Below, piece by piece: positions 1 to 64,000 of a stretch of DNA of 64,000 nt. Both the position numbers and the translations under genes were made by a program. The notes below the pieces were generated by a model. The model was given only the letters and a program-made list of their open reading frames with translations, made no database searches and was not told the origin of the DNA. Origin of the DNA: Larus michahellis (lineage: Eukaryota; Chordata; Aves; Charadriiformes; Laridae); assembly GCF_964199755.1 (NCBI RefSeq), contig NC_133907.1, forward strand, positions 6,081,001 to 6,145,000, read 5' to 3'. Position 1 is the stretch's first letter, and the number at the start of each line of letters is the position of its first letter.

Positions 1-187
1 TCGCAGCCCTGCTGTGACCACTGCAGGCAGGCAGCTGGCCAGGCTGGCTGCTCCTCTTGCTCCCCAGGCCCAGCTGTCCCTCTGCTTTGGGACTCCAGAG
101 CCATCCCACATGGGGTGGGTAATGTTTTTCCCCTGTGTGCTGGGGTGGCTGCACAGGGAGCCCCAGCCATGCCAGCCCCCCGCTCAC

Positions 188-2610
188 CATGGCCATGCTG
201 GAGAGCTGGATGGCGGGGCGTCCTGGGGGCACCAGCGAGATGTTGAGGAAGGCAGAGACGGAGACAGAGGTGCCCGAGGGTTTGATGATGCAGCGGGGAG
301 GAGCCGACACCTGCAGCACCAGCCGCAGCGGAGCATCCACAGCAGGGCTCTGGGGAGGGCAGGTGAGCAGGAGGCACAGAGCTGGGCAGAACAGTGCTCT
401 GCCCCAGGGGCTCCCCTGTGCCTCCCACCATGGCCAGGTGCTCCTCTCACCTGCATGAAGATGGTCCCAAAGAAAGTGGCTCTCAGCAAAACCTCCAGGT
501 CCTTGGGCACCTGCAGGGAGGACAAACCGTTGGAGGGTAAGCGAGCAGCCGCTGTTGATCCCAGCAGAGCTGCTCCTTGGGTGGCAACTTCCTCTGCTCT
601 GTGGGCAGAGCCCAGCCCTCCCTCCTGCCTGGCATCAGGCCCCTGCCCGCAGAGCTGCGTGTGCATAGCCGGGTGACCCAGCACTGCTTACCTTCTCCCC
701 CTGGAGCTCTATGGCCAGCACACCTGCCTGAAAGTATGAGTGCATAGCTGAGTCAAAGAAGTACTCAGAGAAGGCAACGTAGACCATGCGCTCGGTCTCC
801 TTGATCACCGGCTCCACCGCGTGGTTCTCCAGCTCTTGGTTCTCTCTTGCACGGGGGAAGAACATGCCCTGGGCCGAGAACAGGAGATGTTTCTGCAGCC
901 GTAGCACAGCCCACACTGCTCACTCCACCATGCCCAGCATGCAGGCTGGCACAGCTGCTCCCAGGGGGACTGTGGGAGGGTCAGTAGGGCAGGATCCAGT
1001 GGTCACCTTGAAGTCTAGGTCAAGGGTATCTGTGGAGATGGCTGGGTCCCGCAGGAGGGAGTAGTCAATCCCAATGTGTTCATCCACATAGTTCCTCACT
1101 GCCAGGGAAGATGTGCTGTTGTAACCAAGCCTGCGGGCTACCTGTCAGCCCAATGCCCAGCTGTGCCTGCCCCCACGGTGAACGGGGTCCAGTTCCTTCC
1201 CTCGGGGCAACACTCACCCGGCACCGTGTCCAGCACGGAGTTCAGCAGCACCAGGCTGGCGTGCTCCAGGGATGGGCAGATCTGAAAGGCAAGGGCTGGG
1301 CTAAGAGGGGAATCTCTCCAGATGCAGATGAGAACCCAGACCCTCCTCCCGCTGCGGGGCAAGGCCAGGCTCCCCCGGGCTCCATTGCCTGTCTCCACTC
1401 AGCCTTACCTGCTGGCTGAGGAGGAAGCGCATCCCTGTGATGATGAAGGTGCTCAGGAATTCATAGACCGTTCTGCAGGACACAACAGCAGCTCTGCAGC
1501 TGACTGCCGTCCCCTCCGGCTCCAGTCCTGCTCCTCCATCCCCATGCGAGCACACAGCCTGGGCTGGGGAAGTCCCGAGGGTGCAGAAAGGGGGGCCGGG
1601 GACCCCGGCACAGGAGGAGCTGGCCCAGCCGAGGGACAGGGCTGCTGTGGTAGGTTTGGGTGTACCTGAGCGTGCCAGAGAAGCCTGCATGCATTCTGGC
1701 AATGGAGGCATTGCAGGTCATGTTAGAGATCTTCAGGCGCCCAGCCTCATCTTTGGCCAGCTGCAGCACTGTGTGGATGTGGACGCCATCCGCAGAGGCA
1801 TTGATGGACCCAATGTCATAGCTGGAAGCGAGAAGATGAGAGGAGCACATGGCTCTTAGCAGCTGCAAGGCAGCAAGGCACCCATGGCACCCAGTGGGCA
1901 CGGCCAAGCTGTGGCCCAGCTGTGGGGTAGGCTGGTCCCCACAGGAGTGGGGAGTGGGAGGTAGCTCACAAGAACCAGTAGAGCAGCTGTCTTCGGAAGC
2001 GCAGGCTGATGGAGGCGTTGCTGATGTTGAAGACGAGGTGTTGCTGAGGCTGGAAGTGCAGGTCAGAAAATGCCAGCTGCAGGTCCATCACTTTGACCCT
2101 GCAGGGGAGGAGACAGAGATGGTCGGATGGACAGATGGACACGGGGAGCCACGTGCGCGGGGAGCGGGCAGCACTCACTGGCTGATGTTGTAGTGGAACT
2201 GCCCCTCCTTCCCATGCACGTCTGGCATCGTGATGTTCTGCAGCTCCTGCTCCACGAAGCGCAGCCCCTCCTGCTTCACTGCAAAGCAAAGTGAGCTGGG
2301 GCTGGCAACAGCCAGGCTGTGCCGCCCTCCCAGCAGCATCGCCCCCAGCCAGCTCCCCAGCTCCTCTCCAGGCACCCCACGCACGGGCAGTGCAGGCAGG
2401 GGTCCCAGCCGACAGCCTTACCCAGGTGCAGACCCCAGGAGCAGCATCCCAACCTGCCTCTTACCCAGGGCCCGGGAGCAGGGTCCTGGCCGGCCCCTTA
2501 CCCAAGTCCAGCCCCTTGGAGGTAATCCGGATCTTGCAGCCGGGTGGGCTGTGCGAGGCCGTGACCAGCCAGGGCAGGAGGAGGAGGAGGAGGCAGCTGC
2601 CGGCAGCCAT
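188..2610 (-). CDS. PLTP: Phospholipid transfer protein, 5' part (first 371 codons); gene continues off the left edge
   Basis: PLTP is a secreted lipid-binding protein of the BPI/LBP/CETP family that moves phospholipids between lipoproteins, mainly HDL remodelling. The ATG is at 2610-2608 and opens a signal peptide (MAAGSCLLLLLLPWLVTA) followed by PGCKIRITSK, matching the mature N terminus of human PLTP. Ten coding exons join in phase: 2610-2502, 2278-2179, 2098-1970, 1821-1666, 1472-1409, 1281-1218, 1098-1007, 868-692, 510-451, 349-188. They total 1113 nt. Readable family blocks include KQEGLRFVEQEL, LRFRRQLLYWFFYDIG, LSTFIITGMRFLL and RMVYVAFSEYFFDSAM, in the order of the human protein. All visible splice sites are GT-AG. 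Human PLTP has about 493 residues, so roughly the last 120, most of the C-terminal barrel, lie outside. Bases 1-187 appear intronic. Identity is very secure; exact borders rest on phase and conservation. Confidence 0.95.
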
Positions 2611-2616
2611 CTCACA

Positions 2617-3500
2617 CCTGGAGGCAGAGAGCAGGGTCAGCACGGGCTGGCCCAGAGGGGCACACAGGGGACACCTGGCCACCCTGGGAGGGAGGCGGCT
2701 GCTGCCCAACCTGCTTGCAGCCCAGGGCAGGGGTGGCCCCAAGGAACACCCCATGGCTCCGCTGCTCCCCACACCCCAAAACCCCCCAGTGCTGCCCGGG
2801 TCCCCATTGCCTGAACCCCCATGCAGGAGGACCAGCAGCTCATGAGTGGCACAGCCCCCACCCTAGTGTGCTGCACACAAGCCCCCAGCACAGACCCTGT
2901 GGGGTTCGTGGGGTCTCACATCCCCTGGGAACACTCGTTCCAGCCAGCTCCTGCTGGCCCCAGCACCCTCCCATCCTGCCCTGAACACACCCAGCTCCCA
3001 AAACTGCATGGCAAAGTGCAAGCCCAGCATGTGCTGCTGCAGCGGGGAACCCCAGCACCCCACAGAGAAGGGAGCCCTCTTCTGTAGGGCTGCCCCACAG
3101 CCCTCCCAGCCCCACGGGGCAGCCCCAGCTGCCCCCTGCCATGGAGATGTGCTGCCTGCCCGCACGCCCCACACACTCCGGGTGCTGGGCTGAGACGGGA
3201 TCTGGAGCCTGCCCATGGAGCAGCAACAGGCAGAGATCCCTGCAAGACTGTGGGGACGGTCCACAGCTCCCACAGCTTTTTCCCCCAGTTCTCTGCAAGG
3301 GAGAGGACGGGGACCCTCCTGCCCAAGGCCCAGAGCCGCCATCCTTCCCCCAGGCTGTGCACAGACCGGGGGTTTGCCTACACAATGCCGGCTTAGTTTG
3401 GGTACTTACAGTGAGGTTGTCCTTGGCTCCCCTTAGCGTAGGGAAGCTGAATCACGTGAAAGGAGGGAGGGAGAACACCAGCAGCTCCAGGAGTTTCTTT
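2617..3500 (-). other. PLTP: PLTP 5' noncoding exon and intron 1
   Basis: The ATG exon has a splice acceptor just upstream of the start codon (AG at 2619-2618, exon from 2617), so a separate 5' noncoding exon is expected. A good minus-strand donor (GTAAGTACC, GT at 3409-3408) ends a likely exon 1 spanning about 3410-3497, which begins roughly 30 bases from the TATA box. The intron (about 2618-3409) shows no other coding content. The transcription start is inferred, not observed. Confidence 0.6.
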
Positions 3501-3524
3501 TGAGCTTGCTGAGGTTCCCCTGCC

Positions 3525-3532
3525 TTTATATA
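3525..3532 (-). promoter_or_regulatory. PLTP TATA box
   Basis: On the minus strand this reads TATATAAA inside GGGATATATAAAGGC. It lies about 115 bases upstream of the inferred exon 1 donor, a suitable distance for a TATA-driven start near 3497. A focused TATA promoter fits a regulated secreted-protein gene, unlike the CpG-island promoters of PCIF1 and ZNF335 in this window. Confidence 0.65.
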
Positions 3533-3544
3533 TCCCACCAGCTG

Positions 3545-5070
3545 CCACTCCTTGCAAGCCCACAGCTGGGAGGAGACAGCGGGACGGGGAGGATGCAGGT
3601 CTCCGGCACGCTAAGCCCCGGCTGCCTGCCAGCACAGGCAGAGAGACAGCGGGTTGCTCAGACACCCGGACTCCAATCTGAGCACGCAGCGTTCCTCCTC
3701 CACCGCAAACGCAGCTCCTCGCGTGTCCCACAAGCGCAGCCACGCACCATGTCCCAGGGCATCCCGGCAGTGCTCAGGGTGGCGAGGGGCATGCGTGCAA
3801 ATGGGGTCCGAGGGGTCTGTCATGTCGGGGCAGCCCCCCCCAGTCTGTGTAGAGGTAAGCCTCTACCAGTGCCCCGGCCGCCCTCTGCCAGCTCCATCCC
3901 TGTCCGGTCAACTCTGTGCCACAGACAGAGCCCAACATAGGCCCTGTGGCCTCATCTGTGAGGTGAGCCCCAGGCGGAGAAGGTGCTGGGGCTGCCGGAT
4001 CCTCAGTGCTGCTCCAACAGCCTCTGCTCAGGCTGACACGAACCGGGCAGCTCGGGGTCTGCAGGACATGCCTCTCTGCCTGGAGTTGCCCAGCTTGCTG
4101 CCGGCAGCTTGGCAGGCACCGGGGCTTGTGGAACCATGAGGAGGACTGATGAAGTGGCCCCAGCAGCATCCACGCTGCCATCCTGCTCCATCCCACGCCT
4201 GCAAGCGACAGGGAAGCTCCTCAGGCCAGGGCTTCCTCCCCCGGTCCCCAAGCAAGCTGCAGGGGCTGCCCCTGCCCTCACCACCCACTTTGCCCACTTG
4301 AGCCCCCCTGCTCCGAGGATGGAGGCTTCACGCTGTCCCTCCGCGGAGTCCCCTCTCCCCTCCTGGGGACGTGCAACAAGGGGTTGGTCTGAGCCAGCAC
4401 TTTGCGCCCTGGGCGATTATCTGTGCTGTGGGGCAGCAGAGCCGGGCGGTGTGGGGCTCGCGCGGCAAAACACAGGGAGACTTGAGAGACTTAGTGCTTA
4501 CACAGCACTTATCCCTCCAGAACTGCTTTGCCAGCATTAACTCATTAAACTGACCCCGGTGCTCTCAGAGCAGAGGGCAGGACTTGTGGGAGAGCGAGCA
4601 GGTCGGGCCGCTGCCCGGGAAGACAGAAAGGCCCTTGGAAAGCTGAGCAGTGGAGATGCTCCAGAGGCAAAGGGCAGGAAAGGGCTCTGTGGCCAGGGGT
4701 GACGGCCCCGCGGCTGCTCCTCCCTGTGTCCAGCCACACTGGGGAACACGGCCGGGAATACATCCCAACGGGCCGCGTGGAAAGGCAGCCACGCCAGCAT
4801 CAGCTTTCAGGGCAAGAGAGGGATCCCAGGGACTGGCGCAGCAGCGTGGCTGCCCATCTCCATGCCAGCGCCCAGCTCCACCTGCAAAGCCCCGCACCGG
4901 GCGTGGGGCAGGCTCACGGCGGGGCGCACACCCGTCCCCTCGCACACAGCCACCACCCGCCACCGGCAGCCAAGTTGTGCACGCCACCGCAGCCTTTCTC
5001 AAACCCGACCCTGTGGGCCAAATTAACAACTAAATGAGCGGGTGCGTAGGCAAAAACATGTATAAGCGGA
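3545..5070. other. PLTP-PCIF1 intergenic spacer
   Basis: I see no conserved coding exon, RNA gene or transposon here. Open frames on both strands are short and have the Pro/Ala/Arg-rich look of GC-rich noise. The segment near 4480-4560 is relatively AT-richer; the rest is GC-rich and grades into the CpG island from about 5080. Confidence 0.5.
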
Positions 5071-5079
5071 TGCTGCTGA

Positions 5080-6550
5080 ACAGAGGCATCCCTGTCAGCA
5101 GGCACACGGGCACGAACAGCGCTCGGGGCGGCCGGCTGCCAGGGGCCGGGCCCGCGGGCTGAGGCGCCGGCAGGGAGCGGCCGCCGGGCGGCGGAAGCCC
5201 CGCTGCGGGCACCCAGCCGGGCCGCTGCCGCCGGGCGGCACATCAATGCGCCGCCCCCGCCCTCGGGCCCGGCCGCCCGCTCCGCCCCGGCGCCGCCACA
5301 CTTCAAAGGCCCTTTGGTGGCGACCGCTTGCGGCCTCGCCCTGCCTATGACAGGAACCGCCCGCGGCGGGCGGGCAGGGCCGCTCCGCAGCGACCACCGC
5401 GGGGCCGCAATGACAGGCCTGCGCGGCCCGAAATAGTGACGGCGGCGCGGCCGTGCCCACAACGGGGCGGTCCGCCGCCGCCGCGCCACACCAAAGATGG
5501 CGCCGGAGCGGGCGGGGGGAGGGGGGGCGGGAACGGCCGCCCGCCCTCCGCGCATGCGCCCGCCCGCCCGCCAAAGCGCGGGCCCGGCGCCGCGCAGGCG
5601 CTTTGCCGTCGGGCCGGGCCGCCGGGGCGCAGTGCGCATGCGCCGGGCGGTGGCCGGGCGGCGGCGCCTGCGCAGTGCCCAGGGCGGGGCGGCCCCGCGC
5701 CTGCGCCCCGGCGGCCCGCCGTCCCGGCGCAAGATGGCGGCGGTGGGGCGGGCGAGGCGGAGGTGGGGCGGCGGCGGGAGACGCAGCGGTGCCCGGTGCC
5801 TACAGCTCCCGACCTCACGCCCAGGTAAGCGGCGCTCCCGCGCGGCCGGGGCCTGCCCTGGAGGAGGAGGAGAGGGCGGGCGGGCGGCGGAGGGGTAGGC
5901 GGCGCAGGAGGCGCAGGCCCGCGGCCGCCATCTTAGAGCGCGGCCGCTGCGCCTGCCCCGGCTGCGCTGGTGGCCGCGCTCCCGCCGCTGCCGCCGCGCC
6001 TGCGCGCGTTCCGGCGGCTCCTCCCCCGCGGCGCGCCGTAACGGCCTCCTGTCTCCGCAGCGGCCCCCGCGGGCCAGGCGCGGGACGCCCCGCTATGAGG
6101 ATGCGGCCCCGGCACGCCAGCGGCGAGCACGGAGCGACGGCCACGCGTCCCGCCAGGCAGCTCGCCACCGTAAGTACTCGCCTGCCCGGTCGCGGGGCCG
6201 CCCGGCCTCCGCCCCGCTTAGACCGTGTCCCCGGACTCCTCCCGTCCAGCCTGCAGAGTTGTCGCCGCCGTCGCCTCCGCTCCGCACTCGCTGGGCCCCG
6301 GCGCCTGTGGTTGCCCGCCGGTCCCGGCCCGCCGCGCCGAGGAGCTCCGTCCCGTCACCGCTTCCCGGAGGGTAGCTGCCCTCCGCGCTGCCCGGCAGCA
6401 TGCTTTCCCTCGGCAGACACGGTCCCTCGGTCCCCGGCGCGCTCGCCACGCGTGTGCGTGTGCCGCCCCGGGAGCTCCGCGCTCTGCGCAGCCCCTGTCC
6501 CGTCTGGCCGGGCGCAAGGGCTGGCTCTCGGGAAAGGGAGAAGCACTGAC
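5080..6550. promoter_or_regulatory. CpG island promoter of PCIF1 with NRF1 and YY1 motifs
   Basis: The stretch is extremely CpG-dense. It holds two near-perfect NRF1 palindromes (CGCGCATGCGCC at 5549-5560 and TGCGCATGCGCC at 5633-5644). It also holds AAGATGGCG-type YY1 motifs near 5493 and 5731 and, inverted (CGCCATCTT), near 5926. YY1 motifs of this kind usually sit just downstream of the start site in TATA-less housekeeping promoters. The start of PCIF1 transcription is therefore probably near 5700. Factor binding is inferred from motif match only. Confidence 0.7.
5700..6169 (+). other. PCIF1: PCIF1 5' noncoding exons (two)
   Basis: A donor CCAG/GTAAGC ends a first exon at 5824 (start uncertain, about 5700). 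A second exon is bounded by a pyrimidine-rich acceptor ending CTCCGCAG (exon from 6061) and a donor ACC/GTAAGTAC (exon end 6169). The next acceptor in the gene is the one before the ATG exon at 9019. The 6061-6169 segment could be an alternative rather than a constitutive exon. Both exons contain short upstream frames, described among the findings. Confidence 0.55.
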
Positions 6551-9018
6551 GGAAGGAGGCAGTGGCCTGGCTTCCAGCCTCCCGAAGCAGTCGTGGATCT
6601 GGGATGAGGGAGAACCTTGCTGTGCCCCAGGGGGCTGTCGCTGCTCTCCTTTGTCTGCGTTTGCTGTCGTCTTGTGTAAAAATCCTACCTCGGTGAAATG
6701 GAAACAAATAATGATCCTGTTTGCTGTACTTCTTTACTTTGTGTCTTCTTCCACCTTCTCTGGTTGTGCTGCTGCTCCTAGGTTGTAAGCTCTCTGGGCA
6801 GGGACAGCGTTCTACTGTGACTGTGAAGTACTGTACGCATTGCCATGGTGTATAAAAACAATACCATAATCACCATAAAATGCTTACTCTGGATCCCTTT
6901 CACTGTCTAAGTCCCAATATTAGTTACATAAAAGTAGTGTTGCTTCTGTCAGCAACACTACTTAGTGTTGTTTAGTTTGCTTTTTTCCTTTTCCCAGACC
7001 TTAAGGGTACTTGTATTTAGTACTCATCAACGCTGATCAAGTGATAAAGCTTCTTGTCTGCCTCCCACATTGTACTTCATAAATGGGAGAAGGCAAAAAG
7101 AATGAACCCGATTTGACAGCTGTTTTGAGCAATGAGTGGTGAAAAACACTGGCAAGTTGCCGCAGCTGGTGTGTGCTGGCCAGTCTAGGAAGATGTTGAT
7201 ACCCAGCACTATCTGTAACTTCTTGAATTACATCCTGGGCTCACTTTGGGAGGTCTGGTCCCCTTAGTACGTACCAGTTCAATAGAATGTGTTGTCAGTG
7301 TAATGTGCAGGACACATTAGCAACTGCATGTGCGAATGTTTTTAGTTTAAGAAGGAGGGGCTCTAAACACATCCTTCAAAAGTGACTGCACCTGCAGTAC
7401 TGCCAGATGAGGCTCGTGCCCCTCGGGCTCCGATCTGCTTCCCCACTTTGACGTCCCCGACACGAGTCTGAGCTGCTGCCATGTCTCTTTGAGGCGGCTG
7501 GGTTAAACTTGCTGCCTTTCTGGCAGCTAGCTGAAGTGAAGTGACTGTAGAGGGCATGGCGGGGTTGGAGTTCAGGAGGAAGTGTGAGTAAACAAATATT
7601 GCACAACACTCACCTGCTGAGGCAATTAAATGTCCATGATTGCATTGGCACGCTCTGTAGCAGACACTTTCGCCCCTGGGCTTGGTTATTGTTATCTGCC
7701 TAGTTCTGAGCAGAGACCGAAACTCCAGGTTTCTGCAGCATCCCACACCTTTTGCTTACCCTTGCTAGAAGGATGGAAACATCTTCCAAGATGCTGGAAG
7801 GGTCAAGCGTTCCTCAGCCCTGGCCTGCATCACACTGATCCCAATAGACAACTTAGCTAGTGCCTACCGGTTCTTGATCATTGTTGGCTCCTACTGTTCT
7901 GCTCTTCTGAAATAGCAGCAGAATTTTTATGATCAGGGAGGGGAACAAGGGTGAATAAATCCAAAATGGCCTAGCGTGCAAACCAAACCAGAGTTTTTTT
8001 ACTTAAGAGATGATATACAAGGGAGCCTACTGCTAGGGCTACTATGGCATTCAGTTAAAAAACACACTTGTGTATACAATTGTGGTACCGCAGCCCTAAC
8101 TTTGTTGTTGTGTAGAGTGTCTCCAAAGGCCCGAATAGAGTTAAGTAACTGAGGTAGATGGTAATTATTTAAAATGCCCTGTTTCCCCTCAGTTCATTGC
8201 CACTGTATTTAGAGCTGCCAGAGAGGAGCAATCTACGGTGCTGTTTCAGAAACTTCCCCGGGGGGAAGAATGGTGACTAAGAGAGGAAAAGCCTGGCTGT
8301 TTCTCTCCAGCTGGCAACATTAAATTATGATTAAGATGAGCTTTATTGTTTCAACAGACCTTCCTTTGCATAACTGTTGTTATGAAGATGAAGAAGTAAC
8401 AAAGGCTAAAACAGCCCGGCTGAGGCTTTGCAGCCAGTCTGGGCCTGGGACATACTGAGGAAAGTAACTCAGGCGTTCCCGATTCCCAACCTGTGGTTCT
8501 CTGGAGCCCAGAAGTTGTTATTAGTGAAGCACTAGGGCTATTTTGTATAGAAGATTTTTTTTAATAAAAGCCTTTTGTTTAAATTATGTGCAGTTATGTG
8601 TTTATAAATGTTGATTTAAACTGTCTCTGAAGATAACAGATCAGATATAACTAGTAGTATTAGCATGGCAGAAGGTGGTACGTGTTCACAGAGGAGTGTA
8701 TTTTATTTTTTATGCTCTCAGTCCTGATGTATGGGACCAGGCGCTGCCCTCTTAGGAGAGATCTAGCTGAAAAGTGAGTATTTTTGAATGCTGACCTTAC
8801 GAACTACCTGGTTGACGCCATTTAAAGCTCAGCATTCCTCATAGCTAGTTGTATCTAGGATAACAGGTATTTTTCAGGGCCTAGGTCCTGTTTTGTGTGT
8901 GCTGGTTCAAACCCTGCTTTATTGTCAGAACGAATGTGTAGTGCTGCAGCTGAGTGGGCCAGGTGGATCTGAGATCTTTTCCTGCTGTAACACGGATTTT
9001 ATGTGTATTTTTTTCTAG
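6170..9018 (+). other. PCIF1 intron ahead of the ATG exon
   Basis: This is about 2.85 kb of intron that falls sharply from CpG-island composition to AT-rich DNA after about 6650. It ends in a T-rich tract and TTTTTCTAG just before 9019. I could not recognise a conserved exon, small RNA or dispersed repeat in it. Confidence 0.55.
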
Positions 9019-9033
9019 TGCGGTTGCTGAGAA

Positions 9034-12000
9034 ATGGCCAATGAGAATCACGGAAGCCCTGCGGAGGAAGCATCTCTCATGAGTCACTCACCTGGCACCT
9101 CCAACCAGAACCAGCCCAGCTCCCCCAAACCTATGCGACTGGTACAGGACCTGCCAGGTACTGACTCTGCTTTTGGGAAGGCTGAGCACGGAGTTCTGCA
9201 GGGCCCTGGTAGCAGGGGAGAGAACGTGAAGCGGGGCTGCCAGGGGAGGCTAGGAACGGTGCATATTTCAGAGTGCGCTGTGGCAGTAATGGGGACCTGA
9301 AGGGCAGGGCTGCGGTTGTCCTGACTCTCTCACTGTATTCTCAGATGAGCTGGTGCAGGCTGGCTGGGAGAAGTGCTGGAGCAAGCGGGAGAACCGCCCT
9401 TACTACTTCAACCGCTTCACTAACCAGTCTCTGTGGGAAATGCCTGTTCTGGGACAACACGATGTCATTGTAAGTAAGCACTTGTCTTGAGGGGCTGTGC
9501 CAATACTGGGATATTCTGCAGGGGCAGATGCCATGGTCGTGTGGACTTCAGATTGCACGTGTGGGAGGGTCTCCTCTACCTTCAGAACTCCTTGCTGAGT
9601 CCAGTGTCTGTCTTGGTTCTGATGAAATCTTTCAGGTGCGCGCTCAGGTAGTGCTGTTCCAGTGTAGTGCACTACTCAAAGAGCACTCAGCCTGGTGGAG
9701 CTGTGTTGCATTTTTCTCATTTAAGTCTTTAAAAAAAGAATGCGGACGCGGGTCTAGAAGAGAAATTTGTAGTTCTCTGTAGGTGTGAGTATTGGTGTCC
9801 TTATTTCCATCCATGTAGGAGCCTGGGGCAGTGAAATGGGCAATTAAAAGAGCTTATTACATTTGTTTGGGACTCTGCAGTGGCAGCTGATGAACTAATG
9901 TGTGCTGCTGTTCTTTGGACACTTGTAGTCAGACCCTCTGGGACTGAATGCGGCTCCTATGCCACTGGAAGGTGGGATGATAGATACCTCTGTGGAGAGC
10001 AAGCAAAGGAAGAGGAGGTTCTCTGAGGAGGTTCCACCAAGTGGCAACAGTGTGAAAAAGCCCAAGGTGAGTCTGGTGCTGTGAAACAAATAGGCTTAAG
10101 AATGTTCAAACTGAAACCTAGACGGTGTAGAGCTTGGACCTGTTTTTTTTTGAACTGTGCGATGTTGTGCCACCCTAGTTCAACTCGAGCTGTGACAGCT
10201 GATGCGCAGAAAGTACAAAAGTGAGAGCAGACTCAGGTCCTGCCAAGTTGTCATTTCTCTCTTACAGCCTGAGCTGGAGTATGGGAGTTGTGAGACAACG
10301 TTATGACTGAGAAACATGGTAGCTCACAAGTCTGTGTTAACATGCCAACAGCAGGCAAAATGTGCTCTAGCAATTCACTGGGGTATCCTGAGTGCTGTAC
10401 TCGTGCAGGATTGTTAGGTGTACTGGGTTGCTTCCCCTTTACCTGTCTCTGTAGGGCAGTAATTCATTTTTTATACACCCAGGCGGATGTCCCGGGGAAC
10501 CCAGCTGCTCAGCCAGTCCCCAGCTCTCCCAGTATTCCAGGAACTTCTGTCCTGAAGGCATGGTGTGTTTCACCTGAAGATAAACAGCAGGCAGCTCTTT
10601 TACGACCAACTGAGTGAGTTGTCTCCATTTGTTTTCTCTTTTCTCGGTGGTAGATTAGAGACACATGGGTTTCCAGACATCTTTGAAGAAGAACCTGAGG
10701 GACATAACACCCTCCTATATCTTTGCAAAGAGGCTTGATAGTTTAGTTTCCTGGCTGGTGAAACAGCTCAAGGAATCATCTTTAGAAGTAATATTTGATA
10801 ATTAGCTGATGACTGGCCATCCTGATAACATTTGCTTCTGCCATAGAGTATATTGGGACCTGGATATTCAGACAAATGCAGTGATTAAGCAGAGAGCACC
10901 ATCTGAAGTGCTTTCTCCACACCCTGAGGTGGAGCTGCTTCGATCCCAGCTCATTCTGAAGCTGCGGCAACATTATCGTGAGCTCTGCCAGCAGCGAGAA
11001 GGTAAGTTTCTGTTGGGTTCCCCTGATTTGTTTTCTCAATCCTGCGGTACTGTGGGGTTCTTCCTTCTGGTTTATGTCTGTCTTGTCCTTGCGATCTCTT
11101 TTTGTGATGGTTGTACTCTCTGTGACATTGTTGGTTGTGAACTCATTAGGCAGAACTTCGATGAGATGATCCTTAACGGAGCTTCTGAGCATCTCTTTAT
11201 CGTACTGATTAGACACTTTTTCTGTGCTTCTCCAGGGATTGACCCTCCAAGGGAGTCCTTTAATCGCTGGATGTTGGAGAGGAAGGTGGTTGATAAAGGG
11301 ACAGATCCTCTTCTACCAAGTGACTGCGAGCCAGTAGTGTCTCCCTCCATGTTCAGAGAGATCATGAATGACATTCCCATCAGGTACTGTTCAAAGACAG
11401 GGCACCTTGCTGCGATGTTTTTGTCTTGGGCTAGTCCAGTGATTTACCTGCTGCGATTCTGTGCTTTTGTGTTTTACTTTCGCTGATGAAGTGGTAGGGT
11501 GCTGGTGATATAAAGCTTGGGAACTGGACCTGGCCTCCATACCTTCGTGGCAGCCGTGGAACTGATGCATATGAATTTATACTTACCTCAGGTTATCCAG
11601 AATCAAATTCCGGGAGGAAGCCAAGAGACTGCTCTTCAAGTATGCCGAGGCTGCAAAACGCCTGATTGAATCCAGGTGGGAGTTCCTGTTACAGTGCTGT
11701 CACGTTCAGAACAGAAAAAAGTTATAGGGGTTTTAGAAGGGGCTGCTGGATCCCACCTTATTCAGTGCTGATCATCATCTTACTGAGGAAAAAGCAAGGT
11801 TAGGAACGTACAGAAGAAAAGCAATCGTGCTGGAGGCATCTTTTGATAGTAATGTTACAGTAAAATCTAATGTTGGGAAGCCGAGTGTATGCAGAGACTA
11901 GTGAGAATCTGTGAAATACTGGACACAGAATGCCTTCTGTCATTTATCTCTGAGGAAAAAAACAACAAGTACTTGGGCACTCACTGCTATTAAAGAGCAA

Positions 12001-15000
12001 CAGGCTTAGAGTGGTGTTATGTTATACCATGTATGATTTTTCTGACAAGTTCTGCCAGAGGACAGAATTGAGGAAGATAGCCTTGTGGGGAAAACAAAAA
12101 GCTTGTTAATGGGGTAGTTTTCTCAAGAGTCACAAGCTCCTAGCAGTGGCTGCATTTGAAAATGAGAGGCAAGATCACAGTGGACCATTTCCATGATAGA
12201 TGGCTTTTATCTGCCTCTCCAGTTGCAGAGAGGACTGGACACAGCTACACTGTGTTTTGGAGAAAGCGTGGCAGTCCCTAGTCATACAAATGTCTGGAAG
12301 CACTTTCCAGAGGAGGCCTGGAGGGGAGTGACAGGGTAGGGCCTTGAGGAAGCGTCAGCAGCTGTGTTCCCCTGCTGACAGAAGACGGTTGTGGTGGGAT
12401 GGAATATATTGCCGTGCAGCTGTGGGTTAAAGTTTGCTTCTCCGTTTTGTGCAGGAGTGCTTCACCAGACAGCAGGAAGGTGGTGAAGTGGAATGTGGAG
12501 GACACCTTCAGCTGGCTGCGACGGGACCATTCTGCCTCTAAGGAGGACTACATGGTCAGTATCCCTTTGCTCGTGTGGCTGAGCGCAGGGAGCCTGGGAA
12601 AGGATGGGGGGCGTGTTGGGGCCAGATAAAGGTCCTTCTGGAGAAGGCTGCGATTGCTTTCCTTTGCTCTGTGAAATGGGAGTGACAGCAGCATGGGGAC
12701 TGCATACCTCTGGGGAGTCCAGCGGCAGGTTGTGTAAGGGGCTCTGGTTCTCTGCTTCTGCAGGACCGCCTGGAGCACTTACGCAAACAGTGTGGGCCCC
12801 ATGTGTCTGCTGCAGCAAAGGACTCCGTTGAAGGCATCTGCAGTAAGATTTACTACATATCCCTTGAATACGTCAAGCGGATCCGGGAGAAGCATCTTGC
12901 CATCCTCAAAGAGAACAATATATCTGGTACGCAGTCAGCTCTGAAGAGCTATAGGGCTACAGCACTGCAACATAAAGGCGATGTTCTCTGGCCTGTCCCC
13001 ATTCAAATAGCGTTATCTGTTGGGAGGGCTGATCTGAGTCCACGGGGTTGGATTTAACAGTCAGAAATAGCCAGTCCAGCATAGGCCTTAGCTGACAGAG
13101 TCTGGCAGTGCCTATGCAGTGGCAAGGTGTCTTTCCATCAGGCACTGATACCGGCTGTAATATCAAATATCATAAAGGTATGATCTGTCAGTATTAAGCA
13201 GCATGTCAGGAGCTGACCACACTGAACAGGGTGTTAGTTTCTTTCCCTGGACCGTGCTTTTTTGCTCTGCTTCTTCATTAGTTCCTGGGGACAGCTGACA
13301 CTCCCCTTCCTAATGCCAAGTTCTTTCTCCTTCCTGTATTCTCCTTTGACACATTTCTTGGGATCTAAGCACCTTCTGCACTCCTCTGCTTCCTAGCGCA
13401 TCACTGGGCACCCTTCTTTCTTTCCCAGAAGAGGATTTATGTTTCTTGATCTTTTCTCTGTTTTCTTCCTAGTTTATGTCTGTACTTCTGCCCCTGGTCA
13501 CCTTTTTCTTCTTCCATGCTCCCTGCTTTGTTCATCACCACCGTTCTGTTAGTCCTTTTCCTTTTTGGGTCCTAGCTCTGCTCAGACTCCCTTCAGATCC
13601 CAGTGTCTGCCTTTTGCTGCTTGTTTTTGCTGCTTCCCACCCGATTGAATCCATGATTCCTTCCAATTGATTTTCCTGTGAGCTCTTTTTTTTTTTTCCT
13701 GCTGAAGCCGAGGCTAAGCTGCTGTCCCCGGTGGGTAACCACAAGGTGGCGGGAGGATTCCTTTGTCTCCTGCATTTGGCAGCCTGGGAGTGTTTATTGT
13801 GCTTTGGCCGAGTTTGGTGCAAACTGAAATAACTGTTAGTAATGACAAGGAAGGTGTTTTACTTGTCTGGAACATGCCTCCTGATGCTGGAATTGTGTAC
13901 AGTCTACAGATCTGCTGTGGTAGAGATGGAGAAATACTGTGAAATGGGTCCTCCCTATGCTCTGGCAGCGGGGGATGGAATTAATTTGGAGAGTCAGCTC
14001 TGAATCTAGCTAGCTACCTACAAGATCTGTGAAGGACCACCATGGTGGTCCTTTGGGGTGACCAGTCTGCTCTTTAGCCCTATTCCTGTCACTGCATGTT
14101 TTCAGGTGGAAGGAAGAGCTGTCACAGATTTCCTTGGATTCTAATGGGCTGCCTTTCTCTTTATTCTCCATAGCTGAGGTAGAAGCTCCTGAAGTCCAGG
14201 ACAGGCTCGTATACTGTTACCCAGTGAGACTGGCCATCCCCTCCCCACCACTCCCCAGCGTGGAAATGCACATGGAAAACAATGTGGCATGTGTGCGGTA
14301 CAAAGGGGAGATGGTGAAAGTGAGCCGCAACTACTTCAGCAAGCTGGTAAGGGCTGACTGCCAGTCCTGCGTGACTTGTCACAAACTGCTCTTTGGTGAG
14401 AGGTTTTACTTCTCCTTGTCCTCTGAGAGGAGAGACTGCGCAGAGGAATGGCGTGCTGACCTGGCAGAGGCTGTCAGACACTGCCCTAATAGTAGCAGAA
14501 ATGAGGACGGCTGCTTTCACCTTACTCAGGGTCAGGCTTCTGCTGGGAATACTTACAAGGTGTTGCGCGTATGCTCTGGATACATACTGTGCTGCGAGAA
14601 TGATCGTAGTCACAGCAAGGCAGCCCTTGCTGAGAGGCAGTCGCTGATTTTTTTTCATTCATGCTAGTAAAGAGCTCACAGTTCACTCACATGGTAAAAG
14701 CAGATGTGCTGAAAAACCTCCATGCAGAGCCCCACCTGCTCCTGTTTTCATCGGTGTCCCTCTCCATGTCATGTGTATTTGTGTACTGTTTTATCTTTGT
14801 TGAGTCCGTTTGTGTTTAATGGCTGGGCTTTCTCTTCCAGTGGCTTCTCTATCGGTACAGTTGCATAGACGACTCTGGCTTTGAAAAGTTTCTGCCCAGG
14901 GTTTGGTGCCTTCTCCGTCGATACCAGGTACTGTCTAATCACAGTTGTACATCGGAAAGCCTTAGTAATAGTGGGGAACTGAACTCGTCTTTGCTTTGGG

Positions 15001-17682
15001 GGAGGTGCACAGCTCTGGGAGCCTGACACAAAACAGGGCTTAGACTGAGTCCGCTGTCTGCTCCCGGTGTTTTGAGATAAGACTGTGGTTTGGGGACCAA
15101 TTGCAATCTTGACAGGAGACTTCAAGGGTGGTAAAGATAAATTTTCATGAAAGAAACCTTCAGTAGTTCTTGACTCTTGAGTGCCAGCTGAAGGTTCGTG
15201 GGGAGTATATGTGAAAATTGACAGTTCGTTTGTGGGGCCTGAGTTGGATGAAATATCTAAAGAGCATTCTTGGGTACATGCAGGGGACCTCCACGAATTT
15301 GAGAAAGGACGAGGGGGCCCTGCATACCTAGAGGAGTGGGTGCATGGACGTATGGCCCTGGGTCCGTGGTCAGTGAAGGGAGCAGCAGGAACAGCGAGTA
15401 CAGGCACGGCTCACCGGGGTTTGCTCTCCTCAGATGATGTTCGGTGTGGGTCTGTACGAAGGAACTGGTCTGCAGGGGGCACTTCCCGTGCACGTCTTTG
15501 AAGCCCTCCACAAACTCTTTGGAGTGAGTTTTGAATGCTTTGCCTCGCCCCTGAATTGCTATTTTAAACAGTACTGTTCGGCCTTCTTGGATACAGACGG
15601 GTATTTTGGATCCAGGGGGTGAGTCTTACTTTCCGGTGCCCTTGCTGTGTTTCTGTGTGGGTGTGTGCACGTGCGATGACTCAAGACAGGCTGACGTGTG
15701 CGTGTATTCAGGGTGGTAGGTGGTTCTGTGATGTCTGCTCAGAAGGTTGTGTACTTCAGGCCCGCCTAAAGGCAATGAGTGGACACAGGCTGGCTGTGAA
15801 ACCGTCAGGAGTGTGCCGTTGGTCTAGTTAGAGGGCTCTGGTCCCTGGGGTAATGCAATTTATAGGTGTGCCAGCACTTGCCCTTGTTCTGAAGAATGGG
15901 AGACCCGGGCCCTCAAGCACTCAGGTTGAATCAGCAGTCACCTCCAGGGACTACAGATGGAGCGTGTCCTCAGTGACCAGTCCAGCTGTTAGAAGCTGCA
16001 GGCTCTGTGCTGCTGGGGATTCAGGCTTTCTGAGAGTATGACTGCCTTTTCTGAGGAAATGGATGCTTTTTAAAGTCTGAAAATGAGAATTTTGGCCTCT
16101 CTGATGGGGCTCTTTGCCTTTTTCCTCCAGCCCGTGCCTGGATTTCTTCCCTATAAGTGGCTCTTTTGAGGCAAATCCTCCGTTCTGTGAGGAACTGATG
16201 GATGCCATGGTCTCTCACTTTGAGGTATGTCAGCTCACCTGTGGAGTTGTTCTGAATGGAGCTGTGCCATCCGTCCTCTCCTCCCCACTGCACCCTCACA
16301 GCAGGGCTGCAATGCTGAAGGCAAAGGGCGGTGACTGCTGCAGCATCACTCTAGAAGCAGGAATATTTCCTTTCAGAACTCATTAGACATGTCATTGCTC
16401 AGCCAGCGCTGAGATTGTTCATTTTCTTGTTGAACTAGAAACTGCTGGAGAACTCCAGTGAGCCTCTCTCCTTTATCGTCTTCATCCCCGAGTGGCGGGA
16501 CCCTCCTACACCAGCCCTGACCCGCATGGAGCAGAGCAAGTTCAAGCGGCACCAGCTCATCCTGCCAGCCTTTGATCACGAATACCGCAGCGGGTCTCAG
16601 CATGTCTGCAAAAAGTAGGCCTTTTTCTCAGGTCCTTCTGGGAAATGTGTTTCTGAAGCCGTGTGACAGAAATATCCCATCCCAAGTTGAAATCAATGGA
16701 AAATAGGGAACAGGCAAGGAAAAACACAGCGCATAATCACCCTGGATTTTAAGATAGGCATGCAGTGTGTTCTGAATTTCATGTTCATTTAATCACTACT
16801 GAGGTATTAGACTAAGAAAAAGCTTGTGAGTGGGATATTCCTTGGGTGCAAGTCCAGTCTGAACAGGTCATACACGTGGTGCTGTGGTGATCATCTGTGC
16901 TCCCCTGCCAGCTCTCTGATCTGGTGAGCCCGCTGAGCAGCGTTTCCCAGTCTGACAAATGCCGCAGCGGTTCCGTGTCACTTGGGGGGAAGCAGAAGTA
17001 AGGGGCAGGTAGGATCTTGGTCCTCAGTGGAGGACCGTTGGCCTGCTGTTTAAGCAACAAGTTCAAGTAACAAGTGCTTAAACACTTCTCTGGACCTGGT
17101 TACGATTGATGCCTTACCCTGATGAGTTTCCTTCTTCAGGGACAGCAATGTCCCAGTGCACGTGCTGGAGGAGAGCTAGGTGGCTATGCAGTGTCAGTGC
17201 TTCTACTCTGAAAGTTTGCGAGCCTCTACCTTTACTCAGAGTTGCCGTGCACTCCATTCTGCCTGCTTTTTCCCCAGAATAATGAGAGAAAAGGACAGAT
17301 AAATACTTGTCCTAAACACAACCCACAGGAGGAGGGGCGGGTGCTAGGAAGTGTGTGTGGGTGGCAGTTGTGTGACTTCTGGGCAGGTGGGCCATGGGAG
17401 ATGCTGAGAGCCTGTGTCTTCCCTTGCAGAGAGGAGATGTACTACAAGGCCGTGCACAACACAGCCGTCCTCTTCCTGCAGAACAGTGCAGGCTTTGCCA
17501 AGTGGGAGCCCACGCCAGAGCGGCTGCAGGAGCTTGTTGCAGCCTACAAGCATTCAGGCCGGACCCTCAGCTCCTCCTCCTCCTCCTCGTCATCATCGTC
17601 CTCCTCCTCGTCCTCCACAGCAGATAAAGAGCGGGAGCTGGGCCGAGAGCAAAGCAGCAGCAGGGAGACTAATCCCAACTAA
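9034..17682 (+). CDS. PCIF1: mRNA cap-adjacent adenosine N6-methyltransferase (phosphorylated CTD interacting factor 1, CAPAM)
   Basis: PCIF1 binds phosphorylated RNA polymerase II CTD through a WW domain and methylates N6 of the 2'-O-methyladenosine next to the mRNA cap, in the nucleus. Fifteen coding exons join in phase to 712 codons including the stop (711 aa; human 704): 9034-9157, 9345-9469, 9929-10066, 10483-10613, 10847-11001, 11236-11383, 11592-11675, 12455-12554, 12764-12926, 14174-14346, 14841-14927, 15434-15618, 16131-16224, 16439-16614, 17430-17682. The protein starts [20 protein letters not shown]. The WW domain runs from about residue 42 ([19 protein letters not shown]). The catalytic N-P-P-F motif falls at residues 553-556, the human position. 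The C terminus holds a long serine tract from (TCC)n-like codons. All introns are GT-AG, and no lesions were seen. Confidence 0.97.
17571..17618 (+). repeat. (TCC)n-like trinucleotide tract encoding polyserine in PCIF1
   Basis: TCC, TCG and TCA codons run on to give about 17 consecutive serines near the PCIF1 C terminus; human has a shorter, interrupted serine stretch at the same place. A pyrimidine-rich CTC run survives at the equivalent place of the downstream duplicate. Confidence 0.8.
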
Positions 17683-18535
17683 GGTGCAGAGGTGCGAGGC
17701 AGCAGGGGAGGTGCCGGCGGCCCCGAGGAGGCTTTGCCGGGGCAATGGAGAGACTGCTGGCTGCGTAGCACCGGCCTGGGGGACTCTTGCGCAGCAGCTC
17801 CACGGCACCTGCTTTCCTCTGCGAACTGCATGCCACCCCCGCCCAGGAGCGCCGGGGAGCGCCCGTCCGCCGGCGGGGAGAGGAGCTCGGCCGCAGCCCT
17901 CACCGGAGGGCGAGGGAACCCAGCGTGGCGCGGCAGGAGGAGCAGGCAGCCCCCCGATGCCAGAGCAACGGGGGAAGGGGCAGCCGGAGCTGGGACGCAT
18001 GCACGGGTGGAAGGACGGTGGGACAGATGGAGGGACGGATGGCAAGCGCGAGTGCTCGGTGCCTGGCGCCGCGGCTGAAGGGGCCCCAGCAGCTGGCCGC
18101 AGCCCGGCGCCGGCAGGAGGAGGACGGGCAGAGCCCGGGGGCTCCTGCGGCCGGACTGGCACCAGCACGGCTCCGTGTCCATAGTGTAAATAGTTCTGTC
18201 CGTGGCGCCCGTGCTCCTCGCAGGGCTGCTCCCATCGCATCCGTGTTTCTTTCCCACATGTGTGAGTCCCGTGTTCGCCGACGCTGTGTACCGTAGAGGG
18301 GAGGAGCGGAGAAGAGGAGTTTCTTTGGTGTGTAAAGACGTCTTTGCAGCTGTTTTGTAGTCGTTGTGGTTTTTATGCGGAGCCTCCGGGCTTTATTTAA
18401 CCTCCTTGGGTTTTGTTTTGTAAGGATTAATTTAACACCGCTAACCATTTTATTACTTTTATCAAGAAGAGCAAAGTCTATTTTTGATTTCTGTTTCCTA
18501 GTTCTTAGGAACATTAAAAACCAGCATACAGCTCT
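17683..18535 (+). other. PCIF1: PCIF1 3' UTR
   Basis: After the TAA at 17680-17682 comes a GC-rich stretch and then, from about 18280, an AT-richer segment ending in an ATTAAA signal at 18513-18518, so cleavage is expected near 18530-18540. The distal part, from about 18090, is repeated almost unchanged at 24165-24590. Confidence 0.75.
18513..18518 (+). terminator. PCIF1 poly(A) signal ATTAAA
   Basis: ATTAAA lies in ACATTAAAAACC about 830 bases after the stop codon and is the first credible signal downstream of it. Cleavage itself was not observed. Confidence 0.6.
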
Positions 18536-18559
18536 GCCCCGTGTCCGTGCCTTTCCTTC

Positions 18560-21500
18560 TCTGTTGGCCACGGGCCTTTGGTCACCTGCCCTCGCCTCTG
18601 TCTCACTCTGGCTGAAAGTTTGAAAAACGTTGGGGGGGTTGTTTGTTTTTTTCAGAACTATCTGTCATCTGACCCGTTCCGTGCTGCAGTGCCCTCCTGG
18701 TGAATTTTTTCTTCCTAAGGACCTGTGTGAACCCTCTAAAGCAACCTGGCCACTGTCCTCCTGGTTCATTTTCTGCTGCTGTCTTTCTCTTCCCTGTAAC
18801 GGCCCTCCAAGCGGTGCAGGCAGCTGTGATCGCCCTCAGCCTCTTCGGGGCAGAAGAAGCCAGCTCCTCCTCGCGGGCTCTCTGCTCCGGGGCTCTCGGC
18901 ACTTTGGTAGCCCTTTGCCTCCTGGTCAAGGAGGCCCAGGCTGAGCTGCGTTGCAGGTCCAGGCGCGTTGGCAGAGAGCAGAGACCGATGCGGTGGTGGG
19001 AGAGCTTGGCCGGGCTTTCCTGCAGTCAGTCCCTAACGCGGGCCTGGTGGGGGGTGTCCGTGGGGAGCGGGGACCTTTCCTGGGTAGCGCAGCCTGGGGG
19101 TCGGTGCACCGCACTCTCAAAGTGCAGACCTTCCCCGGCTGGACTGATCTTGCTTCAGCTTACAGCCATCCATTTCACCCTGTCCCTGGCTGTTGGATTA
19201 AAGAATTGTTTACTACCACCAGTCTCTTCTGGCCCAACGAGGTGAGGGCAGCTCGGGGGGGTTAAAAGCAGTGGTAGTTCTCTGACCCAGCCTTTCTGGG
19301 GTTCGGGAATTTCCCGGCTTTACCTGTAGAGCTCCCTCCACCCCTGGACAGGCTGCAGGCACCGTGGAGCCCTGTTCTCCTCCCTGGCTGGGTTTCTCTG
19401 TCCCAAAGGAAAACGGCTCCGGGGCAGGTTAGCGTTGCCTGGGAGCCTGTGATCCTGCAGCCTTGCGGGGCTGCGTTTCTCGACACAGGTCGAAAGGTTT
19501 ATTAGTTAAAAGCCGGGAGCTGAGGAAGCACCGTGAATCCTGGGTCTGTGTCGCGCCCATGGCACTCTGCAGCCAGCAGCACCCGTGCCGCGGCAGTGCC
19601 GGCGCTGCTCTGTGGCGGGCAGGAGCAGCCCTGCCCCACGCGCTGCCTGCTCCCAGTACCTGCACGGCCGCCTCCCAGTACCTCCCAGCTCTCCAGAGAC
19701 GCTTTCAACGACAGAGACGAGATCATTGAACTTCTTTAACGTCACTCAGGACAGTTGGGAGCTCTGACAGTGAAAGCAGCAGTTTGTAAAGCCTTTTTTT
19801 TCCCTTTTATTCATTATTTTGAGCCAAGGCAGGCTGCTCTTGAAGTGCAGGTGACCAGAGACACACCTTGATGCTGGGACCTGTCAGCAGACCTGCTCCT
19901 TGGTCAGTCTGTCCTCACCGAGTCCTTTGTCTTGCTCCCTTGGATGATGAACAATTACCTTGATACGTATTTAATTGACGGACCATGCCAGGAGCCGAGC
20001 CCCTGTGGCAGAGGTCAGTGGGCCCTGGAGGAGCGCAGGGACAAAGTGACAGCTGGTGAAGGATCCAGTGAGGGTGGTGGGGCTGGAGGTGGCTGGCTGG
20101 GACACGGAACAGGTTCTTGCAGGACTGAGCTGCCCGATCCTTGAGGCAACTGGACCGGCCAGCACAGGGCATCCCCATCAGCCCGGTGCCAAGATGGGAT
20201 GCGACACTTCCCACCGAGACACTCGGTGGTGGCCGTCCTGCAGTGCCAGACTGCTCCCTGCCCAGCCGAGCCTGTACCAGGGGTGGAGCCAAGGGTGGGT
20301 GACCGAGGCCAGGCCAAGCTGTGCGAGGGGCTGCGGTGGTGGGAACAGCCGGGGCACACAGCTGGGAACGGTGGCCGGTACGAGCAGGACTGGGGGTGAC
20401 ATGGTCAGCAGTCACACTGGGAGCTGGACGTTGCCTGGTGCCCCGGAATAAAAGCTCTTTCATACTCGGCCAAACCTTGAGGATTTGAACCGAAGGGTCC
20501 TTGGCTAACGCTGCTCCGGGCAGCTCCTGCCCAAGTGGCTGCTGTGTCGCGGGCCAGAGCTGCAGCCCAGCCCTGCGCTCGTCAGGGTGTGGGCAATAAT
20601 TACCTGGGCAGTTCCCAGAGCTCAGCCCTGCCTGGAGAAAAAAAAGTCATTGTTGACCGGCACGGAAATCCCGTCCTGCCCCCCGAGAGGACTGAGAGCA
20701 GCAAGGTGTGATCCTGTCACCGACAAGGGGATGGAAACCCACGGCAGCGCCATGGCTCAGGCATGTCCCCTGCTTGGCCATTGCTGCTTGGGGGTCCCCG
20801 TTGTCACCCCCACAAACACTGCCGCCTGTGGTGGGTGGTCACTGCTGCTCTCCTGGCTGGCAGCGCAGTGGGAGGGAGGTTTTCCCTGTCTGTGCTGGGA
20901 AGGAATCGCTGCTGCCAGCCTGCCCTGGGCAGAGGGGGGGGCTCTAGTGGCTGCTGCCCCTTGGGGCTGCTGGAAACGCCCCTGCAACGTCTGCAGCCAG
21001 CGGGGGGGGGGGGCGGGGAATTTGGCATGGGCTGAGGGGAGACCCAGCCGTGGAGAGGGATGTGACAAGGGCTCAGCCTGGCTCTGGCAAGTGCTGTGAC
21101 CCCCCAGTGCCCCCAGCCCTGGCTCCCCGGGGCGCAGGAGTGGGGTGAGGTGTCCAGGCATGTGCTGGCAGCACTGGGTGTTTCTGGGCACCCTGGGATC
21201 CTCATCCTGCGGGTGACACGGACTCCAGGAGGGGTGTCCAGAGCCCTCCCCACCGGGCACTTCATGCCTGAAGCAGCTTCTCTCCCTGGGGTCGTACAAG
21301 AGCCGCCTGTTCCCAGGCTGGTGAAGGGGAGAGGGTCTGCCCGTGCCATGGGGACCCTCAGGATCCCGCTCTGCAGCCGCCCTCTCCCCAGGGCTGGGGG
21401 CTGCATGTCCCCAGGGGCCACTGCCTGCAGCCTCCAGGCAGGGAAGGAGCATCCTCAGGGCCGCCTGTGAGCGAGGGGGCAGCAGGGCTGCAGGGAGCCG

Positions 21501-21700
21501 CACCGGCATCCCCCCAAAACCGACCCGCTGCAGCCCGGCAGGGGTCAGGGGGACCTGGCTGTGCCCTGCGGCGTGGGTGGGCCTGACCCACCGTCACCCT
21601 CCGCACGGCGACGGCACCGGCACCGGCACCGGCACCGGCCGAGCATCCGCCTCCCGCTCCGCGTTGCCAGGCCAACGCCGCGGAGGATGCTGCCAGCCCC
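18560..21700. other. Gene-poor spacer between PCIF1 and the RNF182-like gene
   Basis: No conserved exon is recognisable. Notable items are a stand-alone AATAAA in GGAATAAAAGCTCTTT at 20447-20452, a run of about a dozen G at 21002-21014, and GC-rich open frames on both strands that look like noise. A (GGCACC)n run lies at about 21612-21640. Confidence 0.5.
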
Positions 21701-22340
21701 TGCGCCGGGGCTGCCTCCGCAGCGTGGCGGGCAGCCTGCCCCACGCCTCGTCCATGGGGGGCACGCCGCCGCCGGCACCCCGCCTGCCTCCCCGGACAGG
21801 GCCGCAGGGCTGGGGACCGACCCACGGCTGCTTCCCACTCGGGAGCACCGGCACAGACCGCAGGTACGGGGAGGTGGTGGGGGGGGCGGGGGGAACGCGA
21901 GGATGAGGGGGGCTGCAGGGCTGGGGGGTCCCTGCAGCCAGCACAGCCCGGTGTCCCGGGGAACCTGGATGGACGGGGAGGGACAAGCCCCGCTCGGGAC
22001 CCTGAGCCCCCCCACTCCATGCTGCAGCACCGAGGGGCTCTGCAGCCGGTCCTGTCCCCTGGGAAAGACGTCTCCCTCCTTCCCAGGCACCGGGGAGGGG
22101 ATGAGTCCCAGCGCTGGTGGCACCAGCCAGTGGTCAGAGCTGGGCTGTGCTGGCCCTAGGAGGGGGCTGCTGCTTCCCCATCCCTGCTCCCCCATCCCCG
22201 CTCTGTCATGGACCCTGAGGGGGTGACCAGGACCCAGCCTGTGGGGTGCAGAGGGGCCCGTAATCTGCCCCCCAAGCCCTCTCTCACAGCGGCTTCCCTC
22301 TCCCCCAGCCCAGACAGCCCCTGGCCAGCCCTCGGGCGGC
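21700..22340 (+). other. Possible 5' exon and UTR of the RNF182-like gene
   Basis: A CpG-rich block ends in a good donor CAG/GTACGG at 21863/21864. A pyrimidine tract ending CTCCCCCAG precedes 22309, only 32 bases before the ATG at 22341. This suggests one upstream noncoding exon, as in many intronless-CDS genes. The evidence is splice motifs only. Confidence 0.35.
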
Positions 22341-23066
22341 ATGGCCCACCAGGACGGCGGGCGGGGGCTGCAGCCACCCGTACACGTAGCCCCCGAGCTG
22401 GAGTGCAAGATCTGCTACAGCCGCTACGACGCCCGCGCCCGCAGGCCCAAGCTGCTGCGCTGCGGCCATCGCCTCTGCGCCAAGTGCCTGCGCAAGATGG
22501 TGGCGCTGGGGAACGCGTCGCCCCGCCAGCTCCGCTGCCCCTTCTGCCGCCAGCACAGCCCGGTGCCCGGTGGGGACGTGCAGCAGCTGCAGGACGACGG
22601 CGAGGCGCTGGCACTGCTGACAGGCCATGAGCGGGCCAAGAAGCAGGGTGTCCCCCGGTCCCCCGAGGTTCTCCTCTGCCCCAGCGTACTGGAGCCCACG
22701 GCCGGCCCCGACTGCCTGGTCGTCACCATCCTGGAGGTGCCGGAGGACGTGGCCCCGCCGGAGGGCCTGGGAGGGCTGGAGGTGGTGCGGCTGTACCGCC
22801 CCGCCAGCCTGGGCACGCTGCCCTGCCACGGCCCCGGGCAGAAGTGCCGCTCCTGGGGGTGGCGAGCCGTCCCCCGCTTCATCCTGGGCGTCCTCTGCCT
22901 CCTCTACTTCAGCTCCCTGCCCTTCGGTATCTACCTCCTGCTCATCGAGCACCACAGCCTGGGCATCGTCCTGGTCAGCCTCGTGCCCTCCACCCTCCTC
23001 CTCTGCATCGTCTACAGCCTCTGCCAGTGTCTGTGCCGAGAGGTCTTCGGGTTCCCCCACTCCTGA
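22341..23066 (+). CDS. RNF182-like RING finger E3 ubiquitin ligase with two transmembrane segments
   Basis: The uninterrupted frame encodes 241 residues. It begins with an RING-HC finger: Cys22, Cys25, Cys41, His43, Cys46, Cys49, Cys66, Cys69, in ELECKICYSRYD...CGHRLCAKCL...LRCPFCR. This is followed by a middle region with LVVTILEVPED and VVRLYRPASLGT. Two hydrophobic segments follow at about 180-202 (LYFSSLPFGIYLL) and 207-231 (LGIVLVSLVPS), with a Cys-rich QCLC tail. This is the exact architecture and length class of RNF182 (247 aa in human), a membrane-anchored ubiquitin ligase; several blocks match, including YFSSLP-GIYLL and VSLVPS. It is clearly diverged from RNF182, so I call it a paralogue and give no symbol. 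The start is supported by position relative to the RING and the nearby acceptor. Substrates are unknown. Confidence 0.85.
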   Translation: MAHQDGGRGLQPPVHVAPELECKICYSRYDARARRPKLLRCGHRLCAKCLRKMVALGNASPRQLRCPFCRQHSPVPGGDVQQLQDDGEALALLTGHERAKKQGVPRSPEVLLCPSVLEPTAGPDCLVVTILEVPEDVAPPEGLGGLEVVRLYRPASLGTLPCHGPGQKCRSWGWRAVPRFILGVLCLLYFSSLPFGIYLLLIEHHSLGIVLVSLVPSTLLLCIVYSLCQCLCREVFGFPHS

Positions 23067-23235
23067 CCCTGCACGGCTGAGCCCTGTGCCTGCGCTGGGG
23101 AGGCTTTGGGCACCTTGGAGCGTTGTTCCTTGGGGGTACGGGTGTTCCCCGAACCACGGCTGACCCACAGCGCGGAGGTCTACCTGGACCACTGGGAGAA
23201 GCTCAGCGCCTGTTGCCTGGGGGATGAAGGGATGG

Positions 23236-23935
23236 CGAGCAGCCCTGCCGAGGAGGGCTCAGGGGTGCTGCTGGATGGAAAGCTGGATGTGGGCCAACAA
23301 TGTGCGCTCACGGCACAGAAAGCCAACCCCATCCTGGGCTGCATCAAAAGCAGCGTGGCCAGCAGGGCGAGGGAGGCGATGCTGCCCCTCTGCTCCGCTC
23401 TGGGGAGACCCCACCTGGAGTATCGCATCCAGCTCTGGGGCCCCTGGCACAGAAAAGACATGGACCTGTTGGAGCGAGTCCAGAGGAGGCCACAAAAATG
23501 ATGAGCGGGCTGGAGCACCTCTGCTGTGAGGACAGGCTGGGAGAGACGGGGAAGAGCCTGGAGAAGAGAAGGCTCCAGGGAGACCTTATTGCGGCCTTTC
23601 AATACTTATCGGGGGCTTATGACGAAAGATGGGGACAAATATTTGAACAGGGCCTGTCACAACAGGACAAGGGGTAATGGTTTTAAGCTAAAAGAGGGTA
23701 CATTTAGACTAGATATAAGGAAGACATTTTCTACAATGAGGGTAGTGAAACGCTGGCCCAGGTTGCTCAGGGAGGTGGTAGATGCCCCATCCCTGGAAAC
23801 GTTCCAGGTCAGGTCAGACAGGGCTCTGAGCAGCCTGGTCTGGTTGCAGGTGTCCCGGCTCATGGCAGGGGGGGTTGGACTAGATGACCTTTAAAGGTCC
23901 CTTCCCACCCAAACCGTTCTATGATTCTACGATTC
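23236..23935 (+). mobile_element. CR1 LINE, 5'-truncated 3' end
   Basis: The sequence follows the CR1 consensus for the last part of the reverse-transcriptase frame: VGQQCALTAQKANPILGCIK, LCSALGRPHLEY and KDMDLLERVQRR in three stretches. The CR1 3' tail follows (VVDAPSLETF, then GLDDL) and ends in TTCTATGATTCTACGATTC, the CR1 8-mer-type terminus. About 700 bp remain, in the same orientation as the RNF182-like gene and starting about 170 bases after its stop codon. Internal frame breaks show it is inactive. There is no 5' part, as is usual for CR1 copies. Confidence 0.92.
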
Positions 23936-24620
23936 CCTTGCAGAACAGTGCAGGCTTTGCCGAGGGGGAGCCCAGGCTGGAGCGGCTGCGGGAGCTTGTT
24001 GCAGCCTACGAGCAATTCAGGCCGAACTCTTGGTTCCTTGTCCTCCTCCTCCTCCTCCTCTACTGCAGACAGAGCAGGAGCTGTGCCGAGAGCACAGCAG
24101 CAGCCAGGAGACTGATCCCAGTTGGGGAATCGCGAGTGCTTGGAGCCTGGCAGGGCCCCGGCAGCTGGCCACAACCCGGCGCCGGCAGGAGGAGGACGGG
24201 CAGAGCCCGGGGGGCTCCTGCGGCCGGACTGGCACCAGCACGGCTCCGTGTCCATAGTGTAAATAGTTCTGTCCGTGGCGCCCGTGCTCCTCGCAGGGCT
24301 GCTCCCATCGCATCCGTGTTTCTTTCCCACATGTGTGAGTCCCGTGTTCGCCGACGCTGTGCACCGTAGAGGGGAGGAGCGGAGAAGAGGAGTTTCTTTG
24401 GTGTGTAAAGACGTCTTTGCAGCTGTTTTGTAGTCGTTGTGGTTTTCATGCGGAGCCTCCGGGCTTTATTTAACCTCCTTGGGTTTTGTTTTGTAAGGAT
24501 TAATTTAACACCGCTAACCATTTTATTACTTTTATCAAGAAGAGCAAAGTCTATTTTTGATTTCTGTTTCCTAGTTCTCAGGCACATTAAAAGCCCACGT
24601 ACAGCTCTGCCCTGTGTCCT
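23936..24620 (+). pseudogene. Partial duplicate of the PCIF1 last exon and 3' UTR
   Basis: This block repeats 17421-17690 and then about 18040-18565 of PCIF1 in the same orientation, about 6 kb downstream. It begins with CCCTTGCAG, the PCIF1 last-intron acceptor (17421-17429). It then jumps to AACAGTGCAGG, losing 52 bases of exon flanked by GCAG. A further roughly 350 bases of the proximal 3' UTR are missing. The coding-derived part differs at roughly one base in ten, but the distal UTR (24172-24580) shows only about five differences in about 410 bases. The match includes intronic acceptor sequence and continues past the ATTAAA signal without a poly(A) tail, so it is a DNA-level duplication, not a processed copy. 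It is out of frame with PCIF1 and cannot encode its C terminus. Confidence 0.9.
24586..24591 (+). terminator. ATTAAA poly(A) signal in the duplicated PCIF1 3' UTR
   Basis: This is the duplicate of the PCIF1 signal at 18513. It is the first convincing same-strand poly(A) signal after the RNF182-like stop codon at 23066, so it may serve that gene. Confidence 0.4.
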
Positions 24621-25260
24621 TGCCTTCCCGGGGTTCCCGGTCCCCTGTCTCCTCCCCAGCCAGCTCCCCTGGCCCCACTTGTCACCCTGGGGGCTGCACG
24701 GGGCCACCTGGCTGGCCCCGGGGGATGGGGGGAGCCCGGCTGGTCTGAGCCCCTTCCCGGCAGCCGATGTCCCACTCAGCGATCCACAGGTGCTGCCGCT
24801 CCCTCCCACGCCTCCCACATGCGTGTCCCTGTCCCTGTGTGTCCCTGTCCCTGTGTGTCCCTCCCTGCACTGCCCCTTGGCGCAGGGCTGTGACGGCCAC
24901 CCCAGCCCTTTGTCCCACGTGTGAGCCCACCCCACGGGTGACCCCGGACGTCCAGGGAGGGGGAAAGGGAGGAGGCATCAGGAAGGCACTGGATCGCCTG
25001 GAAACACTGCGAGTCTTCCTCTGCCGAACGGAGGGGGCCCCCGTGGGGAGCCCAGCCGGTGGTGGGGATGGCGACCCCCCAGCAGCCTGGCCAGGTTCGG
25101 GCAGCCTGAGGGGCTCGGGCAGGACCTGCTCTGCTCCCCGGGGGCGGCGGAGCCAACCACAGCAGTGCTGGCAGTGGAGATGCCCACATCCCTGCCAGCA
25201 TCCCCCTCGCCATCCCCACTGCGTCCTCACTGGTGTCCCCTCCACAGACAGGCAACACCA
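24621..25260. other. Spacer between the PCIF1 duplicate and the homeobox gene
   Basis: The segment is GC-rich without a recognisable gene. At about 24825-24866 it carries a short tandem run built on TGTCCCTGTCCC and GTGTGTCCC units. Confidence 0.5.
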
Positions 25261-25282
25261 GGAGGTCCCGGATAGAGTCACA

Positions 25283-25288
25283 TTTATT
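25283..25288 (-). terminator. Poly(A) signal of the Iroquois-like gene
   Basis: On the minus strand this is AATAAA in TTAATAAATGTG, about 165 bases after the stop codon at 25452. It gives a short 3' UTR ending near 25265. Confidence 0.6.
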
Positions 25289-25451
25289 AACGCCCCACAC
25301 CCCTCCCTGCCCACACCTCCCTCTCTTCTTGCCCGGGCGGCCGCCTGGTCTCATGGCCATCTGTCCTGTCCTGCCCGGCCATGGGGCTGTCCCCTCCCCT
25401 CCCCACGGCCACAGCCCCGGTCCCCAGGGACAGGGCACAACTGCCCCAGCC

Positions 25452-26443
25452 CTACCCCTGCTCTGCCACCCCCGGGGGGCACCTGCTCTCGCCGGGGGGA
25501 GATGCCAGCATCGCTGCCACGCTCCAGATCTTGGCTTTCTGGGGCTGCTTGCCTTGCCCGGGGCCTGGCCCCACCTCGGGGCTGTACCCACACCCATCCT
25601 GCACAGGGCTGGGGTCAGGGCCGGGGGGGGCAGCTGGTGTAGCCCCCTCACCCTCGCTGTCCTCGCTGTCCGAGGCGCTGCGCGGTGCCCAGCTCGCCTT
25701 GTTCTCCTTCTTGAGGCGCCGGCGGGCGTTGGCGAACCAGGTGGAGACCTGGGTGAGGCTCATGCGGCTGACCACGGCCAGCATCACCTTCTCCCCCTTG
25801 CTGGGGTAGGGGTTCCTGGGGTGCCGCGCCAGCCAGGCCTTCAGCGCCCCGGTGCTCTCCCGTGCCGCTGCCACCTTCGCCCGCCCCGGCTCCACGGGAA
25901 GGGGCTGCCGGCAGCAGGGCGGGCAGAGCCCGGCGCTGGGCAGCAGCCCCGGGGGCACCTCGTAGGCTGGTGAGACCTGGAGGGGGTAGAGGGGTGTCAG
26001 GGCAGGATGGACTGGGGGGCAACAGTGGCCGGGGGAGGGGGCATGTGGGTGTTCGGCCCTTCGCACATGGGAGGGAGCAGAGCTGGGTCCTGCCCGTCCT
26101 TGCCCTCGCCTGTGCCTGGCATTGTGCCCCCCAAGGTGCCAGGGGGCAGGAGGGTGTCAGGGGGTGCAGGGAACCCGGCACAGCAACTCCCCAACCCCAA
26201 CCATCCCACTCAGCCCCAGCCTGGTCCCAGGAGGGGTCCCACGTCCCGTCCCCCCAGGAGCTGCCGTGTGGCACTTACCGAGGGCGCCAGGAGGCTCAGG
26301 GAGGGTGGCAGCAGGCTGTAGCCGGCCAGCATGGGGCAGGGACAGGGCAGCAGGGCTTGGGGGGGACCCCGCAGGGCTCCCCAGGGCCCCCCACAGTCCC
26401 CCGGCTCTCTACCTGGGCTCCCCTCGCCCCGAGGAGCTGCCAT
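25452..26443 (-). CDS. Compact Iroquois-type (TALE) homeodomain protein
   Basis: Two exons join in phase: 26443-26279 (55 codons, donor TCG/GTAAGT) and 25976-25452 (174 codons plus stop), giving 229 aa. The TALE homeodomain spans about residues 86-150. It shows the three-residue loop region [10 protein letters not shown] and a recognition helix [14 protein letters not shown] with the Ala of the Iroquois class at homeodomain position 50. After it come an acidic Ser/Asp/Glu patch ([12 protein letters not shown], about 155-166) and a [10 protein letters not shown] block near 203-212, which resembles the KPKIWSLAE block of IRX proteins. The protein is about half the length of IRX1-6 (roughly 400-550 aa). 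Within the homeodomain the first helix ([20 protein letters not shown]) is clearly changed from the usual NATRDATATLKAWL form. It is therefore a divergent, stand-alone Iroquois gene, possibly of the irx7 kind known from fish; orthology cannot be settled from here. It should be a nuclear DNA-binding regulator. Confidence 0.88.
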
Positions 26444-26480
26444 GCTGCAGGGAGAGGAGCTGGGGAGCTGCTCCCGGGTG

Positions 26481-26487
26481 TTTTATA
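26481..26487 (-). promoter_or_regulatory. TATA box of the Iroquois-like gene
   Basis: The minus strand reads GCTATAAAACACC about 40 bases upstream of the ATG at 26443, implying a 5' UTR of only about a dozen bases. Just upstream, at 26509-26517 on the plus strand, lies TGACAGCTG, a TALE/MEIS-type site. Confidence 0.55.
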
Positions 26488-26499
26488 GCTGCCGGGGTC

Positions 26500-28870
26500 C
26501 GCGGTGACTGACAGCTGATTAGGGGGTATTAGCACCCACGAGAGCGGCAGCGGGGATCTGGGGCAGCCGATACCGACCCCTCCCCGGCCACTGTTGGACA
26601 GGGACTGGCGGGGAGCATCCTCCCTCCCTGACCGCCGGCCACCAGCCAGGACGTGTCCAGGAGCCACACCAGGAACACTGTGTGGCCCCAGCGCAGCCCA
26701 TACAGCCCCCAGGGATGGGGTGCAATGGGGCCCACGTAAGCCCCACACGGCCATGGGGATGCAGCACGCGCAGGGATGCACATGGGACACAGCACAGGCT
26801 CTGCTGCGGTGCCAAGAGCCATTGGTCCCCGTCCTTGACGCCAGCCATGACCTGTGCTGGGAGCAGGTGTCGGCAGAGCCCCCCTCCATGCCACGGTGGG
26901 CCAGGTTGGAGGGCCGGGGGCAGGCGTGAGGACTTGTGCACGGCCCAGTAGGATGCGGGCAGCGCGAGGTGCTGCCCCGGAGCGTGCTCCTCCTCCAGCT
27001 TGGCCAGGTCTTCACCCAAGCCCCAGTGCCGCCATGCCCACGGCTGGATTCCCAGCTGCAGAGGAGCGAAGGGGAAGGGGTCCCGCAGCCCTGGGGACCC
27101 TTTGCCGGGGTGGGGACCCTTCCCCGCAGGCACCAGGGTGTTCCTGCCTGCTGGCGGAGGGGGGGACAGCGGGCAGGGCAGCGGTGGGCAGCTGGGCGAG
27201 GGGCCCTGAGAGCCCGCAACCCCCCGAGCCGCCCGTCTCCTGCCGCTGTGCTGCCCCGCTCAGACTGGGATTATCCCACAGGTTGTATCCGTCATTAAAT
27301 ACCGACTAATAACGCTCTCAGGATATTAAATATGTAACAAACCCGCTTAGCGCTGGCCGGGGACGGGAAGGGGAAGGTCACCGGTGCTAATGAGCCCTGC
27401 TGCATCCCCGGGCTCCCTGCAGGCCCCCGGTGACAGCAGAAGGTCCCAGGGCCAAGGTGCCACCACTGAGGGATCCAGAGCCTCCACGGCCCCGCTGTGC
27501 CCCATGGCCAGAGCCCCAGAGCACCTGGAGCTCCCCATGTGCAGCAGCCGGGAGCCCCAGTCCCGTTCATCCCAGCACCATCCCATGCTCTCGGGATGGT
27601 CCCATGCTCTCGGCAGCCCCAGGCGTGGAAGCCACAGGACTACCAGGACCCTGTGCCACCAGCCAGGAGGGGACATCCAGGCCCAGCCCTGGCCACAGCC
27701 CCACAGCAGCCCCGTAACCTTGTCCCCACGGGACTCCTCCAGCCCTAATCAGTGACGCCGGCAGCGCCGCGGATCCGCTTTATTAGATAATGGGGCTGTA
27801 ATCTAGGAAAGCGTCTGTGGATTGCTGTGACGTCCAGCTGTGTCCATCCACCATGTCAGTGGCCGGCTGCGGCCCAACCTCTCCAGCTGTGCTGTGGCCA
27901 CAGGGAGGGCCATGGCCAGCCACTGACATGGCAAACGGACACAGATGGATGCCGACTGAGTCATGGCTAGACAGGCACAGCCACACGCCGGCACAGACAG
28001 GGCACCAGCTGGAGGTGAAGGCAGCAGGACGCAGCCATGGCTGGGACAGAGCCACAAGCCCCGGCGGCTGAGGCTGCTCGCCCAGGGGAGGTGTGGGGAC
28101 ACCGACACCCCCCGGCTGGGCAAGGTCAGGGGTCCAGCCTCACCAGCCCAGGTGTCCAGTACGCAGGCAGGGGAGGAGCAGCGGGCTCCCTGGGGACAGC
28201 GGGCACCCTGGGCACAGTGGGCATCCCCAGCAGCCAGGGAGGGAGGGTGCTGCTGTCACTTTGGGCAGAGCACAGGCTCTGTGGTCACAGCACAAGCCCC
28301 AGTGCTGTCCCCGTCCCCTGCAAGAGCTGGACTGGGAGCCCAGCCGAGAGCCCGGTGATCACACCCCACCAGTCCCACAACGACGGGGCTGCGGCCTCAC
28401 AGAAGCTCCTGCTGAAGTTGGGTGGGTCCAGACCTTTTTCCCCTCCGCAGATAATCAGTTTAATGCAAAAGCATGGAACTAAAACTCTGAGATTAGCTGT
28501 TATAATCACATGTAAATACTTCCAGACAATCCGCTCAGGGAGGGGCGGCGTGTGTAGTTTGGGACAGAGTTACACGGGATTTAGGCTGTTTACCACTCGA
28601 TTAATTTCATGACTCCAGCCCTAAACCCACCCTTGTACCAGATGCCCGGCTCAGTTCCCAGAAGTCAAGGTCACCCAGGCCGGAGGAAGCCGATAGCACA
28701 GGGCAGCCACATCTGCCAGCGGGCACCTGCCCGGCCCCAGCGCCAGGCTCTGGGACCCGCTGCGCCCCAGCCCTGGAGGAGGGAGGAGGAAGGCTGGGCT
28801 TGCCTGTCCCTGCAGGCCGGGTTGGGGGCAGGGGCTGGCACAGGAGCACAGACCCTCCAGGCAAGGACAG
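26500..28870. other. Noncoding interval between the homeobox gene and the ZNF335 3' end
   Basis: No coding exon is recognisable. Against a GC-rich background there are three AT-rich islands packed with homeodomain-type cores: about 27267-27350, 27778-27812 (TTTATTAGATAATGG) and 28440-28615. An inverted repeat with 13-bp perfect arms lies at 27851-27863 and 27919-27931. Position next to a homeobox gene makes these islands enhancer candidates. Confidence 0.45.
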
Positions 28871-28889
28871 AGGCAGGTTTCAATCCCTT

Positions 28890-28895
28890 TTTATT
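28890..28895 (-). terminator. ZNF335 poly(A) signal
   Basis: On the minus strand AATAAA lies in ATGAATAAAAAGG, about 650 bases after the ZNF335 stop codon, giving a 3' UTR of about 28875-29547. No coding content was seen in between. Confidence 0.55.
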
Positions 28896-29547
28896 CATAG
28901 GCATAGTCAAAGCTTGAGAATGTCAGAATCGAACCCTTCCCGCAACCACCTACGAACCAACTCCAGAGTCCATCCCTCTTCAGAAGAAAAATAGAACATC
29001 TTCCACCTGTGCTCCTTCCTACTCTGGGTGCCTCCAGTCCAAAGCCCTACTGCTGCCTGCCTGCAGGCCGGAGAAGCCGAGGGAGGGACGGCTGCCCTCA
29101 TGCCAGGATCGCACGACCCCACAGCTGCAGAGCGGGAAGCGTGTGGCTGTGGCCGCACACACCTCTCACACTGTACCGCACAGCCGTGCTCAGCCCCATG
29201 GCTCTCCCCCAGGATCCTCGTGTGCCAGGCAGACGCTGAGCCGAGCTTGGCCCACACAGCCGTGATTCAGGAAAAGGGATTTCAGACCATCAAGTGCAAC
29301 AGGCAAAGAGACCAGCCACACGAGAGGGCTGCCACCGCTCAGCCTGCCTCAGCTGCGGAACAGTCTCTGCTGGAGACAGGTGCCTGTGCCGGGGAGGATG
29401 CGCAGGATCTGCACGCCCCGGCGTGCTCAGGCATGTCCCTCGTAGCCCCGAAGCAATAAGGCAACTGCTGGCTGAGGAGGCTCCTGCCTGGTGCAGCCGT
29501 CCTGCTCAGCACGGGTGTCCCAGCGCCAGCCGGGCCTGGCCCCGGTG

Positions 29548-38737
<9,190 letters not shown>

Positions 38738-39724
38738 GCCCACCCTGCCGGGGCCGTCTAGGCTCGACCTGCGGGGGGGAGGCCACCGCCATCAGGGCCG
38801 CAGCCCGCCGCCCGCTCCCCGCCGCCACCGGCCGCTGCGGGGGTCCCGACCCGGGGACCCGGGCCGCCCCTCTGGGCATCCGCGGAGGGGCCGGAGCCGC
38901 CGCGGCGCCATGCCCGAGGATCCCGGCCACCCTCGCTGGGGTCCCCGGCACCGCCCGGCGTCCCCGGTCCCGTCATGCCCCGCGGCCCTGCCCGGCCCCC
39001 AGCCGCCATCTTGCCGCGGGGTCCCCCCCGCCGCCTCCGCGCGCGCGCACACGGCGGGGCAGCCCCGGTGCGCCGGGGCGGGGGAACCGCCGTCCGCGGC
39101 GGGGCGAGGGGTCCCGCCGCCGCCGCCCACCCGCCGGCCCGCGCCCTCACCCGACCCGCCGCGGCCCCGCCGCGCCTCCGCCAGAGCCGGCATCACTGCG
39201 GCCGCCATGCCCCCCCGCCCTCGCGCCGCGCAGCGGTACGGCCGCACGGGCCCCGCGCCGGGACTACTTACCGCGGCCCCCCCTCCCCGCCCGGAGCGCT
39301 CGCCGCCGCGGGGAAGTGCTCCCTGCCCCGGACGCCGTCGTCGCCTCCCGGCACCGAGCGGCACCGCCCGCCGCCCGCGGGCTGGGGGAAGCCTCGGCGC
39401 CCCGCCGGGGGGCTACTTTCTCCGCGGAGGGATCATGGAGAAGGTGCTTCGACGCTGCGTCATGACGTCACGAAGCGGCGCCCGGGCCCTGAACGTCGGC
39501 GTCGCGCCGGGTTGCGCCCGTCACGTGACGAGAAGGCGGAAGCGGCTGGAGCTGGGACTCAGGGCCCGGCCGCTCCGCTCTCGGCCCAGCCCAGCCCAGC
39601 CCAGCCCAGCCCGGCCGCGCTGGCTGTGCCCTGCGACCCTCTCGCAGTCCCCTGTCGGAGCCCCGTCCCGCGGTGGGGGTTCTGCGGTGCCGACCAGCAC
39701 CGTGGCCCGCGCCTGAGTCGGCGC

Positions 39725-42700
39725 GGCCCGGCCGGGCCCTGTCCGGCCGTGTGCCGGCGCCGCGTCCCCCCAGCCGGCGGCCGTATCTCGGGCGGTGCCG
39801 TGCAGCCCCGGCGCTTTGGCTCTCTTTCTATAGGGCCACCTTTCCCTGGAGGGGCCCTGGACGAGCTGCGGGGGCCTCTGCCCTGCCCCTCCCCGCAGGG
39901 CCCAATGACTGCAGCATCTTGGACTGTTAAGCCCTTTTCCCCTCGTTCTTTGGCATAGGAATGGTGCCTTATGGGTGCTGTAGGTTTGCTCTGCCATAGA
40001 GAAGCCAAACTTGCTTCTTTCGATGGTAATTCTGCAGCTAAACATTAGCCATCTCTGTCACTAACCAAACTGTCGTTGGGGCTGCAGATAGCATTAGGTG
40101 CCTGGTTTGGCAGGCCTGGCCTGGCTGCGCTGGCTGCTGGCAGCACCTCTGGCGCCCCTGCTTGAGATGCACAAGCTGGGGGGCTGCCCTGGGCTGGCCA
40201 GGGGCTTCCAGCAAGCTGCACGTGGTGGGGCTTTGCCAGCATCTCCTGCTGCCATGGTGTTCCAGTGCTTGGGAGCCTGCTGCTGCTCCATCTCTCTGGC
40301 AGTGCCATCAGGCGCAGTGGTGTGCCATCTCCAGCTGTGGATGGAGAGCCTGGGCTCCGCTTCTTCTAGACAAGGCCCCTGTCCCAGCCAGCACCTGCTC
40401 CACGCTGGCATCTTTAACGAACCCCTGGCTTGGGTGGCTCCTTGCTCTCACCAATGTTTTCTCATGTGGCAGTGCTCTACTGAGAACATCTCTCCCAGGT
40501 TTTCCCTGGAAGAAAGGCAGCCATGTTGTGCCAGTACTTTTCTGAGGCCAGGACATGTTTGGACTGAACCTGGCTGCTCAGTCCCCGTGGAAGGGATGCG
40601 CTGGCTGAGTGAGGGGACCAAGGCTCCACATCCCAGCTGCGTCCTGGGTCTCGGGGGCCACTAGGACTGAGCCAGCCCGCAGTGCGGCTCTGTCCAGAGC
40701 AAGTCTGGGCAGGCAGTTGCATTGTCTCACTGTCTAGAACGGCCGGTACAGAGCTGGTGCTGACGTGGTGCCAGCTGCAGAAGGACAGTGTCTTATCTGG
40801 CACAGTCTGAGTGTGGAGTTAGCCTGCCAGGAATCTGAGAGGATGGGTGATGAACGATCCGGGAGGGCTGGATCAACACTCTGCGTCGTTTGGTGGTGGT
40901 GCTTCTGGTCCAAGGCGAGGAGGACGGTGGCTGGATTCATCCCCCCCTCAGCCCAGGGCTCCTACATGGGGCTGTGCAGGTCCCTCACATCCATCTGACG
41001 TCTCCTGTCTCGGATGAGGTTTCCCAGAGGCACCATTGGTAGAGGCAGCAGAGGAGCTGCCGCTGAACCATCATTGTGGTGTGCCTACATCTTCCATCTC
41101 TTTTTCGAGCTAATTAAATACATCCTTGAAAGGTTTATACCCTCATCTATCACGGGGTGACAGCATCAGTGGAATCCATCCCTGGGCTGGCTGCAGGAGT
41201 GCTCTTGCTGCAGCAGCTCCGCCTGCCAGGGGCTTGGGTGCCGAGTCCCTGCGTGCAGCCGGCTGCTGTGATCACCATTGTGCCAGGGGCCGAGCGAGAC
41301 CAAGGAGTTGTTGTTTTTTTTCCCATTGCTCCTCTTGAAAGCAACCCTGCATAGCTCTGTAGTTGCTGGGGGGAAGTGGAGACAGGGTGGACACAGGGGA
41401 CTCCTGTGGACACTGTCCCTTCTCTGATGTCCTCTCTCCGGAGCTCACGCCGGGGGGAGCCTGGTGCTGTCTGTGGCTGGGGCCAGCTCCGTCTGTGGGC
41501 TTGGGGCATCCCTGCGCTTCCTCCCCATGTTTCTGCCGGGGGGAGTGGGTTGGAGGAACCCCTGGCAAAAGCTGTCTCCCAGTTAGAGGAAATGGGGTGG
41601 ATTTATGTCAGACCAGCAGGTTTCCTCTCTTTTTGCCTTCGGTCAGCTGCTGTCTGAGACAAGTGAAGGATTTTCCCAACAGAGGATGGTTCCAGGGCAA
41701 AGCAGCCTCAGGGGCTAGTGCGGAACCTCCTGATGCTGGCTTGACTGATGGAGAGTTTATCTTAAAGTTTCCCTGTTACCCTACAGAGATACCCCATGTC
41801 CTCTGTCTCAAAGGATTATACCAGCAGGAGCTTTGCTGAGATGGGTAACCTGCTATTTTTAAAAACGCTGCATGCCCCTGTGCAGGGGTGAGTGGAGAAT
41901 TTCCAAGCCAGGCAAAGCAGAGTTCCTCACTGATAATACTCTGCCATTGCGGCTCCTGTGCCTGAAATAATTTTAGGGCCAAAGAAAACACAAAGAAAGA
42001 AATCTTGTCAAGAGGCTTAAGAGAATCCAAAAATGGATGCGGTATGGATTGGATGTGTATCCAAATACCTTAGCAGGGCTTAAAGGCCTCTTGGGAACAG
42101 GCTGAGAAGACAACACAAATGCTTCGCCTGGAGAATAAAGCGATAAGACTCGAGTGGGATACGGAGCTGATTTTTAACAGGCGGGTTGATCAGCTGCACT
42201 GACAGGCTGTCCCAGGAGGTGGAAGATTTCCCAGCTCCATGCTTTCCAGCCTGGATACAGTGCTTGGAAGGAGCTACAGCCAGACGAGCTGCTGCTTGGA
42301 GCATGGCGAGAGCGCACTGAACGAGTAACTTTGGTCAGGGTCCCTCTCTCACCGGCCCCCTCGGCCACGCTGGTCTGCCCCGTTCCCAGCAGCGGTTTGT
42401 TTGCTGTGCTGACCCGCATCGCAGGCTTGCCCTGCTCCCACAATAGCTTCTCCATGAGCTAATGGCTTCAGTCAGTGTCCCAGAATAGGTAACGGCTTGT
42501 GCTGAGCGTGGTGCCCACGGCTGTGCCCCCTCCAGCCTCCCTGCAACCCGAGTCCCCGGACTTCCAGAGTCAGTGATTTTGTCATCCGTGCTGTTTGTTC
42601 CTCCTTGTTTCCTTTTTTTCTTTTTAAAGAAAACATTGCTGGTGATGTTTGTTTAGCTGCAGGGCATTAATCCACATCAACCAGGCTCATATTCATATCC

Positions 42701-44555
42701 CACCTGGGAAGGGCAGTTGCATCAGCACATTTTGTAAAACATTGAGCAAAACAGCCCTTGCTGCAGGAAATGGGTTTTTCTTCACACCAGATTGCTTCAC
42801 CACTCAGCTCCTTCCCAGCAACAGCGGCTCCCAAAGAAGGCGCCTGGGGCTCTCCTGGGGGATTGCTGTATGCTGGGATGGCAGCAAGCCGGGATAGCTT
42901 CCTGCCAGGCACGGCTCCGTCCCCTCTGCCTTGTGCCTGGGGCTTGCTGGGCCACCAGTGCTTCTGTGGGGAGCAGCCTCCCTCCAGTGCTGGCTGCTTC
43001 TGCAGGGATCTCCGCTTCCCAGGGCACTGGCACGGGTGGGAACGTCACACGATAATGCTTCGTCTTCTGTGGCCACCGAGGCTGCGGCTGAACCCATGGC
43101 CTCAGCCGTAATGCCACCCTTGGGCTCAGGCAGGGCGCTCCCGAGACAGGCAGGAGCCGCTCCCAGCTGCTCCCCAGGGGCTTGGAGGAGCCAACGAAAG
43201 CCCGTGGCGAGGCCACTTATATCCTCACGAGATCCCTTTGGCAGGAGGTGACTCGCTGGCCCTGCCTCTGCCAAGCCCGGCCGGGACGGGAGGTGCTGCC
43301 GGTGTCTGCGCTGTGGGTATGGAGGGGCTCTCCTCGGGGTGAGGCGGTGCTGGGTGGCCGGGCTGGCTCTGGACGGAGCCCAGCTCCCTGCCGGCATCCC
43401 TGCTACCGTTCTGCTGGGTGCTCCTGCCCGTCTGAGGGGGCCATGGTGTCCTCCTTGTATCCCGTTGCCTCCTGGGCCATCGGTGCCTGCTGTCCCGCGC
43501 ACAGGCTGAAGTGACGGCTGTGCTGAGCTGTGCCGTACGCTGCCTGTCCCGTGTGTCCCGTCTTGCACCTGGGTCGGAGCCATGGCTGCTGTTCCCCTAG
43601 GGCTTCCAGACCATTGATGGCCTTTCCAGGATGTGTTTGGAGCTGCTGAAATGCAAACAGCCGCGACTGCGGCCCTGCCTGGCCCCTCCTCGCCTGCCAG
43701 AAGTGCTGCTGCCGCTGCTGGTTGTTTTTTTTCCCCTTTTGGAGGGATCCTGTGGCTTCCTTCCGAGAACCTGAGACCTCAGAGCCACGGTCCAAGGCCG
43801 CCGGCTTCCAGCCTCTCCTGTGCTGCTGATTCATCACTGCTGGTCAGTTAAAAAAGGGTAATCAGCAAATTACTGAAATATAAGTAAAATAAACAAGGTG
43901 GGCAGGAGAGCTGTGTGTGTAGCAGGGCCCCAGAGCCTTGAACACGCGCTGTGCTGGGTCGTTCCCATCGCCTGTGCTCATCGCCTGCACAGGGCTTTGC
44001 CCTGCCGAGCACCCATGGAGTGGGGGAGCTTGGTACCCCGGTGCTGCGGTGGGGGGGGTCCCAGCCTACACCAGCCCCACAGCCCTGCCCGTGGCCGGAC
44101 CCCCTCGGAGGCTGGAAGGACCCCTCGGCTATCACACCGCGGCGGTCCTGAGCCCCACCGGGCAGTGACCGGTGCAGCATTGGTCTGGTCGGTCCCCCGT
44201 CACCTTTGCCACACGGAAGGGGGTCTCCAGACCCCGGGGCTGAGCAAGTGGGCTCCAGGGCTGCTCTCTGTCACGTGTGTTTGAACGCAGCCTTGGTGCC
44301 TGGGGCACGGCAGCTCCCGAAGGGCTGGTGTCTCTCACCCCGCTGCTCTCCAGCCCTTCTCCTCCCCTGGCAGCGCGGCAGCTTTCTCCATCCCCAGTGC
44401 TCCCACAGCCTGGCAGCTGCCTTCCTCCCCTCCCGTGGCACTGATGCCTGCAGAAGAGGTTTTAAAAGGCCCCATGGGTCGCGCAGCCCTGGCAGCTCCC
44501 CGGCTGGCGGCCAGGCCGTTTGCCGTTCCCTGGGCTGCCTGGGTTTTGTCCATAT
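39725..44555. other. ZNF335-MMP9 spacer, left part
   Basis: I recognise no conserved exon or RNA gene. Open frames on both strands lack family resemblance. AT-richer patches at about 41090-41150, 41850-42180 and 42580-42800 could be regulatory; the last contains TTGAGCAAAA, a C/EBP-like half-site. No repeat family could be assigned. Confidence 0.45.
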
Positions 44556-44579
44556 GCCTGTGTTGACAACTGAGCCACT

Positions 44580-44760
44580 CTGAATTAATTTGGCAGCAAG
44601 CGTTAGAACAGTTGTCAAATGTTTTACTGAAATCTGAGCATGTTGCATCTACCACTCTTCCTTCTGCTTCTTGTAGTTTACAATTAAATACAACCAGTTT
44701 TGCCCATATTTCACCTTCTACAAACCCCCGCTTCTTATTCCTGAGCTGCTTCATTGCTGA
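44580..44760 (-). mobile_element. Possible old LINE (CR1-like) reverse-transcriptase relic
   Basis: A minus-strand frame contains EGRVVDATCSDFSKTFDN, close to the CR1/L2-type reverse-transcriptase block (VDVVYLDFSKAFDTVSH). At the DNA level AGATTTCAGTAAAACATTTG is also LINE-like. Flanking similarity fades quickly, so this would be a short, old fragment. Confidence 0.4.
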
Positions 44761-44764
44761 CAGC

Positions 44765-47700
44765 CAGCGGGTTCCTGGCGCCGCATTGTCCCCTTCGCAT
44801 GCCGGACAGGTTCATCGTCATTGTCACAATTGCTGCTCTTCCCATTTTAGCAGGCAGCTGCTGTGCCCATCTCACCGCCGGGGAACAAAGCGCTGCCCAC
44901 CCGTGCCGTGCCGTGCCGGCTGACGGTCCCATGCAGCAGCTGTGACCCGAGGAGCCTGCGGCCACCCAGCCCCGTCCTGCCCAGCTCCCCTTCCAGACCC
45001 TGCCTTACCCCTATGGGGTGCAGGAGGTGGCCTCCGTGGGCCTGATCCTGCAGATCACCCCAGAAGGGACATCCCCGGGTGGCTGAGGGGATGACAGCAG
45101 CAGGGCTGCCAGTGGGCACACCTTCCCAAAGCCACCACAGGTGACAAAGTGTCAGCGCTGCCTCGTGCAGCCCATGGGAGCCAGGGTCTCATGTGTCTGA
45201 ACGCACTGCACTCCCGCTCCTGGCAGGTAGAGAAACTTTGGTAAAACAAAAGTTGGTCAAATCCAGAGGCAAAAGCTGAGATGGGACAAGGTTCAAGGGA
45301 TGGGGAATGAGTAAACAGCAAAGCAAGTCACGAAGCACAACAAGAGCCCCATGGTGTTTTGAGCTCTTGCATTCCTTTCCTATGGCCCTGGGGACACCTT
45401 CATGCCACTCTCCAGCAGATGGGACAGTCTGGGCTGTTTTCCCTCCGGATTGAATACCAAGGCGCTTTCAGAGGCCTCTGCCAGAGGTTGACTTCTTTGA
45501 ACCCTTCCTGGATTTCCCACCTCAAGGGCTTCCCAGCAGACGGGAGCGTGGTTTCCTCTCCATCCACGGCACTGGTGAGCGCAGGGGTTGTGCTGCACGG
45601 TGACAGCTCTGTGCGGGGGTCGGGGAGGTGCTGGGTCCCCTCCCGGTATTGGGATGGCTGTGTCCAGCAGGGAGGCTGCCCGGCTGCCTCGGCACAGGCT
45701 GTGCCTGCCACCGGCCCCGGTGCCTGGAAGAGCAGAGCACTGGGTGGAAGATTCCTTGCTCCAGCATCCCTATGGGACCCGAACAGAGGGTGCAAAGGGT
45801 CTGGGGAAGGCATGGAAGGGGGATGTCCCAGCCTGATGCAGGGAGGTGACTGTGCCACCCACCTGGGTGGCTGGAGCCGGTGTGACGGTTGGGAGGGGGG
45901 ATCCGTCATGTGCGGTTTGCAGCTGGGATCGGTGCTGCTGAGTGATGAAACTGCAGTGCTGCCAGTTTCAGTGCCTGCAGGGTGGTGGTGATCCGCCCGG
46001 CTGACACCCGCTGCGTCATCCTCGCCCAGACGAGAGGCTGCGGAGAGCAGCAGCACTGGGGCTGGGGGGTTGGCAGGGCTGGGGGGCAGGATGCTGCCTC
46101 CGTCCCAGGCAAACAGGGGCAAAGGATTCGCAAGAAACTGGTGTTGAGGGGGTGGGGAGTTCCCCAGGTGGGGCAAGGGACAGGCAGGGTCTGGCAGGGA
46201 TGGGCAGGGAGAAAAGCAGGTGTATCATCAGAGCATCGGACAGGCGGGGACTGGCGGTGCTGGGGCTGGAAGTGCTGCGGGGCTGTGGCATGCAGCGTGG
46301 TTTGCCAAGAAGGGTCCTGGCCCCAGCTGGAGGATGCAATTCCAGCCCACACGCGTCCCAATGTCGGGGCAGCAGATATGGGAAGCGTGTGCAGGAATGT
46401 TGTTTCTGTCTGGAGCCCTTGAGCAGGAGCAATGGGGCTTCCAAGCCTCTGACGCAAAGATGCTCCCGCTGCCTTCAGTCTCACTCCTGTGCCAAGTGTC
46501 CCCGTGCCCGGGACACCATGCCATACGGCAGGCTGGCACTGACCAGGGCAGCTGGCGTGCAGGTGGCAGCTCTGCCCCGTGGGCACAGGGTGCCACAGAG
46601 CCCATGGGATGGGATCAGGGCTGGACTCGGGGTTTGGGGTGATGGGGCTGGCAGCTGCGGCTGCACGGCTTGGCTGGGGGCACACACCAGTGCCCTGCTC
46701 GCTGGCCAGGGAATGCGGCTCTGCCACAGTGGCCGTGTGGCTGGCACTGTGTGTGGTGGCTGAGAGGTCTGAGCAGCTCCCTGCCCTCTGCACGGGCCGT
46801 GCTTCCTCGTGGCGACTGGCGCTGTGTTCTCCTCGACCCGGCGCTGTCTCACCCGCACAAGATGCTGACTCCCTCCCGCCCCGCTTCCCCTCTGCCACGC
46901 TCCTGCCCAGCCCCTCGTGCCAGGAGGGCGTCTGATGCCGTCCAGAAGCCTGGACCTGCCCTTCATTCCCACGTCCCCCCTGTCTCCTGCATGGATCTTT
47001 GGGCTCCCAGGTGTGAGGCTGCGACTGTGGCAGCCAGATATGCTTTGACCCCCGGCTCCTCGGCTCTCCCACCACATTTGCCGCCTTGGTGCACCCCACG
47101 GCTCACGGCTCCGGCTGTCAGACCTCTCCCCTGGATGACTGGTGCCAGGCTCCCTCCCCAGCTGGCCCCCACCCACTTGCCTGTGCTGGGGAGGGTCCCA
47201 GCCTGGCTCCATCCAGCCCCCCCAAACCTCGTCGCTGGCCCAGCCAGCACCTCCCAGCTGGAGACCTACGTGTCCCGTCAGCTTCTGCCCCGAGCCGGGC
47301 TGCTGCCTCCCCACTGGCAGGGATTCAGGCAGGTGTCCGGCACCAGCTGGGGTCCCGGTCCCATTTCCCATGGGGGTCTCGCCATGTGTGCATGAGGGTG
47401 GCCATGACTAAGGGCGTGGGAAGGGGCTGTGGTGGCTGTTCCTTCCCCTTTTGGTGGTGGCGGTGGTGACAGGCAGCCTCGTGGCTCGGGCAGCTGGCTG
47501 GGATGGAGGATGTCCGTGTGGGTTTTTCCATATCCTTTGTCCTTATGGGGGCTCTTGATGTAAACAGTGCCCAGACACGGGCTCGGCACAGCACCCAGAT
47601 GCTCTTGGGGTCCCTGGCAGCCAAAAGCCCCCTTCTGCCTGCTGCGCTGCCCGGGATCCCCACCACCCTCCGCTCCCACCAGCGACAGTGGCTGCCCCAA

Positions 47701-50380
47701 GCATCCCCCTCCTGTGCCCGTGCCGAGGGACCCGTGCCTCGCCCCGGCTCCCCGGCCTGTCCCCGCATGGGGCTGGGGCTGGGGCTGTCTTCTGGGTTGG
47801 TGTTGGCAGCACCGATCCCATCCCTGTGGAGTTCCCCTGCCCAGCTCTGAGGCTGCGGGTGATGCCAGACATGGGGGAATCCCTGCTGCCCTGGCCCTGC
47901 CCCTGCTCCCTGCGGAGCCTCCAGAGAGTCACCAGAAAATCCCCCGGGCTGGTGCCAGGAGGAAGCTGGCGAGCAGGGCTGTGAGTCAGTGGGAGAGGCC
48001 GGGACGGGGGCAGAGCTGTGGCCAGCAGCCCCTCGCTGGGAATCCAGCTGACCAGCTCGAGGATGCTCAGGGCCATTATCCACGGACCCACCGGTGCACC
48101 CCAAAGCCAGCCAGGGCCGGGCAAGTGTGGGCTTGCCGGGATGGGCTGCGCGGTGTGCAGGGTCCCGGCTCTCAGCTCCTCCTGCCATCGCTTGCTCCAA
48201 GCCCCCGTTCTCCTCCAAGCCCTGTCCTGGCCAGTGCTGCTCTGCTCTGCTGTGCCATGGCTCTGCCCTCGGGGGTGCCGCAGGCGATGCGGTGCGGTGC
48301 GGGCGGTGCCGTGGCGGCGTGCCCAGGCTGTGGGAGCTGCGGCTCCTGCATGCGGCGGAAATGAGGGATGGGAATAGCATGGGAAAGGCCCAGGGATCTG
48401 CCACAGCGCCAGGGAGGCCAGAGACAGATCTGGCCCCCCTGGCTGCACCCTGGAGCCGGTGTCAGATGTCCCTTTCACCATGCTGTCCCAGGGGTGCATC
48501 CTCCCAGGGATGCTTTTGCATCCAGCTCTGGCACCAGCTCCCTGTGCTGTGGTCTGAGGTCCTGGCAGCCTGGAGAACGGAGGACATGGAGTGGTGCCTG
48601 CTCCTCGTGCACCCCAGGAGCTGTCGGCTGTGGTGGGGACCTCAGGACACCTCGGCAGAGCCCTGTCCTCGCCCTGGCTGCTGGCCAGCCAGGGAGCACT
48701 GGGAACCATTGGCTCCTGCCTTGCAAAGAGCTGGGCCATGCACAGGGGTGAGGGGCGGCAGGCTGGACCCAGCGGGGAGGGGAGGTGGTGGGGGTGGCCT
48801 GGCTGTGGGGCTTCCTGGCCTGCGTCCTGCTGGGAGAGGGCTACGTGCGGGCACCATGGGCCGGACGTGTTTGTCGCGTCGGGGAGCAGGATGGCGGCTG
48901 CTTGTGGAGCAACTTCCTCCGCCTGGAAACAGGGTCTGCTCTTGCAGGTCTGTGGCGGAGAGTGAGGCAACCCTGTGATTTCTCACCGCCGCTTCCTCCC
49001 TGGTGGGGCTTGTGCTGCCTGTAAGCCCCCGCTTCCCGGCCCTGAGCTGCATCCCACCGGCACTGGCCGCCTGGCAGCTCCCCTGCACACGGCTGGGCTG
49101 GAAGGGGGGCCGTGGGACCCCGGCTGGGCAGGGAGGGGGTCTGGGACAGAGCCCGCACCCAGGGTGAGCCCCCTCAGTGAGCCCGACTGCCCTGCGCGGG
49201 CGATGCTCCCCCAGGGATGAGCCCTCCCGCAGGTGTCGGAGCTCCTCTGCAAGGGCACAGGGGAACGCGGCCCCTCTCCTCTCGCTGTCCCCCAGCCTTG
49301 CTGGACTCCAGCGTAACTCAGCCAGAGCCTGGGGTGATGCAGAGCCGGGGGTGGCTGCAGGGCTGCAGCCCGGGCTTAGGAAGAGCTGGGGAAGGGGGAA
49401 CCTGTCCTGGGACACGTGTCTCAGGCAGCGTCGCTGGGCTGCACCGGCCCTCCCGCCTCCCGCAGCTGATGCTGCACCTTTCTCTCTGCTCTGCCATCTG
49501 TTTTCCTCTCGCTCCTCATCCCTGTTTGCTTTCCTCTTCAGCATTCCCGTTCCCACAAGCGTCGGCACTTTGGAAGAAGCCGGAAAACACCATCCCATGG
49601 TGAGGTTTATGCTGTGCCGGGTGGGAACCTGAGTCAGCAGCACCCTGCGGAGCAGTGGGCAGCGAGGATGGGGCACTCTCATGTCCCATGGCACTGGCTG
49701 GAGCATCCCTGGGCATGGAGCTGCTCCTGGGAAGGTGCTGCCCCCGGTCCCACGGGGCTCTGCCAGGCGGCTGCTGGTGACTGGGGTTAGAGGAACCGGT
49801 GGGACAGTGAGCCATGGGGACCTCCTGTGCCAGTAATGCTCTGCCCCACTGGGGTGACGCAGCCGCAGTGGGGGACATGGGGATGGATGCTGCGTCCTGT
49901 GAGGGTCTGGTGTTCACCTCCCAGGCAGGTGGGCTGCAGGCACCAGGGCTCTGGGCAGGGGCTCTCCTGCCAGCTCTGCCTGTGCAGCCCTGGGGCCCAC
50001 CGAGGCTCCCATGGCTCTGGCTATCAGTCCTCGGCCAGCTGAGCTCAGCGTCAGCTGGTGCAGCCCCCGGCCAGCCCCTCAGCCTCTGCAGCCTCCTACT
50101 CTCCCTGCTGCCACCACGGCCTTGGGGCTGGCAGGGCAATGCCCCACACCACTGGCCACCCCGGTGTGGGGCAGCCCCAGGGCAGCTGGGCTGTGCCATG
50201 CCCAAGCGCAGCCACCCCACCGCTCTCCCTCGCACACGTCCTCACGCCTTGCATGGCTGCGGGACCGAGCGTGTTTAGTAAACAAGGTGATGAAACAGTT
50301 AAGGCAGGGAACGGAGGAGCCTGAGTGTGCGTTTCGTCACCGTGGGAAGGGGAAGGGAGCGTGAGTCGGCGGCTGAGGGG
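44765..50380. other. ZNF335-MMP9 spacer, right part
   Basis: This is 5.6 kb of GC-rich DNA with several long open frames on both strands, up to 475 codons. They have Pro/Ser/Ala-rich, low-information sequence, overlap each other and resemble no family I know. No RNA gene or transposon was recognised. Regulatory elements for MMP9 could lie here but none is evident apart from the proximal promoter. Confidence 0.45.
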
Positions 50381-50388
50381 TCTGAGGG

Positions 50389-50395
50389 TGACTCA
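50389..50395 (+). promoter_or_regulatory. MMP9 proximal AP-1 site
   Basis: A perfect TGACTCA lies about 20 bases upstream of the TATA-like element. A weaker TGAGTCG is at 50362-50368. Proximal AP-1 next to the TATA box is the known arrangement of inducible MMP9 promoters in mammals. Confidence 0.75.
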
Positions 50396-50411
50396 CTGCC
50401 CTCCCCACGCC

Positions 50412-50418
50412 ATAAATA
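50412..50418 (+). promoter_or_regulatory. MMP9 TATA-like element
   Basis: ATAAATA in GCCATAAATAGG lies about 80 bases upstream of the ATG at 50497, implying a start near 50440 and a short 5' UTR. Confidence 0.65.
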
Positions 50419-50496
50419 GGAGCAGGAGCCCGGCGGCACCTAGAGCAGAGCAGCGGGGACCTGGCACAGCCACAGCTTTCCTGCCACCGCCGCACC

Positions 50497-54536
<4,040 letters not shown>

Positions 54537-55005
54537 GGACCCAACTGGCGCGCTGCTCCCTGCCCATCGCTGCCAACCCCCAGGCTCCTGTCTCACAGCC
54601 TGATCCCCTGGGACACCAGGGGCCGCACAGCCTCGCGGCCGTGGGGCAGCCCCCACCGAGGTGGGGGCTTTGCTGTCTCCCCGGCAGGAAGGGGCAGGGA
54701 GTCCTGGGGTCGCCCCTCGGGAGCTGCCTGGCCCAGGGAGCCCCAGCTGGGAAGCAGGACTCTCACCCTGCCAGCACCGGCTCTGCCGTGCAGAGGCGTT
54801 TGCCTGGTGCAAACCATACATGGATTTATAACGACTTTGTCTTTCTGCTGAGCCACCCGGGCTGGGTCGAGCCGGGCTCCGCTGGGAGCTGGTGCCTGGG
54901 GACTCGGCCGGGGCAGGGACGCGGGGCTCTGCCTCGTTCCTGCCCACTGCCCGCTCTGCCAACATCCATCTGCCCGTTTTTAATAAAGACAATCCTTTGG
55001 ACACA
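54537..55005 (+). other. MMP9: MMP9 3' UTR
   Basis: The UTR runs from the TGA at 54534-54536 to shortly after AATAAA at 54982-54987 (TTTAATAAAGAC). It contains no other recognised element. Confidence 0.7.
54982..54987 (+). terminator. MMP9 poly(A) signal AATAAA
   Basis: Canonical AATAAA, 446 bases after the stop, is the only good signal before SLC12A5. Confidence 0.75.
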
Positions 55006-55009
55006 GCCT

Positions 55010-55440
55010 CCGAGTGCTCCATCAGCCAGCCAGGGCCGTGGCGTGGTGAACCCCCAAGGTGCTGGGCCGGAGACATCGTTCTCCCACAGGGTTTGGGGTG
55101 CCAGCATTGGTAGGGAAGGGGGCGGTGGGCAGGGGGCCTGCTGCCAAGTCCCCCCTTCTGCTGAGGGCTCTTCGATCCCTAAGGGACATCAGATCCCACC
55201 GAGGAGGATGTTCCTTGGTCCCAACATCCCCAGCCTCATACCACCTGCAGGCCCCCGTGCCCCTTCACCCTCCAGAGCCCCTCCTGCCCCCCTGAGCCCC
55301 CCCAGGCCCTGGCTTCCCAGTACCCTGCCAGCCCCCGTCCCTCCCCTGTGTCCCCAGCTCTCCACCGGTGGTGAGGGACACGTGTCTGTCACATGCTGGG
55401 ACACGGCTTGTGGCCGGGGTCCGGCCTGCAGGCCGGACCC
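55010..55440. other. MMP9-SLC12A5 spacer
   Basis: This short gap has no recognised gene. It becomes CpG-rich towards the SLC12A5 promoter. Confidence 0.5.
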
Positions 55441-55982
55441 ACACCCCTCCTGCAGCGTGCTGGCCCCGCAAAGCCGCCCTGGCCCGGCCCGGCCCGGCCC
55501 GCGGAGCCCAGCGGCGGGGCCTGGGCCGTCTCCGGGGGCTGCCCGGGGCCGTGGCAGGGTGGGGCGGCCGCAGCCCCGGGGCTGTAATTAGCTGTAATTA
55601 GCGGCCGCGGCTCCGCGCAGGGCGGAGGCAGAGCACGGCCCCGTCCCGTCCCGCCGGGGTCCCGTTCCAGCACCCCCCGTGCGGCGGCGGCTGCGGGGCG
55701 GCGTGGAGTCGGGCGGGGCGGAGCGACCCGCGATCCGTCCCGTCGAGCCGTTTCGTTCCGTTCCGCGCTGTGCCGATCCGATCCGAGCTGAGCCGAGCTT
55801 TACCGTGCCCAGCCGAGCCGTGCCGGCCGTGCCCGCCGAGCCGAGCCGAGCCGTGCCAGCCCTGCAGCCGCGGGGGCGGCGCGGCGGGCGGTGCCGCGGG
55901 CACTAGGACCCCGGTCAGCGCCCGGCGGGGCCGCGCTCGGCGGCCGCCGGGGCCCGGAGACACTTGTGGAGGCGGCGGGGCC
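55440..55982 (+). promoter_or_regulatory. SLC12A5 promoter 1a, CpG island and 5' UTR
   Basis: CpG-rich DNA leads into exon 1a. It contains a direct repeat of GCTGTAATTA at 55581-55590 and 55591-55600, giving two TAATTA homeodomain cores next to a NotI-like GCGGCCGC. From about 55735 the presumed 5' UTR is made of degenerate GCCGA/GCCGT pentamers. The transcription start is not determined. Confidence 0.55.
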
Positions 55983-56091
55983 ATGAGCCGGCGGTTCACC
56001 GTCACCGCGCTGCCCCGCCACGGCCCCGCGGCCACCCGCCGACCCGACCGCGACGCGGGGGGCGGCAGCCTGCCCGGCCGCGACGGCAGAG
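55983..56091 (+). CDS. SLC12A5: K-Cl cotransporter 2, alternative first exon 1a (KCC2a N terminus); partial
   Basis: The exon encodes MSRRFTVTALPRHGP followed by an Arg/Asp/Gly-rich stretch to GRDGR. It ends at donor AGAG/GTGAGC with one carried base. Human KCC2a starts MSRRFTVTSLPPAGP, so the identity is clear. KCC2a differs from KCC2b by carrying a SPAK/OSR1-docking-type RFTV motif, which is visible here. Both first exons leave one base, so each can splice to the same exon 2, which lies beyond the window. KCC2 is the neuronal chloride extruder needed for inhibitory GABA/glycine responses. Confidence 0.9.
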
Positions 56092-56109
56092 GTGAGCGCC
56101 GGGGCACGG

Positions 56110-56335
56110 CCGGCGGGGCGGGGGGGGGGGGTTCCGTGGGGCAGGGTCCGTGGGAGGCTCCGTGGGGCAGGGTCCCTCGGGCAAAGTCCGTGGACAGGGT
56201 CCGGCGGGGCAGGGTCCGTGGGGAGGGGTGTGTGGGGCAGAACCGGTGGAGCAGTCCGTGGAGAGGGTCCGCGGGGCAGGGGCAGGGGGGGCAGAGTTCC
56301 CAGGGCAGGGTCCGTGGGGCAGGGCAGGGCCGTCG
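56110..56335 (+). repeat. G-rich minisatellite at the start of SLC12A5 intron 1a
   Basis: Degenerate tandem units around GGGGCAGGGTCCGTG (about 15-19 bases) repeat roughly ten times directly after exon 1a. The G-strand is the coding strand, so the RNA could form G-quadruplexes. Confidence 0.75.
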
Positions 56336-59300
56336 GGGCACCGGGCAGGTGTGTGGAGTCACTTCGGGACGGGGGTTGTTCGGCCGGGCCCCTCGGAGAC
56401 GGAGAGGACCCCCGGAGCGGGGCTGATGTGGGGCTCAGGGCACGGGGGGTGCGGAGCAGGGAGTGGGGCTTGGCTGCCAGGGCAGGGCCCCTCATCCCCC
56501 GCTGTCGCCCAGGGTTGCCCCCACTCCCCGGGGAGGTCCCCTGCCCTATCCCCATCACAGGGTCTGTGGGAGCAAGGCCTTGTTCGTGCGGGACCAGCAG
56601 TGGGATGGAGCTGGGATCGTGGCCGGCTGTGGGGTGCAAGGCTGCACGCTGCTCCTCAGGGAGCCACGGAGGAGGGTGGGCTGTGGGCATGCGAGGGCAT
56701 GGGGAGGGCAGGCTGTGGCTGGCCCACAGCAGTGGTGGCCCACTGGGCTGCGGTAGGTGCAGGTGCTCGGGCTGGCAGGCCCCGTTGCCTTGCGGTGCCC
56801 AGGGGACGTGGTGGCGGGGCTGCGCTGTCACCGGAGCCGTATCGATCCCAGAAACCCGGCCGATGGCAGCACCGTGCTGCGCGGAGCTGTGACCTTGCAC
56901 CCTCAGCGAAGGGCGCTGGTGGGAGGCGGTGAGCAGCCGGATGGGCGCCGCGATGGCCAGGCCGGGCTGTGCCCCCACAAGTGGGCTCTGGCCCCCGGGT
57001 CCCTCTGCCCGGGATCCCGTCTGTGGTGGGCTGGTGCTGGGCTGGACCCGGCAGCAGGCGAGTGCGGGGCCACTTGTCACCCCACGGCATTCCGGGGCGG
57101 TGGGGGCCTGGCCCATGGGCTGCGCCAGGGGCAGAGAAGCCAGTCCTGTGCCGGAACCATGGCTGGAGCCCGTGGCCCTCCAGGAATGGCTTATCAGCTT
57201 GGCGGCTGATCTACTCACAGGGGGCCAGGCAAGGAGCGGGCCTGGCTGAGGGGGAGCTGGGGTGGGCATGCCGCAGGGGCCGCGGCAGGGGAGGCGCAGG
57301 GACGGTGTCCCTTCCCAGCTGAGCTGTGACCTTGCGCCCTCGCAGAGGACAGACAGCGTTGCGGCCCTGCCAGCGGGCGCCCCAGGACCGACCCTGCACC
57401 GTGGGTCAGCCGCAGCCATGGCGGGGTGCGTGCAGAGGGGTCAGGGCAGCGTGCTGGAGACCCCCGAGCTGCCCCAGTTCATGTCCAGTGTTGCTCTGTG
57501 GCCCTGGGGCTGTGGATACAGCCTCCTGGGGTGATGGATGAGAGGGGGTGCCGTGGGGCTGGTTGCCCACAGGGCTGACGTGGGGCTGCGGATGGCAGAG
57601 CTGCCCGTGTGGCACCAGGGAGGGATGGGGTCCCAGTCGGGGGCTCTGTGATGCCTGGCCCTTCACAGCGTCACACGCAGGGCCGGCAGCGGTGCAGGAG
57701 TGACGGAGGCCCTGGGGATCTTGGAGCGGGTCCTGGGGCAGGAGCAGGTGGGGGCTGCAGCCGGCTGTGCTGCTCGGTGCCGGGGCAGCGTGGGGACCGT
57801 CTGTCCCGGCACAGACCCCGGTGGGGCCTCGCTCCCAGCTGGCCGGGCCCGGGACAGCCTGCCCGGCGGGCTAACGCTGCTCTCTCAGCGCCGTACCGGC
57901 GCCGTGGGGCCGCCTCGCTGCCGCCCCTCCCTGCCGGCTCTGCAGTCCTGGGAATGGGCCTTCCCGGTGCCGGGCAGCGGGCGGGGAGACCACCGCAGCG
58001 GGGACCGGGCGCAGGTGCACGGCCGGAGCCGGGGCTGGGCCCGGGGGTGGATGGAGACGGACGGTCGCCGCCGGTGCGGGGTCTGTGCGGGGCCCCGGGG
58101 GGCGGCCGGGGCTGCGCGGGGCCTCGCCGCCGCCAGGGGGCGCCGCCGGGACGGGACGGGCCGGTCTCCGACGGGGGGGTGTGTCCGGCCCCGCCCCGCA
58201 GGGTGGGGGACCCGGCCGCTCCCGCCGCCCCCACGGGGGTCTCCCCCAGCACCCGCGGCGTGGGGGGCCGGGGATCGGGTGGGTCTCCCCTGGGACCCGG
58301 CCGTGAGGGGCTGGACCCTACGGAGCGCTGGCCGTGGGGCTGGGCTCCCCCCACCCCTCGGGGCGATGGCCGTGGGGCAGCTGCCCTGGCTCGGGGGCGG
58401 CACCGGGGCAACCCTGGAGCGGAGCCCCCCCCGTGTCCCGAGGCAGCCGGTCTCGGCGGCAGTCACCATGACAACCAACTGGTTAAGGAGCCTCTCTCGT
58501 TGCCATGGAAACCGGACCCGATGTCATCCCTGCCGGCGGCTCCCGATGCTGGGGGGGGGGGGTGTTCAGCCGCTCGCCCAGACCCGCCGGGGCTGTGTGG
58601 GGCAGCCGTGCTGGGGGTCGGCCCCGGGCGGGGCGTGGGCACCCAGGGGTGGGGGACTCCACCAGTCCTGGCTGCGTCCCGGCCCTGCGGCTGCTGCCCA
58701 CAACAGCAGCCTGCTGTGGGGCCGCGACCGTGGGGGGCCCAGGGTGCAAAGGTGGGGCAGGACCCCCGTGCGGTGCCGGGGCAGGGGTCCCACAGCCCCT
58801 GCTGAAGGCACCATGCGTGGGGCACAGAAGCCCAGCCTCCCCTGCCCTCCATCCCCATTGCTGCGGACCCCCAGCTCTCCCCCAGCCCCCCCAGCTCCCC
58901 CAGCCCAGGGCTGAGCAGGGGGTGCTATGTGGGACACAGGACACCCCAGAGCCTTGGCTAATCTTGCTGCTGTGCCAAACCCTTTTGGGAGCAGCCGGCG
59001 ATGGCTGTGCAGCCGCTCCTCGGCCGTCACCGTGCCCTCTGGCCCTTGCTCAGCTGCGGCAGCCCGGCGTCCTCGAGGCGCTGCAGCTGGCATGGGGCTG
59101 TTCCGGGGCTCCTCGGCCACTCTGCCCAGGAGCGGGGCCCAGCGGGAGGAGGTTGATTCGGCGGCTTATCCCTATGCTGGGCTGCCCGGCCGCCCAATGC
59201 CATGGCCCTGCTGCCGGCAAGACATCTGGGCAGGGCAGCCAGGGACGCCGCGGCAGCTGCGTGTGATGCAGGGCTGCCATGACGCAGGAGTTCACATCCT

Positions 59301-62200
59301 CCTGCCCTGTCCCACTGCCTCCTGCCCTGCCCCGCTGCCGCCCTTCTGCTCTTGGCCTCGGGCAGCTGCACCGGCTCCCAACTCCCTGTGGCTCCACTTG
59401 CAGCCCAATGGGATATCATCCCTCCCTCCATGCCAGTGGAGCTGGTGGCAGGTCTGAGCTGGCACCCGTGCCACCTCCAGGCTCTGTTTTTGCCCTGGTG
59501 CTGGTGGCAGGGCCCTGACCTGTCTGGATAGGGATGAGCAAGACCCCTCTGTCCCACTGAAATGCTGTGGGATATGCTGCCCCTGGGCTTATGGGGGCAG
59601 CAGGACAGAGCGGTGTGGGGCACACCATGATGCAAATCCTCCGGCACAGCCCCTGGCTCTGTGTGTGTAACGCTGCCCTCTGCACCCCACTGTTACTCCC
59701 CCCAGTCCCTCTGTGTGGGCTGAGGCAGGCTGCCGATGGTGCCCGGGGATTGCTGCAGGTGGTGCAGCATGGTCTCCGGCATCTCCGCAGCATGACCACC
59801 CTTGCCTCCAGGGCAGGCTGCTGCCAGGCTGCCCTCTCTGTACCCTCAGGAGGTTTCCCAGCACCTCCAGCACGTGTCTTGCTCCTGGGAGGTTTGACCG
59901 CTGCTGGTGACAGGACAGGCAAGGGCTATGCAGCTGGCTGTTGGGACACCTGCCCTGGGAAGGGCTGTGGGGACGGTTCCCCCCACCCAGAGTCTGTGTG
60001 GCATGGTGGGTGCAGGGGATCTGGGACTGGGGCCATGCTCAGGGGGCTCTGTGGGGTCTGCAGTGGCACAGGACAGTTTGCAGGGATGCTGTGTGTCCTG
60101 GCCTGGCTCTGGCTCTTGGGGGTTTCCCACTGCTCAGCAGTCTCCATCCCAGGGAGCATGGCAGAGACGACGTTGGGGGATGGTCCAGGGGAATGGTCCA
60201 GCTGTGCTGTGCCAACCCCTTGGCCTGGCAGAGGAGCTGTGCAGCTCTCCCTCATCATTCCTGGGCAGCTCTTGCAGTTAAGTGGGGCACTGATGCCATG
60301 CCTGGCCCCATGCCAGGATCCTGCCTGTGCCTGGGGACCACTTGCAGCTGATCCCCCCCCACTATGCTCGGGGAAAGCCGTCTGCCTCTCTCCAGCCCCA
60401 GCTCCTCTGCCCATGCCCTTGTGCTTGCCTGCAGCGCAAGGGCATGGGTGCTGCCCAAGCCATGCCAAGCCTCTCCACTCCCAGCATGCTGGGGCCGCGT
60501 ACCCCAGCCCCAGGGCATCACGCTCATGTGCTGTGCTGGGGGATTGAGCTCCCTCGGTCTGGCTCTGCCCCAGGGACACCCCCAATGTGCCCCGCCCCAT
60601 GCCGGTGGGACCCCATGTGTAGCCTAAGCGAATGCAGTTGGTAGCATAGCCCCCCTGCGCTGCTGGCAAATCCCAGCCCCTGAAATGGAGCCATAATCCA
60701 GGGATTAGGGGATTAGTGTTTTTTCACGTGCTCCCTCCCCCCCATCTGTTTTAGCAGGAAAATCCCTCTTGTGCCGAGCCCACGCGCTGCGGCCTCATGC
60801 GCAAAACTATCATCTCGGCACTTGCCGTGGCTGGCTGGCCCCCGCGCGGCCCCCAGCCCGCTGCCCCTCTGCCTGGCCATGGCCTCCGGGGTGGGGGGGG
60901 CTCTGCAAATCCCCCAGGACTCGTCAGGGAGAGCAGCTCTGCCCACTGCGTCCTGCCTGCAGCCCTGGCTGTGCAGGCAGCGTGCAGGGGCTTGTCCCAT
61001 CCCTTGGGAGCGGGCCAGCCCCTTGCTCCAACGCTGGCACCTGCTCAAGGCCAAGAGACGTGGGGGTGAGGGGACGGAGCTGCTGCGGCCAGCATGCGCG
61101 GTCTGGGCAGGGAGGGGGGGCAAGATGGGGGTGGCAGCACTCTGCCTGCACTGGGGCAGCCCTTGAGCTGCCCACCCTGCCTGCAGGCCGTCCTGCACCG
61201 TTTTTTCTGCGGAGCTGGGGCTGTGCCGGTGTGGCTCCCAGGGGACAACGGGCCCAGGGGGGTCCTGTCAGGGCAGGGGCTGGGGCTGGCAGTGTGGTGG
61301 GTGTGAGGGGTCCGAGCCCTCCTGCCTCGCAAGGTGAGGGCCAGGGAGCCTCCGCGCTGCAGAGCAGCTGGCCCCGTACCAGGAGAAAGTAAACAATTAA
61401 TTACAGCCGTCAAGAAGTAACTAACGCCAGCGGGCTGTCATGATCTCAGCCTGCTCCGGAGGAGATGCCGGGAGCTGCAGCCAGCTCCGGCTCTGGGATC
61501 CTCCCGGATTAAGTGGAGGAGAGAAGGGGGGCCTGCGAGCAGCCCTGCGGGGTCAGCGCAGGGTCCTGTCAGCAGCCCCAGCCTTGAGCCCCATGGCCGT
61601 TCTCCAGAGTCAGCCCCGGACCTGCCGCGCTGTGGGTCTGGGGGGAGCTGTGCTGGGGTGTTCCTGGGTGCAGTGTGATCCCCAGCCTCCCTGCAGACCC
61701 AGGGGGGTCAGGCCAAGCCATCTTCCATCTGCGGGTAGCGTTTCCTGCTCTGCATCCTCTGCAGGACCCCTGGCACCACTGCAGGATGGTCTGGCTGTCC
61801 CCCTCCTCCCTGAGGTGGGCTTGGATGATGGTGGCTGCAGGCCAGTCCTGCTGCTGGGGCTGGGGGGCTTCATCCCCGGCCAGGGCCCTGCTGCCTGCAG
61901 AGGGGTCCTTGGCGTGGCTGGCACTGCCCGACCCGAGAGCTGCCCCCCCCAGGAGCTGCCCCCCGCTGGCCTTGCTGCGGGCAGGGGCTGCCCAGGCATG
62001 GGGGGCTGCCCTGACCCCAGGCCTCAGCATCCCTTGGGGATGTGTCGGCCCCGCAGGTGCAGGATCTGCACCACTGCACACCCCGAGCCGTGTGCCCGGT
62101 CCCGGGGCTGCACCGGCGGCCGGGTGCGGGGGCCGGTGTGGGATGCGGATGCCGGTGTGGGGTGCGGAGGCTGACGGCGGGGTGCGGGGGCCGATGCGGG
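56336..62200 (+). other. SLC12A5 interval between first exons 1a and 1b
   Basis: About 5.9 kb with no coding exon I recognise. Long open frames on both strands are GC-rich noise. Candidate regulatory spots are three OTX/CRX-type cores at 60694-60715 with a CACGTG at 60725-60730, and GTAAACA plus AATTAATTA at 61389-61403. Confidence 0.5.
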
Positions 62201-62563
62201 GTGCGGGGCCGTCCCGCCCGCGCCAGCCGGGTCCCGCAGCGCTGCCGTGCCCTAGTTCCTCCCCCCGCCTGGCTCAGCCGGGAGGCGGCGTGTGCTCCGC
62301 TCCGCGCCCTCCCCCGCCTCGCCCCTGCCTTGCCGCTGCTCCCCTCCCCACAGCGGCGGGGGCAATGCCTCCTGCATACGTGATGAAGTGAGAGCGACCG
62401 GGCTGGGCTCCGCCGGCAGCAGAGAGCCGAGAGCCCGGGCGCCTCCGCACTGCAGCCCCCTCCCACCGGCGGCGGCGGGGGGCGGCGCGGGGACGCGGCT
62501 GGCTGCGGAGCGCGGCGCTCGCAGCTCCCGGGCAGCAGCGTGCGGCCGCGGGCAGCCGGCGCC
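62200..62563 (+). promoter_or_regulatory. SLC12A5 promoter 1b and 5' UTR
   Basis: A CpG-rich block precedes the exon 1b ATG at 62564. No TATA box is evident. It is the likely promoter of the major neuronal isoform KCC2b. Confidence 0.5.
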
Positions 62564-62615
62564 ATGCTGAACAATCTGGCCGACTGCGAGGACGGCGACG
62601 GCGGCGCCAGCCAAG
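62564..62615 (+). CDS. SLC12A5: K-Cl cotransporter 2, alternative first exon 1b (KCC2b N terminus); partial
   Basis: The exon encodes MLNNLADCEDGDGGASQ and ends at donor CAAG/GTGAGG with one carried base. Human KCC2b begins MLNNLTDCEDGDGGAN. This is the first exon of the main mature-neuron isoform. The rest of the transporter lies to the right of the window. Confidence 0.93.
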
Positions 62616-63159
62616 GTGAGGGGCCCGGACCGGAGCCGGGGGACCGGGAACCGGGGGAGCCCGGGGCGGCCGCCTCTGCCGGGCTGGGGTCCGGGTCTCG
62701 GCGCCGAGCGGGTGGCAGAGGCAGCGCGGAGCCGGGGGTGCCGCGGCCGCCGGACCCCGTCACGGGGCAGGCGGACGGCACCGGCACCGGCCGCGACGGC
62801 GGCTCTTGGTCCGCGGCCCCGCGGGGCTGCGGCGGGAGGTGCGGGGCCGCTCCCGCTGCCGGCCCGCGGCTGCGGCTTCCCGCGGCGGGCGCCGCCGCGC
62901 AGCCCCGGCCCTGCTACCGCCGCTGCGGCAGCCCCGGGAAACCGCGGCGCGGCTGGAGCAGCGGCCGCGGCGGGGCCGAGCAGTGCCCGGGGCTTGCCGG
63001 AGAGCCTCCTCCCGTGCGGGGGATGCGGGCTGAGCTCCGGGCGATCCCGCTGGACTCCGGCCCCTGCCCTCTCCCGGGCAGCCCCCGGCGGCCGCTGCAC
63101 CGGCCCGCTCCTGCCTACCTGGGACCCCCGCAGGGAACCCCGCGCCCGGCTGCCGCCCC

Positions 63160-63470
63160 CTCTGTCCCGGATACCTCCTACCCATCCCTCCCTACCGCCT
63201 CCCCCCTCCAGCTGCCGCCCACCCATCCCTGCCTACCTCCTCCCCAACCCTTCCTACCGCCTCCCCCATCCCCGCTGCCGCCCCCCCAGCCCTCCCTACC
63301 GCCGCCCCCCATCTCCGGCTGCCGCCCCCCCATCCCGCCCTACCGCTTTCCTCATCCCCGCTGCTCCCCCCTCCCCCCCGATTCCTCCCCGCTGCCGCCC
63401 CCCCGATCCCTAGCAGCCATCCCCCCCCGTACCTCCCCGCTGCCCCCCCGCATCCGCCGCCCCCCGGGGC
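63160..63470 (+). repeat. C-rich degenerate minisatellite in SLC12A5 intron 1b
   Basis: The plus strand is almost free of long A/T or G runs and is built of loose repeats around CTGCCGCCCCCC and CCCTACCGC. It could form i-motif/G-quadruplex structures. It ends just before the RE1 site. Confidence 0.7.
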
Positions 63471-63501
63471 CTCGCGGGGGCTCAGTCCGCCCCGTGCCGC
63501 C

Positions 63502-63522
63502 GCCGCTGTCCGCGGTGCTGAA
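63502..63522 (-). promoter_or_regulatory. RE1/NRSE element (REST binding site) of SLC12A5
   Basis: On the minus strand the left half TTCAGCACC, two spacer bases GC, and the right half GGACAGCGGC match the canonical 21-bp RE1 at all but one informative position (GCGCC would be consensus at the end). A neuron-restrictive silencer in intron 1 of KCC2 is known in mammals and limits expression to neurons. The position here, 0.9 kb after exon 1b, agrees. Confidence 0.88.
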
Positions 63523-64000
63523 GCGTCCGCCCGGGCCCTGCGCCGGGGCCGGCGAGAGCCGCTCGGCCCGGGGCCGCCGCGCTCCGCAGTGCCGGGCTGT
63601 GCCGGGCTGTGCCGGGCTGTGCCAAACCAAGCCAAGCCAAGCCGTGCTGAGTCGTGCCGAGCCTTGTCGTGCCGTACCGAGCCGGTCCGCTCGGTCTAGC
63701 CCGTGCTGTGCCCTGCCAGTTCGGTCCAAGCTGTGCTGTTCCCCACCAACCCGTGCCATGCCGGGCATGCTGCAGCCCCGGCGCACTGCAGGCGGGCAGG
63801 GCCGCTGCGGGCGAGGGGACGGGGCTGCAGCCCCGCAGGCGGTGGGGGACGCCAGGCCCTGGTGTTGGCCACACATCTGCTGGCACTTTGGCCTGAGCTC
63901 TCCCCGGGGCAGTTGCCAACAGCCGAGCTGCTGTGGAGGGTCCTCAGGCCTCTGCGGGGCCATGTCTAGCCCCAGGCAGCTGGGCCGGTGCAGCACCCTC

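Follow-up and report, generated by a model that had tools for sequence, protein, structure and literature searches.

Fish irx7 is a seventh, divergent member of the Irx family of homeobox genes. In the portion of the text of PMC5831802 that concerns the family, most vertebrates are credited with six Irx genes in two clusters, and irx7 is placed with the irxB cluster of zebrafish; a passage of PMC10161429 terms irx7 a teleost-specific duplicate. Two Irx clusters are likewise given in the corresponding part of an account of human homeobox genes (PMC2211742). Kerner et al. (2009; PMC2674049), in the sections relevant here, inferred that the six vertebrate genes arose by duplication of three ancestral ones, characterized Irx proteins by a homeodomain, an IRO A region (stated without boundaries), and an IRO box, and described the Mohawk protein (MKX) as being without the Irx-specific domains. 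No third Irx locus, third cluster, or set of seven Irx genes appeared among the titles and abstract openings listed in our literature searches, and the combination of PCIF1, ZNF335, and homeobox matched only work on aortic aneurysm. The excerpted text on homeobox loss in mouse and human (PMC3141429) does not mention Irx, and the excerpts of PMC3335143, PMC11034925, and PMC13066147 hold nothing that bears on the gene described here.

We analyzed a window of 64,000 nucleotides from Larus michahellis that holds an Irx-type gene, which the genome carries in addition to IRX1 to IRX6. We consider it probable (about 0.62) that a third Iroquois locus arose in the 2R duplications and that this seventh Irx gene, intact and of the IRX1/IRX3 type, is its relict, kept beside MMP9 and SLC12A5; we base this on its intron position, its IRX1/IRX3-like exon layout and diagnostic residues, and its MMP-KCC neighbors. 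The original prediction of a two-exon, TATA-driven gene for a 229-aa protein was borne out at the sequence level by the TATA box, the consensus splice sites, and the full reading frame, with the start codon in a context of A at −3 and G at +4 (see the table). Automatic genome annotation may already list the gene as an IRX-like locus.

Table. Features of the Irx-type gene and of the loci compared with it (positions are those of the window unless a contig is named)
Feature	Position	Strand	Remark
Irx-type gene, two exons, 229 codons	25265-26460	minus	Sequence reading
TATA box, TATAAAA	26481-26487	minus	37 nt separate it from the ATG
Exon 1, coding part, 165 nt, 55 codons	26443-26279	minus	ATG at 26443
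Intron, GTAAGT...CCTCCAG, GT-AG, phase 0, 302 nt	26278-25977	minus	Position of IRX intron 1
Exon 2, coding part, 525 nt including stop TAG	25976-25452	minus	Homeodomain and KIWS block together, compare IRX1/IRX3
TALE homeodomain, 63 residues	25701-25889	minus	N-terminal arm and helix 1 diverged
Recognition helix	25707-25757	minus	Identical to IRX1 to IRX6 of the same genome
KIWS block	25494-25538	minus	Diverged; 8/15 residues match the IRX1/3 block
Polyadenylation signal, AATAAA	25288-25283	minus	Sequence reading
Seven TAATCH sites, candidate cis-control region (inferred)	26516-28508		Upstream of the Irx-type gene
AT-rich island in GC-rich DNA, candidate enhancer (inferred)	28430-28625		Upstream of the Irx-type gene
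MMP9, catalytic part, syntenic marker	51475-53120	plus	Counterpart is MMP2 beside IRX6
IRX4, IRX2, IRX1	C2, 100.04, 100.64, 101.16 Mb		Cluster A
IRX3, IRX5, IRX6	C4, 18.26, 18.69, 19.04 Mb		Second cluster

The Irx complement of the assembly (1.405 Gb, 616 contigs) was determined with searches that score the best candidates only. A Homeobox_KN profile search recovered 21 places, including five Irx genes and the Irx-type gene, and a search with the IRX3 homeodomain as the protein query added IRX1 to these five. IRX1 to IRX6, names that we assigned presumptively from signatures and cluster order, sit in two clusters confined to contigs C2 and C4. Only the Irx-type gene lies outside them, on C16, where it has no clustered partner, in agreement with its original description as a lone gene. 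A search of the assembly with the whole protein yielded nine matches, namely, the gene itself in two pieces, IRX1 to IRX6, and one weak place on C22, and found no near-identical second copy. As a separate observation, 89 bases of the IRX1 homeobox (C2:101158437) read N in the assembly.

The 229-aa product matched the Pfam Homeobox_KN model with 57.4 bits (E = 1.3e-15; cutoff, 24) and the general Homeodomain model with 25.8 bits (cutoff, 22.9), the homeodomain being residues 85 to 147. The Iroquois recognition helix, the KIWS block, and the diverged first helix that had been noted in the original prediction were all recovered. The KIWS block, which we believe to be the published IRO box, is followed by a C terminus of just 13 residues; the C-terminal NWTN block, the other later C-terminal blocks, the acidic stretch, and the basic N-terminal arm are absent. 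With tblastn, the best stretches to each of IRX1 to IRX6 showed 51 to 72% identity over 45 to 129 residues, and other homeobox loci showed 29 to 48% identity over stretches of at least 39 residues. The locus that we read as MKX shares the TALE homeodomain (48% identity over 46 residues) but is further from the Irx-type gene than are the IRX genes (72% over 69 residues for IRX3). MKX, MEIS, TGIF, and PKNOX were rejected as the closest kin because of their lower scores. An AlphaFold model of exon 2 alone placed three helices at the expected homeodomain positions at low confidence (mean pLDDT, 54.5; 43 to 81 across the homeodomain by blocks of ten residues), and a Foldseek search of the PDB with this model returned one match (E = 6.9).

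Gene structure and diagnostic residues both point to IRX1 and IRX3. Each of IRX1 to IRX6 has its intron 1 acceptor at the matching place, ahead of a YE or YD motif (without the Y in IRX4), and the intron 1 donor, read for IRX2, IRX3, and IRX5, is in phase 0, as in the Irx-type gene. Since its own phase-0 intron coincides with IRX intron 1, the gene is not a processed copy; a retrocopy, one of the cases that the original prediction had named as refuting it, is thereby ruled out. IRX1, IRX3, and the Irx-type gene carry the homeodomain and the KIWS block within one open frame; in IRX2, IRX4, IRX5, and IRX6 the two lie in separate frames or are divided by a stop, a break that we read as an intron. 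Counted over 74 plus 18 columns, with IRX3 substituting where IRX1 reads N, the gene has three of the four residues diagnostic of the IRX1/3 pair, one of the nine diagnostic of IRX2/5, and none of the three diagnostic of IRX4/6. The likeness to IRX1/IRX3 comprises the recognition helix, the REST, PRS, and KIW..SP residues, the place of intron 1, and the shared exon for the homeodomain and KIWS block. The gene differs from them in lying outside the clusters, in lacking the basic arm, the acidic stretch, and the NWTN block, and in the length of its product, which is about half of the usual 400 to 550 aa (a range taken from the original prediction). In trees built from six data sets of 72 to 104 columns, the gene formed a long branch that joined IRX1/3 in four sets (support, 31 to 43) and IRX4/6 in the two sets of the homeodomain alone (support, 49 to 51); no grouping of the gene with any of the IRX pairs was rejected at 0.05.

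The genomic setting connects the gene to the second Irx cluster. MMP2/MMP9 and SLC12A4/SLC12A5 are 2R pairs. On C16, the Irx-type gene (6.106 to 6.107 Mb) is followed by MMP9 (6.132 to 6.134 Mb) and SLC12A5 (KCC2; 6.161 Mb), the MMP9 pieces starting 25 kb from the gene and the SLC12A5 piece lying 54 kb away. On C4, IRX6 (19.04 Mb) is followed 180 kb on by MMP2 (19.22 to 19.24 Mb) and a further 240 kb on by SLC12A4 (19.48 Mb). The gene pieces had MMP9, SLC12A5, SLC12A4, MMP2, and PCIF1 as their best matches in PDB look-ups. Because the Irx-gelatinase-KCC order is common to both contigs, we take the C16 locus to be the sister of the IRX3-IRX5-IRX6 region; under uniform placement, the chance of falling no more than 200 kb from a gelatinase gene is about 6e-4. 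NFAT did not serve as a third marker of the paralogon: none of the 17 Rel-homology domain matches in the assembly fell on C4 or C16. The gene that we read as SLC12A7 is on C2, the same contig as cluster A, yet 38 Mb away.

The Irx-type gene is flanked by PCIF1, recognized by its PDB match, and by a multi-C2H2 gene that presumably is ZNF335, so that the site between PCIF1 and ZNF335 given in the original prediction stands. Between the body of PCIF1 and the Irx-type gene, we additionally found a RING-finger frame and a second PCIF1 3′ end, neither of which the original prediction had mentioned. The PCIF1 3′ end thus occurs twice (18081 to 18553 and 24153 to 24626), with 97% identity over 474 bases, and an adjoining piece of 202 bases is only 80% alike, a pattern that hints at recent duplication or conversion. 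The RING-finger frame (22227 to 23063, plus strand), with hydrophobic stretches in its C-terminal part, is situated between these copies.

The chief rival to a third locus is duplication of a cluster-A Irx gene after 2R; the copy, IRX1-like or with a converted homeobox, would have landed by chance near MMP9 and then evolved fast. We judge this to be unlikely; in its favor, silent similarity to IRX2 and IRX4 exceeds expectation. Among the residues shared with IRX4, 35 of 40 codons are identical (25.9 expected; z = 3.3; none of 2,000 draws as high), an excess that persists under a null that allows for codon preference. The corresponding counts are 32/40 for IRX2 (z = 2.3), 29/42 for IRX3 (z = 1.4), 27/39 for IRX5 (z = 1.5), and 17/38 for IRX6 (z = −0.8). 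The 60 bases of helix 3 are identical at 59 positions to each of IRX1, IRX2, and IRX4 and at 54 positions to IRX3 and IRX5, and they differ from IRX6 at 14. The long protein branch also fits a later copy. However, pairs within the clusters show still higher silent identity: codon agreement is 52/54 for IRX2-IRX4 and 48/54 for IRX3-IRX5, with helix 3 identical at 60/60 bases in both pairs, and agreement is lower across clusters (40/56 for IRX2-IRX5 and 25/54 for IRX4-IRX6). We take the IRX2-IRX4 and IRX3-IRX5 splits to be ancient, yet these pairs differ little in their silent positions, so that silent distance cannot serve as a clock for these genes. The pattern does not extend to IRX6 (27/53 codons shared with IRX3), and IRX1 is visible in helix 3 only. 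The near identity of two homeoboxes in each cluster at silent sites is a sign of conversion inside the clusters, and, judging from these comparisons, either such conversion or a slow pace of silent change is probably at work. A later copy is further disfavored by the DNA matches, since the strong ones to the IRX2, IRX3, and IRX4 loci, among the matches listed, are limited to the homeobox, and by the improbability of a chance landing in the MMP2/MMP9 paralogon.

That the gene is instead a decaying pseudogene whose frame is open by chance appears quite improbable to us. Its N-terminal arm is altered, its C-terminal part is lost, and the open frame by itself is weak evidence for coding (P of about 0.028 at the local base composition). 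The dN/dS values against the five paralogs tested range from 0.17 to 0.79, the highest being against IRX4, and suggest that constraint beyond helix 3 is loose. Nevertheless, the recognition helix is intact and is combined with consensus splice sites, a TATA box, a favorable start context, and a polyadenylation signal. Moreover, the homeodomain shares 47 of 64 residues with IRX3, whereas 300 neutral simulations, set at the IRX3 silent divergence of 0.44, averaged 16.8 and never exceeded 24 (the lower value of 0.23 for IRX4 would shrink the contrast); 257 of the 300 gained a stop.

Orthology with fish irx7, in which both would be the same ancient seventh Irx gene, is more improbable still, and the likeness to irx7 drawn in the original prediction is not supported. 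Both are short, divergent, single Irx genes. Compared by description, however, the published accounts excerpted above speak against orthology: one terms irx7 a teleost-specific duplicate (PMC10161429), and another places it with the zebrafish irxB cluster (PMC5831802). The broader proposal of an ancient Iroquois lineage fared better: the IRX-MMP-KCC order shared by C4 and C16 and the exclusion of a retrocopy speak for it, but the trees do not place the gene.

The gene would encode a short nuclear DNA-binding protein, and Irx-type sites should be read by its unchanged recognition helix, because the helix keeps the Irx residues. The loss of the basic N-terminal arm and of regions outside the homeodomain, including the long acidic and C-terminal parts, suggests a reduced, weaker factor that would probably compete or repress. 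The upstream region offers candidate control sites. The 2.1 kb from 26461 to 28600, which precede the ZNF335-like gene's 3′ end, contain seven TAATCH sites against 0.49 expected (none of 1,000 shuffles had as many), one of them in the near-palindrome GGATTATCC (27268 to 27276). Among 619 stretches of equal length, taken in steps of 100, two reached seven sites, both upstream of the Irx-type gene. When 30 letter orders were tested, TAATC occurred most often (seven times), followed by CTAAT (six); the motif was picked after inspection of the sequence and other AT-rich words are enriched too, so the enrichment figure is flattering. TAATC suits K50 homeodomain proteins such as OTX2 and CRX, and the sites suggest OTX/CRX-like control of the gene. 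Since they fit control by OTX2 or CRX, the gene may be switched on by such TAATC-binding factors in the retina, pineal, or anterior brain, which is the weakest step of this scheme. The full scenario, in which a third Irx locus survived 2R in the form of a single IRX1/3-type gene, persisted in birds and possibly in further sauropsids, was lost in mammals, and supplies the retina or pineal with a short Irx factor that is under OTX/CRX-type control, we regard as doubtful, though conceivable.

Two further elements lie upstream. No second copy of the AT-rich island was found in the genome. An inverted repeat at 27825 to 27957 (minus strand, that of the Irx-type gene) folds into a highly stable hairpin of −89.7 kcal/mol (z = −8.05; none of 200 shuffles as stable) and could be a microRNA precursor or a palindrome; no other copy of it was found in the genome, and Rfam gave no match at gathering thresholds in the window, the hairpin included.

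A third locus from 2R, if the reading is true, would alter the published account of vertebrate Irx as six genes in two clusters. It would also mean an Irx gene free from the enhancers that the clusters share and a regulator of development that may be missing from mammals.
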